Part shown: positions 1 through 64,000 of the stretch, one piece after another
Numbering within the stretch: position 1 is the first letter of the stretch
How the letters are laid out: every line of letters starts with the position of its first letter
The notes under the pieces: generated by a model
Database searches by the model: none
What the model saw: the letters and a program-made list of their open reading frames with translations, nothing else
What the model was told of the DNA's origin: nothing
Position numbers and translations under genes: made by a program
NCBI RefSeq assembly: GCF_001553625.1
Contig: NZ_CP014230.1
Location: forward strand, 1,984,001-2,048,000
DNA from: Desulfomicrobium orale DSM 12838
GTDB taxonomy: Bacteria; Desulfobacterota; Desulfovibrionia; Desulfovibrionales; Desulfomicrobiaceae
Direction of reading: 5' to 3'
Length of the DNA stretch: 64,000 nt

Positions 1-271
1 GGTTGGCCACGCTGTCGTGACAGCCTTCGGACATACAGCCCTGGATGGTGTAGGTATCGGCCACGGTATGATGGCAGTCCTGACAGGCGATACCCATGTG
101 CGAGGCATGGTTGAAAGTGACGTCTCCCTTTTTGGGAGTGTAGCCTTCAAAGCCCTTGGCGCTCATGGTCACGCTTTCGGGGATTTCCATTTCCGCTTCC
201 GCGGCCACGGCCGTCAGGGCGCAACCCGCCGCTATGAATCCAGACAGGATAAAAAGACCGATGCGTTTCAT
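1..271 (-). CDS. Cytochrome c3 family protein (class III multiheme), partial
   Basis: Periplasmic multiheme electron carrier of the cytochrome c3 family, which shuttles electrons between periplasmic hydrogenases or formate dehydrogenases and membrane redox complexes in sulfate reducers. The reverse strand reads an ATG at 271 preceded by a strong TAAGGAGG site, a signal peptide ending near AVAAEAEM, then FNHASH, a CQDCHH heme site (CxxCH) and a CMSEGCH site (CX4CH). The FNHxxH...CxxCHH...CX4CH order is that of the N-terminal half of tetraheme cytochrome c3. The gene runs off the window, so heme sites 3 and 4 are not visible. It is divergent from the rhodanese gene. An acidic or split-Soret variant cannot be excluded. 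Confidence 0.88.
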   Translation of the reverse strand, partial: MKRIGLFILSGFIAAGCALTAVAAEAEMEIPESVTMSAKGFEGYTPKKGDVTFNHASHMGIACQDCHHTVADTYTIQGCMSEGCHDSVAN

Positions 272-400
272 CACATTCCTCCTTAAAAATGTTCAAATTC
301 CCTCACCGTGCTGTCCGGAAACGGTGCGCCTCCGACACCTCCGGGCCTTACCGTCTTCCCGGAAGAAGGGCAAGACGGGAGGCGTGAACTTTATCACGAG

Positions 401-427
401 ATGGACGATTGTGTTGTAATCGTCCAT
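401..427. promoter_or_regulatory. Perfect 10-bp inverted repeat, candidate operator
   Basis: Arms ATGGACGATT (401-410) and AATCGTCCAT (418-427) are exact reverse complements separated by seven bases. The site lies in the 201-base gap between the divergent cytochrome c3 and rhodanese genes, 46 bases before the rhodanese start. No T-run follows, so it is more likely a dimeric regulator site than a terminator. The regulator is unknown. Confidence 0.45.
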
Positions 428-472
428 GGTGCCGCAGCTTATTTTGAACGATGACGATATCAGAGGAGAATT

Positions 473-898
473 ATGAAACGCGTTTCATACATGTGGTTGT
501 GCTGCATAGTGATGTGCCTGATGTTTCCCCTGGCCTGCCAGAGCCGGAACACGGTTTTGCTCGATCCTGCGGAAGCCGCGGCTTTTATGGAGAGGCATGA
601 GGGCCGGGAGGATTTTCTTGTCCTGGATGTGCGCACGGCCGAAGAGTTCCGGCAGGGGCATATCGGGGGTGCGCGCTGGCTTGACTATTATGCGCCCGAT
701 TTCGCGGAGCGTTTTGCCAGGTTGGACCGCAACGCGACCATTCTGCTGTATTGCCGCAGCGGAAACCGTACATCCAGAGTCTCCGATCTGGCCCAGCGTC
801 TGGGATTCACCCGGATATTCGATCTTCGCGGGGGCATCCTGGCCTGGTCCCGGGCGGGCCTGCCCCTGACTGCCGGGAAAGAGCCGAAAGCGCCGTAA
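473..898 (+). CDS. Rhodanese-like domain lipoprotein
   Basis: 141-residue single-domain rhodanese, probably handling sulfane sulfur or redox chemistry outside the cytoplasm. The N-terminus is a signal peptide with a lipobox-like LAC near residues 20-22, so a lipid-anchored form is likely. The domain carries VLDVRTAEEF, the GHIGGA segment, and an active-site loop CRSGNR with the persulfide-forming cysteine. The ATG at 473 follows AGAGGAGAATT, a good ribosome site. The convergent neighbour is YedF, another sulfur-related protein, and the divergent neighbour is a periplasmic cytochrome, which suggests a redox/sulfur context. The substrate is not predictable. Confidence 0.85.
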   Translation: MKRVSYMWLCCIVMCLMFPLACQSRNTVLLDPAEAAAFMERHEGREDFLVLDVRTAEEFRQGHIGGARWLDYYAPDFAERFARLDRNATILLYCRSGNRTSRVSDLAQRLGFTRIFDLRGGILAWSRAGLPLTAGKEPKAP

Positions 899-901
899 AA
901 G

Positions 902-945
902 GCGCCCGGCCAGGAGGACGAAACCTTCTCCTGGCCGGGCGCGTT
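902..945 (-). terminator. Hairpin between convergent rhodanese and yedF genes
   Basis: A perfect 15-bp stem (902-916 with 928-942) and an 11-base loop. On the minus strand it is followed by a short T-run (complement of bases 896-899), so it fits best as the yedF terminator. On the plus strand only GTTGT follows, so bidirectional use is uncertain. Confidence 0.7.
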
Positions 946-971
946 GTCCACTCCGGAGAGCATCCGGAGTG

Positions 972-1586
972 TCAGATGGTGATGACCTTATCCGCCATCT
1001 GTTGGCTGGTGACCACATCCAGCATGTTGGTGACCTGCCCGACGCTTTTTTTGTCCATCAGGCCGAAGAATTCCAGGCAGGTGCCGCAGACCAGGATGGA
1101 AACGCCCGCCGCTTCCAGGGCTTGGAGCAGGGGCAGGGCGGGGTGTCCGCTTGCGGCCAGCCGGACCGCGCCGTTGACCATGACGATCCGCCACAGGCTG
1201 TCGCCCAGTTCCGGCAGGGTCCGCAGAAAGTTTTCCATGAGCCGCTGTCCCAGCGTGGCGTCCCCCTGTCCGATGGCGTCGGTGGTCAGAAACACCAGGG
1301 TCCTGCCGCCGGTCGCGAGGTCGCATCCGGGCCGTGCCGACGGTTCCGGTTGCAGTGCTGGCGCGCCGTCCTGACTGACGGCAAAAATACTCCACAGACT
1401 GTTTTCATGTACGGTTTTTTCGATGCGCATGCCCCTGCTGAGCAGGAAACGGCTCACATTTTCCCTGGCCGCGTCGTTGTCCACGATCACCTGCAGGGAC
1501 GGAACCGGCTGGCTGTCCAGCAGGGCCTTGCAACGGAGCACCGGATTGGGGCATGCTTCGCCCTCGCAATTCAAAAGTACGGACAT
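972..1586 (-). CDS. yedF: YedF family sulfurtransferase-like protein (TusA plus DsrE-like domains)
   Basis: 204 residues. Residues 1-75 form a TusA/SirA-like domain with the CPNPV motif (CPxP signature with its functional cysteine); residues 100-204 resemble the DsrE/DsrF-like C-terminal domain of the YedF family, often noted near selenium or sulfur metabolism genes. Family members are cytoplasmic sulfur carriers or unknown selenium-metabolism accessory proteins. The ATG at 1586 is preceded by GGGAGGTTC. The gene is monocistronic and convergent with the rhodanese. The domain assignment is firm; the pathway is inference. Confidence 0.85.
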   Translation of the reverse strand: MSVLLNCEGEACPNPVLRCKALLDSQPVPSLQVIVDNDAARENVSRFLLSRGMRIEKTVHENSLWSIFAVSQDGAPALQPEPSARPGCDLATGGRTLVFLTTDAIGQGDATLGQRLMENFLRTLPELGDSLWRIVMVNGAVRLAASGHPALPLLQALEAAGVSILVCGTCLEFFGLMDKKSVGQVTNMLDVVTSQQMADKVITI

Positions 1587-1742
1587 ATGAACCTCCCTGA
1601 TCGTCCTGTACCGGGCCGGAGAGGACGGTCAAATTGTTTTGCCTGATACATGTGGAACAGGTCCATTGAATAACCGGATGGATTTTTTCCGGCTCCGCGC
1701 TGAAAGATGCGCGGCCTTATGTTTCCCATCGGGAGAGAGCGT

Positions 1743-2381
1743 GTGAATCTGCGGGTTTCTCCAAAATTTCTCGGCGCGGTCCTGTCCGGGCTGCTCCGCC
1801 TCTGGGGCCGGACCCTGCGGATCAGGCGCGTGAACGGAGAGGAGTTCGACCGGTTGATTCGGACCAGCCGTCCGGTGGTCATGCTCTGGCACGACGAAAT
1901 TTTTCCGCTCATTCCTTCCCATGAGAATGTGGGACTGGTCTGCGTGGTCAGCCAGAGCCGGGACGGTGAACTGCTGACGCAGGTACTGTGGCGCTTTGGT
2001 TTTCTTACGGCCAGGGGCTCCAGTTCGCGGGGCGGAACGCGGGCTCTTGTGGCCGCCAAAAGGCTCATGGAAAAACAGGACGTGGGCGCGATCTTCACCG
2101 TGGACGGCCCGCGCGGCCCCCGGCACAAGGTCAAACCCGGAGCCGTCTTTCTGGCCCTGCTCGCGGGATCGCCCGTCGTGCCCGTGCGGGTGGTCATGGA
2201 ACGCAGATGGATTCTGTGGCGGGCGTGGGACAAATTTCAGGTGCCGTGGCCGTTTTCCCGGTGCACCATCGTTTACGGCGCTCCCGTGACGGTGACCGAT
2301 CCGGGAGACGACCCCGAAGCCATGCGGCGTTTGTGCGAGGAATTTGAGCGGATCATGGATTCTCTGGAGCCGCTCTCATGA
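1743..2381 (+). CDS. Lysophospholipid acyltransferase family protein (DUF374)
   Basis: About 212 residues of the DUF374 branch of the PlsC-like acyltransferases, expected at the inner membrane acting on lipid A precursors or other lysolipids. The catalytic block is seen as LWHDEIFPL (HxxxxD-like) and the family hallmark VDGPRGPRHKVKPG. I favour the GTG at 1743 because a GGGAGAGAG ribosome site lies just before it; upstream in-frame ATGs at 1707 and 1722 lack one. The stop overlaps the next acyltransferase by four bases (ATGA), indicating translational coupling, so the two probably work together in envelope lipid synthesis. Confidence 0.85.
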   Translation: MNLRVSPKFLGAVLSGLLRLWGRTLRIRRVNGEEFDRLIRTSRPVVMLWHDEIFPLIPSHENVGLVCVVSQSRDGELLTQVLWRFGFLTARGSSSRGGTRALVAAKRLMEKQDVGAIFTVDGPRGPRHKVKPGAVFLALLAGSPVVPVRVVMERRWILWRAWDKFQVPWPFSRCTIVYGAPVTVTDPGDDPEAMRRLCEEFERIMDSLEPLS

Positions 2382-3268
2382 TCAGAACCCTGCTGACGGC
2401 CCTGTCCGCCGCCGGAGCGGCCCTTTCCCCGAGGGCCCTGCGCCTTTGCGGGTCCGCTCTGGGCGCCGCCCTCTGGGCCGGCCTTCCCGGCAGACGGCGG
2501 GAGACTGCTGCCCGCATCGGGGAGCGGCTGGGGCTCGATGCCGCTTCGGCCAGGGCTCTGGCCCGGAGGACTTTCGGGCACAACGCGCAGTCCTTTCTGG
2601 AGATACTCATGACGCGCCGGGTGGACCCGCGTTTTCTGCACGAGCGGGTCGAGTTTGAAAATCCCGGTCTTTTCGATGCCCTGCGGACCAGCACCCGCCC
2701 CATCGTGGCGGCCACGGCTCATCTGGGCGCGTGGGAACTTCTGGTGGGTCTCATGGGCGCCTTTTCTCCGGCAGAGACATGCCATGTGGTCGTCCGCCTG
2801 CCCAGAAACGCGGCCCTGGCCGAAGCCATCGTCCGGCTGCGCTCCCAGCCCCGGATACACATTCTCCCGCATCGCGACGCGGCCCGGAACACCTTGAGCC
2901 ATCTGCGTTCGGGCGGCAAAAGCGCCTTTCTGGTGGACCACAACTGCAAACGCGCCGAAGCGGAGTTTCTGCCCTTTCTGGGCCGCACGGCGGCGGTGAA
3001 CAAGGGTCCGGCGATCCTGGCCCTGCGGGCCAAGGCCGAAGTCTGGCCCATCTTTCTGCTGCGTCTGCCGGATGACCGCTTCCGTTTCGTGACCCTGCCC
3101 ATCCTGGATACGGCAAGGTTGACGGGCGATCTGGATCAGCGCGTCCGCGAGATCTGCCGGTTCTACACCCGCGCGGTGGAAGACATGGTGCTCCGCTACC
3201 CGGACCAGTGGTTCTGGATGCACCGGAGATGGAAAACACGCCCCGAGGGCGAAGAAGGAGATGATTGA
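2378..3268 (+). CDS. LpxL/HtrB-like lipid A acyltransferase
   Basis: 296 residues, close to the usual length for the LpxL/LpxM (HtrB) family of inner-membrane acyltransferases that add secondary acyl chains to Kdo2-lipid IVA. The HX4E catalytic motif is visible as HLGAWE near residue 112, and a VDHNCKR segment near residue 187 matches the family's second conserved block. The N-terminus is hydrophobic, consistent with a membrane anchor. It starts inside the stop of the preceding DUF374 gene and ends in a one-base overlap with ade, so three genes are tightly packed. Exact acyl donor and position are unknown. Confidence 0.85.
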   Translation: MIRTLLTALSAAGAALSPRALRLCGSALGAALWAGLPGRRRETAARIGERLGLDAASARALARRTFGHNAQSFLEILMTRRVDPRFLHERVEFENPGLFDALRTSTRPIVAATAHLGAWELLVGLMGAFSPAETCHVVVRLPRNAALAEAIVRLRSQPRIHILPHRDAARNTLSHLRSGGKSAFLVDHNCKRAEAEFLPFLGRTAAVNKGPAILALRAKAEVWPIFLLRLPDDRFRFVTLPILDTARLTGDLDQRVREICRFYTRAVEDMVLRYPDQWFWMHRRWKTRPEGEEGDD

Positions 3269-4965
3269 TGCGTAATCTGCTGGCCGCGTCCCGCGGCCTG
3301 GAACCCGTCGATCTGCTGATCCGGGACTGCCGGCTGGTCAATGTTCTGTCCGGAGAAATCCACGCCGCCGATGTGGCCGTCAAGGACGGCGTGGTGGTGG
3401 GATTCGGCCCGCGCGAGGCTCTGGAAACCGTGGACGCGGCCGGGCGCTTTCTGTGTCCCGGTCTGGTGGAGGGGCACATCCATATCGAATCCACGCTGCT
3501 GCATCCCGCCCGCTTCGCGCGGGTTGCCGCGGAGCATGGCACGGCGGCGGTGGTCTGCGATCCGCACGAACTGGCCAACGTGCGCGGCCTGGAAGGCATC
3601 CGCTGGCTGCTGGACGTGACCCGCGGTCTTCCTCTGGATATTTTCTGCATGATGCCGTCCTGCGTTCCGGCCACGCATCTGGAAACCTCCGGTGCGGCCA
3701 TTGCCGCCGAAGACATCCGGATGATGCTCGAAGAATTTTCGGAGCGCATTCTGGGGCTTGCGGAGATGATGAATTATCCCGGCGTGCTGCATGGCGCGCC
3801 CGATGTTCTGGCCAAGCTCGCGGCCTCCGGTTCGCGGCCGGTGGACGGCCATGCGCCGGGCCTTTCCGGCCGTGATCTGGACGCTTACATCCTGTCCGGG
3901 CCGAGCAGCGACCACGAAGCCTGTCTGCTGGAGGAAGGGCGGGAAAAACTGCGCAAGGGTGTGCATCTGATGATCCGCGAAGGCAGTTCCGAAAAGAACC
4001 TGCGCGACCTGCTGCCTCTGGTGAACGGATTCAACAGCCAGAACTGTTCACTGGTCACGGATGACCGCCACTGCGACGATCTGGTGCGTGAAGGGCATCT
4101 GGATCACAGCGTCCGTCTGGCCGTGGCGGAGGGGCTCGACCCGTTGCGGGCCATTCAGATGGCTTCCATCAACACGGCCCGCCATTTCGGCCTGCGCCGG
4201 AGAGGGGCCGTCGCGCCGGGCTACCGCGCCGATTTCCTGCTGCTGGATGAACTGTCTTCCTTCGCCATTCACCGCGTGTTTCTGGGCGGCAAGCCGCTGG
4301 AAAAACATGCCTGGGAGCCCGCGCCCACGCGGTACCGTGTTGACGGCTCCGTGCGCGTGGGCGGCCTTGAACCGGACTGCCTGGACATGCCCGCCGGTGA
4401 GGGCAGGGCGCGCGTCATTGCCACTGTTCCCGGCCAGATCGTGACGACGGCGGAGCTGGTTGTGCCGAAAATCGAAAACGGCCTGATCCAGGCCGACCCG
4501 GAGCACGATGTAGCCCGGCTGGCGGTCTTCGAGCGGCATGCGGGCAGCGGCCGCAGGGGACTCGGACTCGTGCGCGGTCTGGGCGTGCGCCAAGGCGCTT
4601 TGGGCGGAACAGTGGCCCATGACTCCCACAATCTGATCGTGGCCGGAGCTTCCGGGTCGGACATGCTGCTGGTCGCGCGGACCCTGGCCGAATGCGGCGG
4701 GGGCTTTGCCGTCGTATTGGAGGGGCGGGTACTGGAGCTTCTGCCGCTGACTTTGGCCGGGCTCATGAGCGACGGAGAGCCGGAAGAGGTGGCCGCCGCC
4801 CTGGACCGCCTCAACGCGGCGGCCAGAAGTCTGGGCTGCCCGGAAAATATCAATCCCTTCATGCAGCTGTCCTTTCTGGCCCTGCCGGTCATTCCCGAAT
4901 TGCGCCTGACGGATCGGGGCCTGGTGGACGTGGGCCTCTTCGATCTGGTGCCGTTGCAGGGCTGA
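3268..4965 (+). CDS. ade: Adenine deaminase
   Basis: 565-residue amidohydrolase of the AdeC type that converts adenine to hypoxanthine and ammonia. The metal-binding EGHIHIES (HxH) sits near residue 69, with the GHAPGLSG and SGPSSDHE blocks near residues 192-215 and a late conserved region with TVAHDSHN. The ATG at 3268 shares one base with the upstream TGA and has GAAGGAG before it; an in-frame TTG one codon earlier is a poorer start. The placement directly behind two lipid acyltransferases is odd and suggests shared transcription rather than shared function. Hypoxanthine produced here could be salvaged by Hpt, encoded at 26165-26686. Confidence 0.95.
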   Translation: MRNLLAASRGLEPVDLLIRDCRLVNVLSGEIHAADVAVKDGVVVGFGPREALETVDAAGRFLCPGLVEGHIHIESTLLHPARFARVAAEHGTAAVVCDPHELANVRGLEGIRWLLDVTRGLPLDIFCMMPSCVPATHLETSGAAIAAEDIRMMLEEFSERILGLAEMMNYPGVLHGAPDVLAKLAASGSRPVDGHAPGLSGRDLDAYILSGPSSDHEACLLEEGREKLRKGVHLMIREGSSEKNLRDLLPLVNGFNSQNCSLVTDDRHCDDLVREGHLDHSVRLAVAEGLDPLRAIQMASINTARHFGLRRRGAVAPGYRADFLLLDELSSFAIHRVFLGGKPLEKHAWEPAPTRYRVDGSVRVGGLEPDCLDMPAGEGRARVIATVPGQIVTTAELVVPKIENGLIQADPEHDVARLAVFERHAGSGRRGLGLVRGLGVRQGALGGTVAHDSHNLIVAGASGSDMLLVARTLAECGGGFAVVLEGRVLELLPLTLAGLMSDGEPEEVAAALDRLNAAARSLGCPENINPFMQLSFLALPVIPELRLTDRGLVDVGLFDLVPLQG

Positions 4966-4998
4966 ACCCGCCATAGCCGTTAACATTGCGATGCCGTC

Positions 4999-6546
4999 AT
5001 GACCTCTGCGGAACAGATTTTCGACCTGACCATCGAGCCGGACCAGGCGGGTGACCTGAAGCTCGTCCGTTCTCTCGCGCTGCACCGGGCGGGACTGCCG
5101 GAAAATTCCGCCGCGCGGGTGCGGATCGTGCGCCGTTCTGTGGACGCGCGGGCCAGAATGCCGCGTTTTCTGTTGCGCGTGGCTGTGGGAGGCGAAGAAG
5201 AAGCCCGGCGGAGTTTTGAGCCCAGAGCTCTCGGCCCGAAGCGGGTCGTTGTGGTCGGAGCCGGACCGGCCGGATATTTCGCGGCCCTGACCCTGCTGGA
5301 GGCGGGCATCACGCCCGTAGTGCTGGAGCAGGGCAGGGATGTGCGCTCCCGTCTGAAGGACATCAAAAAGATTTATTCCGAAAGCCTGATCCACCCGCAC
5401 TCCAACTACTGTTTCGGCGAAGGCGGGGCGGGCACCTATTCCGACGGCAAGCTGTTCACCCGGTCCAAAAAGCGCGGAGACGTGAACCGCATTCTGGACC
5501 TGTTTGTGGCGCACGGCGCGTCGGAGGATATCCTGGTGGACGCTCATCCGCATCTGGGCTCCAACGCGTTGCCCCGTCTGGTGCGGGCGCTGCGGGAGTC
5601 CATTCTGGGTGTCGGCGGGGAAGTGCGTTTCGGCGCCCGCGTGAGCGATCTGCTGCTAAGCGGCGGTACGGCGCGCGGAGTAGTGCTGGAAGACGGGGAA
5701 AAAATTCCGGCCGACGCGGTGATTCTGGCCACGGGCCACTCGGCGCGGGACGTGTACGCGCTGCTGCACCGGAAGGGTATGTCTCTGGAGGCCAAGCCCT
5801 TTGCCCTGGGTGTACGCATAGAGCATCCGCAGGAGCTGGTGGACCGGATGTTCTATCACCACTTGCCGCGTCATCCGGCCCTGCCCCCGGCCAGCTACCG
5901 CATTGCCTGCCAGACCGGGGAACGGGGAGTCTTTTCCTTCTGCATGTGCCCCGGAGGATTCGTGGTCCCGGCCGCCACAGCTCCGGGAGAACTCGTGTTA
6001 AACGGCATGAGTCTGGCCAGCCGGAAGGCCCCCTTCGCCAACGCCGGACTGGTAGCGGAAGTACGCCCGTCCGATGTGGCGGCAAAGGATCCTCTCGCGC
6101 TGCTGCGTTTTCAGAGTCAGGTGGAGCAGGCTGTTTTCGCCGCCGGAGACGGCCGCACCCAGCGCGCTCCGGCCCAGAGCGCACGTGATTTCGCGCGAGG
6201 GCGCCTGACGGACTCTCCGGGGCGTACATCCTATCTTCCGGGCGTGTATGCCGCTTCACTGCACGAACTTCTGCCCGCCTTCGTGGTCCGCGCCCTGCGT
6301 CAGGCTCTGCGTGTTTTCGGACAGCGTCATCATGGCTTTGACAGCGCCGAAGCCATGATGCTGGCCGTGGAGTCCAGAACCAGTGCGCCGGTACGCATCC
6401 CCCGCGACCCGGTTTCGCTGATGCATCCGGAAGCTGCGGGTCTTTTTCCCTGCGGCGAAGGGGCCGGGCACGCGGGCGGCATCATCTCGGCGGCCATGGA
6501 CGGAGTGGCCGTGGCTCAGGGCGTGAGCCGTTATGTGGGCGCATAA
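4999..6546 (+). CDS. NAD(P)/FAD-dependent oxidoreductase (COG2509-like)
   Basis: 515-residue flavoprotein of unknown substrate. Residues 1-75 are a small N-terminal domain; a Rossmann dinucleotide site VVVGAGPAGYFAA begins near residue 85, followed by an acidic residue ending strand two (VLEQGRD). Conserved FGEGGAGTYSDGKL and the C-terminal FPCGEGAGHAGGI, which binds the FAD pyrophosphate, are both present. This architecture matches uncharacterised FAD-dependent dehydrogenases widespread in anaerobes. It lies 33 bases after ade in the same direction and may be the last gene of that operon. No terminator hairpin with a T-run is evident behind it. Confidence 0.85.
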   Translation: MTSAEQIFDLTIEPDQAGDLKLVRSLALHRAGLPENSAARVRIVRRSVDARARMPRFLLRVAVGGEEEARRSFEPRALGPKRVVVVGAGPAGYFAALTLLEAGITPVVLEQGRDVRSRLKDIKKIYSESLIHPHSNYCFGEGGAGTYSDGKLFTRSKKRGDVNRILDLFVAHGASEDILVDAHPHLGSNALPRLVRALRESILGVGGEVRFGARVSDLLLSGGTARGVVLEDGEKIPADAVILATGHSARDVYALLHRKGMSLEAKPFALGVRIEHPQELVDRMFYHHLPRHPALPPASYRIACQTGERGVFSFCMCPGGFVVPAATAPGELVLNGMSLASRKAPFANAGLVAEVRPSDVAAKDPLALLRFQSQVEQAVFAAGDGRTQRAPAQSARDFARGRLTDSPGRTSYLPGVYAASLHELLPAFVVRALRQALRVFGQRHHGFDSAEAMMLAVESRTSAPVRIPRDPVSLMHPEAAGLFPCGEGAGHAGGIISAAMDGVAVAQGVSRYVGA

Positions 6547-6880
6547 GGTCCACAGTGCTTTCCGCGTTTTTCATCCCGGAACGGCTGCGCATAGAAGCGG
6601 GACCCGTGCTATGACCGGAATCCGGACATAGCAACCATTCTTCAGGCGTGTCTGTGCGCAGAACCGGGACATGGCACTGCCGAACAGATGATTGCCGGTC
6701 CCGCTTTGGATTTATTGCGTTCCAGCGGATGAGGGTTCAACAGGTTCCGAACTCGGCTCAAAATCCTGCGTCGACGCTGTGCCTGCCATATTATGATCTG
6801 TCGCGATCGCGGCTGTCGGACATGCCCGGATCCGGGCTTTAGAGATTGGAATTTTTTGAGCTTGATCCGGCGGATTGGCT
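6547..6880. other. Intergenic region without a recognisable gene
   Basis: This 334-base gap separates the convergent FAD oxidoreductase and symporter genes. Short open frames exist on both strands but have no ribosome sites, and their translations have no family resemblance. I see no RNA gene, strong hairpin or repeat here. Confidence 0.6.
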
Positions 6881-7822
6881 TCAGTGAACATTCTGATCGG
6901 AACGCCACCAGCGGGCCAGGAGCATGCCCGCCAGATTCTGCCACAGGCTGAAGAGCGCGCCAGGCAGGGCTGCGGCCGGTCCAAAGAATGTTCCGGCCAG
7001 GGCCACGGCCAGACCCGAGTTCTGCATCCCCACTTCGATGGAGATGGTCCGGGCGGTCACGAATGCCGCGCCTGTTCCGCGCGCCGCCCAGAATCCGCAC
7101 AGAAAGCCGAGGGCGTTGTGCAGGATGACGGCAGCCAGCACCATCAGGGGGACGGTCAGGATGGTTTTCTGGTTGATGGCCACCACACAGGCGATGACCG
7201 CGGAAATGCTCAGTACGGAGACGGCCGGGAAGATACGCAGCGCCGGTCGGACGCGGGCTTGCAGCGTTCTGCGCAGCACAAGTCCGCCCAGAACCGGGCA
7301 GACCACGATCCAGCAGATGGATCCGGCCATGCTCCAGAAGTTCACGGCCACACGCTGTCCGGCCAGAAGTTCCATCAATGCCGGAGTGAGCAGAGGGGCG
7401 AGCAGGGTGGAGGCAAGACTCATGGTTACGGACAGGGGGACATCCGCTCTGGAAAAATAGGCGATGACGTTGGATGCCGTGCCCGCCGGGCAGCACCCGA
7501 CGAGCATGACGCCGACAGCCGCTTCGGGCGGCAGCTGCAGGAGGGCGCACACCACCCAGGCGATCGCCGGCATGAGTGCATACTGAAGCGACACGCCCAG
7601 CGCCGCGGACGGCCACTGGCGGGACACGCGGGTGAAGTCGGAGAATTCCAGGGTCAGACCCATGCCGAACATGATGAGGCCAAGACCCAGAGAGATATAC
7701 GGTCTGATCCAGGCAAAAAGGGGCGGATGAACAAGGCCCAGTGCGGAAAAGCCCACGGCCAGGAAGAGAAAACGCCGCTCGATCCAGGCGGCGGCGCTGA
7801 ACAGGGCGGTAGATGCGGACAT
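6881..7822 (-). CDS. Bile acid:sodium symporter family (BASS) transporter
   Basis: 313-residue multi-pass inner-membrane protein of the BASS superfamily, which couples sodium influx to uptake of organic anions. About nine or ten hydrophobic segments are visible. Family blocks seen include GLIMFGMGLTLEFSDF near residue 45, VGCCPAGTASNVIAYF near residue 107 and SIEVGMQNSGLAVALA near residue 262, the last two being the sodium-site regions. The ATG at 7822 is preferred over one at 7909, because the latter lies inside a palindrome and would add a non-hydrophobic leader. The gene is divergent from hipB. The substrate could be pantoate, a keto acid or another anion. Confidence 0.87.
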   Translation of the reverse strand: MSASTALFSAAAWIERRFLFLAVGFSALGLVHPPLFAWIRPYISLGLGLIMFGMGLTLEFSDFTRVSRQWPSAALGVSLQYALMPAIAWVVCALLQLPPEAAVGVMLVGCCPAGTASNVIAYFSRADVPLSVTMSLASTLLAPLLTPALMELLAGQRVAVNFWSMAGSICWIVVCPVLGGLVLRRTLQARVRPALRIFPAVSVLSISAVIACVVAINQKTILTVPLMVLAAVILHNALGFLCGFWAARGTGAAFVTARTISIEVGMQNSGLAVALAGTFFGPAAALPGALFSLWQNLAGMLLARWWRSDQNVH

Positions 7823-7886
7823 GGATGAACTCTGGTGCCAAAGTCCCGGCGCGTCAACCAGGGAGATATGACATGCTGGATGAAAG

Positions 7887-7912
7887 ATTATGCAATATGG
7901 ATATTGCATAAT
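7887..7912. promoter_or_regulatory. Perfect palindrome, candidate HipB operator 1
   Basis: Arms of 12 bp (7887-7898 ATTATGCAATAT and 7901-7912) are exact reverse complements around a GG centre. The site lies between divergent hipB and the symporter gene, the expected place for an autoregulatory HipB operator. It also contains CATAAT (7907-7912), which could serve as a -10 element. Confidence 0.7.
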
Positions 7913-7914
7913 TC

Positions 7915-8280
7915 ATGGTTATGCAATATCTGTATGGCATGAACAGCAAAAATCTGTCCCGCCAGGGACTGCCGCGCAGAGCCGCCGGGAATCTCGAATC
8001 TCTGGGGAGGAACATCCGCGCCGCCCGCACGCTGCGGGGGCTGACCATGCAGGATCTGGCGGAACGCGCCATGACCTCGCGTGAAACCATCCGCCGCCTG
8101 GAGCAGGGGCATCCGGGCGTATCCGTGGGCGTGCTGGTGCATGTACTCTGGGTGCTGGAGCTCGACGACCAGATCGGGGCGCTGGCCGCTCTGGAAAATG
8201 ACTCACAAGGGCAGGCTCTGGCTCTGGCCGGGCTGCCGCGGCGTGTGGATGCGGGAAGAACCGATGAGTTCGACTTCTGA
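7915..8280 (+). CDS. hipB: HipB-like antitoxin, helix-turn-helix regulator
   Basis: Small XRE-type DNA-binding protein, the antitoxin and autorepressor partner of HipA. The helix-turn-helix covers roughly ARTLRGLTMQDLAERAMTSR and the following RRLEQGHPGVSVGVL. In-frame ATGs at 7915, 7921 and 7939 all lack a clear ribosome site; the first is given here, but 7939 (MNSKNLSRQ) would leave the second palindrome outside the coding region. The C-terminus overlaps hipA by 17 bases, the usual coupled arrangement. The C-terminal tail after the HTH is short (about 35 residues). Confidence 0.85.
   Translation: MVMQYLYGMNSKNLSRQGLPRRAAGNLESLGRNIRAARTLRGLTMQDLAERAMTSRETIRRLEQGHPGVSVGVLVHVLWVLELDDQIGALAALENDSQGQALALAGLPRRVDAGRTDEFDF
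7919..7941. promoter_or_regulatory. Imperfect palindrome, candidate HipB operator 2
   Basis: TTATGCAATAT at 7919-7929 repeats one arm of the upstream palindrome, and GTATGGCATGA (7932-7942 region) matches the other arm at 8 of 11 positions. The centres of the two sites are 31 bp apart, about three helical turns, so two dimers could bind the same face. It overlaps alternative hipB start codons. Confidence 0.5.
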
Positions 8281-9502
8281 ACAGGCCGTTGTCTTCATGG
8301 CTTTGCCCGGACAGGGATATGTTCCGGCGGGCCTGCTCACTCATGGCCCGGATTTTTCCTTTCGCTACGGTAAGAGATATTTGCAGCGTCCGGACGCCAT
8401 CGCGCTCGATCCGGTCCGGCTGCCTCTGACGCAGGCACAGTACCGGAGCGCCGGGCTTTTCAGCGCCTTGCGCGATGCCTCACCCGATCGTTGGGGCCGC
8501 AAGGTGTTGGGTTTCATGGCCGGACGCGCGCCGGGGAGTCTGTCCGAATTTGAAATACTGACGGCCATCCACCATCCCCGGCGCATGGGGGCTCTGGCTT
8601 TCGGGCGAACGCCGGAACAGCCGGAATCCTTTGCCGCATGGGCTTCCGGGGAAGTCTTCTGCCCTCCTGCCAGGGATTTGGAACGTATCGCCCGGCTCGT
8701 GGCCCGGGTCGAGGACGCGGTCGATGACGAGGCCGTACGGGAATTGCGTGCCTCCCTGCCCGAGGATGCTCTGCTGGCCGCTCTGGCGTCGAGCCTGTCG
8801 TTGGGCGGCGCGCGGCCCAAGGTGCAGATCGAGATGGACGGAAACCTGTGGATCGCGAAGTTTTCCAAACGCGGCGACCCTTGGCGCGAACCCGTGGTGG
8901 AATACGCCACCATGACACTGGCCGCGGCGTGCGGCATACAGACCGCGTTCACCAGACTGGTTCAGGCTGGCGGTCAGACCGTACTGCTGGTGCGGCGTTT
9001 TGACCGAGACGATGCCAGGCCGAGGCATGTTCTGTCCGGCTTTACGGTGGCCGAACTGGAAGAAGACGGAGACTGGGGAAGCTATCAGGGGCTGGCGGAG
9101 AGCGCCAGGCGGCTTGGGGCACGGGGCTCCGGGCCGGAAATTTTCCGGCGTATGGTTTTCAACGCCCTGTGCTCCAACCGAGACGACCATCCCCGCAATC
9201 ACGCCTTTTTTGTCTCACGCCGGGGCATTGAGATGACTCCGGCTTTCGATCTGGTACCCGCGTCCATCCGTTTTCCGAGACTGGAGCTGTCACTGGCGTG
9301 CGGCCGGGAAGGGCGGCTGGCTTCAGAGAGTAATCTGCTCAGTCATGTGCTCCCGTTCGGGCTTACCCCGGCTCAGGCCAGAAATATCTGGGAGGAAATG
9401 CGGGCCGTATGCTCCCGGTGGAGGGAGCATTTTGGAGCCTGCGGCGTCACCGCGCGGGAAATGGAAGAATTGCGCCACCGCTTTGCATTGGCCGGGGGAT
9501 GA
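8264..9502 (+). CDS. hipA: HipA-like serine/threonine kinase toxin
   Basis: 412 residues. HipA kinases phosphorylate aminoacyl-tRNA synthetases (GltX in E. coli), causing growth arrest and persistence. The N-terminal subdomain (about 1-110) is followed by the kinase core: WIAKFSKRGD with the ATP lysine near residue 198, the catalytic loop NRDDHPRNH near 304-312, and the metal-binding FDLVPA near 327. All key residues are present, so the kinase should be active. The ATG at 8264 lies within hipB, giving translational coupling; longer upstream frames read hipB out of phase. The target synthetase cannot be predicted. Confidence 0.9.
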   Translation: MSSTSEQAVVFMALPGQGYVPAGLLTHGPDFSFRYGKRYLQRPDAIALDPVRLPLTQAQYRSAGLFSALRDASPDRWGRKVLGFMAGRAPGSLSEFEILTAIHHPRRMGALAFGRTPEQPESFAAWASGEVFCPPARDLERIARLVARVEDAVDDEAVRELRASLPEDALLAALASSLSLGGARPKVQIEMDGNLWIAKFSKRGDPWREPVVEYATMTLAAACGIQTAFTRLVQAGGQTVLLVRRFDRDDARPRHVLSGFTVAELEEDGDWGSYQGLAESARRLGARGSGPEIFRRMVFNALCSNRDDHPRNHAFFVSRRGIEMTPAFDLVPASIRFPRLELSLACGREGRLASESNLLSHVLPFGLTPAQARNIWEEMRAVCSRWREHFGACGVTAREMEELRHRFALAGG

Positions 9503-9629
9503 TGTCGTCCCGATGATGGCCGGTATTTTGGGGCATGCCTGAACAAATCCGCAATTTCCTCTTTTCTTGTAATACCTTCATATCCTTCTCCCCGGAGTCA
9601 GGAGACGCCTGGTCAGCGCGTCGAGATGT

Positions 9630-9655
9630 TTCGGGCCGTGCGGGCCCGAATTTTC
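9630..9655 (+). terminator. Terminator-like hairpin downstream of hipA
   Basis: Stem TTCGGGCC (9630-9637) with GGCCCGAA (9643-9650), five-base loop, followed by TTTTC. It lies 128 bases after the hipA stop and directly before the tRNA-His promoter, so it probably isolates the two units. Confidence 0.65.
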
Positions 9656-9684
9656 TTGACCGCACCAGACGCCTTGCGTAGATG
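9656..9684 (+). promoter_or_regulatory. Candidate sigma-70 promoter for the tRNA-His pair
   Basis: TTGACC (9656-9661), a 17-bp spacer and TAGATG (9679-9684). Predicted start near 9691, about nine bases before the first tRNA. The -10 element is weak (3 of 6). Confidence 0.5.
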
Positions 9685-9699
9685 AGTTGCCCTGTTGTG

Positions 9700-9775
9700 G
9701 TGGGTGTAGCTCAGTTGGCAGAGCACCTGGTTGTGGCCCAGGTTGTCGCGCGTTCAACCCGCGTCACTCACCCCA
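9700..9775 (+). tRNA. tRNA-His (GTG), copy 1
   Basis: 76-nt cloverleaf with encoded CCA. Acceptor GTGGGTG pairs with CACTCAC with one G-U. Anticodon stem CCTGG/CCAGG encloses TTGTGGC, giving anticodon GTG. A G at 9699 opposite the C discriminator supplies the G-1 identity element typical of tRNA-His. The T arm is GCGCG-TTCAACC-CGCGT. Confidence 0.96.
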
Positions 9776-9784
9776 ACTTTCATG

Positions 9785-9860
9785 GTGGGTGTAGCTCAGC
9801 TGGCAGAGCACCTGGTTGTGGCCCAGGTTGTCGCGCGTTCAATCCGCGTCACTCACCCCA
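9785..9860 (+). tRNA. tRNA-His (GTG), copy 2
   Basis: Near-identical tandem copy nine bases after the first, also with encoded CCA and G-1 (9784). It differs in the D loop (TCAGC instead of TCAGT) and in the T loop (TTCAATC instead of TTCAACC). Both copies look functional and are probably cotranscribed. Confidence 0.96.
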
Positions 9861-9872
9861 TTTGACACCAAG

Positions 9873-9907
9873 GCGGAACCAGATAAGAGCTGGTTCTGCT
9901 TTTTTTT
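9873..9907 (+). terminator. Rho-independent terminator of the tRNA-His unit
   Basis: Ten-base-pair stem (9873-9882 with 9890-9899, one G-U) with loop ATAAGAG and a run of eight T at 9900-9907. It sits 12 bases after the CCA of the second tRNA. Confidence 0.88.
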
Positions 9908-10014
9908 GGCGCTTCGACCCGCGGGGTGCGGCGTCTGGCCGCTGTTTTCCCGATTTCGGCAGTGCCGCCGATCCCACCACACGAAAAAACGCCTCCCCGG
10001 CGCTGGAGTTCTGC

Positions 10015-11265
10015 ATGGACAAACTTGTCATCGAAGGCGGCGTGCCGCTCAAAGGCCGGGTTCGCGTCAGCGGTTCCAAGAACGCAGCTCTGCCCATACT
10101 TCTGGCCTCCATTCTGGTGGATGGCGAGGTCCATCTGACCAATGTCCCGGATCTCCGGGATATTGCCACGACTCTCAAACTGCTGGAACTTTTGGGATGC
10201 CGGGCGGAATTTCAAAACGGCGAAGTGCGGCTGCATTCGTGCAATCTGAAGCCCGAAGCACCGTACGATCTGGTCCGCACCATGCGGGCTTCGGTTCTGT
10301 GCCTGGGACCGCTCCTGACTCGTCTGGGCCGGGCCAGAGTGGCCCTGCCCGGCGGCTGCGCCATCGGCGCGCGGCCCGTGGACATGCATCTGAAGGGCCT
10401 GGAACGCATGGGCGCCGTGTTCGAACTGGAGAGCGGCGACATCATAGGCACCTGCGACGGCCTGCGTGGAGCGCACATTCCTCTGGATTTTCCCACCGTG
10501 GGCGGAACCGAGCATCTGATCATGGCCGCAACGCTGGCCGAAGGTGAAACCACACTGGAAAATGCGGCCCGGGAGCCGGAAATCCAGGATCTGGCCGAAT
10601 TCCTGAACGCCTGCGGGGCACGTATCTCCGGCCACGGCACCAGCGTGGTGCGTATCGAGGGCGTGCAATCCCTGCATGGAGCCAGCTACCGGGTCATGCC
10701 CGACCGTATCGAGGCCGGGACCTATCTGGTGGCCGCAGGCATCACCGGGGGCGATCTGGAACTCGAAGACTGCCCGGTGGAGGCTCTGGAAACGGTCATC
10801 GACAAGCTGCGTGATATGGGAGTGCGGTTTGAGGGCGACAGCTCTTCGTTCAGGGCTTTCGTGGACGGCCCCCTGAACTGCGTGGATCTGTCCACCCGGC
10901 CGTATCCAGGCTTTCCCACGGACATGCAGGCCCAGATCATGGCGCTTATGTGTTGCAGCCGCGGGGCGGGAGTCGTCACCGAGGGTATTTTCGAAAACCG
11001 CTTCATGCATGTGCAGGAGCTGTGCAGGCTGGGAGCGCATATCACCCTTTCGGGGCAGAGCGCCATGGTTCGCGGCGTGGACCGGCTCAAAGGCGCCACG
11101 GTCATGGCCTCGGATCTGCGGGCCAGTGCCTGCTTGGTGCTGGCCGGGCTGGCCGCTTCGGGACGTACCGACGTGCGCCGCATCTACCATCTGGACCGGG
11201 GCTACGAGCGCATGGAGCGCAAGCTCGAACAGGTCGGGGCGAGAATCCGGCGCGAACAGGAATAA
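10015..11265 (+). CDS. murA: UDP-N-acetylglucosamine 1-carboxyvinyltransferase
   Basis: 416 residues, the normal MurA length. It transfers enolpyruvate from PEP to UDP-GlcNAc, the first committed step of peptidoglycan synthesis. Visible are the N-terminal KNAALPIL block near residue 22, the catalytic loop [11 protein letters not shown] with Cys near position 115 (the fosfomycin target), and the conserved [10 protein letters not shown] and [11 protein letters not shown] segments. The start at 10015 gives the typical [10 protein letters not shown]-terminus; the reading frame stays open upstream through the tRNA-His genes, but that part is not protein. It lies four bases before the mannose nucleotidyltransferase gene, so the two are cotranscribed. 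Confidence 0.97.
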
Positions 11266-11268
11266 TTC

Positions 11269-12675
11269 ATGATCATTCCCGTCATTCTGGCCGGAGGTTC
11301 CGGCACCAGGCTCTGGCCCTTGTCCCGCAAGCTTCATCCCAAGCAGGTACTGGCGCTTCTCGGCGACCGCACTCTGGTTCAGGAAACGGTCCTGCGCCTG
11401 CGCGGCCTGGATGCCGCCGCACCAGTGGTCATCTGTAACGACGAACACCGTTTCATCGTGGCGGAGCAGCTGCGCGATCTGGACGAACGTCCGGCGGCCT
11501 TGATTCTGGAACCCGTGGCCAGAAACACGGCTCCGGCCGTGGCCGTGGCGGCCCTGTACGCTCTGGCCCAAAGTCCGGACGCCACGCTTTTGATGCTGCC
11601 GGCCGACCATCTCATCACCGATTCCTCCGCTTTCCATACGGCCGTGGTTCAGGCTGTGGATTACGCCCGCGACGGGCATCTGGTCACGTTCGGCATCGTC
11701 CCCGCCGCTCCGGAAACGGGTTATGGGTACATCATGCAGGGAGCGGCCATGCCTCACGGGCCGGGCCGGAAAATTCAGCGTTTTGTAGAGAAGCCGGATA
11801 CCGCCACGGCGGAAGGGTACGTCCGCTCGGGGCAGTACTTCTGGAATTCGGGCATGTTCGTGCTGCGCGCCGACGCCGTATTGGCCGAACTTACACGGTT
11901 TGCGCCGGAGATCGTGCGCGGCTGCCGGGAAAGTCTGGAAAAGGCCGTCAGCGATCTGGATTTTCTGCGTCTGGACCATGACGCCTTTGCCGGCTGCCCG
12001 GAAGATTCCATCGACTACGCAGTCATGGAACGGACCGATAGAGGCGTGATGGTACCCCTGTCCTGCGGCTGGAGCGACCTGGGTTCCTGGGACGCTCTGT
12101 GGCAGGCCGGGGAGAAGGACGGCGACGGCAACGTGACGCGGGGCGACGTTTTGCTGTGCGATGTGCGGGACTCGTTTCTGCATGCCGAAACCCGGCTGCT
12201 GGCCGCCGTTGGTCTGGAAAACCACATTGTGGTGGAAACCTCCGACGCAGTGCTGGTGTCGCCCCGGGACAGGGTGCAGGAGGTCAAGAAGCTGGTGGAC
12301 CGCCTCAAGGCTCAAAACCGTGTCGAGGCCGTATCCCACAAGAAAGTTTTCCGCCCTTGGGGGCATTACGAGTCCATCGGCCAGGGCGAGCGGTATCAGG
12401 TCAAGCGCATCACCGTGACGCCGGGACATGTGCTGTCCCTGCAGAAACATTTTCACCGGGCCGAGCACTGGGTAGTGGTGCGGGGCACCGCTGTGGTCAC
12501 CCGCGACGGCGAGGAGATTCTGGTGCGCGAGAACGAGTCCGTCTACCTGCCTCTGGGCGCGGTGCACCGGCTGGCCAACCCGGGCCGCATTCCGCTGGAG
12601 CTTATCGAAGTGCAGGTGGGCGGCTATCTGGGCGAGGACGATATCATCCGTTTCGAGGATGTTTACGGCCGATAG
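11269..12675 (+). CDS. manC: Mannose-1-phosphate guanylyltransferase / mannose-6-phosphate isomerase
   Basis: 468-residue bifunctional enzyme of the AlgA/ManC type. The N-terminal nucleotidyltransferase has GGSGTRLWPLSRKLHPKQ near residues 8-25 and FVEKPD near 168; residues about 340-468 form the cupin isomerase domain, with RPWGHYE and the metal ligands in HFHRAEHW near 394. The product GDP-mannose feeds lipopolysaccharide, capsule or exopolysaccharide sugars. It follows murA by three bases, an unusual pairing that puts two envelope-sugar steps under one promoter. A terminator follows. Confidence 0.95.
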   Translation: MIIPVILAGGSGTRLWPLSRKLHPKQVLALLGDRTLVQETVLRLRGLDAAAPVVICNDEHRFIVAEQLRDLDERPAALILEPVARNTAPAVAVAALYALAQSPDATLLMLPADHLITDSSAFHTAVVQAVDYARDGHLVTFGIVPAAPETGYGYIMQGAAMPHGPGRKIQRFVEKPDTATAEGYVRSGQYFWNSGMFVLRADAVLAELTRFAPEIVRGCRESLEKAVSDLDFLRLDHDAFAGCPEDSIDYAVMERTDRGVMVPLSCGWSDLGSWDALWQAGEKDGDGNVTRGDVLLCDVRDSFLHAETRLLAAVGLENHIVVETSDAVLVSPRDRVQEVKKLVDRLKAQNRVEAVSHKKVFRPWGHYESIGQGERYQVKRITVTPGHVLSLQKHFHRAEHWVVVRGTAVVTRDGEEILVRENESVYLPLGAVHRLANPGRIPLELIEVQVGGYLGEDDIIRFEDVYGR

Positions 12676-12723
12676 GGATGGATGGCTTCGCGCCGGAGCC
12701 GGAGGCCCCGTGGTTTCAATAAG

Positions 12724-12756
12724 AAAGGCGCCTGCACGGCGCCTTTTCTGTTTTTT
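12724..12756 (+). terminator. Rho-independent terminator after manC
   Basis: Nine-base-pair stem AAAGGCGCC (12724-12732) with GGCGCCTTT (12738-12746), five-base loop, then T-rich sequence including six T at 12751-12756. It ends the murA-manC unit. Confidence 0.88.
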
Positions 12757-12820
12757 GGAGTTGAGGTGTTGTCGGAGAAGTTTCGGAAAAAGGCATTAAC
12801 CTTTGAGCACTGCGGAGTGA

Positions 12821-13420
12821 TTACAGGTTTTCCTTGTTCTGAGACAGATACGCAGCCACTCCCTCGGCGTTGGGCTTCATGCCGGTGTCTCCTTTCTGCC
12901 AGCCGGCTGGGCAGACTTCGCCGTGTTTTTCCGTGAACTGGAGCGCGTCCACCAGGCGCAGCATTTCATCCACATTGCGGCCCAGCGGCAGGTTGTTGAC
13001 CACCTGATGCTGTACCACGCCGGAGCGGTCGATGAGGAAGGATGCGCGCAGGGCCACTCCAGCCTCCGGATGCTCGATGCCGTAAGCCTGGGCAATCTCA
13101 TGCTTCACATCCGCCACCATGGTGAAGCCCACGGAGCCGATGCCGCCCTGCTCCACCGGCGTGCTGCGCCATGCCGCGTGGGTGAACTGGGAGTCGATGG
13201 AAACGCCAACCACTTCCACGCCCCGGTCGCGGAATTCCTGCAGGCGACGGTTGTGGGCGATGATTTCCGTGGGGCAGACAAAGGTGAAGTCGAGGGGCCA
13301 GAAGAAAAGAACCACATATTTTCCACGCAGGGAAGAGAGGGTGAATTCCTCGATGCAGCCGGAGGATGTTACGGCCTGGGCGGTGAAATCGGGTGCTGTT
13401 CTGGCGACAAGTATGCTCAT
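12821..13420 (-). CDS. 2-Cys peroxiredoxin (AhpC/Prx1 type)
   Basis: 199-residue thiol peroxidase that reduces hydrogen peroxide and organic peroxides. The peroxidatic cysteine is Cys49 in FTFVCPTE and the resolving cysteine is near 170 in GEVCPAGW, defining the typical dimeric 2-Cys class. The later GGIGSVGF block corresponds to the flexible GGLG region associated with overoxidation sensitivity, here changed to GGIG. A YF-type C-terminal helix motif is not obvious. The ATG at 13420 follows GGAGAATC. A promoter with an overlapping palindrome lies upstream, and the IS element inserted about 75 bases beyond the -35 box. Confidence 0.94.
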   Translation of the reverse strand: MSILVARTAPDFTAQAVTSSGCIEEFTLSSLRGKYVVLFFWPLDFTFVCPTEIIAHNRRLQEFRDRGVEVVGVSIDSQFTHAAWRSTPVEQGGIGSVGFTMVADVKHEIAQAYGIEHPEAGVALRASFLIDRSGVVQHQVVNNLPLGRNVDEMLRLVDALQFTEKHGEVCPAGWQKGDTGMKPNAEGVAAYLSQNKENL

Positions 13421-13459
13421 GATGATTCTCCATGGTTATGGTTTTGGTGTGAAACTTTT

Positions 13460-13491
13460 CAGGAATTATTCCTGATTAAGGATGAGGTCAA
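13460..13491 (-). promoter_or_regulatory. Promoter with overlapping palindrome upstream of the peroxiredoxin
   Basis: On the minus strand TTGACC (13491-13486) is followed after 16-17 bases by ATAATT/TAATTC (13469-13463). The -10 region lies inside the perfect palindrome CAGGAAT-T-ATTCCTG (13460-13474), which could bind a repressor. Predicted 5' leader about 36 bases. A peroxide-responsive regulator is plausible but not shown. Confidence 0.55.
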
Positions 13492-13564
13492 GAAAATTAG
13501 TTCATGAAAACTTTTTGCCTGTAAAGCTCTGCGGACGGAGTTGTTTATTTTTTTGGTTTCACGT

Positions 13565-13618
13565 CATTGCTGTCCGGCTAAGGGATAAGAACATTGCTGT
13601 CCGGCTAAGGGATAAGAA
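13565..13618 (+). repeat. Tandem duplication of the IS left end (2 x 27 bp)
   Basis: Two identical 27-base units, 13565-13591 and 13592-13618, each beginning CATTGCTGTCCGGCTAAGGG. Both contain the terminal inverted repeat. The outer unit abuts the target duplication, so the element moved, or was left, with two left ends. Confidence 0.9.
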
Positions 13619-13692
13619 AAGAGTCCAAAATCTCAGCGATGTGTGGTAAAAGAAATCACCACAACATCTTGCCACACAAGGAGATTCTGGAC

Positions 13693-14838
13693 TTGAGTCA
13701 CCATAATACACTATTCTCCCAGACGCTATCTCTGATTCCCAGACATGTTTTTCAGAAACTCGAAAGACGGCACAAAACCGGGCGCTCGTCGCGTCAATTC
13801 GGTTTCAAGGAGCAGTTCACGGTCATGGCCTTCATCCAGCTTGCCGCAAGACGTTCCATGCGCGATGGCCTGCGCTGCCTTGAGGCTGCGGGAAACCGCC
13901 TGTATCACTGGGGACTGAAAAACGTGGCCCGCTCGACCTTTGCTGACGCGAACAATTCTCGCCCCGTAGGCTTTTTCAAGGATCTGTTCGCCGAGATGTA
14001 CGGCCTGTGCGCCGCAAAAGCCCCGAAGCACAAATTCCGTTTCAAATCCAAATTGTTCAGTCTGGACGCCACCACCATAAAGCTTTGCCTGTCGCTTTTT
14101 CCCTGGGCCTCGTTTCGGCAGGCCAAGGGCGGCGTCAAAGTACATACCTTGCTGGATCACGATGGCCATATCCCGGCTTTCGCAACCGTCACCGACGCCA
14201 AAACCCATGAAAGCCGCATAGCTCAGGCTATGGAGTTGCCCAGGGGCTCCATCGTGGTCTTTGACAAGGGCTTCATCAGCTATCCCTGGTTTCGGATCCT
14301 CGGGGCAAAGGGTGTCTTTTTTGTGACCCGGCTCAAGCGCAACGCCGTTTTCAAACTCCTGGAGCGCCGCCTCGTGAATCGCAAGACCGGCGTTACTTCC
14401 GATCACATCATTGAAGTCTCCAGCCGGGGAAAATCCTTACGCTTGCGCCGTATCGGCTATCGTGACCAGGAAACCGGGAAACACTACGAATTTTTGACCA
14501 ACCATTTCCGGCTTTCGGCGAAAACCATCGCCGACATCTATAAAGACCGCTGGCAAATCGAGCTCTTCTTCAAGGAAATCAAACAAAATTTGCGCATAAA
14601 GACCTTCGTCGGCAACTCGGAAAATGCGGTTCTGATCCAGATTTACACGGCCCTGACGGTTTACCTGCTCCTCGCGTACCAGAAATTCCTCAGCCGTCTC
14701 GGACTCTCCGTACAGCAACTCTTCCAGCTCATTCAACTCAACCTGCTCGGCGAGGCCTCCTTGGATGAACTCCTGAATCCCAGACGACGAAAATTCGATA
14801 ATTCATATAACTTCACACTGTTAGATTGCATCGCTTAG
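13693..14838 (+). CDS. IS4-family transposase (DUF4372 N-terminus, DDE domain)
   Basis: 381 residues if it starts at the TTG at 13693, which has AAGGAG nine bases upstream and gives the (L/M)SHHNTLFSQ N-terminus usual for this family; an ATG at 13639 in the same frame has no ribosome site. The N-terminal DUF4372 region binds DNA. The DDE catalytic residues are seen as DATTIK, VFDKGF and the IS4 signature Y-(2)-R-(3)-E-(6)-K in YKDRWQIELFFKEIK near residues 290-305. No frameshift or stop interrupts it, so it should be active. It ends 13 bases before the element's right end. Confidence 0.93.
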   Translation: MSHHNTLFSQTLSLIPRHVFQKLERRHKTGRSSRQFGFKEQFTVMAFIQLAARRSMRDGLRCLEAAGNRLYHWGLKNVARSTFADANNSRPVGFFKDLFAEMYGLCAAKAPKHKFRFKSKLFSLDATTIKLCLSLFPWASFRQAKGGVKVHTLLDHDGHIPAFATVTDAKTHESRIAQAMELPRGSIVVFDKGFISYPWFRILGAKGVFFVTRLKRNAVFKLLERRLVNRKTGVTSDHIIEVSSRGKSLRLRRIGYRDQETGKHYEFLTNHFRLSAKTIADIYKDRWQIELFFKEIKQNLRIKTFVGNSENAVLIQIYTALTVYLLLAYQKFLSRLGLSVQQLFQLIQLNLLGEASLDELLNPRRRKFDNSYNFTLLDCIA

Positions 14839-14989
14839 CCGGACAGCAATGGTTTCACGTAGTCCCTCGCTTGAATATCCGGTCAATGCCGGGTTCTTCC
14901 GGCTGCGTATGAAAGTGATCCCCACGCGGCCGGGAGTGTCTTGAGGCTGACATTCAATCCGCTAACTTCCTTTCGAGAGGTAATTTACG

Positions 14990-15340
14990 ATGAAAAAATA
15001 TTTTGTTCTCGTGTTTCTGCTGTTCTGCTCTGCTACCGTTTTTGCCGGTTTTTCCGAAAACAGCGGGCAGGGGGGGCAATCGCAGATCAACATGGTTTCT
15101 TCCCTGAAAGGTCTTCCCGACGATACCTATGTCACGCTGGAAGGATATATTGAGAAACAGGTGCGCCGGGAGCACTATATTTTCCGCGATGCCAGCGGAA
15201 AGATTGAAGTGGAGATCGACGACGATGTATGGCGCGGCGTCGACGTCACGCCCAGCGACAAGGTCCGCCTGACCGCCGAGATCGACAAGGACTGGGGCAG
15301 CACGGAAGTCGATGTGAAAAACGTCGTCAAGATTCAGTAA
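14990..15340 (+). CDS. Exported BOF (OB-fold) domain protein, YgiW/YdeI-like
   Basis: 116 residues: a signal peptide ending at VFAGF near residue 20, then a bacterial OB-fold (BOF) domain with LPDDTYVTLEGYIEK, YIFRDASGKIEVEID and a KVRLTAEIDKD segment. Proteins of this family are small periplasmic stress-tolerance factors in enterobacteria. The ATG at 14990 follows GAGAGG. The IS element ends about 130 bases upstream, so its original promoter region may be shortened or replaced. A strong terminator follows, so it is monocistronic. The ligand is unknown. Confidence 0.85.
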   Translation: MKKYFVLVFLLFCSATVFAGFSENSGQGGQSQINMVSSLKGLPDDTYVTLEGYIEKQVRREHYIFRDASGKIEVEIDDDVWRGVDVTPSDKVRLTAEIDKDWGSTEVDVKNVVKIQ

Positions 15341-15350
15341 CTGGCAAGTA

Positions 15351-15385
15351 AAGAGCGCCTCCCGTCTGCGGAGGCGCTCTTTTTT
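15351..15385 (+). terminator. Rho-independent terminator after the BOF gene
   Basis: Stem AAGAGCGCCTCC (15351-15362) with GGAGGCGCTCTT (15370-15381), seven-base loop, then a T-run through 15385. On the other strand AAGAG gives only two U, so it mainly serves the plus strand, between convergent genes. Confidence 0.9.
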
Positions 15386-15407
15386 GGTGCGGAGGGCTGT
15401 GTTCGGG

Positions 15408-16391
15408 TCAGTATTTGATGGCGGAGAAGCGCATCAGTTTGTCCCACTGATGGGTGGATGTGATGCGCCGGATGGTGCCGGTTTTGCCGCGCAGCACCAG
15501 AGAATGGGTGGTCGCTCCGGTGCCCAGATAGGTCACTCCGCCGAGAAAGGTACCGCCGGAAATACCCGTGGCGGCGAAGAACACGTTGTCGTCGCGGATC
15601 AGGGTATCCGTGGTCAGGACAGCGCTGGTATCCAGCCCGAAATCACGGACGCGGGCCAGCTCTTCCTCTGACTGCGGGTCGAAACGGGCCAGAATTTCAC
15701 CGCCCAGAGCCTTGATGGCGCAGGCCGCCAGCACGCCCTCGGGAGTGCCACCCGTGCCGAGCATCATATCCACGGAGGAGGCCGGGTCCACGGCCATGAG
15801 CGCTCCGGCCACGTCGCCGTCGGTATGCAGCTGGATGCGCGCTCCGGCTTCCCGGATCCGGGCGATGAGTTCTTTGTGGCGGGGTTTGTCCAGTACGAAG
15901 ATCATCAGGTCTTCCACTTTTTTTCCCAGAGCCCTGGCCGTGGCCTCCAGATTATGGGCCACCGGCGCGTCCATATCCACCACGCCCCTGGCTGGAGCGG
16001 GCACTACCAGTTTTCGCATGTAATAGCTGGGGCCGGGATCGAACATGGCTCCGGCCGGAGCGAGCCCCACCACGGCAATGGCGTTGGGACGGCCGTAGGC
16101 CAGCAGATTGGTGCCCTCCACCGGGTCCACGGCCACATCCACGGCCGGGCCGTGTCCGGTGCCGATCCGCTCGCCGTTGTAGAGCATGGGCGCTTTGTCC
16201 TTTTCTCCTTCCCCGATGACGATGCGGCCGTCGATGTCCAAGCTGTTGAAGGACAGGCGCATGGCGTCCACAGCCGCGCCGTCGCCTTCATTCTTGGCGC
16301 CCTTGCCGAGCCAGCGGGCCGAAGCCAGGGCCGCCGCTTCCGTGACCCGGACCAGATCCATGGCCAGATTGCGTTGTGGAGCTTCCATCAT
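15408..16391 (-). CDS. glpX: Fructose-1,6-bisphosphatase class II
   Basis: 327 residues, the usual GlpX length. It hydrolyses fructose-1,6-bisphosphate to fructose-6-phosphate in gluconeogenesis. Metal and substrate motifs seen are GEGEKDKAPMLYNGE near residue 60, VDPVEGTNLLAYG near 87, and GTGGTPEGVLAACA near 190. It is the last gene of the minus-strand run that includes tkt and rpiB, so fructose-6-phosphate made here could feed transketolase directly. Two adjacent ATGs (16391, 16388) are possible starts. It fits an organism growing on small organic acids or CO2 plus acetate that must make sugars. Confidence 0.95.
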   Translation of the reverse strand: MMEAPQRNLAMDLVRVTEAAALASARWLGKGAKNEGDGAAVDAMRLSFNSLDIDGRIVIGEGEKDKAPMLYNGERIGTGHGPAVDVAVDPVEGTNLLAYGRPNAIAVVGLAPAGAMFDPGPSYYMRKLVVPAPARGVVDMDAPVAHNLEATARALGKKVEDLMIFVLDKPRHKELIARIREAGARIQLHTDGDVAGALMAVDPASSVDMMLGTGGTPEGVLAACAIKALGGEILARFDPQSEEELARVRDFGLDTSAVLTTDTLIRDDNVFFAATGISGGTFLGGVTYLGTGATTHSLVLRGKTGTIRRITSTHQWDKLMRFSAIKY

Positions 16392-16494
16392 GCTGTTTCC
16401 TTAAGAAGTGATGTTGCCGGGTTGCATGCGCCGGTTTTTCCGCCGGGCCGCCGCGTGACGGTGGCTGTTTCCGCCTGATGTGGACGGGTGTTTC

Positions 16495-18462
16495 TCAGTC
16501 CGCCTTGATGAATTCGATCAGTCTGGCCGCAGTGAAACCGTATTTTTCCTTCAGCTTCGAGGCCGGAGCCGAAGCGCCAAAGTGGTCCACCCCCCAGACC
16601 TTTCCGTCCAGCCCGACGTATTTGTACCACAGGCCGCTCCGCCCGGCCTCGATGGCCACCCGGCGGGTGACGGCCCTTGGCAGGACGCTTTCCCGGTATG
16701 CCTCGGGCTGTTCGTCGAAAAGTTCCATGCTGGGCACGGAGACCACCCGTATTTTTCGTTCCGGCAGGGCCCTGGCCGCTTCCAGAGCCAGATGCACTTC
16801 CGAGCCCGAGGCCAGCAGCAGGGTTTCCGGCCCTCCTTCGGGTTCGTGAACGATGTAGGCGCCTTTGGCCACATGGGCTTCCAGATCTTCGGGCAGGTCC
16901 AGCACGGGCAGCCCCTGGCGGGTGAAGATCAGCACCGAGGGGCGGGCGGACTGTCTGAGGGCCACGGCCATGCAGGCCGCACTTTCCCGCGCGTCGGCCG
17001 GGCGCAGGACCAGCAGGTTGGGGATGAGCCGCAGGGAACTGACATGCTCGACAGGCTGGTGCGTGGGGCCGTCCTCACCCACGAAAAAGGAGTCGTGAGT
17101 GAAAATGTGCAGCACGGGCAGCCCTTGCAGGGCGGACATGCGGATGGCGTTTCGCTCATAATCCGAGAAAACCAGGAACGTGGCCCCGAAGGGCGTCACC
17201 CCGCCGTGCAGGGCCATGCCGTTCAGCATGGCGGCCATGGGGAATTCCCGCACGCCGAAACAGAGGTTGCGGCCCAGAGGATTTTTCAGGGCGTGGAAAA
17301 TGCCGTGGGTCTTGCGGAATCCTTCTGTCTGGTTGGATGGGTCCAGGTCCGCCGATCCGCCCATGAGGCCCGGCAGCTGTCCGGCCAGCGCGTTCAGACA
17401 GAGGCCGAACGCCTTGCGTGTGGGCACGCTGGCTCCGGTCTCGAAGGTCGGCCAGGTCAGGGACCGCTGACAGACGGGCTGGGTGGCTTCGGTCCATTTC
17501 CGGGCAAATTCCGGTGTCTTGAGCCGGGCCGCGAGGGTTTGGTCCCAGGCTGCGCGGGCGGCGGACAGTTCGTCGAAGCGGGCGCGGAAATGGGTCAATA
17601 CGTCTTCGGGCAGGAAGTATTCTTCGTCCGGCAGGCCGAGCCCGGTCTTGGTGGCCGAGATCTCCCCGTCCGGCAGGGGTGCGCCGTGAGTGGCTTCGCT
17701 GCCTTCCATGGTGGCGCATCCCCTGGCCATGACCGTGTGCCCGATGATCAGGGTGGGGCGGTCCGTTTCCGCCTGTCCGTCCCGGATGGCCCGGCGGATC
17801 TGCCCGTGGTCGTGTCCGTCGATCTCCAGCACCTGCCAGTGCATGCTTTCAAACAGGGCCTTGTAATCTGTGGTGTCCACCCGTTCGGTGGGACCCGCCA
17901 GCTGCACCTTGTTGCTGTCGTAAAAAACGATGAGCCGTCCCAGTCCCCACCGGCCGCACAGGGCCGCGCTGCCCAGGCAGACGGGTTCCTGCAGGTCGCC
18001 GTCCGAAGCCAGCACATAGGTGAAATGTCCGGCCGTTTCCTCATCCAGCCAGGCGCGCAGAAAGGCCTCGGCCACGGCCATGCCTCCGGCCATGGCGAAA
18101 CCCTGGCCCAGCGGCCCGGTGGTCGCTTCCACGCCCTCGGTCATGTCGTGTTCCGGATGCCCCGGAGTCTTGCTGCCGAGCTGGCGGAAGGCGCGCAGAT
18201 CGTCCAGGCCGAGAATCCCGCGCAGAACAAGCAGGGCGTAGAGCAGGGCCGATTCGTGTCCGGCGGACAGGACGAAGCGGTCCCGGTTGAACCAGCGGGC
18301 GTCACCGGGGTCGAAACGCAGGAAATCCCTGAACAGGATGTAGGCGAAATCCGCCGAGGACATGGCTCCGCCGGGATGCCCGGAGTTGGCGGTGCGGACG
18401 GTGTCCATGATCAGGCCCTTGATCACATTGACGGCTTTGCGGTCCATTTCGGAATTGCTCAT
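16495..18462 (-). CDS. tkt: Transketolase
   Basis: 655-residue thiamine-diphosphate enzyme of the non-oxidative pentose phosphate pathway that moves two-carbon ketol units between sugar phosphates. Visible are the N-terminal TANSGHPGGAMS near residue 24, the diphosphate/magnesium site SDGDLQEP with FYDSN about 30 residues later, and the pyrimidine-domain DSFFVGEDGPTHQPVEH near residue 465 with its catalytic histidine. Length is normal. It lies 24 bases after rpiB and 103 bases before glpX in the same operon, which joins pentose and hexose phosphate interconversion. Confidence 0.96.
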   Translation of the reverse strand: MSNSEMDRKAVNVIKGLIMDTVRTANSGHPGGAMSSADFAYILFRDFLRFDPGDARWFNRDRFVLSAGHESALLYALLVLRGILGLDDLRAFRQLGSKTPGHPEHDMTEGVEATTGPLGQGFAMAGGMAVAEAFLRAWLDEETAGHFTYVLASDGDLQEPVCLGSAALCGRWGLGRLIVFYDSNKVQLAGPTERVDTTDYKALFESMHWQVLEIDGHDHGQIRRAIRDGQAETDRPTLIIGHTVMARGCATMEGSEATHGAPLPDGEISATKTGLGLPDEEYFLPEDVLTHFRARFDELSAARAAWDQTLAARLKTPEFARKWTEATQPVCQRSLTWPTFETGASVPTRKAFGLCLNALAGQLPGLMGGSADLDPSNQTEGFRKTHGIFHALKNPLGRNLCFGVREFPMAAMLNGMALHGGVTPFGATFLVFSDYERNAIRMSALQGLPVLHIFTHDSFFVGEDGPTHQPVEHVSSLRLIPNLLVLRPADARESAACMAVALRQSARPSVLIFTRQGLPVLDLPEDLEAHVAKGAYIVHEPEGGPETLLLASGSEVHLALEAARALPERKIRVVSVPSMELFDEQPEAYRESVLPRAVTRRVAIEAGRSGLWYKYVGLDGKVWGVDHFGASAPASKLKEKYGFTAARLIEFIKAD

Positions 18463-18486
18463 GGCGGTTCTCGCGGGATTTGGGGG

Positions 18487-18912
18487 TTACAGGGTGTCGA
18501 TGAGGTCGATGCGGCGCTGATGGCGGCCGCCGTCGAAATCCGCGTCCAGAAAGGCGTCGGTGATGGCTCTGGCCAGATCCGGGCCGATGATGCGCTCGCC
18601 CAGACACAGCACGTTGGCCCCGTTGTGCCGGCGGCTCATGCGGGCCATGTGTTCGTTGGCGCACAGGGCGGCGCGGATGCCCTTCACCCGGTTGGCGGCC
18701 ATGGACATGCCGATGCCCGACCCGCAGATGAGAATGCCCAGAGCCTTCTCGGCCAGCACCAGGCGGGTCAGTTCCCGGGCGATGCGCGGATAGTCGCAGC
18801 TTTCGCGGGAAAAAGCGCCGACGTCGTGGATTTCGAAGCGGTCGGACACATGGGTCGCCAGCATCTGTTTCAGGCCGAGGCCCGCGTGGTCCGAGCCGAG
18901 AATGATCTTCAT
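18487..18912 (-). CDS. rpiB: Ribose-5-phosphate isomerase B
   Basis: 141 residues of the RpiB/LacAB family, interconverting ribose-5-phosphate and ribulose-5-phosphate. The active-site CGSGIGMSMAANRVKGIRA (catalytic Cys near 66) and the RRHNGANVLCLG block (phosphate-binding His and Asn) are intact. Its ATG overlaps the stop of the coiled-coil gene upstream by four bases, and tkt follows after 24 bases, so translation is coupled. Confidence 0.95.
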   Translation of the reverse strand: MKIILGSDHAGLGLKQMLATHVSDRFEIHDVGAFSRESCDYPRIARELTRLVLAEKALGILICGSGIGMSMAANRVKGIRAALCANEHMARMSRRHNGANVLCLGERIIGPDLARAITDAFLDADFDGGRHQRRIDLIDTL

Positions 18913-19229
18913 CTGTCCTCCGCGCCCGAGCGGGACTTCAGGAATTCGCGCCGGGCGGCGGCCAGTTCCTCTTCCAGATAGTTGATTTCCTCTTTCAGGA
19001 ATTCAATCTGCTTCAGCAGGAGGTCGTTGTCGCCGGTCTGCGGATCGAATGTCCGGCCTTCGGCGAGGGCGTCGGCATAGCTTCTGCCCAGATTCCGGCA
19101 TTCCTCGTTCAGACGCTTTTCGATCTGCCGGATTTCCCACCTGCGGCAGGCGCTGGTGAACGCCCACCGGGATTCTTCAAAAAGGACGATGAAGCCGCTT
19201 CGCGCGGCCCGAAGCATGTCTTTGAGCAT
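18909..19229 (-). CDS. Small predicted coiled-coil protein of unknown function
   Basis: 106 residues, not recognised. The sequence is rich in charged residues; residues 33-100 (LLKQIEFLKEEINYLEEELAA and neighbours) have strong heptad character, suggesting a coiled coil. There is no signal peptide or transmembrane segment. It lies 15 bases after the LolB-like gene and overlaps rpiB by four bases, so it is a genuine member of the operon. It might be a scaffold or regulator of the pentose enzymes, but nothing in the sequence shows this. Confidence 0.7.
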   Translation of the reverse strand: MLKDMLRAARSGFIVLFEESRWAFTSACRRWEIRQIEKRLNEECRNLGRSYADALAEGRTFDPQTGDNDLLLKQIEFLKEEINYLEEELAAARREFLKSRSGAEDR

Positions 19230-19244
19230 TGGCCCTCCGGTATC

Positions 19245-20150
19245 TTACTGATGGTGGGGAGAAGTCACTTCAATCCATTGTGTTTCAGGAGGCAGATGCA
19301 GGGTCAGCTCTTCGGCACGCCATGCGGCCTGTTCCAGAGATTTGACCCGGAGCACGGCCCTGCCGTCTCTGGCGGATGTGAACGTGTATTTGCGGTAAAG
19401 CCGCCTGTCCGGGAACTGCTCCAGGACGTAGGGCTGCTCGCAGGTGAGGACCCAGCCGTCCCGGCCGCGGATGGTCAGCGGGTCCGTCCCGGCTCCGGCC
19501 TCCGCGAAAAGCGTCATGCCGCCGCGGAAAACGAAACGGAAACGGCCCTGGGGCAGTTCCTGAACCGAGGCGTATCCGCCGCCGAGAATGGGGGCCAGAT
19601 CGCCGGTGAGGAGTGCGCTGATTTCCCTGGCGTCGAAGGGCACGGGAATGTTGAAGATCTCCAGCCCGGCCCTGGCCCGCGCGTGGCGGTAAGCCTTGTG
19701 CTCCGAGGGCAGATAGGCCACCCACAGGTCGGGCGATTCCCGGATCATGGCTACGGAAGAACCCGCGCCGGAAGCCAGATCCAGCCGGATGAGGGACGAG
19801 GCGAGTCCCCATATCTGTCCCGTCAGCCTGCCGGTGCGCTCGCTGGTTTCCACCTGCAGGGAGAATCTGGCGGTCAGGGGCTGTTCCGTGGCGTTTTCAG
19901 GGTGCAGACTGGTCCAGACGGCGGCCACGTCGGCGAAATCCCGCATGGGAGCCTGAGTGGCGCATCCGGCCAGAAGCAGCATGGCCAGAAGCGAAACGGC
20001 GGCCCATGGCCGGGTCCGGGTCTTGCGGAAGATGGCGGAAAATTTTGCGGACAGGCGGCCAGGGCAGACCATGGCCGGCGTGTCCGAAAGCGCGGTTTTT
20101 CCGGAACGGTGCGACGGCCGGGAGGCTTTTGGCGTGTTCGGGCGGTTCAT
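19245..20150 (-). CDS. LolB-like outer-membrane lipoprotein (DUF4292-type)
   Basis: About 301 residues if started at 20150, where the ATG overlaps the preceding TGA by four bases. A lipobox LLLAGC near residues 57-62 follows a hydrophobic stretch, unusually far from the start; the in-frame ATG at 20072 would give a more normal signal peptide. The mature part (ARFSLQVETSERTGRLTGQIWG, then LRLDLAS-like strands) resembles the LolB/LppX beta-half-barrel that accepts lipoproteins at the outer membrane. Its neighbour is a TPR lipoprotein, a pairing common in this order. Function is inferred from fold only. Confidence 0.75.
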   Translation of the reverse strand: MNRPNTPKASRPSHRSGKTALSDTPAMVCPGRLSAKFSAIFRKTRTRPWAAVSLLAMLLLAGCATQAPMRDFADVAAVWTSLHPENATEQPLTARFSLQVETSERTGRLTGQIWGLASSLIRLDLASGAGSSVAMIRESPDLWVAYLPSEHKAYRHARARAGLEIFNIPVPFDAREISALLTGDLAPILGGGYASVQELPQGRFRFVFRGGMTLFAEAGAGTDPLTIRGRDGWVLTCEQPYVLEQFPDRRLYRKYTFTSARDGRAVLRVKSLEQAAWRAEELTLHLPPETQWIEVTSPHHQ

Positions 20151-21841
20151 TTTTTGTCCAGTCCGTCCAGTTTGGCGCGGACGCCCGGGGCGTTGTCACC
20201 TTCCAGCTTCAGGGCCCTGGAGTAGCCCTTGTGCGCTTCTCCGGGCAGGCCGAGGGCGGCGGCAATATCGCCGTAATGCTCCCATATGACCGGGTCCGTT
20301 TCCACAAAGCGCACGGCCCTTTTGATCTCCTGCCAGGCGCGGCGGATTTCTCCCTGGCGGAAGTACACCCAGGCCAGGGAGTCGATGTAATAGCCGTTGT
20401 CGGGTTTGATCCGCAGGGCGTTTTCGATGAGCGTCTCCGCTCGTTCCAGATCCCGGCCCTCGTCGGCCAGGGTATAGCCCAGAAAATTGAGGGCGTCGGC
20501 GTGCTCGGGGTCGGCCATGATGACTTTTTCCATCACCGCGAAGGCCAGATCCCGATGTCCCATGCGGTCATGGAGCAGACCCAGACGGTACAGGACAGCC
20601 GTGTCTTTTGGCCAGGTACCGGCGGCCTTGAGCAGAGTCTCCAGAGCGGCCTGTGTGTCCCCGGCCCGCTCGTCCAGCTCGGCCAGAAGCAGGGGAAAAT
20701 CCGGCTGGCCGGGAAATTTTCCGATGGCTTCGCGGCACAGAGTCCGGGCGTCCTGTTCTCTGCCGGTCTGAAACAGCAGATGGACACGGAAGAGAAGGCC
20801 GCGTTCGTAGTGCGGGTGTGCGGCGGGAATGGCTTCCAGATAGGTCAGGGCCCCGGCCGGATTCTCGCGGCCTTCGTACTCCAGCAGGGCCAGCTGGAAC
20901 AGCGCGTCGGCGGGAATGGGCTCCCGGCTGGCCAGGGGCTCCAGGATCTGCGCCGCGTGCTCCGGAAAACCCTGGGAGATGAACAGACCGGCGGCCTCCA
21001 GAATCAGATCCAGATCCTCGGGATACTGGCGGACCACGGCCAGAGCCCGGTCCGGATCGTTCAGCTTCAGGTTGATGTCGGCCACCTTGAGCACGATCTG
21101 CGGATTGTCGCTTCCGGATTCGAGCAGATGCGAAAAAGCGCGCTCGGCCTCGATGTAGTTCTTCCGCGACTCGTGGGTGAGGCCCAGTTCCACCCAGGCG
21201 TCGAAATATTCGGGCTCGGCGGTCACCGCCCGGCGGAGGTGGGCGACGGCCCGGTCCAGCAGGCCCAACCCGGCCAGGGCCTTGCCCAGCAGGAAATGGG
21301 TGACGGCCGTGGCCTGGTCTTTGGGGATGGCTGACAGCCGGTCCGCCGCGTCGTCGAAGCGGTGCTGCTCCATGCGGTACGCGGCGGCCTCGTGCAGGAT
21401 GTCCAGGCGCTGCGGCGCACGCGGATTCCCGGCCAGGTATTCGTCCAGGGTCAGCACCGCGTCGTCGAACCGCTTCTGGGCGGCGTAGGTCTTGGCCAGA
21501 AGACCCAGCAGGGAATACGATTCGGGAAAGGCGTCCAGCCCCTGCCTGAGAACGCGGATGGCGTCCGGGAAGCGGGAATTTCTCCAGTACAGATGCCCGA
21601 GTTCGGCGTAGAGTTCCGGGGACGGCGCGAGGGAAACGGCTTTCTCCATGGCCTGGGCCGCGGCTTCGGGCTTCTGGTCACGCGCGTACGCCCAGGAGGC
21701 CAGGTAGGAATAGATGGCCTGGGCGTCCGGCGTGTCGGAAACAGGAGGCTCGATGGGCACACCCTCGAAATGCTGCGGAGCGGGGTGTCCGGCGCAGGCG
21801 CACAGGCCCGCCAGCAGGAAAAGACAGATGATTCTGCTCAT
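20147..21841 (-). CDS. TPR-repeat lipoprotein
   Basis: 564 residues. The start at 21841 gives MSRIICLFLLAGLCACAGH, a clear lipoprotein signal with CA-C lipobox; a longer open frame upstream (to 21931) reads back into the end of rpoH and is not used. The rest is an array of about 12-14 tetratricopeptide repeats, e.g. PELYAELGHLYWRNSRFPDA and PEYFDAWVELGLTHESRKNY, forming a superhelical protein-binding surface. Such proteins are outer-membrane or periplasmic scaffolds for envelope assembly. It is coupled to the LolB-like gene by a four-base overlap and follows rpoH by 79 bases. Confidence 0.88.
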   Translation of the reverse strand: MSRIICLFLLAGLCACAGHPAPQHFEGVPIEPPVSDTPDAQAIYSYLASWAYARDQKPEAAAQAMEKAVSLAPSPELYAELGHLYWRNSRFPDAIRVLRQGLDAFPESYSLLGLLAKTYAAQKRFDDAVLTLDEYLAGNPRAPQRLDILHEAAAYRMEQHRFDDAADRLSAIPKDQATAVTHFLLGKALAGLGLLDRAVAHLRRAVTAEPEYFDAWVELGLTHESRKNYIEAERAFSHLLESGSDNPQIVLKVADINLKLNDPDRALAVVRQYPEDLDLILEAAGLFISQGFPEHAAQILEPLASREPIPADALFQLALLEYEGRENPAGALTYLEAIPAAHPHYERGLLFRVHLLFQTGREQDARTLCREAIGKFPGQPDFPLLLAELDERAGDTQAALETLLKAAGTWPKDTAVLYRLGLLHDRMGHRDLAFAVMEKVIMADPEHADALNFLGYTLADEGRDLERAETLIENALRIKPDNGYYIDSLAWVYFRQGEIRRAWQEIKRAVRFVETDPVIWEHYGDIAAALGLPGEAHKGYSRALKLEGDNAPGVRAKLDGLDKK

Positions 21842-21920
21842 GAGATGGTTTTTCCGGCACGGCCGTGTTTGCGGAACCGCGCAATCCGGTGGATTTTCCT
21901 GCCCGGCACGGCGTGGAGCC

Positions 21921-23009
21921 TCATTCTTCATGTTCGATCCATTCCTGGGAAAAATCCTGGATGGTGGTGGACATCCGTTCCTTGATCTTCTGCAGCAGAC
22001 GGGCCTCGATCTGGCGTACCCGCTCCCTGGTGATGCCGTACTTGTCGCCGATCTCGCGCAGGGTCACGGGGCTGTCCGCCAGCAGGCGCTCCTCGAGGAT
22101 GTCCAGTTCCTTTTCGTTCAGCTCGTCCCGGATGGCGGCGATGTTGTCGTGCAGAAGACCGTGGATTTCGTCCGAGGCCATCTGCGCCTCGATGCCCGGT
22201 TCCAGAGCCGGGATGAAGTCCATGGGGGTGAAGCCGGAGTCGGAGGAGCCCACCTGCATGTCCAGGGACATGTCGTGCTGGCCCAGACGCTGGCCCATCT
22301 CGATGATATCGCTTTCGGAGACATGCAGGTTCCGGGACAGGGTGGACGTGTCCGGGTCGTAGCCCTGGGCCTGCAGCCGCTGGCGCTCCTTGCCCAGATT
22401 GTAGAACAGCTTGCGCTGGGCCTGGGTGGTCCCGATCTTGACCATGCGCCAGTTGTCCATGATGAATTTGAGGATGTAGGCCTTGATCCAGAACGAAGCG
22501 TAGTAGGAAAACTTGATGCCCTTGTCCGGGTCGAATTTCTGTACGGCCTTCATGAGCCCCACGTTGCCTTCCTGGATCAGGTCCAGCACGTTTTTCATCC
22601 AGCGGCGCTGGAAATCCATGGCGATCTTGACCACCAGCCGCAGATTGGAGGTGATCAGGGTGAAGGCCGCGGCGTCTTCCTTTTCGTCGCGGTAGCGGCG
22701 GGCCAGGCTGAATTCCTCATCGGGTTCCAGGGCGCGGAATTTTTTTATTTCCTGAAGATAAATCTGCAGCGGATCGAGGCTGCCCGTCTCCCGCCGCGCC
22801 GGAGGGGCCAGAGTGAGCGGAGCGACCTGCGAGCCGGTGGGTTCGGAATCCTGCCCGCCGTCTCCGTCTTCCAGAGACATGAAATCCGGCTCGTCCTCTC
22901 CGTCTTCCAGATCCATGAAGTCCTCCTCGTCCACGGAGACGGGCTGGTCGAACTCTTCCTCGGGAGACCGGGAGGCGTTCATGTCGGCGGGCGCGGTGGA
23001 TGTGGTCAT
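21921..23009 (-). CDS. rpoH: RpoH-type alternative sigma factor with acidic N-terminal extension
   Basis: 362 residues. Regions 1.2-4.2 of sigma-70 are present: NLRLVVKIAMDFQRRW, LIQEGNVGLMKAVQKFDP (region 2), the sigma-32-specific QAQRKLFYNLGKERQRL (RpoH box) and the C-terminal LREIGDKYGITRERVRQIEARLL helix-turn-helix that reads the -35 element. About 75 extra residues at the N-terminus are strongly acidic and hold a doubled DFM(D/S)LEDG motif, not part of the usual RpoH. It should direct heat-shock or envelope-stress genes. It heads the operon of lipoprotein and sugar-phosphate genes. Confidence 0.88.
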   Translation of the reverse strand: MTTSTAPADMNASRSPEEEFDQPVSVDEEDFMDLEDGEDEPDFMSLEDGDGGQDSEPTGSQVAPLTLAPPARRETGSLDPLQIYLQEIKKFRALEPDEEFSLARRYRDEKEDAAAFTLITSNLRLVVKIAMDFQRRWMKNVLDLIQEGNVGLMKAVQKFDPDKGIKFSYYASFWIKAYILKFIMDNWRMVKIGTTQAQRKLFYNLGKERQRLQAQGYDPDTSTLSRNLHVSESDIIEMGQRLGQHDMSLDMQVGSSDSGFTPMDFIPALEPGIEAQMASDEIHGLLHDNIAAIRDELNEKELDILEERLLADSPVTLREIGDKYGITRERVRQIEARLLQKIKERMSTTIQDFSQEWIEHEE

Positions 23010-23061
23010 TGTTCCGTGTGGGTAGCGATGCGGGAGAGCGTTCTCCGTTCAGGAATCTTTG

Positions 23062-23090
23062 CCCATAGAGTTTTTATTTGTCCTTTTCAA
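23062..23090 (-). promoter_or_regulatory. Candidate sigma-70 promoter of rpoH
   Basis: On the minus strand TTGAAA (23090-23085), 17-bp spacer and TATGGG (23067-23062), giving a leader of about 46 bases before the ATG at 23009. The -35 matches five of six consensus bases; the -10 matches three of six. Confidence 0.5.
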
Positions 23091-23162
23091 TGATTTTAAG
23101 TAGGGCCCGTTGTCTACTCTGGGCTGGCGGGCGGCCTGGACAGTTTGTCACGGAGTTTGGGG

Positions 23163-25577
23163 ATGAACGGTTTTCGGGCTGCGCTGGCGGCGGACGGCAT
23201 TCTGATTTTCGACGGGGGCATGGGCAGCCTGCTCCAGCGGCGGGGGCTTGCGCCCGGGCAGTCACCGGAGGAATTCGGCATGGCGCATCCGGAAATCATT
23301 GCGGACATCCATGCCGGATACGCCTGTTCCGGGTCCAGGGTGGTGACCACCAACACATTCGGAGCCACGCGCTACAAACTGCCCGCCGGTCTGGACGTGT
23401 TCGCCGTCAACGAACTCATGGCCCGCACGGCCCGCCGCGCCGTGGGCGGCGGAGTGTTCGTGGCTGGCAGTGTGGGACCCACCGGCAAGATGGTCCATCC
23501 GCTGGGAGACATCAGTTTTCGTGGTCTGGTGGAGGTCTTCAAGGAGCAGATTCGCGGTCTGGCGGCGGGCGGAGCCGATGTCATCCTGGCGGAAACACAG
23601 TTCGATCTGGCCGAGGCCAGGGCCGTGGTCGTGGCCGCCCGGGAAGCGTGCGACCTGCCCGTGGGCGTGAGCATGACTTTCGAGGACGGGGTCAGTCTGA
23701 CCGGCACCACTCCGGAAGTCTTTGCCCTGACCATGGGCAATATGGGCGTGGATTTCATCGGCTCCAACTGCAGCGCCGGGCCGGAGCAGCTTGTCCAGGT
23801 GGCCAGAGCCATGCTGGAAGTTTCTGACCTGCCCGTTCTGATCCAGCCCAACGCCGGCCTGCCCGAACTGGTGGACGGCCGCACCGTGTTCCGTCTGCAA
23901 CCCGAGCCCTTCGCCGAGGCGGTGTCGGTTCTGGCGGCCGAAGGCGTGCGCTGTCTGGGCGGATGTTGCGGCACCACGCCGGACCATATCCGGGTCCTGG
24001 CCGCGCTGTGCGAGGGAAAGTTCGCGCCGCGCCCCGAACGCGGAAACCGTCCCTGCCTGGTGGTTTCGTCCCGCTCCGAGACCGTGGAATTCGGCTTCGA
24101 CCGCCCCTGCCGGATCATCGGGGAACGTATCAATCCCACGGGCAAGGCCGACCTGACGGCGGAACTGCAGCGTCTGGAGACCCGCCGCGTTCTGGCTCTG
24201 GCCGAAGAGCAGGCTGCTCAGGGGGCGGCAGTGCTGGATGTCAACGTGGGCGCGCCCATGGTGGACGAAACCCGCATGCTGCCCTTGGCTGTGACCGCCC
24301 TGACCAGCGCCCTGTCCATCCCCCTGTGTCTGGACACGAGTAATCCGGAAGCCATGCGCGCGGGGCTTGACGTCTATCCGGCGTCGCCCCTGGTCAATTC
24401 CATCAGCGGCGAGGCGGACCGCATGGAAGTGCTCGGTCCCCTGTGCCGGGATTACGGCGCACCGTTCATCCTGCTGCCCATCAAGGGGCGCAAGCTGCCC
24501 GTGACCGCCGCCGAACGGCTGGCCATCATCGAGGAGCTGCTGCTCAGGGCCGAGGCCCTGCGTATTCCCAAAAACCTGATTCTGGTGGACGCTCTGGCCC
24601 TGACCGTTTCTTCCAAGCCCGAAGCGGCGACGGCCTGCCTGGAGGTCATCCGCCACTGCCGGGAGCGTTGGGGGCTGGCCGCCACCATGGGGCTCTCCAA
24701 TATTTCCTTCGGCCTGCCCGCCAGGGACCTGGTCAACTCCACCTTTCTCGGCATGGCCGTGGGCGCGGGCATGGCTTCCTTCATCGCCAACCCCAATACC
24801 GTCCGGCTGCGGGAAACCCTGGCCGCGGCGGAACTGCTTCTGGGACGGGACCCTCAGGCCCGGAATTTCATCGATTCCTATTCAGGGTGGACGCCCGGTT
24901 CCGCTCCCGCCCCGGCCGCCCCAGCCGCATCCGGTGCAGAGGAGGGCAGCGCCGTGGCCCTGGCCGTGGTCAGGGGGCAGAAAGACCGCATCGCGGATCT
25001 TCTGGCCGAGCGCATCGCCGCCGGGGACGATCCGTTCGCTCTGGTGGACGGGGAGATGATCCCGGCCATCGCCACGGTCGGGGAAAAGTACGAGCGCAAG
25101 GAATATTTTTTGCCCCAGCTTCTGCTTTGCGCCGAGACCATGCAGACCGGGTTTGACTCCATCCGGCATCTGCTGGTGCGCGAGGGGCAGGATGCCAAGG
25201 CCACCATCGTCATGGCCACGGTGGAGGGGGACATTCACGACATCGGCAAGAACATCGTCTGCCTCATGCTCAGGAATTTCGGCTACGTGGTCGTCGATCT
25301 GGGCAAGGACGTGCGGGCCGAGGACATTGTCCGCACGGCCGAGGAGAAACACGCCGCGGTCATCGGCCTGTCGGCTCTCATGACCACGACCATGGTCCGC
25401 ATGGAGGATACGGTGCGCCTGGTGCGGGAGCGGGGGCTGACCTGCCGCGTCATGATCGGCGGGGCAGTGGTCAGTCAGGCCTATGCGGACCTTATCGGCG
25501 CCCACGGATACGCTGACGACGCCGTGGCCGCCGTGCGTGTGGCCACCCGGCTGTGCCGGGAAGTGGCCGGGGAGTAG
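23163..25577 (+). CDS. metH: Methionine synthase, cobalamin-dependent, short form
   Basis: 804 residues. Order: homocysteine S-methyltransferase domain (1-300; zinc cysteines in SNCSAGPEQ and GGCCGTTPDH), methyltetrahydrofolate-binding DHPS-like domain (about 315-580; GERINPTGKAD), B12 cap and B12-binding domains (about 600-804; the lower-ligand histidine in DIHDIGKN near residue 690). The C-terminal reactivation domain (SAM-binding, about 350 residues) of E. coli MetH is absent. This short form is usual in several anaerobes, where a separate activase may work. No cobalamin riboswitch fits in the 150-base gap to rpoH. Confidence 0.94.
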   Translation: MNGFRAALAADGILIFDGGMGSLLQRRGLAPGQSPEEFGMAHPEIIADIHAGYACSGSRVVTTNTFGATRYKLPAGLDVFAVNELMARTARRAVGGGVFVAGSVGPTGKMVHPLGDISFRGLVEVFKEQIRGLAAGGADVILAETQFDLAEARAVVVAAREACDLPVGVSMTFEDGVSLTGTTPEVFALTMGNMGVDFIGSNCSAGPEQLVQVARAMLEVSDLPVLIQPNAGLPELVDGRTVFRLQPEPFAEAVSVLAAEGVRCLGGCCGTTPDHIRVLAALCEGKFAPRPERGNRPCLVVSSRSETVEFGFDRPCRIIGERINPTGKADLTAELQRLETRRVLALAEEQAAQGAAVLDVNVGAPMVDETRMLPLAVTALTSALSIPLCLDTSNPEAMRAGLDVYPASPLVNSISGEADRMEVLGPLCRDYGAPFILLPIKGRKLPVTAAERLAIIEELLLRAEALRIPKNLILVDALALTVSSKPEAATACLEVIRHCRERWGLAATMGLSNISFGLPARDLVNSTFLGMAVGAGMASFIANPNTVRLRETLAAAELLLGRDPQARNFIDSYSGWTPGSAPAPAAPAASGAEEGSAVALAVVRGQKDRIADLLAERIAAGDDPFALVDGEMIPAIATVGEKYERKEYFLPQLLLCAETMQTGFDSIRHLLVREGQDAKATIVMATVEGDIHDIGKNIVCLMLRNFGYVVVDLGKDVRAEDIVRTAEEKHAAVIGLSALMTTTMVRMEDTVRLVRERGLTCRVMIGGAVVSQAYADLIGAHGYADDAVAAVRVATRLCREVAGE

Positions 25578-25681
25578 GGCGGGATTTTTCGCCCGCACCG
25601 GATTCCGGAAGCCCGGCGGAAGCGGCGGGATATGGGCCGCCGGGCAGTGCGGCCCGCCGCCTGACGGCAAACGGGGAGAAC

Positions 25682-26149
25682 ATGGAGAAATACATCCTGC
25701 GCAAGGCGGCCATCGCCGATGTCAAATCCATCCACCGCCTGCTCATGGACTGCGCGGGCAAACGGCTGCTGCTGCCGCGTTCCTTCAACGAGCTGTACTC
25801 CCATCTCCGGGACTTCGTGGTGGCCGAAGAGCCGGAAACCGGACGGGTGGCCGGGTGCTGCGCCCTGACCATCACCTGGGAGGAACTGGCCGAAGTGCGC
25901 TCTCTGGTGGTGGCCGAAGACATTCAGGGTCTTGGCCTTGGCCGGAAACTGGTGGAGTTTTGCGTCAGCGACGCCCTGACTTTCGGTATTTACAAGGTGT
26001 TTGCCTTGACCTATCAGGTCCGGTTTTTCCGGAAGCTGGGCTTTTCCGAGGTCTCCAAGGACGTGCTGCCGCAGAAGGTCTGGGCCGACTGTCTCAAGTG
26101 CCCCCAGTTTCCGGAGTGTGATGAAGTCGCCATGATGATTGAACTGTAG
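25682..26149 (+). CDS. GNAT acetyltransferase, ArgA-like short form
   Basis: 155 residues of the GNAT fold. The acetyl-CoA pyrophosphate loop is visible as VAEDIQGLGLGRKLVEF near residues 78-94 (Q/RxxGxG/A), and a C-terminal CLKCPQFPECDE segment has three closely spaced cysteines seen in short N-acetylglutamate synthase-like proteins, which start arginine synthesis. The start at 25682 is preceded by GGGAGAAC; longer frames upstream have no ribosome site. It lies 16 bases before hpt. The family call is firm; the arginine role is inferred from resemblance. Confidence 0.78.
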   Translation: MEKYILRKAAIADVKSIHRLLMDCAGKRLLLPRSFNELYSHLRDFVVAEEPETGRVAGCCALTITWEELAEVRSLVVAEDIQGLGLGRKLVEFCVSDALTFGIYKVFALTYQVRFFRKLGFSEVSKDVLPQKVWADCLKCPQFPECDEVAMMIEL

Positions 26150-26164
26150 GCGGCGGAGGAAAAA

Positions 26165-26686
26165 ATGGAATTCGTGCAGCTTTTCGACCGGGAACGGATC
26201 GAGACCCGGGTCCGCGAACTGGGCCGGGAGATTTCCGCGCATTACGGGGACGAGCCGCTGGTCTGCGTCTGTGTTCTGAAAGGAGCCTATGTCTTCTTCG
26301 CCGATCTGATGCGGGCTCTCAGCATCCATCCCGTCGTGGATTTTGTCCGTTTGTCCAGCTATGCGGACCAGACTTCCAGGTCGCGGATGATCTTCTCCAA
26401 GGATCTGGAAGTCGATATCAGGGACAAGCATGTGCTGGTGGTGGAAGATGTCGTGGACACGGGCCACTCCATCCAGTTTCTGCTGAAAGTGCTGGAAGCG
26501 CGCCATCCCCGTTCCGTCAAGGTCGCGGCCATGATCGACAAAGCCGAGCGGCGCGAGGTGGATGTCGCCGTGCACTTTTCGGGTTTTCCTCTGGAAGAGG
26601 GATATATCGTCGGTTACGGGCTTGACTATGCCGAACAATACAGGGAACTAGACGGTATCTACGAACTGCGGTTTCCGCAGGCCTGA
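26165..26686 (+). CDS. hpt: Hypoxanthine phosphoribosyltransferase
   Basis: 173 residues, typical for Hpt. It converts hypoxanthine (and perhaps guanine) plus PRPP to the nucleotide. The PRPP motif VLVVEDVVDTGHS lies near residues 92-104; a VLKGAYVFFADLMR loop near 37-50 and the C-terminal PLEEGYIVGYGLDYAEQYR block are family features. It starts 15 bases after the acetyltransferase, with GGAGGAAAAA before the ATG. Together with adenine deaminase at 3268 it completes an adenine-to-IMP salvage route. Confidence 0.95.
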   Translation: MEFVQLFDRERIETRVRELGREISAHYGDEPLVCVCVLKGAYVFFADLMRALSIHPVVDFVRLSSYADQTSRSRMIFSKDLEVDIRDKHVLVVEDVVDTGHSIQFLLKVLEARHPRSVKVAAMIDKAERREVDVAVHFSGFPLEEGYIVGYGLDYAEQYRELDGIYELRFPQA

Positions 26687-26723
26687 GAGCCTGAAAATTA
26701 CGATTGCGAACTCGAGGACATTT

Positions 26724-27629
26724 ATGCTCGTCCAATGCCCCGAATGCAGCACAAAATACGATCTGGATGAAGACAAGCTGGATCACGGCGGGACCAAAGT
26801 CCGCTGCAAGCGATGTCAGCATGTGTTCACCGCCTTCCGGCCCATGTCTTCCGCGGATATTCTTCTGGATGATCCGGTCCCCGTGCCGGAGTCGCACGCT
26901 CCTTCGGATCCGGATTCCGCCCAAGGCGAGGAACTGGAACTGGAGCGTCTGCTCTCCAAGGCACGGGAACGGCAGGCCGCTGCCGCAGGCCAGGAAGACA
27001 AGGTTGGCAAGGAAGAGATGATCGCGGATTTGCAGGGTGCGTTTCAGCCGCCTCTGTTGGGTCAGGACAGCGGCGAGACCGCCGCGAAACCCAAATCCAA
27101 GGCGCCCCTTTTTGTGCTGCTGGTCCTGCTGGCAATTCTGTGCGCGCTTCTGGCCGGAGTGTATTTTCTGAAACCCGAACTGCTCGGGCTGCCAAGCCGG
27201 GGCGCGGAGCCGCCCGCCCGTCCCGAGGCCGGAGCCGTGGAGGGCGCGGCTCAGATCGCTCTGGAAAACGTACGCCAGTATTTTGTGCCCAACGAGAAGG
27301 AAGGCCAGCTGTTCATCATCGAAGGCAAGGCCGTGAACAACTTTCCCGAGCCCAGAGAGCTGATCCGGCTCAAGGCCACTCTCTACGACCGGCAGGGCGG
27401 AGCCGTGACCTCGCAGGAATTTACGTGCGGCAATGTGGTCACTTTGTACCAGCTTCAGGTTTCCGCCCGTAAAAACATCGAGGAGGAGCTCTCGGCCAAG
27501 GTCGGCATCCTCGCTCACAACACCAACGTACAGCCCGGCGCTTCGGTGCCCTTCATGGTGGTTTTTTTCGGAACTCCCGATTCCGTGGAGGAATTCGGAC
27601 TGGAAGTGATACAGTCCAGCGCTCCGTAG
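26724..27629 (+). CDS. Zinc-ribbon and DUF3426 membrane protein
   Basis: 301 residues. An N-terminal MJ0042-type zinc ribbon carries CPEC (7-10) and CKRC (31-34); residues about 125-147 form a single transmembrane helix (PLFVLLVLLAILCALLAGVY); residues 165-300 match DUF3426, a probable extracytoplasmic beta domain with AVNNFPEPRELIRLKATL and GNVVTLYQLQV. The middle region is acidic and low complexity. Such proteins are common in Delta-proteobacteria and of unknown role; the topology suggests sensing or linking across the inner membrane. A terminator follows. Confidence 0.82.
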   Translation: MLVQCPECSTKYDLDEDKLDHGGTKVRCKRCQHVFTAFRPMSSADILLDDPVPVPESHAPSDPDSAQGEELELERLLSKARERQAAAAGQEDKVGKEEMIADLQGAFQPPLLGQDSGETAAKPKSKAPLFVLLVLLAILCALLAGVYFLKPELLGLPSRGAEPPARPEAGAVEGAAQIALENVRQYFVPNEKEGQLFIIEGKAVNNFPEPRELIRLKATLYDRQGGAVTSQEFTCGNVVTLYQLQVSARKNIEEELSAKVGILAHNTNVQPGASVPFMVVFFGTPDSVEEFGLEVIQSSAP

Positions 27630-27657
27630 TGCGGTTGGTTCGGGGGCATGTTGTCGG

Positions 27658-27682
27658 AAGGCGGGGATACCTGCCTTTTTTT
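27658..27682 (+). terminator. Rho-independent terminator after the DUF3426 gene
   Basis: Stem AAGGCGGG (27658-27665) with CCTGCCTT (27670-27677), one G-U pair, loop of four, and a seven-T run ending at 27682. It separates this gene from radA. Confidence 0.8.
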
Positions 27683-27846
27683 GTCTGGAATTTTCTCCGA
27701 AGGGAGGTCTTCCGGTTCTACCGGATGTGTTTTGCGCTCTGGAGGTCTCCGGATGGAAAAGCGCATGTTTCTCCGGCCGGGGCGTCCTTTTCCCGGCGTG
27801 TCCGCACTGCTGAAGTTTTTCATTCGGAAAGAAACGGGATGTGAAC

Positions 27847-29175
27847 ATGAAAATCAAGTCCGTCTATGTCTGCTCGGCTTGCGGGGCCACGGCCCCGCGC
27901 TGGCAGGGACAGTGCTCCAAATGTCTGGCCTGGAACACTCTGGAGGCTGCCGCCGCTGATCCTGTCCCGCAGGGCGGGGTATCGAACCGTCCCGTGGATC
28001 TGCGCAGCGTCGAGTTCGGTCCCGAAGGGCGCGTCAGTTCCGGGCTTTCCGGTCTGGACGGAGTACTGGGCGACGGTTTCGTGCCGGGCGGAGTGATTTT
28101 GCTGGGTGGCGAGCCGGGCATCGGCAAGTCCACGCTGCTGTTGCAGGTGGCCGCGTCCATGGAAGGCTCCGGCCGGTCGGTGATCTATGTGTCCGGCGAG
28201 GAATCCCTGTCCCAGATTCGCGGCCGGGCCGAGCGCCTGGGGATGCTCTCCGGCGGCGTGACGGCCATGGCCACCAATCAGGCGGAAGACATATTGGCCT
28301 GCATGGAGGCCCACCCGGCGCTGATTGTGGTGGATTCGGTGCAGACCATGATTTCGGGCCGGACCGAGGGGCTGCCCGGTTCCGTTTCCCAGGTGCGGGC
28401 CGTGGCCACGGCGCTGGTGGAGCGGGCCAAGCAGACGGGCGTGACGGTCATTCTGGTGGGCCATGTGACCAAGGACGGCCAGATCGCCGGCCCGAAGCTT
28501 CTGGAGCACATGGTGGACACGGTGCTCTATCTGGAAGGCGACAAGGAGCATCTGTTCCGCATTCTGCGTGTGGTCAAGAACCGCTTCGGACCGTCCAACG
28601 AAATCCTGCTGTTCGAGATGAAAGAGCGGGGCATGCGGATCATCGAGGATCCGTCCACGTTTTTTTTGCAGGCGCGGGACACGGCCCTTTCGGGCACCGC
28701 GCTGGTCATGTCCATGGAATCCCAGCGTCCATTCGTGGTGGAAGTTCAGGCCCTGGTCACGCGCACCTTTCTGGCTTTTCCCCGGCGCACGGCCCTGGGT
28801 TTTGACGCCAATCGCCTGCATCTGCTGATCGCGGTCATGGAGAAGCGGCTGCAGATCAATCTGGGCCAGATGGACGTGTACGCCAAGGTGGGCGGCGGGC
28901 TGCGCATGAAGGATCCGGGTCTGGACCTGGGCATTGTGGCCGCCATTCTCTCGTCCCTGTACGACCGTCCCCTGCCCGAGGGAGCGGTGTTCTGGGGGGA
29001 GGTGGATTTGAACGGCCAGATTCGCCCTGTCTCGGGACATGAGGCCAGAGAGCGGCAGGCGGCCAATCTGGGCTACGCGCCCCTCGTGCATCCTCGCGGC
29101 GGGGACAGGAGCGCCGGATGGAGCAGGCTCGCCGATGTGAAGACCATGCTGTTCGAGCAGGGCGGCCGGTCGTAG
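27847..29175 (+). CDS. radA: DNA repair protein RadA
   Basis: 443 residues. RadA (Sms) is a RecA-like branch-migration helicase. Order: N-terminal C4 zinc finger (CSACG and CSKC, residues 8-25), RecA-like core with Walker A GGEPGIGKSTLL near residue 88 and the family-specific KNRFGPSNE near 242, then a Lon-protease-like C-terminal domain (about 270-430). All elements are intact. The ATG at 27847 gives the standard MKIKSVYVCSACG start; a GTG two codons earlier is possible. Confidence 0.96.
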   Translation: MKIKSVYVCSACGATAPRWQGQCSKCLAWNTLEAAAADPVPQGGVSNRPVDLRSVEFGPEGRVSSGLSGLDGVLGDGFVPGGVILLGGEPGIGKSTLLLQVAASMEGSGRSVIYVSGEESLSQIRGRAERLGMLSGGVTAMATNQAEDILACMEAHPALIVVDSVQTMISGRTEGLPGSVSQVRAVATALVERAKQTGVTVILVGHVTKDGQIAGPKLLEHMVDTVLYLEGDKEHLFRILRVVKNRFGPSNEILLFEMKERGMRIIEDPSTFFLQARDTALSGTALVMSMESQRPFVVEVQALVTRTFLAFPRRTALGFDANRLHLLIAVMEKRLQINLGQMDVYAKVGGGLRMKDPGLDLGIVAAILSSLYDRPLPEGAVFWGEVDLNGQIRPVSGHEARERQAANLGYAPLVHPRGGDRSAGWSRLADVKTMLFEQGGRS

Positions 29176-29190
29176 AGCAGCCTACGGACG

Positions 29191-29290
29191 AAATGAGTCA
29201 ACTGTTCCGCGAGGATTTGTCTGCGGCTCCCCGCCATGAAATGCGGTCAGGCGGGCTTTGCCGGCATCTCAATCGCCCAACCACTCTAAA
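29191..29290 (+). repeat. Intergenic repeat copy A
   Basis: About 100 bases downstream of radA that align with 30760-30869. Over the first 75 positions 56 match with one gap (about 75%), mostly transitions differing; both copies end in CTCTAAA. Conserved blocks include AGGATTTG and CGCCAYGAAATG. The element ends 50 bases before the Fe-S gene's stop codon. Its nature is unknown. Confidence 0.6.
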
Positions 29291-29340
29291 CGATAAATCC
29301 GGTGTCCGGCTGGCCTGAGGAGATGGTTTCCGGAGAGGGG

Positions 29341-30120
29341 CTACATCTTTCCGCCGTGGAAGTGCGCCAGCCCCGGTGATACCAGCCCCGGCAGGACGGA
29401 CAGGGGCATCTTTTCCTCCACACTGCGCCCGTCTCTGCCCAGAATGCGCCGCGTGCAGGGAATGTCCTTGCCGCTTCTGTCCAGAGCCCGCGCCACGATA
29501 CGGGACATGCCTGAGCAGCAGGGCACTTCCATTTCCAGCACCGTGATGGATCTGATGCGGGCCTGGGCGAAAATCTGGGCCAGGCGTTCCACGTACTCTT
29601 CGGCGTTGTCGAACTTGGGGCAGCCGAGCATGAGCACCCGGCCGTCCAGAAATCTGGAATGGAAGTCCGGGCTTGCGGCGGGGCAGCAGTCTCCGGCGAT
29701 GATCAGGTCCGCGTTGTCCAGAAAGGGAGCGTGCGGCGGCACCAGACGGATTTTGATCGGCCAGTGGGACAGAGACGATCCGGTTTCTCCGGGTGCGGCC
29801 GCAAGGGGAGCGGGGGCCATCCGCAATATGGCGGCGGACGGGCATCCGGCTGGTTTCGCCGGGGCGTCCTCCATGTTTCTGGTCTTGCGGACATGTTCCA
29901 GGGCGGCTTCCTCGTCGAACTCTTCGGCTTCGCGCTCGATGATGCGCAGAGCCCCTTCCGGACAATGGCCGAGGCAGGCCCCCAGGCCGTCACAGAACAT
30001 ATCCCGCACGATTTTGGCCTTACCGTCCACGATAGCCAGCGCGCCCTCGGCGCAGCCGGGAATGCACAGCCCGCAGCCGGTGCATTTTTCTTCGTCTATC
30101 TCGATGATTTTGCGCTTCAT
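29341..30120 (-). CDS. Dicluster 4Fe-4S ferredoxin-domain protein
   Basis: 259 residues. Two 4Fe-4S clusters are predicted in residues 1-60: CTGCGLCIPGC and CDGLGACLGHC, both followed by proline or alanine as in bacterial ferredoxins (the first last-cysteine is followed by A, the second by P). The C-terminal two thirds contains several further cysteines (GDCCPAASPDF, LGCPKFDN, PCCSGM) and resembles uncharacterised cytoplasmic Fe-S proteins frequent in sulfate reducers. No signal peptide. Likely an electron-transfer adaptor; the partner is unknown. It is convergent with radA. Confidence 0.82.
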   Translation of the reverse strand: MKRKIIEIDEEKCTGCGLCIPGCAEGALAIVDGKAKIVRDMFCDGLGACLGHCPEGALRIIEREAEEFDEEAALEHVRKTRNMEDAPAKPAGCPSAAILRMAPAPLAAAPGETGSSLSHWPIKIRLVPPHAPFLDNADLIIAGDCCPAASPDFHSRFLDGRVLMLGCPKFDNAEEYVERLAQIFAQARIRSITVLEMEVPCCSGMSRIVARALDRSGKDIPCTRRILGRDGRSVEEKMPLSVLPGLVSPGLAHFHGGKM

Positions 30121-30203
30121 GATGATTCCTCCGGTGTGTGGTTCGATGCCTGTCTACGGCCACGGCGGGAGGGGCGCTTTGAGGCAGGTCAAAAAAGCGG
30201 CAT

Positions 30204-30230
30204 AAAAAATCCCGCGCAAGGAGCGGGATT
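30204..30230 (-). terminator. Rho-independent terminator of the gene at 30257-30718
   Basis: Stem AATCCCGC (30208-30215) with GCGGGATT (30223-30230); on the minus strand the stem is followed by a T-run (complement of 30204-30209). It is 27 bases after the stop. Confidence 0.85.
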
Positions 30231-30256
30231 GGGGTTCGTCTTTGCGGGACTTCGCC

Positions 30257-30718
30257 TCATTCTTCCAGGGGAGCTTTGGGCGCGGCCGGTTTCGCGGGCG
30301 TCTTGCGGGTCAGGCGGTCCTGCAGCTTCTGCGCGGCCAGACGGGTTTCTCCGGGTGCGGCCAGGAAAAACATTTCCCCCTTGGGAGAGAACCAGTGCCA
30401 TCCTTCGGGCTTGGTCAGCAGCATGGCTCCTTTTTTCTCCAGGTATTCCAGATCCCTTCCCTCTTCCGCCGCGCCAAGCAGCAGATTCTGCAGGTTTTCC
30501 GTTTCCAGTACTATGGACGCGGTGCGGAAAAGCTCAAACGCGCCGTGGGAAATATCCATGAGCAGCCCCTGATCCGGCGCTTTTTTGGCCGTAAGCGTTT
30601 TTTCCAGTTCCTGCAGATCCTTTTTCAGATCCTTCAGTTCGGCCATGGCCATGTCCCGGGCCATGTCGCCTTGTTCCCTGAGGCTTTTGGAGAGTTGGTT
30701 TTGCAGCGCCTTGCTCAT
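30257..30718 (-). CDS. Unknown small protein with N-terminal coiled coil
   Basis: 153 residues, not recognised. Residues 1-45 are predicted helical with heptads (SKSLREQGDMARDMAMAELK, KDLQELEKTL); the remainder has a GWHWFSPKGEMFFLA block and an alanine/proline/lysine-rich tail. No signal peptide or membrane segment. I start it at the ATG at 30718; a longer frame upstream would run through the intergenic repeat B and is rejected. It is followed by its own terminator, so it is monocistronic. Confidence 0.7.
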   Translation of the reverse strand: MSKALQNQLSKSLREQGDMARDMAMAELKDLKKDLQELEKTLTAKKAPDQGLLMDISHGAFELFRTASIVLETENLQNLLLGAAEEGRDLEYLEKKGAMLLTKPEGWHWFSPKGEMFFLAAPGETRLAAQKLQDRLTRKTPAKPAAPKAPLEE

Positions 30719-30759
30719 GATGGCTCCGGTGCGGGCGGGTTGGGGGGAGTTCACGAATA

Positions 30760-30869
30760 AAATGAATTGACCGTTCTGCAAGGATTTGCCCGTAAATCCT
30801 CGCCACGAAATGTGGGCTGCGGGCCTTGCCGGCCCTGAAACGAGCATTTTCGGTGGCAAATGCTCTAAA
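30760..30869 (+). repeat. Intergenic repeat copy B
   Basis: Second copy of the element described at 29191-29290, same orientation, with about ten extra bases before the shared CTCTAAA end. It lies between the unknown gene at 30257 and the ABC ATPase gene, and its last bases overlap that gene's stop codon. Confidence 0.6.
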
Positions 30870-31608
30870 GAATCTGGCTCAGAAACTCTTTGGTCCGCTC
30901 GTGGGCGGGGGCGGTGAAAAAGTGGTTGGGAGTGCCTTCCTCCAGAATCCGGCCCTTGTCCATGAACAGCACCCGGTCCGCCACCTCGCGGGCGAATCCC
31001 ATCTCGTGGGTGACCACGACCATGGTCATGCCCTCGCGGGCCAGGGTTTTCATGACGTCCAGTACCTCGCCCACCATCTCCGGATCCAGGGCCGACGTGG
31101 GTTCGTCAAAGAGCATGATCTTCGGGTCCATGGCCAGGGAACGGGCGATGGCCACACGCTGCTGCTGCCCGCCGGAGAGCTGGTCCGGCCGGGAAGCGAA
31201 CTTGTCGGCGATACCCACTTTCTTGAGCAGGGCCATGCCCTTGGCCTCGGCTTCGCGTCGGGATCTGCCGCGCACTGTCATCTGGGCCATGGTCAGATTG
31301 TCCAGCACGGTCTTGTGCGGAAAGAGGTTGAAGGACTGAAAGACCATGCCCACTTCGGCGCGGATGGCGTTGATGTCGCATCCGGGGTCGAGGATGTCCA
31401 CGCCGTCGATGACGATCTGTCCCGCGTCGGCGTATTCCAGACGGTTCAGGCAGCGCAGAAAGGTGGACTTTCCGGAGCCCGAGGGGCCGATGATGACCAC
31501 CACCTCGCCCGGTGAGACCGCGCAGGAAACCTGATTCAGTGCCAGCAGCGGCTCCGGGATATGGAAGCGTTTTTCGATCTGGCGGACGTCTATGATAGGG
31601 TCGTTCAT
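30865..31608 (-). CDS. Polar amino acid ABC transporter ATP-binding protein
   Basis: 247 residues of the GlnQ/HisP type. Walker [11 protein letters not shown] near residue 40, ABC signature [16 protein letters not shown] near 147, Walker B IMLFDEP near 166 and the switch histidine in [10 protein letters not shown] are all present. It energises import by the permease and binding protein encoded just upstream on the same strand; the gap to the permease is eight bases. A tail of intergenic repeat B overlaps the stop codon. Confidence 0.95.
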
Positions 31609-31616
31609 GGCTATGC

Positions 31617-32621
31617 TCAGATGGCCTTGCGTTCGAGGTACTGCACGAACATGGACAGGGTGAAAGTCAGGACGAGATACAAAATGGCGCACACGATCCA
31701 GATTTCGAAGGGCTGGAGCGACGAGGTGACCACTTCGCGGGAAGCCTTGGTCAGTTCGCGGATGGAAATGACCCCAAGCAGGGACGAGTCCTTGACCAGG
31801 CTGATGAACTGACCGGCCAGAGGCGGCAGAATCCGGCGGAAAGCCTGAGGCAGGATGACCTTGCGCATGGCCTGGGCATAGGTCAGGCCTAGGGAGCGGG
31901 CGGCCTCCATCTGCCCGCGGTGCACGGACTGGATGCCTGCGCGCACGATTTCCGCCGTGTAGGCGCCGGTGAAGATGGCCAGCGCCAGCACGCCGAACCA
32001 CAAGGGGGAAATCTGCGCGAGACCGTATTGGGAGAGCATGGCGTTGATGACCGTGCCGCCCACGAAATACCACAGGAAAATCTGGACCAGAAGCGGGGAG
32101 CCCCGGATGAGCTCGATATAGGCGATGGCTCCCCAGCGCAGGGCCGGGTTTTCGGAAATGCGGGCCAGACCCGTGAACAGGCCGAGCACGATACCCAGAA
32201 CGATGGCCAGGGCGCTGACCTCGAGCGTCAGCAGCAGGCCCTCCACTAGGATGCCGGCCTTGTGACGGGAAAAGGAGCCGAGCACGTCACCCGGATAGAC
32301 GTAGTCGCCCTCGGCCAGCAGCAGGGAAGAGGCGGGCACATCGTGGCTTTCCTCGCCGTCCGCGCCCCGGATGAGCACTCGGGATTCCTGGCCGAGGGGA
32401 GTGATCTGGACAATTTCCCCTTCCGTTTCGGCCCGGATTTCCGTCTTTTCCTCATAGAGGAAGTATTGCGGCACCCGGTTCCAGCGCCACGTATATTCGA
32501 CTTTTTTGGTGGAAAAATAGAGCAGGCTGACCAGGCCCAGAGCCCCCAGAAAAAAAACGCCCGTCCAGACCCGGAAGTAAGCTTTGCTTTTGGGCCGGTC
32601 GAGTCCCGCGTATGTGGCCAT
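31617..32621 (-). CDS. Polar amino acid ABC transporter permease with periplasmic insertion
   Basis: 334 residues, about 110 longer than usual HisM/GlnP permeases. A first transmembrane helix (residues 18-36) is followed by about 80 polar residues ([15 protein letters not shown], then a beta-rich segment with [18 protein letters not shown] and [10 protein letters not shown]) before the normal five-helix core that starts near residue 120. The EAA loop is seen as [20 protein letters not shown] near 245. The insert lies on the periplasmic side if the first helix crosses from the cytoplasm. Likely substrate: arginine or another basic or polar amino acid. Confidence 0.9.
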
Positions 32622-32694
32622 TGTATATCCGGTATGTTCTTGATGATGAGCCGGGAATCCGGATCCGGCCGGATTCCCGCTGTGTTCCGTCAGC

Positions 32695-33513
32695 CTACTG
32701 CACGTCCTTCAGCCATTCCGTGCTCTTGATCCACTTGGTGTAGATGCGCTCGTAACGGCCGTCTTCCTTGATCTGGTACAGGAAGTTGTCCAGCCAGTTC
32801 AGGAAGTCGGGATCGCCCTTCCTGATGCCGAAGCCTAAGGGCTCGTAGGTGAAGGGCTTGTCCAGCAGCACCAGATTCTTGCCGCCCTGCTGGGCCATGA
32901 AGACCACGCAGAAGGGCAGGTCGTACACGAAGGCGTCGCCCTGGCCGTTGACCACTTCCATGGCCCCGTCGGGTTCCTTCTCGAAGCTCTTGTACTGGGC
33001 CTTGGGGATCATGCGTTTGACGGCCTGCTCGCCGGTGGTGCCGATGCGGGAGACGACCACGTATTTGGGGTCGTTCAGGTCTTTGTAGGAAGTGATTTTG
33101 CCTTCGTGCTTCTTGCTGAGCAGAATGGCCTGCCCCGCGACGATGTACGGCCCGGCGAAGTTGATCTGCAGGTTGCGTTCCTGGTTGATGGTTATGCCGC
33201 TGATGATGATGTCGAATTTGTCGGCCATGAGGGCCGGAATGATGCCGTCGTAGTCCGTGTTGACGATTTTCAGCTTCACGCCCATGGCTTTGGCCATTTC
33301 CTTGGCCAGATCGACGTCGAAACCGACGATGTTGCCTTTCTTGTCCGTCATTTCGAAGGGCATGTACCCGGGATCGAGGCCCACACGAAGCTCTCCGCGC
33401 TTGAGGATGGCGTTCAGAGTGGATTTCTGGGCCAGTTCGTGGTCCGCGGCGAGGACCGGCAGGGCGCTCAGACAGAGGAAGAGAGCCGGGACGATGAGAA
33501 GCAGACGACGCAT
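32695..33513 (-). CDS. Extracellular solute-binding protein, family 3
   Basis: 272 residues. A signal peptide ending at LPVLAADHE near residue 23 precedes a family-3 binding fold with LRVGLDPGYMPFEMTDKKG, the NIVGFDVDLAKEMA signature, and the ligand loop SRIGTTGEQ whose Arg holds the amino-acid carboxylate. It delivers a polar amino acid to the permease, whose gene starts 73 bases downstream. The gene follows a 54-residue zinc-ribbon gene by 22 bases and a dimethylarginine hydrolase gene, hinting at arginine or methylarginine as the ligand. Confidence 0.93.
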   Translation of the reverse strand: MRRLLLIVPALFLCLSALPVLAADHELAQKSTLNAILKRGELRVGLDPGYMPFEMTDKKGNIVGFDVDLAKEMAKAMGVKLKIVNTDYDGIIPALMADKFDIIISGITINQERNLQINFAGPYIVAGQAILLSKKHEGKITSYKDLNDPKYVVVSRIGTTGEQAVKRMIPKAQYKSFEKEPDGAMEVVNGQGDAFVYDLPFCVVFMAQQGGKNLVLLDKPFTYEPLGFGIRKGDPDFLNWLDNFLYQIKEDGRYERIYTKWIKSTEWLKDVQ

Positions 33514-33535
33514 AGAGCCTCCTGATAGTTGAGGA

Positions 33536-33700
33536 TTAGTATTTTCCTTCGGTCAGAATTTCCTTGATGTTCATCTTCACCTTGCAGAATTCGCATTCGG
33601 GGATATCCTCCTCGGGCAGACAGACGATCTTGGTCTGCTTGCACTTGGGGCAGGCCACCTCGACGAATTCCCTCTTGTAGCGGTCCCGGAAGATTTCCAT
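33536..33700 (-). CDS. Small zinc-ribbon protein (54 residues)
   Basis: Short gene with start ATG at 33700 (GAGGTGCCAAC upstream) and TAA at 33536. The product begins MEIFRDRYKREF and holds two CxxC knuckles, CPKC (19-22) and CEFC (36-39), sufficient for one zinc. Strongly charged and cytoplasmic. It lies between ddaH (69 bases) and the binding-protein gene (22 bases) in the same direction. Function unknown; zinc-ribbon peptides of this size often bind RNA or another protein. Confidence 0.75.
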   Translation of the reverse strand: MEIFRDRYKREFVEVACPKCKQTKIVCLPEEDIPECEFCKVKMNIKEILTEGKY

Positions 33701-33769
33701 GTTGGCACCTCGCTTCGCGTATCCGGGGACGAATAGCCCGGGCGGCCGGGAAATTCAAGAAATTCGCGG

Positions 33770-34528
33770 TCACAGACGCAGGGACAGACAGGTCAGTCCG
33801 CCGTCCATCTTGTGGTATTCGCTGGAGTCGATCTCCACGACGGGCAGGGAGAGAGCGTCCAGCAGGGTGCGGGTTTCGGGATATCCGGCGGGCATGATCA
33901 GCGTGCCGTTCACGAAGAGCGTGTTGGCCGCGTATTCCTCGCCTCTGGGACAGACTATCTGCCTGAAGTCCGCGATGGCGGAGTGTCCGGCGAAATTTCT
34001 GGTGACCAGCATGGTGTCTTCGCCGACGTAATTGAGGCTCGATTTCAGATGGAGTCCGGCCCCCACGCGGATGAAGGCCGCCGTGTAGCCGTGCTTTTCC
34101 AGAATGGCGGAAAGCTGCCGTGCGCCTTCCTCGTTGGTCCTGTCCGAAACGCCGATGAAAAAGTGCTTCCCGACCTGCAGGATGTCGCCGCCGTCCAGAG
34201 TGCCGGGGGCTTCGATCCGGGTCAGGGGGCGCAGGGGCGCGAGGGCCGTGGCGATGGATACGGTCTCCCCCTGCCGGGAAGGAGCGCCGGGCCGGGTGAT
34301 GACGGCCGTTTCCCTTACGACCACCGCCGTGTCCTCCACAAAGCAGGCGTCGGGAAAGCCTGGCGCGGCGGGCAGCACCGTGACGGCCAGTCCCAGGGAG
34401 CGCAGACAGCGCACGTAGGCGGCGTGCTGTTCGAGAGCCTTGTCCAGATCCGGAGCGGGCAGGGCCGAGGTGGTCAGGCCCTGGTGAAAATCCGGGCCGG
34501 GCAGACGGGTGATGGCGTGAGTGAACAT
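33770..34528 (-). CDS. ddaH: Dimethylarginine dimethylaminohydrolase family protein
   Basis: 252 residues of the guanidino-group-modifying superfamily. DDAH hydrolyses N-omega-methylated arginines to citrulline and methylamines. The catalytic set is visible: FVEDTAVV near 63 (Glu, Asp), the His in GAGLHLKSSL near 161, and the nucleophile Cys in GGLTCLSL at the C-terminus, near 247. Length matches DDAH (about 255) rather than arginine deiminase (about 410). It leads an apparent operon with a zinc ribbon and a polar amino-acid importer, so imported arginine derivatives may be its substrate. Free arginine or another guanidine is an alternative. Confidence 0.87.
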   Translation of the reverse strand: MFTHAITRLPGPDFHQGLTTSALPAPDLDKALEQHAAYVRCLRSLGLAVTVLPAAPGFPDACFVEDTAVVVRETAVITRPGAPSRQGETVSIATALAPLRPLTRIEAPGTLDGGDILQVGKHFFIGVSDRTNEEGARQLSAILEKHGYTAAFIRVGAGLHLKSSLNYVGEDTMLVTRNFAGHSAIADFRQIVCPRGEEYAANTLFVNGTLIMPAGYPETRTLLDALSLPVVEIDSSEYHKMDGGLTCLSLRL

Positions 34529-34623
34529 GGCGTATCCTCAAAGAAAGAGATGGGTGCTTTTTGAACTGGCGCTTCCAAACAGGAAAAAAGCGTTTTGACA
34601 AGCCCGCGCGGCCGGGCTTCCAG

Positions 34624-35853
34624 CTATCCGGATTTCCGGTTTTTCAGGGAAAGCGTGTCCCGGACCACATGCTCCATATCGTGGACGGTATCGGCGCGTA
34701 CGATGCTCGCGGCACCGAATCTGGCCCGGATGCGGTCCATGGTCCGGTCCAGATGCTCCTCTCTTTCCCGTCTGGCATCCGTGGGCAGAGGGAGCATGTC
34801 TTTTCCGCTTCGGAAGTTGGAGACACCCAGACCGATGAGGCGGACCTTACTGGCCAGTTTCTGACCGGCCAGAAGGCGACGGGCGGTTTCGTGGATTTCC
34901 CTGGTGATGTCCGTGGGCCGGGACAGGGTTTTGCTGCGGGTGATGAGGGAAAAGTCCTGAAATCTGATTTTCAGGGTGATAGTGGCTCCTTTTTTGCCCA
35001 GAGCCCGCAATTCCGCGCCGACACGTTCGGCCTGGACCAGCAGCCAGTGCTCCAGAATTTCCGGATCCGCCGTGTCTTCCAGAAAGGTATTCTCCGCGCT
35101 GCAGGACTGCGCCTCGACATGCGGGAGCACAGGCGACGGATCGACGCCCTGAGCCCGGTCGTACAGCGTGTTGCCGCGCTTTCCCAGCGCTTCGGTCCAG
35201 AATTCCCTCGGCCGGGTCAGAACATCCCGGATATGGACGGCGCCGAGCAGGTGCAGTTCCTCCCGCATGCGCCGGCCCACGCCGGGTATTCTGGTTACGG
35301 GCAGGTCGCGCAGGAAGTCTCCCGCGGCTTCCGGGGAAATGACGGTCAGTCCGTCGGGTTTGCGCCAGGCCGAGGCGATCTTGGCCAGAAACTTGTTGGG
35401 GGCGATGCCGATGGAGCAGCTCAGGCCCGTGCCGTCCCTGATGGCCTTCTTGAGATTTCCGGCCAGGATTTCCGGTGACGGCAGAATGCGTTCCATGCCG
35501 GAGATATCCGCGTAGGCCTCGTCCACGGAGGCCTGCTCCACCACGGGACAGTGCGCGCGAATGAGCGCCATGACCTGACGCGAGACCTCCCTGTACCGGG
35601 ACATGCAACCCGGCAGAAACACGGCCTGCGGGCAGAGCTTCCGGGCCCGGGCGATGGGCATGGCCGAATGGACGCCGTATTTTCTGGCTTCGTAGGATGC
35701 GGCGGAGACCACGCCGCGCGGAGAGTCGCCGACGACCACGGGCAGGCCGCGCAGAGCCGGATTGTCGGCCTGCTCCACGGAAGCGAAAAAGGCGTCCATG
35801 TCCAGATGCAGAATAATCGCTTGTAAAGTATGGGCGGCGGGAGTATTTTTCAT
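34624..35853 (-). CDS. dinB: DNA polymerase IV (Y family)
   Basis: 409 residues. Error-prone translesion polymerase. The catalytic carboxylates are in LHLDMDAFFASVE near residue 16 and SVDEAYADIS near 112; the thumb/little-finger region carries IPGVGRRM near 190 and KKGATITLKIR near 306. The start at 35853 was chosen because the normal family N-terminus follows within 15 residues; the open frame upstream to 36108 has no resemblance to the family. No clear LexA box was seen. A C-terminal clamp-binding motif is not obvious. Confidence 0.94.
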   Translation of the reverse strand: MKNTPAAHTLQAIILHLDMDAFFASVEQADNPALRGLPVVVGDSPRGVVSAASYEARKYGVHSAMPIARARKLCPQAVFLPGCMSRYREVSRQVMALIRAHCPVVEQASVDEAYADISGMERILPSPEILAGNLKKAIRDGTGLSCSIGIAPNKFLAKIASAWRKPDGLTVISPEAAGDFLRDLPVTRIPGVGRRMREELHLLGAVHIRDVLTRPREFWTEALGKRGNTLYDRAQGVDPSPVLPHVEAQSCSAENTFLEDTADPEILEHWLLVQAERVGAELRALGKKGATITLKIRFQDFSLITRSKTLSRPTDITREIHETARRLLAGQKLASKVRLIGLGVSNFRSGKDMLPLPTDARREREEHLDRTMDRIRARFGAASIVRADTVHDMEHVVRDTLSLKNRKSG

Positions 35854-35947
35854 CAATGGTTTCACAGGGGGAAGAAGGGGAGGCTTCCTTACTGAACTGA
35901 TGCCGGTCCGCAGATGCGAAAAGAAAGGCATCCATTTTTTTGTGGCT

Positions 35948-35976
35948 TTGACAGGACGGCCGGTTGCTGCTAACAG
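35948..35976 (+). promoter_or_regulatory. Candidate sigma-70 promoter of the VWA-OmpA gene
   Basis: Consensus TTGACA (35948-35953), 17-bp spacer and TAACAG (35971-35976), giving a leader of about 70 bases. The -10 has only three consensus bases, but the same TAACAG hexamer occurs in the tRNA-Met promoter. Confidence 0.55.
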
Positions 35977-36049
35977 GCTTGACCGACGTATTCCGTAAGA
36001 AGTCCGTCCTATTTTTGATGAATTGTCAACGCAAAGAGGAGTTGTAAGG

Positions 36050-37174
36050 ATGAAAGTGAGCAAACTGGCTGTGTTGTGTCTGTTGCTGGCGATGTTCGCG
36101 GCTTCCACGGCCGTGTCCGCCGGAACCTATGCGCCCAAGGTCGATAATTTTATCTTCCTGGTCGATACATCGGGTTCCATGGATGAAAACTATGTCGGTA
36201 CCAAAGAAAAGAAAGTCGTTCTGGCCAAATCCATCATGGAGCGCATCAACTCCAACCTGATGGAACTGGGTTACAAAGGCGCTCTGGCCACCGCGGCTCC
36301 GGCCCGGGAAATCCAGGCTCTGGAGACCTACTCCTCCGCCGGATTCGGTGCTTCCATCGCCAAGCTGCCCACGGTGATCGGCTCCCGGCCGACTCCTCTG
36401 GGTGAAGGTCTGAAGGCTCTTGAGCCTGCCCTGCAGGGTGTCTCTGGACGCAATGCCGTAATCATTCTTTCCGATGGCCGTGAAAACACCGGTACGGATT
36501 CCGTGCAGGTCGCTTCCGATCTGGCCGAAAAGTATGGCGTTTGTTTCCACACCATAAGCTTTGCCGACTCTGTCGCCGGCAATCAGCCCCTGCTGGACAG
36601 CATCACGAATGCGAAGCCCTGCGGCGTCGCTGTTTCCGCCGAGCAGATCGCTGATGACGCCGCTTTGCAGCAGTTCATCAAGGACGTGTTCTATGAGGCT
36701 GCCGCTCCGGCCGCTCCTGTCGATGGCGACGACGATGGCGACGGTGTGCCCAATTCCAGAGACAAGTGCCCCGACACTCCCCGCGATCTGGCTGTTGATG
36801 CCGATGGATGCCCCATCCCGGTGAAGATGCAGCTGAAGGTGCTCTTTGATTTCGACAAGTCCGAAGTCAAGTCCATCTATCATCAGGAACTGGCTAACTT
36901 CGCCGAGTTCGCCAAGCAGTATCCCGGCGTGGACATCGAGATCGGCGGTCACACCGACTCCGTGGGCAAGGCCGCGTACAACCAGAAGCTGTCCGAGCGC
37001 CGGGCCAAGAGCGTCCGCGCCTACCTGGTCGAGAAGCTGGGCATGGACGGCGCCCGCCTGACCGCTGTCGGATACGGCATGACCCAGCCCATCGCCGACA
37101 ACAAGACCAAGGACGGCCGTGCGCAGAACCGCCGCATCGAGGCCGTGCTGAAGGGCGTTTACCAGAAGCGGTAA
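36050..37174 (+). CDS. VWA-OmpA outer-membrane-associated protein
   Basis: 374 residues: signal peptide (about 1-27), a von Willebrand A domain (about 33-225) with a MIDAS DTSGSMDE, then a short calcium-binding thrombospondin type 3-like segment (DGDDDGDGVPNSRDKCPDTP near 232), and a C-terminal OmpA peptidoglycan-binding domain (about 260-370; GHTDSVGKAAYNQKLSERRA with the DAP-binding Asp/Arg pair). It should anchor non-covalently to peptidoglycan while the VWA domain binds a ligand outside. Base composition is more even than in its neighbours, suggesting high expression. It has its own promoter and terminator. Confidence 0.92.
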   Translation: MKVSKLAVLCLLLAMFAASTAVSAGTYAPKVDNFIFLVDTSGSMDENYVGTKEKKVVLAKSIMERINSNLMELGYKGALATAAPAREIQALETYSSAGFGASIAKLPTVIGSRPTPLGEGLKALEPALQGVSGRNAVIILSDGRENTGTDSVQVASDLAEKYGVCFHTISFADSVAGNQPLLDSITNAKPCGVAVSAEQIADDAALQQFIKDVFYEAAAPAAPVDGDDDGDGVPNSRDKCPDTPRDLAVDADGCPIPVKMQLKVLFDFDKSEVKSIYHQELANFAEFAKQYPGVDIEIGGHTDSVGKAAYNQKLSERRAKSVRAYLVEKLGMDGARLTAVGYGMTQPIADNKTKDGRAQNRRIEAVLKGVYQKR

Positions 37175-37212
37175 TCGGCCCGTGGCCCGTCCTTCGGGAC
37201 GTCGCGAAAATG

Positions 37213-37251
37213 AAAATCACCCCTCGCTGTCTGGCGGGGGGTGATTTTTTT
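37213..37251 (+). terminator. Rho-independent terminator after the VWA-OmpA gene
   Basis: Stem AAAATCACCCC (37213-37223) plus CGC with matching GCG and GGGGTGATTTT (to 37248), followed by T's to 37251. It is also usable on the minus strand after yehS, whose stop lies about 100 bases away. Confidence 0.9.
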
Positions 37252-37349
37252 GTGTCCACGGCGGACCGGCATTTATACCAAACCCCTGAGAATGGTTCCG
37301 TTTCAGGTCGAAGCGATGGATTTTGTCCTGCTGGCCTGGCAGGCGCGGG

Positions 37350-37805
37350 TTATTTTTCCTCGCGTGAAGTCCGGGCCAGGCCGGTCAGGAACTTCCGCAG
37401 CAACTGGTCGCCGCAGGGCTTGAAATTGCGATGGTCCGGCCGCCGGAACAGCGCGGCGAGTTCGGATTTGGAGAGGGTGAGGCCCGCGCTGCGGAGGATG
37501 TGCAGCATGTCCGTGTCTTTGAGTTCCAAAGCGATGCGCAGCTTGCGTAGGATGGCGTTGTTGTCCAGTTCGCCGTCCGGCGGTTCGTTCCCCGGCCCGC
37601 GCCGGGAAACGATCAGTCCGTCCAGAAACGCGCCCAGCAGGACATCCGGGCATTCCACGCTTTGCGGATCGCCGTCCTTCCGGAGGAACAGGTCCAGATC
37701 GGCTTCGCTCAGAGCGTGTCCGCCCAGCGCGAAGAGGGCCGTGAGCCGCGCGTTGCTCAGGCGCAGGGCGTAGCGCAGGCGGCGCAGGATATCGTTATTG
37801 GTCAT
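37350..37805 (-). CDS. YehS-like DUF1456 protein
   Basis: 151 residues made of two copies of a DUF1456 helical unit: NNDILRRLRYALRLSN at residue 3 and NNAILRKLRIALELKD near 81, each followed by an L-x-x-LF-R segment. No catalytic motif is known; the family is small and cytoplasmic. The start at 37805 gives the usual MTNNDILRR; a frame open further upstream is discarded. It follows acs by 126 bases in the same direction and may be in its operon. Function unknown. Confidence 0.9.
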   Translation of the reverse strand: MTNNDILRRLRYALRLSNARLTALFALGGHALSEADLDLFLRKDGDPQSVECPDVLLGAFLDGLIVSRRGPGNEPPDGELDNNAILRKLRIALELKDTDMLHILRSAGLTLSKSELAALFRRPDHRNFKPCGDQLLRKFLTGLARTSREEK

Positions 37806-37931
37806 GGACAATTTCTCCGGAGGTTTCGGCCGTGCGGCCGAAGCGAAAAATGCCCGCAAAACGCGGGCGGTGTCCAGCGTTTCGCGGGCTTGCGGTTCCG
37901 GGGACGTTGCGGCCCAGCCGGCTTGGCCGCG

Positions 37932-39887
37932 TCAGACCCTGCCGGCGATGAGGTCCTGGATGACCGATGGATCGGCCAGGGTGGACGTGTCGCCGAAGTC
38001 CTCCATGGAGGTGGATCCTTCGGTGATCTTGCGCAGCACCCGGCGCATGATTTTTCCACTGCGGGTCTTGGGCAGGCTTTCAGCGAACTGGATCACTTCC
38101 GGCGCGGCCAGCGGACCGATTTCCTTGCGTACATGGGCGCGCAGCTCTTTGACCAGCTCGTCGGACTCGTCGGCATCGGCCCGCAGGGTGACGTAGGCGT
38201 AGACGGCCTGTCCCTTGATTTCGTGGGACATGCCCACCACGGCGGCCTCGGCCACGGCCGGGTGCGAGACCAGGGCGGATTCGATTTCCGCCGTACCCAG
38301 CCGGTGTCCGGAGACGTTGATCACATCGTCCAGACGGCCCAGAATCCAGAAATAGCCGTCTTCGTCCCGGCGCGCGCCGTCGCCCGATTCGTAGCGTCCG
38401 CGAAAACGTCCGAAGTACTGCTGCCGGAAGCGCTCCGGGTCGCGGAAGATGCCGCGCAGCATGCCCGGCCAGGGCCGCTCCACGATCAGATTGCCGCTTT
38501 CGCCCGCCGGGGCGGGGTTGCCGTCGGCATCGACCACGCTGGCCCGGATGCCGGGCAGAGGCAGGGCCGCCGAGCCGGGCTTGAGCGGCGTGGCGAAGGG
38601 CAGGGCGGAAATGAGGATGCCGCCCGTTTCGGTCTGCCACCAGGTGTCCGCCACGGGCAGCCGGGAGCGGCCGATATTTTCGTGGTACCACATCCATGCT
38701 TCGGGATTGATGGGCTCGCCCACGCTGCCCAGCACCCGCAGGGAGGACAGATCGTTCTTGCGGGTCCATTCCACGCCTTCGCGCATGAGCGCCCGGATGG
38801 CCGTGGGTGCAGTGTAGAAACTGGTCACGCCGAATTTTTCCACGATCTGCCAGAACCGTGAGGGGTCGGGATAGGAGGGCACACCCTCGAACATGACCGT
38901 GGTCAAGCCAAGGGCCAGGGGGCCGTAGAGAATGTAGGTGTGCCCGGTGATCCAGCCGATATCGGCGGTGCAGAAGTGGATGTCGTCGTCGTGAAGGTTG
39001 AAGACCAGCTGGCAGGTGTGGGTTGCGTAGGTCAGATAGCCGCCGGTGGTGTGCACCACGCCCTTGGGCTTGCCCGTGGAGCCGCTGGTGTAGAGGAGCA
39101 GCAGCGTGTCCTCGGAGTCCATGTCTTCGCAGGGGCAGAGGGCGGAGAGGTCCGGGTCGGCCATGAGATCGTGCCACCAGATGTCGCGGCCTTCGGTCAT
39201 GGCAATGTCGTTTCCGGCCCGCCGCAGCACCACGCAGGCGGTCACGGACGGACAGCCGGCCAGGGCTTCGTCCACATTGCCCTTCAGGGGGATTTTTCGT
39301 CCCGCGCGGAGTACGGCGTCGGCCGTGACCAGCACCTTGGCCTCACAGTCCTGAATGCGGTTTTGCAGACTGGAGGCCGAAAATCCGGCAAACACGGCGG
39401 AGTGGATGGCGCCGATGCGGGTGCAGGCCAGCATGGCCACAGCCAGTTCCGGCACCATGGGCATGTACAGGGCCACCCGGTCTCCCCGGTCCACGCCGAG
39501 CTTTTTCAGGGCGTTGGCGAAACGGCCGACCTCGGTCAGCAGTTCGGCGTAGGAAATGCGGCGCACGTCATCCTCGGGCTCGCCCTGCCAGATGATGGCC
39601 GTCTTGTCCCCCAGCCCCTTCTCCACATGCCGGTCCAGGCAGTTGTGACTGACGTTCAGCCGGCCGCCCGTGAACCATCCGATCCGGGCCGCATCCATGT
39701 CGCAGTCCATGACCTTGTCCCAGGGCCTGCTCCAGCTGATCAGCTCTTCAGCCCGCCCGGCCCAGTAGCCTTCGGGATCCTGGTCCGCTTGGCGGTACAG
39801 TTCTTCGTAGGCGGCCATACCGGCGACATGCGCCCTCGGCGTGGCGGGCGGTTCGAAAAGAAGCGGTCTGGTGTTTTCAGCGGGCAT
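37932..39887 (-). CDS. acs: Acetyl-CoA synthetase (AMP-forming)
   Basis: 651 residues, the normal size. Activates acetate to acetyl-CoA through acetyl-AMP. ATP motif YTSGSTGKPKGVVH near residue 263, the WWQTETGG core near 412, the hinge GRLDDVINVSGHR near 513, and the catalytic lysine in the PKTRSGKIMRR C-terminal motif near 606. That lysine is the known target of reversible acetylation in other bacteria. The divergent neighbour is a Pat-type acetyltransferase, which probably performs it, and citrate synthase follows Pat. Confidence 0.97.
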   Translation of the reverse strand: MPAENTRPLLFEPPATPRAHVAGMAAYEELYRQADQDPEGYWAGRAEELISWSRPWDKVMDCDMDAARIGWFTGGRLNVSHNCLDRHVEKGLGDKTAIIWQGEPEDDVRRISYAELLTEVGRFANALKKLGVDRGDRVALYMPMVPELAVAMLACTRIGAIHSAVFAGFSASSLQNRIQDCEAKVLVTADAVLRAGRKIPLKGNVDEALAGCPSVTACVVLRRAGNDIAMTEGRDIWWHDLMADPDLSALCPCEDMDSEDTLLLLYTSGSTGKPKGVVHTTGGYLTYATHTCQLVFNLHDDDIHFCTADIGWITGHTYILYGPLALGLTTVMFEGVPSYPDPSRFWQIVEKFGVTSFYTAPTAIRALMREGVEWTRKNDLSSLRVLGSVGEPINPEAWMWYHENIGRSRLPVADTWWQTETGGILISALPFATPLKPGSAALPLPGIRASVVDADGNPAPAGESGNLIVERPWPGMLRGIFRDPERFRQQYFGRFRGRYESGDGARRDEDGYFWILGRLDDVINVSGHRLGTAEIESALVSHPAVAEAAVVGMSHEIKGQAVYAYVTLRADADESDELVKELRAHVRKEIGPLAAPEVIQFAESLPKTRSGKIMRRVLRKITEGSTSMEDFGDTSTLADPSVIQDLIAGRV

Positions 39888-40055
39888 GGCGTCCTCCTGT
39901 GACGGGTTCGGGCGTGATTTCGTGTCCGGAAACGGGATGTAGAAGAAATGGATTTCGTTTTCCCGCCTTTTCTGGTAAGTGGCTGAAATTGACGGACTGG
40001 CGGTCGCGCGGGCACTCTGTCTTCTTCTTTCCAGGTAAACGGAGTCTTTTGAGCG

Positions 40056-42758
40056 ATGAGCGTGAATCCCCTGAATCTGCTGTTCAAACCCAATTCCCTG
40101 GCCATCATCGGCGCTTCCCGCGAGGCGGGATCAGTCAGCGCCACGCTCATGGGCAATCTCATGTCCGGAAAATTTCTGGGACCGGTGCTGCCCGTTTCCG
40201 GGGCCCAGGAAGCCATTTTCGGCGTGCTGTCCTATGCGGACGTGAAATCCCTGCCGCTGACTCCGGATCTGGCCATCATCTGCTCGCCCGTTCACGAGGC
40301 CCCGGAGCGTCTGGCCGAACTGGCCGACAACGGCACCCCCGCAGCCCTGGTCATGGACCCGGATTACGATCTGCTGGAAGCCTCCGAACGGACAAAAATC
40401 GATGAACAAATCCGGGCCGTGGTCCGGGACAAGCACATCCGTGTGCTGGGGCCCGGCAGCCTGGGGATGATCGTGCCCGCATCGGGCGTCAACGCCAGCC
40501 TGTCCAAGGTGGGCGCCAGAGAGGGGCGCATCGCCTTCGTGACTCAGTCCGACAGCCTTTTCGAATCGGTTCTGGACTGGGCCAAGAACAATAACATCGG
40601 TTTTTCGCATTGTATTTCCCTGGGCCGCCAGCTGGATGTGGATTTCAGTTCCGTGCTCGACTATTTGGGCGAGGACCCGGCCACACGGTCCATCCTGCTG
40701 TATGTGGAAAGCATTCAGGACGCCCGCCGGTTCATGTCCGCGGCCCGGGCCAGCGCCCGCAGCAAGCCCATTCTGGTCATCCGGCCCAGGCGTCTGCCCT
40801 GCGAACTGCGCGACGCCGCCGCCGATCTGACCGAAGACGATCTGGACCTCATCTACGACGCGGCCTTCCGCCGGGCGGGCATGGTCCGGGTGGACGACAT
40901 CGACCTGCTCTTCGAGGGCGCGCGGACCCTGGCCAACTACAGGCCCCTGCGCGGCAATGATCTGGCCATCATGACCAACGGGCGAAGCGTGGGGCTTCTG
41001 AGCGCCGACGCGCTCATTGCCGGCGGCGGTGTGCTCGCGCCCATCACCGAGGATCTTCAGCTCAAGCTCGAAGAGATTCTGGGGCCGGAGCGGTGCTCGG
41101 ACAACCCGGTGTCCCTGCCCTACAACGCCGCGCCGGACGTGTACGCCCGGGTGCTGAGCGTTCTGGCCAAGGCCAGGGGCGTGGGCTGCGTGCTCATTTT
41201 GCATGTGCCCCTGCCCGGAGCCTCCAGCCTGGACATCGCCCGGGCCGTGACCCAGGTGGCCAAGACCAGCCGGTGCCTGGTGCTGGCCAACTGGCTGGGT
41301 GAGGAAACGGTGCGGGACACCAAGGAGATTTTCGACGAAGCCTCCGTTCCGGTGTTCGACCGGCCCGGCAAGGCGATCATGACCTACCTGCACATGCTCC
41401 GCTACAAGCGCATCCAGCAGATTCTGATGCAGACCCCCGATTCCCTGCCCGCCGACTTCTTTCCCGACACGGCCCACGCCGCCCAGGTCATTGCCGCTGC
41501 TCTGGAAGACGGGCGTACAAAGCTGTCCGAGGAGGAATCCCGGCAGGTGCTCGCGGCCTACGGTCTGCCCGTGGTGGAAACCCGGATCTGCAAGTCGGCC
41601 ATGCAGGCCGTGGAAGCGGCGGCGGAGCTCGGCTACCCTGTGGCTCTCAAGATCCGCTCGCCGCAGATCGCCCATCCGTCGGACATCGGCGGCATCGCCC
41701 TCGACCTGACCACGCCGGACCTGCTCTTCGAGGCCGCGGCCAACATGTCCGCCCGCGTGCACGCGCGCATGCCGAACGCCTATATCGACGGCTTCGTCGT
41801 GCAGAAGATGGGCCGCAGGCCGGGAGCGCACGAGCTGTTCATCTCCGTGGTCACGGACAAGACCTTCGGGCCGGTGCTGCGTTTCGGTCACGGCGGCGTG
41901 GCATCCTCCGTCATCAACGACCAGGCCGCGGCCCTGCCGCCCCTGAACATGGGGCTGGCCCGCGAACTGATCTCCCGCACCCGCATTTCCAGACTCCTGG
42001 AAGGCTCCCGGCGTCAGGCTCCGGCCGATATGGACGATATCTGCCTGGCTCTGATTCAGGTCAGCCAGATGGTCATCGATCTGCCGCAGATCGTCACTGT
42101 GGAGATGAACCCGGTTTTCGCCGACGACAAGGGCGTACTGGCCCTGGGTGCGCGGATATGGGTCCGGGAATGCTCGTGCTGCGGGCCGGAACGGCTGGCT
42201 ATCCGGCCGTATCCGAGAGAACTGGAAGAGTCCGTGCGGCTTAAGGACGGCTCGCGGGTGCTTCTGCGGCCCATCCGGCCGGAGGATGCCGCGGCCCACC
42301 TGCAATTCATCGAGAATCTGGACGAAGAGGACCTGCGGCTGCGTTTCTTCGGACTGGTCCAGAATTTCGTGCTGGACGACATGACCCGTTTCACCCAGAT
42401 CGACTACGACCGGGAAATGGCCTTCATCGCCACGCGCCAGACCGGCAGAGAGGCGGAAACCCTGGGTGTGGTGCGCACCTCCACCAAGCCGGACAATTCT
42501 TCAGCGGAATTCGCCATCATCATCCGCACCGACATGAAAGGCACGGGTCTGGGCTCGCTTCTGTTCGAAAAGATGATCCGGTACTGCAAGAGCCGGGGCA
42601 CCCGCTACCTGGACGGGCAGACCATGCCCCGCAACAAGGGCATGATCGGGCTGGCCAGGCGTTTCGGCCTGTCCGTGGCCCACAACTACGAGGAAGAGCT
42701 GGTGGAAATGCGGCTGTCCCTGTGGGAATGGGAGCCGGCCGGCCAGAAGCTTTCGTGA
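40056..42758 (+). CDS. Pat/PatZ-type protein lysine acetyltransferase (NDP-forming acyl-CoA synthetase plus GNAT)
   Basis: 900 residues. Order: CoA-binding Rossmann domain (about 1-130), succinyl-CoA-synthetase-like ligase part (150-450), ATP-grasp (about 480-700), and a C-terminal GNAT domain (about 735-890) with the acetyl-CoA loop MKGTGLGSLLFEKM. In true ADP-forming acetyl-CoA synthetases the phosphohistidine lies in a SHTGALAG-like segment; here the aligned region reads RDAAADLTEDD, so the histidine is missing and ligase activity is unlikely. This is the hallmark of YfiQ/Pat regulators that acetylate Acs, and acs is divergent here. Confidence 0.9.
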   Translation: MSVNPLNLLFKPNSLAIIGASREAGSVSATLMGNLMSGKFLGPVLPVSGAQEAIFGVLSYADVKSLPLTPDLAIICSPVHEAPERLAELADNGTPAALVMDPDYDLLEASERTKIDEQIRAVVRDKHIRVLGPGSLGMIVPASGVNASLSKVGAREGRIAFVTQSDSLFESVLDWAKNNNIGFSHCISLGRQLDVDFSSVLDYLGEDPATRSILLYVESIQDARRFMSAARASARSKPILVIRPRRLPCELRDAAADLTEDDLDLIYDAAFRRAGMVRVDDIDLLFEGARTLANYRPLRGNDLAIMTNGRSVGLLSADALIAGGGVLAPITEDLQLKLEEILGPERCSDNPVSLPYNAAPDVYARVLSVLAKARGVGCVLILHVPLPGASSLDIARAVTQVAKTSRCLVLANWLGEETVRDTKEIFDEASVPVFDRPGKAIMTYLHMLRYKRIQQILMQTPDSLPADFFPDTAHAAQVIAAALEDGRTKLSEEESRQVLAAYGLPVVETRICKSAMQAVEAAAELGYPVALKIRSPQIAHPSDIGGIALDLTTPDLLFEAAANMSARVHARMPNAYIDGFVVQKMGRRPGAHELFISVVTDKTFGPVLRFGHGGVASSVINDQAAALPPLNMGLARELISRTRISRLLEGSRRQAPADMDDICLALIQVSQMVIDLPQIVTVEMNPVFADDKGVLALGARIWVRECSCCGPERLAIRPYPRELEESVRLKDGSRVLLRPIRPEDAAAHLQFIENLDEEDLRLRFFGLVQNFVLDDMTRFTQIDYDREMAFIATRQTGREAETLGVVRTSTKPDNSSAEFAIIIRTDMKGTGLGSLLFEKMIRYCKSRGTRYLDGQTMPRNKGMIGLARRFGLSVAHNYEEELVEMRLSLWEWEPAGQKLS

Positions 42759-42779
42759 GGGGAGCCGCTGGCGGCACGG

Positions 42780-42808
42780 ACCCGGGCCGGAAATTTTCCG
42801 GAACGGGT
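42780..42808. promoter_or_regulatory. Palindrome between pat and gltA
   Basis: ACCCG-gg-CCGGAAA-t-TTTCCGG-aa-CGGGT: symmetric arms of 5 and 7 bp with a GG/AA internal loop. No T-run follows, and the loop is only one base, so an operator or processing site is more likely than a terminator. It lies 22 bases after pat and 45 before gltA. Confidence 0.4.
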
Positions 42809-42853
42809 TTGGACAGTCCCGTGGCGGCATGAGCAGGAACAAAGGAGTGATCC

Positions 42854-44137
42854 ATGAGTAAAGACACAGCCACGCTGACCATAGACGGAAAAACCTTTGA
42901 ACTGCCCGTGATACGCGGCACCGAAGACGAAGTGGCGGTGGACGTGAGTTCCCTGCGTTCCAGATCGGGCGTCATCACTCTGGACCCCGGGTTTGCCAAT
43001 ACCGGCGCGTGCTACAGCGCCATCAGCTTCGTGGACGGGGAGAAAGGCGTCCTGCGCTACCGGGGATACCCCATCGAGCAGCTGGCCGAACAAAGTTCCT
43101 TCGTGGAGACGGCCATGATGCTGGTGTTCGGGGAACTGCCCACCCGCGAGGAGCGCGCAGCCTTTCGCAACATTCTGGGAGAGCAGGCTCTGCTGCATGA
43201 GGACCTTATGCATCATTTCGAAGGGTTCCCGCCCAATGGACACCCCATGGCCATTTTGTCGGCGGTGATCAATTCCCTCGGCACGTATCATCCGGATTTG
43301 CTCCGCATCGATACCTGGGAGGAGTTCCGGATGGCCGTGGCCAAGCTTATCAGCAAGGTCCGCACCATCGCGGCTTTCAGCTACCGCAAGTCCAAGGGCC
43401 TGCCCATCATCTATCCGGATCCCGGCCGATCCTACTGCGAGAATTTTCTGCACATGATGTTTTCCGTGCCCTACAAGGAGTATTTCCCTTCTGCCGAAGC
43501 CCAGCGGGCTCTGGATTTGTTTCTGCTGGTGCACGCGGATCACGAACAGAACTGCTCCTGCTCCACTGTACGCATGGTGGGCTCTTCCGACGCCAATCTG
43601 TTCGCCTCGGTTTCGGCGGGCATCTGCGCGCTGTGGGGCAGATTGCACGGCGGAGCCAATTCGGCCGTGGTCGGCATGCTGGAGCGCATCCACTCCGGGG
43701 AGCATTCCATTGCGGAATGCATCGAACGGGTCAAACGCAAAGAGTTTCGGCTGATGGGCTTCGGGCACCGGATTTACAAGAATTTCGACCCGCGGGCCAA
43801 GGTACTCAAGGACTGCGCCACCAGACTGCTGGAGAGTCTGGACACGCGCGACCCGTTGCTCGATATCGCCCAGGAGCTGGCGGACGCCGCCCTGCGGGAC
43901 GACTTTTTCATCTCCCGCAATTTGTACCCCAATGTGGATTTCTATTCCGGCATCATCCTGCGCGCGCTGAATATCCCCGTGAACATGTTCCCGGTCATGT
44001 TCGCCATGGGCCGCATGCCCGGCTGGATCGCCCACTGGCATGAGCAGTACATGGAGGAAGGCACGCGCATCCACCGCCCCCGGCAGATCTATGTGGGGCC
44101 CAACCGGCGGGATTACATCCCCATGGAAGACCGCTGA
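42854..44137 (+). CDS. gltA: Citrate synthase (type II)
   Basis: 427 residues. Condenses acetyl-CoA and oxaloacetate. The catalytic triad is visible: His in RLHGGANSAV near 264, His in FGHRIYKNFDPR near 305, and Asp in NVDFYSG near 362. Other family blocks, SYRKSKGLPIIYP and NCSCSTVRMVGSS, match the long Gram-negative type. It lies close behind pat and across from acs, so the block routes acetate into citrate. The ATG at 42854 follows CAAAGGAGTG. Confidence 0.97.
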   Translation: MSKDTATLTIDGKTFELPVIRGTEDEVAVDVSSLRSRSGVITLDPGFANTGACYSAISFVDGEKGVLRYRGYPIEQLAEQSSFVETAMMLVFGELPTREERAAFRNILGEQALLHEDLMHHFEGFPPNGHPMAILSAVINSLGTYHPDLLRIDTWEEFRMAVAKLISKVRTIAAFSYRKSKGLPIIYPDPGRSYCENFLHMMFSVPYKEYFPSAEAQRALDLFLLVHADHEQNCSCSTVRMVGSSDANLFASVSAGICALWGRLHGGANSAVVGMLERIHSGEHSIAECIERVKRKEFRLMGFGHRIYKNFDPRAKVLKDCATRLLESLDTRDPLLDIAQELADAALRDDFFISRNLYPNVDFYSGIILRALNIPVNMFPVMFAMGRMPGWIAHWHEQYMEEGTRIHRPRQIYVGPNRRDYIPMEDR

Positions 44138-44220
44138 CGGGCGGCGGCCGCGGAGATACCGCGAGGGTGCGATGGATGGAGGCATTTTGTTTTGAAAATC
44201 AAACTGTAAAGGAGTGGTAC

Positions 44221-45225
44221 ATGAAAAGAATTTGCATGACCATGGCTGTTCTGTCTCTGTGCTTGTGTGCTTCCCCGGTTTTGGCAGACTATGATGGCCC
44301 GAAGATCAAGTTTCGTCTGGCTCACACGACTCCTCCCGGCAATCATATTACTCTGGCCTACCAGAAATTTGCGGATCTGGTGAAGGAGAAGTCCGGCGGC
44401 AAGATCACGGTGCAGGTGTTTCCCAATGCTGTGCTGGGCAGCGACAGAGTGCTTATTGAAGGAGCTCAGAAAGGTTCTCTGGATGTTGGAGTGAGCTCCA
44501 CGCCCAATCTGGCGGTTTTTGCCAGAGAGTTTTCCGTATTTGACCTGCCCTACATCACTTCGCCCAAGTTCCAGAAAAATCTGTATGCTTCCATCGACAA
44601 GGGCGGCCCGCTGCACGCTTATTTCGAGGAGGTCTCCAATAAGGTGGGTTTGCAGCCCATCATGTATGCGGAATACGGATACCGTCACTTTGTGACGGTG
44701 AAGCGTCCGGTGACCAAGGCTTCCGACCTGGCCGGACTGAAGATGCGCACCACGGATTCTCCCGTGGAGGTGGCTGTGGCCAAGGCATTGCGGACCAATC
44801 CGGCTCCTATTGCCTGGGGGGAAGTGTATACTGCCCTTCAGCAGGGCACGATAGATGCCGAAGGAAATACATTTCCGCATCTTTTCGGGGCCAAGCATCA
44901 TGAGGTGCTCAAATACGCCATCACTTCCGCGCACAACTACGGCATGCAGGTGGCCATGGCCAATAAGGCCTGGTGGGACAAACTGCCGCCTTCGGCACAG
45001 CAGATCATCAATGAAGCAGCTCGGGACGCCGTGGTTTATCAGCGGGAAGTGCTGTACCCTGAGAACGAGAAGGCGGCCCGCGAGGGTTTCATCAAGGCGG
45101 GAATTACCATTCATGATGCTACGGACGAGGATATCGAGGAATTCCGTAAAATGACCCGCCCGGTTTGGGACACTGTTACGTTGCCGGCGGAACTCATCCA
45201 GCTCGTTCAGGATACCCAGAAATAA
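44221..45225 (+). CDS. dctP: TRAP transporter substrate-binding protein (DctP family)
   Basis: 334 residues. Signal peptide ending at SPVLADYDG near residue 23, then the DctP fold with AHTTPPGNHITLAYQKFADLV, and the central region AGLKMRTTDSPVEVAVAKAL, in which the conserved Arg of KMRT contacts the substrate carboxylate. The start at 44221 follows AAAGGAGTGGT. It binds an organic acid in the periplasm for the membrane components encoded 56 bases downstream. Substrate not predictable; C4-dicarboxylates or keto acids are typical. Confidence 0.95.
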   Translation: MKRICMTMAVLSLCLCASPVLADYDGPKIKFRLAHTTPPGNHITLAYQKFADLVKEKSGGKITVQVFPNAVLGSDRVLIEGAQKGSLDVGVSSTPNLAVFAREFSVFDLPYITSPKFQKNLYASIDKGGPLHAYFEEVSNKVGLQPIMYAEYGYRHFVTVKRPVTKASDLAGLKMRTTDSPVEVAVAKALRTNPAPIAWGEVYTALQQGTIDAEGNTFPHLFGAKHHEVLKYAITSAHNYGMQVAMANKAWWDKLPPSAQQIINEAARDAVVYQREVLYPENEKAAREGFIKAGITIHDATDEDIEEFRKMTRPVWDTVTLPAELIQLVQDTQK

Positions 45226-45236
45226 CCGCATGTGAA

Positions 45237-45268
45237 AAGGAGGGAGCTTTCTCCCTCCTTTATCTTTT
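45237..45268 (+). terminator. Hairpin between dctP and dctQM, probable partial terminator
   Basis: Perfect 10-bp stem AAGGAGGGAG (45237-45246) with CTCCCTCCTT (45251-45260), loop CTTT, then TATCTTTT. The interrupted T-run suggests partial termination or 3'-end protection, which would leave dctP mRNA in excess of the permease mRNA. Confidence 0.7.
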
Positions 45269-45280
45269 CGGAGTACGTTC

Positions 45281-47200
45281 ATGTCCGAAGCTTCCCGTCT
45301 GCCCCGCGTCCTTAATTCCGTGGAGAAGCCTTTTCTAGCCACGGGATTGCTGCTCATGATTCTGATCATCACCTATCAGACCTGCTTCCGGTATGCCGTA
45401 TCGAATATCAATGAACGGCTCTACGATCCGCAATGGGTGACCTTTCTGTCTTCTTTTGCGGATGTGGACGGTCTGCGCGAGCGGCTCGGAGCCATTGCCG
45501 GCTGGTCGATATGGTCGGAGGAACTGGCCCGGTATGTGTTTATCTGGATTTCCTACCTGGCCGTGCCGTTGGCCATTCTGGGCCGCAGTAACATCCGGGT
45601 GGATTTTCTCTGTGAGAAGCTGCCCGAACGGCAGCGGCGGATCGTCTGGGTGCTTACGGATCTATGTATGCTGATTCTGGCCGGTCTTTTCTGCTATATG
45701 GGCTTTGGGCATGTGCGGATGCAGATCGCTATGCCCCAGGTGACGCCGGCCATGGGTATCAAATATTTCATCCCTTATCTGATTTTGCCCGTCGGATTCG
45801 GACTCATGGCTATCCGGGCTATTCAGGACCTGTGGACTCAGGTGCGTTCCATGCCGGCCAAGGACACGGCTTTTGGCGTGGTCCTGACCGCGGCACTTTT
45901 TCTTCCGGTACTTGTCCATGACGAATGGAGCGCGGTTTGGCTTCTTTTTGGCTACTTCGTGATTTTTCTCCTGCTTGGTGTTCCCATCGCTTTTGCTCTG
46001 GGACTGTCCAGCGTGGGCACCATTCTGGGCGCAGGCACTCTGCCCCTTGATTATCTGGCTCAGATCGCCTTTGTCTCCATCGATACTTTCCCCATCATGG
46101 CCATTCCATTTTTCATTGCAGCGGGAGTCTTCATGGGTGCGGGAGGACTGTCCAAGAGATTGCTCGCCTTGGGCGACGAGCTGGTCGGGGCGCTTCCCGG
46201 AGGCATGGCTCTGGCCAGCATTGTGACCTGCATTTTTTTCGCCTCCATCAGTGGTTCGGGGCCGGCCACCGTGGCGGCCATAGGGACCATCACCATTCCG
46301 GCCATGATTGAGCGCGGATACGACAGGTTTTTCGCCGCCGCAGTGGTGGCTGCCGCGGGATGTATCGGAGTCATGATCCCGCCGAGCAACCCGTTTGTGG
46401 TCTATGGCGTGGCCGGGCAGGTCTCCGTGGGTAAACTTTTTCTGGCCGGCATCGTGCCTGGACTTCTGTGCGGTCTGGCTCTCATGGTCGCAGCTTTTGC
46501 CATATCCAAAAGAAACGGTTGGCAGGGTGAGGCGCGCGGCCGATCTCTGCGTACCTTTGCCCAGGCATTCTGGAACGCCAAATGGGCGCTTCTGGTTCCG
46601 GTCATTGTGCTGGGTGGAATATATGGGGGCATCATGACGCCCACGGAGGCTGCGGCCGTGGCCGCCCTGTATGGCCTCGTGGTCGGGCTTTTCATCTACG
46701 GGGAGCTCAGCTTTGAAAAGATGTGGGCGTCCTGCGTCGAAGCGGCTCAGACTTCTTCGGTGATCATCGTACTCATGGCCATGGCTACCATTTTCGGTAA
46801 CATCATGACCATCGAGCAGGTACCGGACACTATCGCGTCTTTCATTCTCGATCTGACCAGTACGAAAATCGTCATTCTGCTCTTCATCAATATTTTTCTG
46901 CTGTGGATCGGCACTTTCATGGAGGCGCTGGCGGCCATTGTCATCATCACCCCTATTCTGCTGCCCCTGGTCACGCGAGTGGGTGTCGATCCGCTTCATT
47001 TCGGCATCATTATGGTCGTGAATCTGGCTATCGGTTTCATCACTCCGCCGGTGGGGGTGAACCTGTTTGTGGCCAGCAGTCTGTCCAAAGCGCGTATCGG
47101 CGACATCGTCAGTGCCGGATGGGTGTTTTTGGGTGTTCTGATCGCAATGCTGCTGGTTTTTACGTATATTCCCTGGTTTTCATTGTGTTTGGTGCAGTGA
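45281..47200 (+). CDS. Fused TRAP transporter small and large permease (DctQM)
   Basis: 639 residues: residues 1-195 correspond to the four-helix DctQ subunit (SEELARYVFIWISYLAVPLAI, with ARYVFIW typical of DctQ) and residues about 200-639 to the DctM large subunit with some 12 helices (GVPIAFALGLSS, FFAAAVVAAAGCIGVMIPPSNP, AIGFITPPVGVNLFV). Such QM fusions are a known variant. An extra ~35 polar residues separate the first two DctQ helices. With DctP it forms a sodium-driven secondary importer. It ends one base before the GlcG-like gene. Confidence 0.93.
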   Translation: MSEASRLPRVLNSVEKPFLATGLLLMILIITYQTCFRYAVSNINERLYDPQWVTFLSSFADVDGLRERLGAIAGWSIWSEELARYVFIWISYLAVPLAILGRSNIRVDFLCEKLPERQRRIVWVLTDLCMLILAGLFCYMGFGHVRMQIAMPQVTPAMGIKYFIPYLILPVGFGLMAIRAIQDLWTQVRSMPAKDTAFGVVLTAALFLPVLVHDEWSAVWLLFGYFVIFLLLGVPIAFALGLSSVGTILGAGTLPLDYLAQIAFVSIDTFPIMAIPFFIAAGVFMGAGGLSKRLLALGDELVGALPGGMALASIVTCIFFASISGSGPATVAAIGTITIPAMIERGYDRFFAAAVVAAAGCIGVMIPPSNPFVVYGVAGQVSVGKLFLAGIVPGLLCGLALMVAAFAISKRNGWQGEARGRSLRTFAQAFWNAKWALLVPVIVLGGIYGGIMTPTEAAAVAALYGLVVGLFIYGELSFEKMWASCVEAAQTSSVIIVLMAMATIFGNIMTIEQVPDTIASFILDLTSTKIVILLFINIFLLWIGTFMEALAAIVIITPILLPLVTRVGVDPLHFGIIMVVNLAIGFITPPVGVNLFVASSLSKARIGDIVSAGWVFLGVLIAMLLVFTYIPWFSLCLVQ

Positions 47201-47201
47201 C

Positions 47202-47624
47202 ATGATGTCCCGGATATCTCTTGATCATGCCTGGGAGGCTGTGTGCGCGGTACGGGACCATGCTGCGCGGGATGGTTTCCCGCCCGTGTGTCTTTGTGTT
47301 GCGGCGGAAAACGGTGAGGAGATTTTACTTGCACGCATGGACGGAGCTCCGGAACGATTGGTTTCCATCGTGCGGGCCAAAGCCTATACTGCGGTCCGCA
47401 TGCGTTGTTCCACGCGGGAATTTCATGAGCGTCTGTTGGCGGAAAATTTGTCTCTGGCGGATTTCCACGATCCGGGGCTGACCAGCCTGCCTGGAGGCAT
47501 TCCCGTCATGGATCGGGATGTCTGTCTGGGAGCTGTGGCCGTCAGTGGCCGGACTCTCTCTCAGGACGTGGACCTGGCCGAGTATTTTGCCCATGTATTG
47601 GTGAAGTTGTGTGCCATGGACTGA
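47202..47624 (+). CDS. GlcG/HbpS family protein (DUF336)
   Basis: 140 residues of the GlcG/HbpS family. Family members are small alpha-beta proteins, some secreted heme-binding, many of unknown role beside organic-acid genes such as glc. Seen here: SLDHAWEAVCAVRDHAARDG, AENGEEILLARMDGAPERLV, RAKAYTAVRM and a C-terminal GGIPVMDRDVCLGAVAVSG block. No signal peptide. It immediately follows dctQM and is surely cotranscribed, so it may assist handling of the TRAP substrate. Confidence 0.85.
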   Translation: MMSRISLDHAWEAVCAVRDHAARDGFPPVCLCVAAENGEEILLARMDGAPERLVSIVRAKAYTAVRMRCSTREFHERLLAENLSLADFHDPGLTSLPGGIPVMDRDVCLGAVAVSGRTLSQDVDLAEYFAHVLVKLCAMD

Positions 47625-47703
47625 CTGGATGGGAGCCAGCGCGTTTTCTTCACTCCTGCGTCCGAGTTTGGGTATCGGTCCTGACCTGATAAGGAGATAA
47701 ATC

Positions 47704-48225
47704 ATGAGAGCAGTTATGACTGCGGAGGATATGAAGCGTTCTCTTGACCGGCTGGGCTGCGAGATTCTGGAACGGATTCCTGATCACGACTCGCTGGCAT
47801 TGATCGGCATTCAGCGCCGGGGGGTGGATCTGGCCCGCCGTCTGGCCTCCGGGCTGGCCGCGAAATTACCTCATTCTCCTCTGTGCGGCGAACTGGACAT
47901 CAACCTGTACCGGGACGACTGGACCACTTCTGATGCCACGCCGCACATCAACGCCACGCGCGTCGATTTTTCCCTGGAAGACAAATCCGTGATTCTCGTG
48001 GATGACGTGCTTTTCACCGGGCGCACTATCCGTTGCGCCTTGGAGGCTCTGCTCGATTTTGGCCGTCCCCGGATGGTGAAACTTCTGGTGCTGGCCGACC
48101 GGGGGCATCGTGAACTGCCCATTCAGGCGGATTTCATCGGCAAGGTGATCGCCACCACCCGGGAGCAGCGCGTGGACGTGCATCTATTGGAGCGGGACGG
48201 ACTGGATCAGGTGGTGCTGAGCTGA
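47704..48225 (+). CDS. pyrR: PyrR family bifunctional regulator / uracil phosphoribosyltransferase
   Basis: 173 residues. The PRPP motif VILVDDVLFTGRTIR lies near residues 98-112, with GIQRRGVDLARRL near 37. PyrR binds pyr mRNA in Gram-positives and has weak uracil phosphoribosyltransferase activity; here no pyr genes are adjacent and I saw no PyrR-binding leader, so a salvage role or a distant target is possible. The ATG at 47704 follows AAGGAGATAA, an excellent ribosome site. It lies 79 bases after the GlcG-like gene. Confidence 0.9.
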   Translation: MRAVMTAEDMKRSLDRLGCEILERIPDHDSLALIGIQRRGVDLARRLASGLAAKLPHSPLCGELDINLYRDDWTTSDATPHINATRVDFSLEDKSVILVDDVLFTGRTIRCALEALLDFGRPRMVKLLVLADRGHRELPIQADFIGKVIATTREQRVDVHLLERDGLDQVVLS

Positions 48226-48260
48226 CCGCCGCACCTCGGATGGCGAGTCCATTGGACTTC

Positions 48261-48290
48261 TTGACAAGAAATCGCTCCTGCACATAACAG
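48261..48290 (+). promoter_or_regulatory. Promoter of tRNA-Met
   Basis: Consensus TTGACA (48261-48266), 18-bp spacer and TAACAG (48285-48290), about 18 bases before the mature 5' end of the tRNA. Confidence 0.65.
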
Positions 48291-48308
48291 ATCGCACTCG
48301 CTTCTGGC

Positions 48309-48384
48309 GGGCCCATAGCTCAGTTGGTAGAGCCCCCGGCTCATAACCGGATGGTCCCAGGTTCGACCCCTGGTGGGCCCACCA
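48309..48384 (+). tRNA. tRNA-Met (CAT)
   Basis: 76 nt with encoded CCA. Acceptor GGGCCCA pairs perfectly with TGGGCCC; the anticodon loop CTCATAA gives CAT; T arm CCAGG-TTCGACC-CCTGG. The base pair at the top of the anticodon stem is a C-A mismatch. The first acceptor pair is G-C, so it is an elongator rather than initiator type; a lysidine-modified Ile2 identity is a less likely alternative. Confidence 0.9.
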
Positions 48385-48786
48385 TCCTTCCTTCCAACAA
48401 TCTGTTTTCGTCTTCTCCCATTCCATAGTATTTTCTCGGGCTTCCAAATCGTTTTGCCTTCACTCGGCGGATTCCTTTTTCGGAGATACGTTCTTTCTTT
48501 CACAGTAAAATCAGCTGGGTCTCTTCTCCTGCGGTGCCCAAGGGGGATGGGTGGCCTTGCTCGCGAATTTTTTTACATGAAAGTTCTTGGGAATCTGGAT
48601 GGTTTATGTTAGGCGCCTCTTCCTGTTATCTTCGTGGCCAAGAATGCATTCCTTTTGAACGATGGATTCCCCCTCCAAAACCGTGAATCAGCGGGTCTGG
48701 CTTGGCTCCATGTGACGGGCCACAGAGGCGGACGGCTATCCGGCAAGGAGTGGAAGGAGTCCTGAAAACATTGAATCAGGGGTACT
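48385..48786. other. Intergenic leader before the APC permease gene
   Basis: About 400 bases with no convincing gene. Short open frames read on both strands but lack ribosome sites and family resemblance. I could not fold a known riboswitch or T-box by eye. The last 60 bases contain a purine-rich ribosome site (AAGGAGTGGAAGGAG) for the permease. Confidence 0.55.
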
Positions 48787-50256
48787 ATGAATTCTCTTTC
48801 GCCAGAACAGACAGATGATCGTGTTGTCCTCAAGAAAACCCTTTCCCCTCTTCAGGTTTGGGCGCTGGCTCTGGGATGTATCCTCGGTTGGGGATGCTTT
48901 GTCCTGCCTGGAATTCGTTTTCTGCCCCAGGCAGGCCCCGTTGCTGCGTGTATCGGCTTCCTTATTGGGGGCGGTCTGCTTGGTTTTGTCGCTCTGAGTT
49001 ATGGCAAAATGATCGAGTCCTATCCCGTGGCCGGAGGGGAATTCGCCTACGCCTATGCGGGATTCGGTCCTACTGCCGCGTTTGTCTGCGGATGGGCTCT
49101 GGTTCTTGGATACACGTGCATCATCGCCCTGAACGCCACGGCCATTGCTCTGCTGACCCGCTTCCTGCTGCCGGGCGTGTTCGAATGCGGCCACTTGTAC
49201 ACCATAGCGGGGTGGGATGTGTACGCCGGAGAGCTTGCTCTTCTTTCCGGAGCTGTACTCCTTTTTGGCATTATCAACTATCGGGGCGTGGGTTTTGCCG
49301 GGAGCGCGCAGCTGATTCTGGCCCTGACGCTGGTCGCCGGAGTGGCCGTTTTCTGTGCTGGTTCTTTTTTCGCTCCTACGGCGCATGTGGAGAATCTGCA
49401 TCCATTTTTTGCGGAAGGTATCTCCCCTCTGGCGGCTGTCGCCAGTGTGGTGGCCATTGCCCCATGGCTGTATGTGGGCTTTGACACCATTCCCCAGGCA
49501 GCGGAAGAGTTTGACTTTCCGCCGTCCAAATCCACATTTCTCATGGTGGCCGCCATCCTGCTCGGTGCGGGCATGTACGCTCTGGTTACCTTGGGCGTGG
49601 GTATCGTTATCCCGTATCCCGAGCTTCTGGCCGCCAATCATGTCTGGGCCACAGGCTATATCGCCAAGCTCACATTGGGAACCGCGGGCAGCATCATCCT
49701 TGCTCTGGCCGTGCTGGCCGCCATCCTCACCGGCATCAACGGGTTCTATATTGCCACCAGCCGCCTGCTGTTCGGCATGGCCCGGTCCAAATTTCTGCCT
49801 GAATGGTTCTGCGGAATTCATCCTCACTACCACACTCCGCATCGTTCCATTATTTTTACCATGTGTGTGGCGCTCATTGCGCCGTGGTTCGGCCGCGAAG
49901 CACTGAACTGGATTGTGGATATGTCGGCCATCGGCACGGTCATCGCCTACGGGTTCACAGCCATGACCGCGTACCGTTTTATGGTCGCCCATCCCACATG
50001 GCCCGGGTCCGGCCGCAACAAGGTCTACGCTGTCATCGGCGTATGCACTTCCTTCCTGTGCCTGGGACTTTTGACTGTTCCCGGATCTCCCGCTGCCATC
50101 GACACGGAATCCTGGTACGCGCTTCTGGTCTGGGGTATTCTGGGGGCTGTCTTCTATATGACCAAGCATTCGGAATTGAAGGTCATGACGACCAGTGAAA
50201 TGTCCTTTCTCATCCTGGGCAAGGCGGACATGCCGGTTTTTTTCAAAAAGAAGTAG
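48787..50256 (+). CDS. APC family amino acid permease
   Basis: 489 residues with about 12 transmembrane helices, amino acid-polyamine-organocation superfamily. The first helix contains ILGWGCFVLPGIRFLPQAGP, the equivalent of the conserved GSGI(F/W) substrate-binding break, here GWGCF. Helix 6 carries FDTIPQAAEEF, the F/G-x-E region of the YfnA/YjeH-like branch. Substrate is unknown. It is monocistronic, between a long leader and a terminator. Confidence 0.88.
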   Translation: MNSLSPEQTDDRVVLKKTLSPLQVWALALGCILGWGCFVLPGIRFLPQAGPVAACIGFLIGGGLLGFVALSYGKMIESYPVAGGEFAYAYAGFGPTAAFVCGWALVLGYTCIIALNATAIALLTRFLLPGVFECGHLYTIAGWDVYAGELALLSGAVLLFGIINYRGVGFAGSAQLILALTLVAGVAVFCAGSFFAPTAHVENLHPFFAEGISPLAAVASVVAIAPWLYVGFDTIPQAAEEFDFPPSKSTFLMVAAILLGAGMYALVTLGVGIVIPYPELLAANHVWATGYIAKLTLGTAGSIILALAVLAAILTGINGFYIATSRLLFGMARSKFLPEWFCGIHPHYHTPHRSIIFTMCVALIAPWFGREALNWIVDMSAIGTVIAYGFTAMTAYRFMVAHPTWPGSGRNKVYAVIGVCTSFLCLGLLTVPGSPAAIDTESWYALLVWGILGAVFYMTKHSELKVMTTSEMSFLILGKADMPVFFKKK

Positions 50257-50280
50257 TTTTGCTGGCTTACCTTAGGCAAG

Positions 50281-50315
50281 ACGCGGTGTTCCGTTCAGGA
50301 TACCGCGTTTTTTTA
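50281..50315 (+). terminator. Rho-independent terminator after the APC permease
   Basis: Stem ACGCGGT (50281-50287) with ACCGCGT (50302-50308) and an inner stem-loop, followed by a run of seven T. The remaining bases to 50580 hold no gene I can support. Confidence 0.85.
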
Positions 50316-50580
50316 TGGTTTTGGAGTGTTGCTTCATCGGTTTCCGCCGCAATGACTATAATCCGTATTTTGCCTTGCCCAACTCAATGTACTACAATTC
50401 ATGAATCTCGGTTTTCAGTTGCCGGATATTTCGGAAGACGCCGTGGAAGCCTGTTTTTTCCGTTTTGCGGAATGCCTGTTCCGGATTGAAAGGGATCCCA
50501 GACGAAAGAGGAAAGTGCGGCAACTACATGGACAACGCGGCGGTTTTCTGGGATGAGTCCGTCAACGGGAGGGAAAGTGT

Positions 50581-51756
50581 ATGACATACACGGAAAGGAC
50601 GGAAACAGGTTGGTTCAGTCGTTTGGGTGGTGCGCTCAAGGGCATTCTCCTCGGGCTGGTATTCTTTGCCGCGGGCACGGGTCTGCTGTACTGGAACGAG
50701 GGTCGCACCGTGAAGACGGGGGACTCCATTGCTGAAGCCAGGGCGGTGACCATGCCGGTGACGGACATTTCCGGCCTGAACCCCGAGCTCGACGGCAAAG
50801 TCATCCATGCCTCGGGCCGGGCCGAAACTACGGATGTGCTCGTGGATCCGTTTTTTGGCGTCAATGCAACGGCTATCAGGCTTTCGCGGAAAGTGGAGTA
50901 TTACCAATGGGTGGAGACGGCCCGGACCGAAACGCACAAGAAAGTGGGCGGCAGTGAGGAAAAGGTCACCACATACACTTACGCCAAGGAGTGGGTGAGC
51001 ACGCCCGTGGATTCTTCCGTCTTCAGGGACGAAAATTATAAAAACGTCAACTTCGCGTACGGAAATTTCGAGGATACGGAGGACTTCGCTCCCACAGTGA
51101 CCTTCGGGGCATACGTCCTGCCGCAGTTCATGAAGGCGGCCATCACCGGGGCAGTTCCTCTGGAGACAGAACTGTCCGACGAGCGGCGGCTCGCTTTGGA
51201 GAAAAGCCTGAGCCTGAATTCCAGCCATATACGGGCCCAAAACAACATCATTTATCTGGGAGCCAACCCCTTTGTACCCGAAGTGGGTGATGTGCGGGTC
51301 ACCTTCACGCAGGTGCCCCCGGCGGAAGTGTCCATTGTGGCCAAGGTGACGGGCAATACCTTCGAGCCCTTCATCGCATCCAACGGCTATTCCTTCAGCC
51401 GTCTGAGCATGGGCCGGGTCAGCGCGGAAAACATGTTCGCCGGAGCGGAAGAGGGAAACACCGCTCTGGCCTGGGTTCTGCGCGTGGTGGGCGCGCTGAT
51501 CGTCATTGCCGGGCTGGGCATGATTCTGCGGCCTCTTTCGGTTTTGGCGGATGTGGTGCCGTTCTTCGGCAGTCTGGTGGGCATGGGCGCCGGCCTGATC
51601 GCCGGTCTTGTCGGGGCGGCCTGGTCCTGCCTGATCATCGCCGTAGCCTGGGTGCGCTTCCGGCCTCTGCTGGCCGTCAGTCTGGCCGGAGCGGCTGTGG
51701 TGCTGGTGGCTCTTGCGTTCATTGCCCGCAAGGGTGGAAAGCCGGTCAAGGGATAA
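50581..51756 (+). CDS. TMEM43-like membrane protein
   Basis: 391 residues similar to the eukaryotic inner-nuclear-membrane protein TMEM43 (LUMA), whose bacterial relatives are uncharacterised. One helix (about 18-38, ILLGLVFFAAGTGLLYWNEGR, a family signature) precedes a long soluble domain (40-290) with YYQWVETARTET and a YTYAKEW motif, then three or four closely spaced hydrophobic segments (300-385). The RBS ACGGGAGGGAAAG is good. It opens a co-directional run of mostly exported proteins. Confidence 0.85.
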   Translation: MTYTERTETGWFSRLGGALKGILLGLVFFAAGTGLLYWNEGRTVKTGDSIAEARAVTMPVTDISGLNPELDGKVIHASGRAETTDVLVDPFFGVNATAIRLSRKVEYYQWVETARTETHKKVGGSEEKVTTYTYAKEWVSTPVDSSVFRDENYKNVNFAYGNFEDTEDFAPTVTFGAYVLPQFMKAAITGAVPLETELSDERRLALEKSLSLNSSHIRAQNNIIYLGANPFVPEVGDVRVTFTQVPPAEVSIVAKVTGNTFEPFIASNGYSFSRLSMGRVSAENMFAGAEEGNTALAWVLRVVGALIVIAGLGMILRPLSVLADVVPFFGSLVGMGAGLIAGLVGAAWSCLIIAVAWVRFRPLLAVSLAGAAVVLVALAFIARKGGKPVKG

Positions 51757-51760
51757 ATCT

Positions 51761-51797
51761 GGAGAGCATGTCCGTCAGGGGCATGCCTCTTTTTTTC
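51761..51797 (+). terminator. Terminator-like hairpin after the TMEM43 homologue
   Basis: GAG-a-GCATG (51762-51770) pairs with CATGC-CTC (51782-51789) across a bulge, followed by a run of T's to 51796. It may reduce read-through into the SH3-domain genes. Confidence 0.65.
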
Positions 51798-51832
51798 GGT
51801 GCGGTCGGGATGACGGATATATGAGGAGAATC

Positions 51833-53242
51833 ATGGCTTTTTTCATCAGAGCCGCTTTGATGTTGTTCTTCATTTTTCCGCCGGTATGGGCTCAGGCCAT
51901 GACGGGCTGGCGTACGCATGAAAGTCCGGCGTTGCTGCTGGAACGTCCCGAACGTGGAGCGTCCGGCCGGGAGATTATGCTCCCCGAGGAGCTGGATATC
52001 GAGGACGCTGTGCTTTCGAACGGCGGGTATTGGTATAAGGTTACGATTCAGGGGGTTACTGGATGGCTGTTTCAGGACACCCTTTTGGTCCGGACTGGAG
52101 AAAGCGATGAGAACGAGCGGGTAGACACGGTGTATGATGCCGTGGATGAAGCCCGTGGAGCTTTGTTTGCGGGCGAGGGGCCCGGTAAAGCCTGGGTGCG
52201 CCGTCCGGATGTTCCCCTATCCGCCGGTGACGGGCATGCGGGCGGGGTCATTGAAACCTGGGCCGCAAAGGATGCCGTATTTCAAACCATGACTCTGGGG
52301 GACAGGACGCATACTTTGTATTTTGCGGCGGATACGGCCCAGGCTGCCCGGAAATTCCTGGGGAATGCGTTCGTTGGCCTGACCGGAGAGGAGCTGCGAA
52401 GCAGGCTGGGACGGGAAACAAGCCGGGTCGGTTCTTCCCTGCGTTACGAACAGGCGGGTGGGCATACATTTTTGGAATTTCGGATGGAAGACGGGGTGGT
52501 GGCCGAAGTCCAGCATGTCTTCTGGCCGGGCAACTGCATGGAGCTTCCGGCCCGGACCACCCAGTTGCGGCGCTTCCGGGACGCTCCCGGAGAGGACTGG
52601 CCCCGGGCGGCCTGGGTCAAGGGAAAGGATGTCCGGGTGCGGAAAGAGCCATCGCTGATGGCGGAAGTCGTGGGCCGTCTGCATGAGGACGGCCCGCCTC
52701 TTGTCTGGCTGGACGCTATGGACCGGGGCGAGGCGTGGCTCTGGTATCGCGTGGAGTTCGAGACGGCTCCCGGAACATACACCGGGGGCTGGATCTATGG
52801 GCAGTTTCTGGAGCCGTATCGGGACGGCACGACTTACGCGGATTATTTTCTGGATGTGACGGAGCACGAATTCTGGACCAAGACGAATTCCCTCAGGGAG
52901 GGGCTCGGCAAGCCGGTGAAATCCGACGGCTGGATCGAGGAGTGGCCGGGGCTGGCTCTGAGCTACAGCTCCTTTCGTGATGGCGAGACGGAAGAGAGAT
53001 ACCTGTCCGCTGTGAAAATTTCGGACGCGCGGCGGGACTTCGGGGGCATTTGGGTGGGCGACGGCGCGGAGTCCCTGCGGGAACTGGTGGATGGACTGCT
53101 GGCCGACAGATGGAAAGGAGAACGGGAACTGAAGGAAGGGGAGAACGTCTTCACGCATGAGGAGGGTCTTGCTGAGATCGTCCTCGTCTTCAAAAACGGC
53201 GTTCTGTCGTCCATGGAACGGGTGAGCCGGGCGGCGGATTGA
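51833..53242 (+). CDS. Exported SH3/BamE-like multidomain protein
   Basis: About 469 residues. A signal peptide (MAFFIRAALMLFFIFPPVWA) is followed by an SH3-like domain (about 25-85; YWYKVTIQGVTGWLFQDTLLV), a module with GLTGEELRSRLGRET and FLEFRMEDGVVAEVQHVFW resembling a SmpA/BamE fold, a second SH3-like domain (about 255-315; KDVRVRKEPSLMAEVVGRL and GGWIYGQFLE), and a further C-terminal SmpA-like module. I choose the ATG at 51833 because AGGAG lies just upstream; the ATG at 51821 contains that ribosome site. SH3b domains usually bind peptidoglycan. Not otherwise recognised. Confidence 0.75.
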   Translation: MAFFIRAALMLFFIFPPVWAQAMTGWRTHESPALLLERPERGASGREIMLPEELDIEDAVLSNGGYWYKVTIQGVTGWLFQDTLLVRTGESDENERVDTVYDAVDEARGALFAGEGPGKAWVRRPDVPLSAGDGHAGGVIETWAAKDAVFQTMTLGDRTHTLYFAADTAQAARKFLGNAFVGLTGEELRSRLGRETSRVGSSLRYEQAGGHTFLEFRMEDGVVAEVQHVFWPGNCMELPARTTQLRRFRDAPGEDWPRAAWVKGKDVRVRKEPSLMAEVVGRLHEDGPPLVWLDAMDRGEAWLWYRVEFETAPGTYTGGWIYGQFLEPYRDGTTYADYFLDVTEHEFWTKTNSLREGLGKPVKSDGWIEEWPGLALSYSSFRDGETEERYLSAVKISDARRDFGGIWVGDGAESLRELVDGLLADRWKGERELKEGENVFTHEEGLAEIVLVFKNGVLSSMERVSRAAD

Positions 53243-53260
53243 GCCGCGAAGGAGATGGAC

Positions 53261-54025
53261 ATGCGGTATCTGCCCTATGTTGTGGCGCTCATGCTTGTCT
53301 TGATGATGAGTCCGTCTTCCAGTCTGGCCCAGCCCTCCGCCTTGCAGGTGCCGGGCAGCTGGCTGGCCTCTTCCGGGGCGGGGCAGACCGTGCCGGAGTA
53401 TCCCGTACCGGGGCAATGTACCGGAGACGGTGTCCGGCTGCGGGCCGAACCGGCTGCGGAGGCGGAAGTCGTCGGTCATGTGGATCGGGAGGACTTTCTG
53501 TACATTCTGGGCGAGCGGCTGGTGGACGGTGAAACCTGGTACGAGGTGGATCACCCCGCCCGGCCGGAGCAGGCATGGATTTCCGGACGGTATCTGGAGA
53601 CAGACCGTGCAGGCAGCGTCTCTCCGGCGCATGCCCTGGTCTGGCGGGTGGAGCTGGACTTCGGCGCCACCCTGGTCAAGGCCCGCGCCCTGTTCGGAGA
53701 ACCTCTGCGAAGCGAGATCGATATGGTCCGCGTGGAGGCCGCCAGCCAGGAGAACCCCGCCGTGACCTTTGTCTATCCACTCCACACGGCCCGGTATGTG
53801 GACGGCAGACTGTCGAAAGTGCATGTCGTTGCCAAAGGTACGGGCTTCGGACCGCTTCATGTCGGCGATCCGGCGGAGAAGGTTACGGAGTTGCTGGGCG
53901 CGCCCGACGAGGAAAGAGATGGAGGGCTGATCTATCACGGCGATGCCGGGCCTTCGCGCGAGTTCCTTTTCGGACTGAAGGACGGCGTCGTCAGGGAGTT
54001 GCTCTATATTCACTGGTCCGAGTGA
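53261..54025 (+). CDS. Exported SH3/BamE-like protein, shorter relative
   Basis: 254 residues. A signal peptide ending at SSSLAQP (about residue 24), then an SH3-like domain (about 50-110; DGVRLRAEPAAEAEVVGHV, and AWISGRYLE), then a module VGDPAEKVTELLGAPDE... ending EFLFGLKDGVVRELLYIHW that parallels the module in the preceding gene. It starts 18 bases after that gene; the ATG at 53261 is spaced properly from AAGGAG, whereas the ATG at 53255 touches it. Likely a peptidoglycan-associated periplasmic protein. Confidence 0.75.
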   Translation: MRYLPYVVALMLVLMMSPSSSLAQPSALQVPGSWLASSGAGQTVPEYPVPGQCTGDGVRLRAEPAAEAEVVGHVDREDFLYILGERLVDGETWYEVDHPARPEQAWISGRYLETDRAGSVSPAHALVWRVELDFGATLVKARALFGEPLRSEIDMVRVEAASQENPAVTFVYPLHTARYVDGRLSKVHVVAKGTGFGPLHVGDPAEKVTELLGAPDEERDGGLIYHGDAGPSREFLFGLKDGVVRELLYIHWSE

Positions 54026-54051
54026 GTGTGAAGCGTGGGAAGGAAAGATGA

Positions 54052-54379
54052 AGGAAGGACGGATGTCTACGACCAAGGGGCTTCATCGATGGTCAGGACA
54101 CGGCCGAGCGGGACGGCCTGCCGGTACGTCTTCCGACCCAGTATCAGCTTTTTCCCGATGGCCGGGCCGAGGCAATCGTTTACGGGGCATGGGGCCAAGG
54201 CACGTGGCGGATGGAGGGAGACTCCGTGTGGCTTGAGATCGTCTGTGGGGAAGAATTTGTGCCCGAAGTCCTGTCTTTTCGGGACGGTCAGCTCGTCTAC
54301 ACGGATGCGGAGTCGGCGGAGGTCTGGCCCGCGCGCCGATGGCAGCATGGACGCGGACAAGGTGCTGGATGATCTGTAG
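54052..54379 (+). pseudogene. Frameshifted and 5'-truncated relic of an exported protein gene
   Basis: From 54052 one frame reads a protein-like stretch (GFIDGQDTAERDGLPVRL, then YQLFPDGRAEAIVYG, GTWRMEGDSVWLEIVCG and FRDGQLVYTDAESAEVWPA) without any usable start codon, the frame being closed by TGA at 54049. After VWPA near 54330 the natural continuation ADGSMDADKVLDDL lies in the +1 frame, ending at TAG 54377-54379. So at least one frameshift and loss of the signal peptide are needed to explain it. The GTWRMEGD segment recalls lipocalin-like small domains. It lies within the row of related exported proteins. Confidence 0.6.
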
Positions 54380-54461
54380 AACCTTTTGGCCGGGAAATGA
54401 CGGATAATGCGGAAAACATTGTCCGAGAACGGGAAGAAGCCCTTAAATGGCGGAGAGGCGT

Positions 54462-55166
54462 ATGCCGTACAGACGTAAATTGCCGGTTCTGATTTTTCTG
54501 TTGCTGTGCTGGTCCGTACCGGCCCTGTGGGTTCAGGCCGGGCAGCATGTGCCGGTGCCCGACCGGGAGGCCAATGAAACCACCCGGCGCGGCGCGGTGA
54601 CCAACATCACGGTTTTTTTCGAATTGCTGCCGGAGGAATGCTTTTTCGATCCAGCCCCCACGGCCGGACAGCGCAAGGAATTGCTGGACGGCAAGACTGT
54701 GAACGGCCTCAGGATCGGCGTGCGGGATATCCGCAATGGCTACATGAATCTGACCGGGCCTTTTGAAGGCGTGTGGGAGATGTGTTTCTGGAATACCGCG
54801 GACAAAGGGAAGCTGGTGGCCGTCAATGCCCGTTCATGCGGGCCTGTTTGCCGGGCCAGACTTTTTTTCTACCGTCTGGATGCGGACGGCGTACTCCAGT
54901 CCGACCCGGAAGTATGGTCCGCCCTGGAAAGACAGTTCGAACCGGGAGATTTTTACCAGAAGGGCCGACTGGGGCCGCGTGAGCTGGAGGCTCTGAAGAA
55001 TTTGGCCAAGACTGTCGTTTATGACCTGCCGCGTCTGGGGCGCGATATCGTGGCCCGGCGGGACAAAAACGCGCCGCCCGAAAAAGGCGTGCCGGAGATG
55101 CTGATGCGTTCCGATCCGTGCGTTGTTTTTGTCTGGGATGGAATGTCTTTTACCAAAAAGCCGTGA
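54462..55166 (+). CDS. Exported protein of unknown function
   Basis: 234 residues, not recognised. The start at 54462 follows GGAGAGGCGT; a frame start 15 bases upstream is less well spaced. A signal peptide runs to about VQAGQH (residue 27). The mature protein is mostly beta-predicted with several cysteines (ECFF, WEMCFW, ARSCGPVCRA), suggesting disulfides, and a helical ELEALKNLAKTVVYDLPRLG near 175. It is part of the co-directional run of exported proteins; no motif suggests an enzyme. Confidence 0.65.
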   Translation: MPYRRKLPVLIFLLLCWSVPALWVQAGQHVPVPDREANETTRRGAVTNITVFFELLPEECFFDPAPTAGQRKELLDGKTVNGLRIGVRDIRNGYMNLTGPFEGVWEMCFWNTADKGKLVAVNARSCGPVCRARLFFYRLDADGVLQSDPEVWSALERQFEPGDFYQKGRLGPRELEALKNLAKTVVYDLPRLGRDIVARRDKNAPPEKGVPEMLMRSDPCVVFVWDGMSFTKKP

Positions 55167-55223
55167 CATCCACGGGTCTTCGGAATCTGAAAACCGGCGG
55201 TTTATCCGCCACGAGGGGGAGAT

Positions 55224-56093
55224 ATGAGCATCTGTCGCGCCCGCCACACGGGAAAAGGAAATTGCGGAGTGGTATTTTATTGGATTGCGGCCGTCCTGCT
55301 GGTCTTGTGTTGCGGCTGCGCGGGCCGGCAGAACGACTGGCAGGGCTACGACATTCCTCCTGCTCCGGCCGACGCCGGTAAGACGCGGCTCGGAGAAGAA
55401 CAGCTTGAGAGGCGGTCCGGCACTGCCGGAACGGAACTTCGCGGCGGATACGATGCCGACGGCCGGTATGTCGGAAGGTACGACTCCGAAGACCGTGAGG
55501 ACAGCCGCAGCAGCCGGGAGGATATCCGCCGTGATTCCGGCCGGATCCAGGAGAAAACCGGCGGGCTGCCAGTAACCTATCATGAATTCAAGGAGCGTTA
55601 CATGCGCGAGGCCGTCACGCCAGAAGGCGCGGTGAAGCTCTATTTCGACGCGGTGTTTTGCTATATTGATCCGGCTGCCCGCACCGAAGGGGTGAAAATG
55701 CTGCGCTATTGCCTGCGCGAGAAGCGGGACTGGGAGAAAACGGCCTTTTACAGGACTTTCGTCGAACGCATGGAAAACCCGGAATATACGCACATATTCC
55801 GCAGCTTCGCGGCCGGAACGTCCGTAGAGAACGGGTATGCCATGTCGCCGGACAACTACCGGCTGGATATCGCCAAGATATGGGACAAACATCCGTCCGG
55901 AGACCTGCAGGTGATGCTCCGCAGTTCCGGCGCGGACAGCCCCCGGCCCGTCTATATCCGGAAGTATGACGGCCTGTGGTTCATAGCCAACAACGCAGCC
56001 ACATATACGGGAGTGCGCCGTCCTGAGACCGAACGCGACCGGACGGGACATGACGCGGATTATGACGACGTGAATTATCGCAGCGGATACTGA
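55224..56093 (+). CDS. Lipoprotein of unknown function (possibly DUF6935-like)
   Basis: 289 residues. A hydrophobic segment with lipobox LCCGC (about residues 29-33) suggests a lipoprotein with a long n-region. Residues 35-110 are charged and low complexity (DREDSRSSREDIRRDSGR); residues 115-270 form a compact domain with TYHEFKERYMREAVTPEGAVKLYFDAV, GVKMLRYCLREKRDWEKTAFY and a KYDGLWFIANNAATYTGVR end, which resembles a family of unknown function I associate with DUF6935, without certainty. RBS GAGGGGGAG precedes the ATG. Confidence 0.65.
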   Translation: MSICRARHTGKGNCGVVFYWIAAVLLVLCCGCAGRQNDWQGYDIPPAPADAGKTRLGEEQLERRSGTAGTELRGGYDADGRYVGRYDSEDREDSRSSREDIRRDSGRIQEKTGGLPVTYHEFKERYMREAVTPEGAVKLYFDAVFCYIDPAARTEGVKMLRYCLREKRDWEKTAFYRTFVERMENPEYTHIFRSFAAGTSVENGYAMSPDNYRLDIAKIWDKHPSGDLQVMLRSSGADSPRPVYIRKYDGLWFIANNAATYTGVRRPETERDRTGHDADYDDVNYRSGY

Positions 56094-56107
56094 AGGAAAA
56101 AAAACAG

Positions 56108-56863
56108 ATGAAAAGAATTTGTCTCCTTGCTTTGGCTCTGATTCTGGGGGCTTTTCCGGCCTGGGCGGATTCTTTCGTTATCCGGAGCGCGCCGGACGAT
56201 TCCACGCGGAAGGAAGCATACCGGGTCGCGTCTGATGGGACGGAAATCCAGCTGGATGGTGTGAGGGTAGCCCCGGTGGGAATGCCCGGCCAGCCGGTCG
56301 ACGCGCTGCCCAGGTACTTCTGGTTTGCGCCGCAGTCCGGTTCGGGGCCGGATATAGTGCTGGCCGTGCCAGACACGGGAGAACATGTGGCGTTGCGTTT
56401 ACCCGATGCGGATCTCTGCTCCGACATCTGGATTAGTCCGGATGGAAAGAGATTACTGTTGGGCCTGAACACCGCCCCTTTGTCCAGTCTGGCTGTGTAC
56501 GATATGAAGATGGCGCGGGTTTCGCATACTGTGCCGGATGCGGGCTGGCCCGTATGGATAGATGAATCCCGTTTTGCCTGCAGCGCCTTTGATCCGGTCA
56601 GAAACCGGGGCCGCAGGAATACGAGCCCGGTCAGCAACGCCTGGTCTTCCGTGATGTATTGCGAGCTGCATGACGACGGCGGGATGAAGCGGAAAATTCT
56701 GTATCAGGCCATGGAAACCGTCGATTACAATCTGCTGGAGGTGGGTGCGGAAGACGGCGAACTGGTTTTTTTGAAGATCGTCGTGGATTCCCCCGAAGAG
56801 TGGGACGATTCGGATAAATACAAGGTGGAGGCCATCCACGCGCCTTATCCTGCCGCGGAGTGA
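56108..56863 (+). CDS. Exported protein, paralogue of the product of 58845-59570
   Basis: 251 residues. Signal peptide ends at PAWADS (about residue 20). The mature part has repeated beta-hairpins (DIWISPDGKRLLLGLNT, PVWIDESRFACSAFD) reminiscent of a propeller-like or eight-bladed beta protein, and a C-terminal block DYNLLEVGAEDGELVFLKIV with VDSPEEWDDSDKYK. The same C-terminal pattern occurs in the gene at 58845. It starts 14 bases after the lipoprotein gene with AAGGA before the ATG. Function unknown. Confidence 0.68.
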   Translation: MKRICLLALALILGAFPAWADSFVIRSAPDDSTRKEAYRVASDGTEIQLDGVRVAPVGMPGQPVDALPRYFWFAPQSGSGPDIVLAVPDTGEHVALRLPDADLCSDIWISPDGKRLLLGLNTAPLSSLAVYDMKMARVSHTVPDAGWPVWIDESRFACSAFDPVRNRGRRNTSPVSNAWSSVMYCELHDDGGMKRKILYQAMETVDYNLLEVGAEDGELVFLKIVVDSPEEWDDSDKYKVEAIHAPYPAAE

Positions 56864-56965
56864 TGCGGGGCCGGGTGTGGGGGGTGTTCCTTGGAATGCG
56901 GGCGCCGTATGGTGCCGGAACGAATGGTGATGTGAATGGTCAATTGGTTAGCCAGGGGAGGGCAC

Positions 56966-58618
56966 ATGGAATTGAAAAGAAAATATGCAATTTCCGGGTG
57001 GCTGGTCTTGATTTTGACCGCACTGCTTCTGAGCGGGTGTGCGGGGAAACTGGGATGGCGGCAGAAACCCTATGAGCTGACGGTGCTGCATACCAACGAC
57101 GTGCATGGCGGATACGGCGGCCTGACCAAGGAAGGCCACACCTGCTACATGCCCTACTGTGAAGACGGCAAAGGTGGCAGCGTGCGTTTGCAACAGGCCG
57201 TGCGGGCCATCCGGCGCGACATGCCGAACGTGGTGCTGCTGGATGCCGGAGACGAATTTCAGGGCACCCTGTACTCGACCGTGTACAAGGAAGTCATGCC
57301 GCCGGTGATACTGAACAAGATCGGCTACGATGTCTTCGTTCCGGGCAATCACGAGTTCGACTACGGCTGCGAATCCTTTTTCACCTTCGTGCGCAGCCTG
57401 GAAATGCCTCTGGTGGCAGCCAATCTGGTTGTCTCCTCTTCTGGCGAGGACAAGATTCAGCCCTGGGCCATTCTGGAGCGAAATGGCCGGCGCATCGGCG
57501 TGGTCGGTCTGGTGACTACGGAAACGCCGAACATTTCCTCGCCGTGCGGGGACCTGCTGTTCACGGATGAGGAAACGGCTCTGCGCCGGGCCGTGGCGGA
57601 ACTGACGGAGCAGGACGTGGATATCATCATCGCCCTGACCCACACCGGATTTGAGGCGGACAAGAAGCTGGCCCGGTCCGTTTCCGGGGTGGACGTGATC
57701 GTCGGCGGTCACAGTCACACCCTGCTTTCCAATACGCAGCCCAAGGCCGCCGGGCCCTATCCCGCCGTGGAGAAAAGTCCGGACGGCGAGCCGGTGCTGG
57801 TGGTCACGGCCGGAAACGGCGGCACTTTCCTCGGCCGTCTGAATGTGACTTTTGACGGCCGGGGCGTGGCCACACAGTGGGATGGAGACACCATACTGCT
57901 GAACGACGCCTCCTTGATGGCTCTGGGCGCACCCGCTCCTGATACCGATCTGGTGGGGACGATGGAAGAATATTCCGGTCCGGTACAGTCTCTGTTGCGC
58001 AAGAAGCTGGGCCGGATCAACGCGGCGGGCAGAAAGGGCAAGCCTCTGGAGGCCAATATCCAGGATTGCCGGGAGGCGGAATGCCTGAGCGGCAATGTGG
58101 TTGCCGACTCCATCCTGCGTGTGGCTTTCCCCGAGGCCAGGGCCGCGCTCATCAACAGTGGCAGCATGCGCAGTTCCCTGCCCGGCGGCACCGTGACCGT
58201 GGGTGATGTCATGGCCTGCCTGCCGTATCAGAATCCCATCGTCATGGCCGACATGCCCGGTTCGGTGCTTCTGGAGATGCTGGAACACGGTCTGTCCAGA
58301 TATGGCGAAGGGCATGGTTCGTTTCTCCAGACGGCTGGTTTGCGTTTCACCTTTGACAGCCGCAAGGAGCCTGGAAACCGCCTGCTGAAGGTGGAGATCA
58401 GAAACCGCAAGGGGAATTGGCAGAAGGTGAATCCCGAGAAGAGCTACCGTGTGGCGACCCTGAAGTTCCTGGCCGATGGCGGCGACGGCTACACCATGCT
58501 GAAAGGCCTGTCCTGGCTCGAATCCAAGATACTTCTGAATGACGCCGTGCGCATCCATCTGGAAACACATTCTCCGGTCAAAGCCGGAATCGAGAAGCGG
58601 ATCAGGCGCAAGCCTTGA
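56966..58618 (+). CDS. 5'-nucleotidase / UshA-like metallophosphoesterase lipoprotein
   Basis: 550 residues. Lipoprotein signal ending LLLSGCAG (about residue 26). The N-terminal metallophosphoesterase domain carries HTNDVHGG, DAGDEFQG, GNHEFDYG and GGHSHT, the dinuclear metal ligands; the C-terminal 5-nucleotidase domain (about 340-550) has AALINSGSMRSSLPGG and the substrate-binding NPIVMADMPGSVLLEML and FLADGGDGY region. It should dephosphorylate extracellular nucleotides to nucleosides on the cell surface or in the periplasm. The ATG at 56966 follows AGGGGAGGGCAC. Confidence 0.92.
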   Translation: MELKRKYAISGWLVLILTALLLSGCAGKLGWRQKPYELTVLHTNDVHGGYGGLTKEGHTCYMPYCEDGKGGSVRLQQAVRAIRRDMPNVVLLDAGDEFQGTLYSTVYKEVMPPVILNKIGYDVFVPGNHEFDYGCESFFTFVRSLEMPLVAANLVVSSSGEDKIQPWAILERNGRRIGVVGLVTTETPNISSPCGDLLFTDEETALRRAVAELTEQDVDIIIALTHTGFEADKKLARSVSGVDVIVGGHSHTLLSNTQPKAAGPYPAVEKSPDGEPVLVVTAGNGGTFLGRLNVTFDGRGVATQWDGDTILLNDASLMALGAPAPDTDLVGTMEEYSGPVQSLLRKKLGRINAAGRKGKPLEANIQDCREAECLSGNVVADSILRVAFPEARAALINSGSMRSSLPGGTVTVGDVMACLPYQNPIVMADMPGSVLLEMLEHGLSRYGEGHGSFLQTAGLRFTFDSRKEPGNRLLKVEIRNRKGNWQKVNPEKSYRVATLKFLADGGDGYTMLKGLSWLESKILLNDAVRIHLETHSPVKAGIEKRIRRKP

Positions 58619-58844
58619 TGCTGCTGAAAAAGACGGACGCCCGCCGGGGCATGCGGCAATTTCGTCCTGGCCGGAACTGCCGGAGAGTCGGAGACGGAGG
58701 GCTGTCCACGTGGCGGGGAAGCGATTTCAAGTCCGGCAGGGGCTGGGTGAGATCGCTTTCCGCCTTTGGAGCAGGCGATTGGCGGGTTGAAAATTATCTA
58801 TGGCAAACTTGGTGGCATGAAAATTTCGTAGAGGGAGAGGACAC

Positions 58845-59570
58845 ATGCGAATCGTCTGGTGTCTGACGCTGGTGCTGGGGGCGAGTCTGGCCTGGGCCGG
58901 GGATTTTTCGGAATATCGCCTGCGCGCGGTGCAGGAGGACGGCGCTTCCTCCTGCATGCTGGACGGTGTGGAATTGCATGCGGTGGAAGTGCCGCCCAAG
59001 GAAGAGGGCTGGGAGCCGGAGATCTACTTCTGGTTCGAGACCGACCCGGAAAACATGTCCTGCGCCAAGGGGCAGAATCCGAGCGTGCACGTGTTTTCAG
59101 CAGATTTGAAGCCCGTGCTGTCCGTCTGGCTGACGGAAGAGGACAGATATTGCCGCGAATTGTACTTCAATCCGGGTGCGACCCGGGTGGTGATGGAAAC
59201 CGGGACCAGCGCGGTGGGCCAGTATGTTTTGCGGGACGTGCCCTCGGGAGATTCCTTGTTTGAATATTTCGGCCAGGGCGAATGCTTCTGGCTTGGCCCG
59301 CACCGGTTTGTGTTCACCCGTTATGACGATTCTCCTCGCGGCATGCCTGTGGAGGCGGATGGCCGGTTTTCAGTGGAAGTGTACGATCCCGCTGGACCAG
59401 GAGCGTTTTCCGTCAAGGCGGCTACGTCTTTGAGCGATTATACGCTGAAGGATGTGGAGGGAGATGAGATTGTCATTGAGGAACAGTATGTGGACACTCC
59501 CGAGGACTGGAAAGATCTGGAAAAGATAAAGACCCGCGAGATTCGGGTACCTGTTCCCGCAGCGGGCTGA
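58845..59570 (+). CDS. Exported protein, paralogue of the product of 56108-56863
   Basis: 241 residues. Signal peptide ends at LAWAGDF (about residue 18). The mature region repeats the pattern of the upstream paralogue: RELYFNPGATRVVMETGTS, CFWLGPHRFVFTRYDD, DYTLKDVEGDEIVIEEQYV with VDTPEDWKDLEKIK and a PAAG end. The two flank the 5'-nucleotidase gene, so duplication followed by insertion or rearrangement is likely. RBS AGAGGGAGAGG is strong. Function unknown. The 226 bases before it hold no other gene I can support. Confidence 0.68.
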   Translation: MRIVWCLTLVLGASLAWAGDFSEYRLRAVQEDGASSCMLDGVELHAVEVPPKEEGWEPEIYFWFETDPENMSCAKGQNPSVHVFSADLKPVLSVWLTEEDRYCRELYFNPGATRVVMETGTSAVGQYVLRDVPSGDSLFEYFGQGECFWLGPHRFVFTRYDDSPRGMPVEADGRFSVEVYDPAGPGAFSVKAATSLSDYTLKDVEGDEIVIEEQYVDTPEDWKDLEKIKTREIRVPVPAAG

Positions 59571-59792
59571 CCCCTTGCGGGCGGTGGATGCTGAAAAGGA
59601 CGCGGATCGGCCAGGCCTTTCCTGTTTGCAAACCGTGGAGCTTTTTGTTTCCCGTTTTTATCGGAGGTAGAGCATGTTGCATCTGTAGTTGAAGCCGATT
59701 TTTCCATGAAATATTTTCTTGTTATTCCACAGACACTGCCGCGCGGGGTCGGCACATAGCGGCATATAAAATACACTGACGAGAATTGTAGC

Positions 59793-61799
59793 ATGTCCAT
59801 ATCAAAGAAGATTCTTTCTGCATTTTTCTGTGTCATCCTTCTGACCATCATATCCATATGTGTGGTGATCGGGCTTCAGATGCACAAGACATCCATCGAG
59901 GCCTTTTACTCCTCCTCCGCCAAGGAACTGACGCAGATCAGCCGGGCGGTGGATATATTCATGGATTCAGCGTTGAAAATGACCCGCCTCGCCGCCGAAA
60001 TACCTTTGGTCAGAAGCGCTGACGAATCCATTTATTCCTATGTTAATGAAACGGCGGCACTATCTCCGGACAGCGTTACCCAGAGTATTCTGGGGCAGCG
60101 TATGATGAATTATTTCCGGTTGATGGAGAAAGCACATCCGGAGTACGCAGAGGTGTTTCTGGGGACTAAATGGGGCGGCTACGCCACTTCGCGAACGAGT
60201 ACGATCCCTGCGGGATATGATCCCAGACGGCGCGCCTGGTACACACAGGGCATGTCCCGGCCGGGCGAGGTTTCCATTACTCCGGCGTACATGTCCACTA
60301 CGGGTGAGGCCGTGGTCAGCACTGTTTTGCCTGTGATGTCGGAAGACGGCGAAGTGTCGGGATGCCTGGGAATTGATGTGGAACTTGCGATGCTGACCGA
60401 GCTGATCGAGAAATCCCCCGTCGGAGAAACCGGATATGTGATTCTGGTGCAGGACGACGGGACGATCCTGGCCAATCCGCGTCACAAGGAATTTAATCTG
60501 AAAAAGCTGACAGAGACCGGAGTAGCTGCTCTGGCGGCCTTGAACTCCATCAGCGAAGGCGGGATGGAAGTCGATATGGATGGCACCCGGTGGTTTGCGC
60601 AGGTCAAGACCATTGAAGGGCTGAACTGGAAGCTTGTCGGGTTCATCGAGAAAGACGAGGTGTTGCAAAATTTTCATGCCATGCTGGTCAAGATGGCCAT
60701 CATGGGTACCGTACTGGCGGCCGTATTTCTGGGGGTGGGAGGACTTTTCGCCAGAACCATTGCCCGTCCGGTGCGCCGGGCCACTGACATGCTCAGGGAT
60801 GTAGCCGAAGGCGAGGGCGACCTGACCCGCAAGCTTGAAGTGAACACATCTGACGAAATCGGGGAAATGGCGGGTTGGTTCAATACCTTTCTGAATAAGC
60901 TGCGGGTCATCATCCACGAGGTGGTTCAGGATGGCAACGCACTCAGTTCCGCTTCGGAGCGCCTGCATTCCGTATCCAGCGATCTGAGCCGGGGAGTGGA
61001 CAGCGCGGCGGAACAGGTGCGCAACCTGACTCAGGCCGCCCGCGATCTGAACGACAACTTCACCACCGTGGCCGCAGCCATGGAACAGACCACTCAGAAT
61101 ACGAACATGGTGGCGACGGCCACGGAAGAAATGGCCGTGACCATCCGGGAGATTTCCACTAGCACGGAGCGGGCCCGGGCCATTACCGGTCAGGCCATGC
61201 ATGAGGCCGATACCGCAAACAAAGCCGTGGAGTCTCTGGGTGAGGCCGCCAGGGATATCGACAAGGTTACGGCGCTGATCACGGAGATTTCCGCACAGAC
61301 CAATCTGCTGGCTTTAAACGCCACCATTGAGGCCGCCAGAGCCGGAGAGGCTGGCCGGGGATTTGCCGTGGTGGCCAACGAAATCAAGGAACTGGCCGGA
61401 CAGACCGCGTCGGCCACGGAGGAAATCAAACAGCGGATCGCCGGGATTCAGCAGACGTCTCATCTGACCGGCGAGAAGATCCAGTCGATCTACAATGTCA
61501 TCGAGAACGTCAACGAGATCATTTCCGGTGTGGCCACGGCCATCGAGGAACAGTCCGTAGCCACGACAGATATTGCGGACAACGTGTCTCAGGCGTCTCA
61601 GGGATTGCAGGAAGTGAATGTCAATGTCGCCCGCAGTTCCACGGTGATCGCGGAGATATCGGCGGAAATTGAGAATTCCAACGCGGCCACGGAAAGAACG
61701 CGGGTCAGCACGGCCGAGGTGGCCGGAAGCGCCGAGGAACTGCAAAAGTTGGCCGGTCATCTCTTCACGCTGCTTGGTCGTTTCCGCACCGAAGCTTGA
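59793..61799 (+). CDS. Methyl-accepting chemotaxis protein with Cache sensor domain
   Basis: 668 residues. Transmembrane helix 1 (about 10-30), a periplasmic dCache-type domain (about 35-280; [12 protein letters not shown] and [16 protein letters not shown] are typical), transmembrane helix 2 (about 297-320), HAMP (about 322-375) and the cytoplasmic signalling domain with the hairpin tip [35 protein letters not shown] split at residue ~510. No C-terminal CheR tether pentapeptide is evident. The Cache domain should bind a small organic ligand; nucleosides or organic acids cannot be told apart here. The ribosome site is weak. Confidence 0.95.
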
Positions 61800-61842
61800 T
61801 GGGTGAACCTTTAAAGTCAGCTGAAAATACAGTCGGTTTGTT

Positions 61843-61884
61843 ACGCCCGCACATGGTTCACATGAGCCCTGTGCGGGCGTTTTT
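61843..61884. terminator. Bidirectional terminator between the chemoreceptor and TauE genes
   Basis: Perfect 11-bp stem ACGCCCGCACA (61843-61853) with TGTGCGGGCGT (61870-61880), followed by TTTT on the plus strand. Its 3' flank touches the stop of the convergent TauE gene. Confidence 0.85.
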
Positions 61885-62777
61885 CATGAGGTGATGACGT
61901 ATTTCACCGCCGTACCGAGTATGACCATGCACAGCATGGCTTTTATGTATGTGGCCGGAACGTGTTTCTGGACCCGCGCCCCAAAGTACATGCCGAGCAT
62001 GCCGCCCACTCCCAGCAGAACGCCCAGCCTCCAGTCCGGGGCGACGGCCAGTTCCGTGTGGAACGCGGCCAGAATCTGGTAGAAGACGACGCCCGCCACG
62101 GATGTGACAAAGGTGCCCAGCAGCGCGGCTCCAGCCACAGTATGGATGTGCAGTCCGCAAATGGACACGAAAAACGGTGCGATGATGGAGCCCCCGCCGA
62201 TGCCGTAGGCCCCGCCCACAATGCCCACCGCCAGACTCATGGCAAATATGAAGGGTATGGATGCGCTGTAGGTCTGTCCGGAAAATTCGTAGGTAATGCG
62301 GCGTAAGGACGTCTCCCGCATGACAACAGGGCTGAATGGTCCGTTTGCGGAAGATTTTCGGGGGCCGGCCTGCTTTGATCCTGGACGGAGAAGATCGCGG
62401 GCCATGCGGATGCCGATACAGCCCAGTACCAGACCGGCAAATATCCTGAAATTTCCGGGGTCGGACAGACAGTTGACCCGGATCATGGCTCCCAGAATCA
62501 CGCCGGGCAGCGTGCCCAGCACCACCACCCAGGCTAGGGGCCAGACCATGCGCTTTTCCTTACAGTAGCGGTAAACTCCGCTGGGAATGGCCACGATGTT
62601 GAAAACCTGATTGGTGGCGCTGACCGAAGGCGCTGTATAACCAAGGAAGGATACCTGGAAAGGCAGCAGGAGGAAGGCTCCGGATATGCCGCCCATGGAG
62701 GTGAAGAAGGAGACTGTGAAGGAGGCCAGAGGCGGGATCCACACCGCGACTTCAATGTCCGCTACAGGAAAGTACAT
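61884..62777 (-). CDS. TauE/SafE family sulfite/anion exporter-like permease
   Basis: 297 residues with about eight hydrophobic helices in two homologous halves. The duplicated family motif is visible as GGISGAFLLLPFQVSFLG near residue 29 and VGGAYGIGGGSIIAPFFVSICG near 190, both with the glycine-rich GGxxG turn. TauE/SafE proteins export sulfoacetate, sulfite or related anions. In a sulfate reducer a sulfite or organosulfonate role is possible. The start at 62777 lacks a strong ribosome site. Confidence 0.87.
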   Translation of the reverse strand: MYFPVADIEVAVWIPPLASFTVSFFTSMGGISGAFLLLPFQVSFLGYTAPSVSATNQVFNIVAIPSGVYRYCKEKRMVWPLAWVVVLGTLPGVILGAMIRVNCLSDPGNFRIFAGLVLGCIGIRMARDLLRPGSKQAGPRKSSANGPFSPVVMRETSLRRITYEFSGQTYSASIPFIFAMSLAVGIVGGAYGIGGGSIIAPFFVSICGLHIHTVAGAALLGTFVTSVAGVVFYQILAAFHTELAVAPDWRLGVLLGVGGMLGMYFGARVQKHVPATYIKAMLCMVILGTAVKYVITS

Positions 62778-63003
62778 ATGGCCCTCCCGGAAAATTCGGA
62801 CTGAATAGGCATCTTTAAGAATAAAATCGTGACTGTTTGATGCTGGTTTTCTCCTGCCGCGTCAAGAGGTGTCCGGTAGCTGCCCTTCAAAGCTTCAGGA
62901 TGGTGCTGTTCACTGGAACCTGACCTCATTCATCATGAAGAGCGGCCGGCTGGAATTTGGTCAGGCGCAAAGAGAGGAGGGGGGAAAATGACCGGCGGGC
63001 CCG

Positions 63004-63990
63004 TCACTGCCGCTCAAAGAGGATGCCCGAAGGAGTGATGCGGGCTGTTTTATCTCCGGGAAACTGGATGATTGTGCCCGTTTTTTTATCCGCCCAGGCC
63101 CGGTCCAGCAGGAAGAGATGTCCGCTCAGGGCCTGTCCCGGTCCGAGTCCGTCCAGAACGGCTTTGTACAGGCGCAGGCGTTTGGCCGGATGACAGGTGG
63201 CGAGCGTGCGGTGGGTCAGAATTCGTGAGTCTCTCTCCCTGGTCAGTTCAGTGTTCCAGAAGTCCTCATCCAGCCGGGCCAGCCGCCACAGATTCAGAAC
63301 GGAGCGGGAAAGGGACGGATTTTCCCTGCGCAGCAGCGGCATGACCTGTCGCCGGATTCTGTTGCGGGTGGGATCCGTGCTCTGATTGGATCTGTCTTCG
63401 TGCCAGGCAAGCCCGCAGGCCAGGGCGAAGGCGTGGAGGTCCTCCTTGGTCCAGTCAAGGACCGGGCGCAACAGACGCCGTTTCGAGTCCACACCGGGCA
63501 TGCCGCCCAGGCCCGGCCAGCCCGTGCCTCGCACCAGCCTGAGGACCATGTCTTCAGCCAGATCGTCAGCATGATGGGCGGTGACGATCCAGTCCGCATC
63601 ATATCTGGCCCGCACGGATTCCAGAAATTCATAACGCAGCAGACGGGCGCTTTCCTCCGTTCCCCGGCCGGATGCGGCCTGGTGCCCGCGCACATCGAGG
63701 CGGGCCGTTTCGCAGGGAATGCCTAGTTCGGCGCAGACTTTTCGGGCGTGCGGCAGTTCGGCGTCGGATTCGGGGCGCAGGCCGTGATGCGCATGGGCCG
63801 CTATGAGCGAGAAGCCGGTCCGGGGAGCGAGAATATGCAGAAGGTGGAGCAGCGCTGCGGAATCAAGACCCGTGGAGTAGGCCACTACCAGCCGCGTGCC
63901 ACGCAGGTCCACGCCCAGAGAGTCCCGGCAGAAAGCCTCGATGGCCAGGCAGCGTCTGGCCCAGAAGCGGGGCAGACTCTGAAGGCGCAT
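63004..63990 (-). CDS. tilS: tRNA(Ile)-lysidine synthetase
   Basis: 328 residues. TilS modifies C34 of tRNA-Ile2 (CAT) to lysidine, changing both codon and amino-acid identity. N-terminal PP-loop near residue 35 reads VAYSTGLDSAALLH, where the usual SGGxDS is STGLDS. The rest of the family blocks, AHAHHGLRPESDA, VTAHHADDLAEDM and LVRGTGWPGLGGM, and the NRIRRQVMPLLR segment near 225, are present. The C-terminal domain is shorter than in E. coli TilS (432). The start at 63990 is near the window edge, so its upstream context is not visible. Confidence 0.9.
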   Translation of the reverse strand: MRLQSLPRFWARRCLAIEAFCRDSLGVDLRGTRLVVAYSTGLDSAALLHLLHILAPRTGFSLIAAHAHHGLRPESDAELPHARKVCAELGIPCETARLDVRGHQAASGRGTEESARLLRYEFLESVRARYDADWIVTAHHADDLAEDMVLRLVRGTGWPGLGGMPGVDSKRRLLRPVLDWTKEDLHAFALACGLAWHEDRSNQSTDPTRNRIRRQVMPLLRRENPSLSRSVLNLWRLARLDEDFWNTELTRERDSRILTHRTLATCHPAKRLRLYKAVLDGLGPGQALSGHLFLLDRAWADKKTGTIIQFPGDKTARITPSGILFERQ

Positions 63991-64000
63991 GGTCTGTTCT

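What the first reader, a model, noticed from the sequence alone, without database searches (positions are those of the whole stretch)
50581..59570. Co-directional island of uncharacterised envelope proteins ending near a chemoreceptor
Eight intact genes and one relic in a row encode a TMEM43 homologue, SH3/BamE-like exported proteins, an unknown lipoprotein, two paralogous exported proteins and a surface 5'-nucleotidase, followed by a Cache chemoreceptor. Nearly all carry export signals and none has a known role in this order. A coordinated envelope or nucleotide-scavenging system is possible. Gene adjacency and signals are seen; joint function is inference.
Basis: partly seen in the sequence, partly recalled or inferred. 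Interest (0 to 1): 0.72.

Follow-up and report, generated by a model that had tools for sequence, protein, structure and literature searches.

The report
TMEM43-centred envelope gene island
A bacterium, probably a Desulfomicrobium from an animal or human host, carries a block of exported proteins, including a surface nucleotide-degrading enzyme and a relative of the human heart-disease protein TMEM43, and the same partners recur together in other phyla, so the block is a real shared gene set of unknown detailed function rather than a chance neighbourhood.

Summary
Eight intact co-directional genes and one gene remnant lie at 50581-59570, followed by a Cache chemoreceptor. The block is not a chance neighbourhood: relatives of the window's own families recur beside TMEM43 elsewhere. 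5'-nucleotidases do so in Desulfovibrionales, Bacteroidales and Akkermansia, DUF6935 and P0004-type proteins in Bacteroidales, SH3 proteins in two further genomes. None of these families occurs in 0.97 Mb of control stretches. TMEM43 and DUF6935 also co-occur between genomes (15 of 17 DUF6935-bearing Bacteroidaceae have TMEM43, against 19 of 151 overall). Gene order is kept only in a sister species, where six of six genes tested are under purifying selection. The chemoreceptor has orthologues in island-less congeners and does not belong. A terminator-like site follows TMEM43, so one transcript is not shown. Most likely reading: a horizontally shared, host-niche envelope module whose one clear enzyme, a CD73-like lipoprotein 5'-nucleotidase with intact metal motifs, strips phosphate from nucleotides outside the inner membrane, with NTF2-like, SH3 and TMEM43 proteins as envelope partners. 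The scavenging role and the role of TMEM43 are inference. I found no description of this neighbourhood in the papers searched.

The parts
50278..50318 (+). terminator-like stem-loop with T tract after the upstream amino-acid permease; probable upstream limit of the block
   Evidence: pattern match only
50581..51756 (+). TMEM43/LUMA-family membrane protein (391 aa): one N-terminal TM helix, ~225-residue extracytoplasmic domain, C-terminal TM helices
   Evidence: PF07787 1.5e-71; AF2 mean pLDDT 90.6; no PDB relative by sequence or Foldseek
51766..51793 (+). terminator-like stem-loop followed by seven T between TMEM43 and the next gene
   Evidence: 22 such sites found against 9.7 expected in shuffles, so weak
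51821..53242 (+). exported SH3_3 protein (473 aa)
   Evidence: PF08239 9e-10; relatives beside TMEM43 in L002 and L010
53255..54025 (+). exported SH3_3 protein (256 aa), paralogue of the preceding one
   Evidence: PF08239 3.9e-6; BLASTP E 5e-11 to P0002; dN/dS 0.21 against G006
54052..54369 (+). gene remnant: open ~105-codon frame without start or signal peptide; absent from the sister species
   Evidence: no relative among the fetched loci
54447..55166 (+). exported orphan (239 aa; later start 54462 possible); distant relatives beside TMEM43 in Prevotella
   Evidence: reciprocal HMM E 1.8e-6 / 5e-5; dN/dS 0.17
55224..56093 (+). probable lipoprotein with DUF6935 domain, NTF2/cystatin-like fold predicted
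   Evidence: PF22043 1.4e-34; AF2 pLDDT 65.6 overall, domain 66-94; best VIA Z 5-7 mostly NTF2-like chains; dN/dS 0.20
56108..56863 (+). exported orphan (251 aa), paralogue of 58845-59570
   Evidence: BLASTP E 2e-17; among fetched loci found only in this genome and G006; dN/dS 0.21
56966..58618 (+). lipoprotein 5'-nucleotidase (550 aa), CD73-like, metal and substrate motifs intact
   Evidence: PF00149 4.9e-17 and PF02872 1.4e-36; closest solved 2z1a and human CD73; motifs; dN/dS 0.09
58845..59570 (+). exported orphan (241 aa), paralogue of 56108-56863
   Evidence: dN/dS 0.08
59793..61799 (+). dCache chemoreceptor; adjacent but not part of the island
   Evidence: PF02743/PF00672/PF00015; orthologues at 69-70% in island-less congeners

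Best explanation
The block is a horizontally shared, host-niche accessory module of cell-envelope proteins centred on a TMEM43-family inner-membrane protein. Shown: the families keep company with TMEM43 across phyla far beyond chance, and six of six island genes tested are under purifying selection. Inferred: the CD73-like lipoprotein 5'-nucleotidase removes phosphate from nucleotides released by host or microbial cells, giving nucleosides and phosphate. In this species nucleosides could enter through the one Bmp-type transporter; in related Desulfovibrio clusters an exported nucleoside hydrolase could first split them to bases. The NTF2-like DUF6935 lipoprotein and the SH3 proteins would bind ligand or cell wall and hold the enzyme in the envelope, with TMEM43 as membrane scaffold. 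The two exported paralogues would be lineage-specific additions.
For: 5'-nucleotidase lies within ~6 kb of TMEM43 and on the same strand in 18 loci of Desulfovibrionales, Bacteroidales and Akkermansia (Pfam-confirmed examples in each). DUF6935 lies within 10 kb in the window, L005, L016, L017, L026, L030, L036, L037, L040, L041, L052 and L068, and about 12-16 kb away in G057. Control of 0.97 Mb in 60 stretches: zero hits for DUF6935, 5'-nucleotidase, SH3 and P0004 models. Co-occurrence in 151 Bacteroidaceae: TMEM43 19, DUF6935 17, both 15, Fisher 2.8e-15; in 61 Desulfovibrionales 4, 5, both 3, p 0.001. In G000, G005 and G057 the only 5_nucleotid_C gene of the genome is in the TMEM43 cluster. 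Exported nucleoside hydrolase beside TMEM43 in L005 (PF01156 4e-68) and in the same cluster of G057. Island 5'-nucleotidase is not orthologous to the transporter-linked copy of island-less congeners; G005's TMEM43 groups with a Desulfovibrio (100/98) and not with the window's. dN/dS 0.08-0.21.
Against: Gene order and content vary; only the sister species G006 keeps the order, and its contig ends before TMEM43, which was not found in G006 at all. A terminator-like site separates TMEM43 from the rest. No nucleoside hydrolase or CNT transporter in this genome; G005 has neither CNT nor Bmp. Fisher tests ignore relatedness. Most other loci are metagenome-assembled. No biochemical data, and no solved relative of TMEM43 or DUF6935.
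Confidence: 0.45

Rival explanations
1. Accessory-gene hotspot: host-associated bacteria exchange exported-protein genes into the same genomic neighbourhoods, and TMEM43, DUF6935 and the 5'-nucleotidase travel together without acting together.
For: Variable order and content, ankyrin/LRR/NTF2-like exported proteins of many kinds in the same loci, tRNA-Met upstream at 48309-48384, TMEM43 on conjugative plasmids in Roseobacteraceae.
Against: In Bacteroidaceae TMEM43 and DUF6935 co-occur even though most genomes with both hold them on different contigs; TMEM43 meets two deeply separate 5'-nucleotidase groups; strand is nearly always the same. No direct repeat of the tRNA end downstream and no integrase in the block.
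Confidence: 0.3
2. Host modulation: the surface 5'-nucleotidase makes adenosine from host ATP/AMP and dampens immunity, as known for cell-surface nucleotidases of some Gram-positive pathogens (general knowledge); the other proteins place or display it.
For: Closest solved relatives include human CD73; island families present in the small-genome congeners G000, G005 and G006 and in gut taxa; no CNT transporter or nucleoside hydrolase in this genome to use the product.
Against: A Bmp nucleoside-binding protein is encoded; D. piger-type clusters carry a nucleoside hydrolase that would destroy adenosine; surface exposure is not shown.
Confidence: 0.15
3. Phosphate acquisition: the enzyme is kept to release phosphate, with nucleosides as waste.
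For: 5'-nucleotidase activity releases phosphate (general knowledge); no dedicated nucleoside uptake in the block.
Against: No phosphate transporter, Pho-type regulator or other phosphatase in the block; not tested further.
Confidence: 0.07

Closest known systems
TMEM43/LUMA family (PF07787), human TMEM43 and Drosophila CG8111
   Same: Same Pfam family at E 1.5e-71; one N-terminal TM helix, a large loop domain and C-terminal TM helices, as described for the animal proteins (PMC9307560)
   Different: Bacterial membrane rather than ER/nuclear envelope; the gene partners described here have no counterpart in the papers read, which mention bacteria only as carrying homologues
Bacterial nucleotide-scavenging pair: 5'-nucleotidase with CNT nucleoside transporter, as in the island-less congeners G002, G007, G012, G013
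   Same: Extracytoplasmic 5'-nucleotidase as the enzyme
   Different: No CNT transporter in the genome; the island enzyme belongs to another branch of the family; TMEM43, DUF6935 and SH3 partners instead
CD73 / Thermus 5'-nucleotidase (2z1a)
   Same: Both domains over ~480-530 residues, E 1e-78 to 1e-82, catalytic motifs kept
   Different: Lipoprotein of a Gram-negative; activity and substrate untested
NTF2-like/cystatin-like domains (e.g. PBP2a N-terminal domain, NTF2)
   Same: Predicted DUF6935 fold matches many NTF2-like chains at Z 5-7
   Different: Z under 8 and no Foldseek E below 0.6; no sequence relation shown

Membership tests
TMEM43 (PF07787) | full-length match to the family model over its cut-off | tested here: met
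   241 bits against cut-off 23.3, positions 1-250 of 250
TMEM43 (PF07787) | TM helix, large loop domain, C-terminal TM helices | tested here: met
   AF2 model: helix 11-56, mostly beta domain 57-281, helices 282-323, 327-360, 362-385
5'-nucleotidase (UshA/CD73 type) | Metallophos + 5_nucleotid_C domains | tested here: met
   PF00149 and PF02872 over cut-off
5'-nucleotidase (UshA/CD73 type) | metal-binding and substrate motifs | tested here: met
   TNDVH 43, DAGD 93, GNHEFD 127, ALTHTG 223, GGHSH 247, INSGSMR 396, GGDGY 505
5'-nucleotidase (UshA/CD73 type) | hydrolysis of 5'-nucleotides | not testable with these tools
   needs enzyme assay
DUF6935 (PF22043) | match to family model over cut-off | tested here: met
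   119.8 bits against 27
NTF2-like fold | fold match to solved NTF2-like structures | tested here: inconclusive
   VIA Z 5-7 for many NTF2-like chains, all under 8
BamE/SmpA-like | match to a BamE family model | tested here: not met
   no BamE match for P0002 or P0003 in Pfam at E<=1; a distant relation by fold is not excluded
5'-nucleotidase + CNT scavenging pair | adjacent CNT nucleoside transporter | tested here: not met
   PF07662 absent from the genome
single operon | co-transcription of all eight genes | tested here: inconclusive
   terminator-like site after TMEM43, gaps of 421 and 226 bp; no RNA data

The most novel reading that the evidence does not exclude
TMEM43 and the NTF2-like DUF6935 lipoprotein form a dedicated envelope complex, spread across host-associated bacteria of several phyla, that organises extracytoplasmic nucleotide-processing enzymes, and it shows an original biochemical role of the family to which the human cardiomyopathy protein TMEM43 belongs.
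Probability: 0.2. Interest if true: 0.8.

Novelty: new variant of a known kind. Interest (0 to 1): 0.52.

Why it matters
TMEM43 is mutated in a lethal human heart disease and its molecular role remains unclear; the papers read mention bacterial homologues only in passing. A repeated set of bacterial gene partners (5'-nucleotidase, DUF6935, SH3 proteins) gives concrete, testable candidates for what the family does. It also points to an undescribed envelope gene set shared by host-associated bacteria of several phyla.

Tried and rejected
Chemoreceptor as island member: rejected, orthologues occur in congeners without the island. BamE-like label: no Pfam support. tRNA-Met (48309-48384) as integration site: no direct repeat of its end downstream. 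Phage origin of TMEM43: no match in 50,697 phage records. Relic: no relative among fetched loci. Foldseek for TMEM43: nothing below E 0.046. PDB sequence searches for P0002, P0004, P0006: nothing useful. L020 'nucleotidase': is PGA_cap, removed from counts. The Bacteroidales 'nucleoside hydrolase' next to TMEM43 is below the Pfam cut-off (20.5 against 34.2 bits) and is not used as evidence. LRR, LemA and D256 families were picked because they were seen near TMEM43 and are not used as evidence.

Full report
Observation. Window 50581-59570 holds eight intact + strand genes and one remnant. Pfam assigns TMEM43, SH3_3 twice, DUF6935 and the two 5'-nucleotidase domains; three genes have no family. 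The exported orphans 56108-56863 and 58845-59570 are paralogues, as are the two SH3 proteins. The window lies at 1984001-2048000 of a single 2.78-Mb contig. Its size and relatives suggest Desulfomicrobium, perhaps D. orale; this identity is inference only.

Is it a real unit? In a sister genome (G006) the genes P0002 to P0008 are collinear at 92-95% DNA identity on one contig, and dN/dS of the six measurable genes is 0.08-0.21, so they are maintained. The remnant is missing there. TMEM43 lies beyond the G006 contig end and was not found in that genome, so it may be lost or unassembled.

Does the company recur? From TMEM43 alone 54 loci were fetched. Within these and further loci, profile searches with the window's own families gave 5'-nucleotidases in 19 loci (18 beside TMEM43 plus G006; one further hit, L020, is a PGA_cap protein and was dropped), DUF6935 in 14, the SH3 family in 4 and the P0004 family in 8 (counts include the window and G006), all against zero hits in 60 control stretches totalling 0.97 Mb. 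D. piger-type loci L003, L004 and L067 are close relatives and count about once. Families picked because they were seen near TMEM43 (LRR, LemA, D256) are selected and are not used as evidence.

Co-occurrence. TMEM43 is sparse: 4 of 61 related genomes and 19 of 151 Bacteroidaceae over the cut-off. DUF6935 is equally sparse: 5 of 61 and 17 of 151. Both occur together in 3 and 15 genomes. Of those 15, only G087 and G225 have the two genes within 10 kb on one contig, so linkage alone does not explain the co-occurrence; shared ancestry within Prevotella-like lineages may. In the window's genus the island or its parts occur in G000, G005 and G006 (2.3-2.8 Mb; a DUF6935 fragment also in G011, 2.3 Mb) and in none of the congeners of 3.2 Mb and more.

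Origin. The TMEM43 tree places the congener G005 with a goat-cecum Desulfovibrio (100/98) rather than with the window's copy, whose place is unresolved. The island 5'-nucleotidase is not the orthologue of the CNT-linked enzyme of island-less congeners. Both suggest horizontal acquisition. Bacteroidales and Akkermansia clusters use a deeply separate 5'-nucleotidase branch, so TMEM43 was probably paired with such enzymes more than once.

Mechanism. P0007 has a lipobox (LLLSGC), both domains and all motifs checked, and is closest to Thermus 5'-nucleotidase and human CD73. DUF6935 is predicted NTF2-like with modest support. TMEM43 gives a confident model (pLDDT 90.6) without a solved relative. The genome has one Bmp protein for nucleosides but no CNT transporter and no nucleoside hydrolase. 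Related Desulfovibrio clusters carry an exported nucleoside hydrolase. Nucleotide scavenging at the envelope therefore fits best but rests on enzyme families, not data.

Known literature. Papers on TMEM43 mention bacterial homologues only in passing (PMC9307560, PMC12295021); no held paper combines TMEM43 with 'operon' or mentions DUF6935. Subscription papers were not searchable.

Verdict. A genuine, recurrent, apparently undescribed gene neighbourhood with one clear enzyme and several unknown partners; joint function is inferred.

Noticed in passing
L132 6389-9498 and L133 6388-9501: Roseobacteraceae plasmids (one conjugative) carry TMEM43 in a conserved four-gene cassette; its other genes have no Pfam match.
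   Followed up: partly
L003 3745-6681, L005 14572-15900, L067 9938-11257: D. piger-type loci carry near TMEM43 a solute-binding lipoprotein (SBP_bac_8) and, in L003, a membrane LuxR-type regulator with a large extracytoplasmic part.
   Followed up: partly
L003 16405-16968, L066 14809-17475: LemA and DUF2207 genes in the same D. piger-type TMEM43 clusters.
   Followed up: no
G002, G003, G004, G007, G012, G013: In island-less congeners the 5'-nucleotidase lies next to a CNT nucleoside transporter, a classic scavenging pair that the island-bearing genomes lack.
   Followed up: partly
L024 11440-13344: Prevotella gene beside TMEM43 fuses a weak nucleoside-hydrolase-like part to a P-loop kinase-like part.
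   Followed up: no
window 13001-15000: G+C drops to 0.52 with a reversed GC skew at 14-15 kb; not examined.
   Followed up: no
window 9700-9860: Two adjacent tRNA-His genes with the same anticodon.
   Followed up: no
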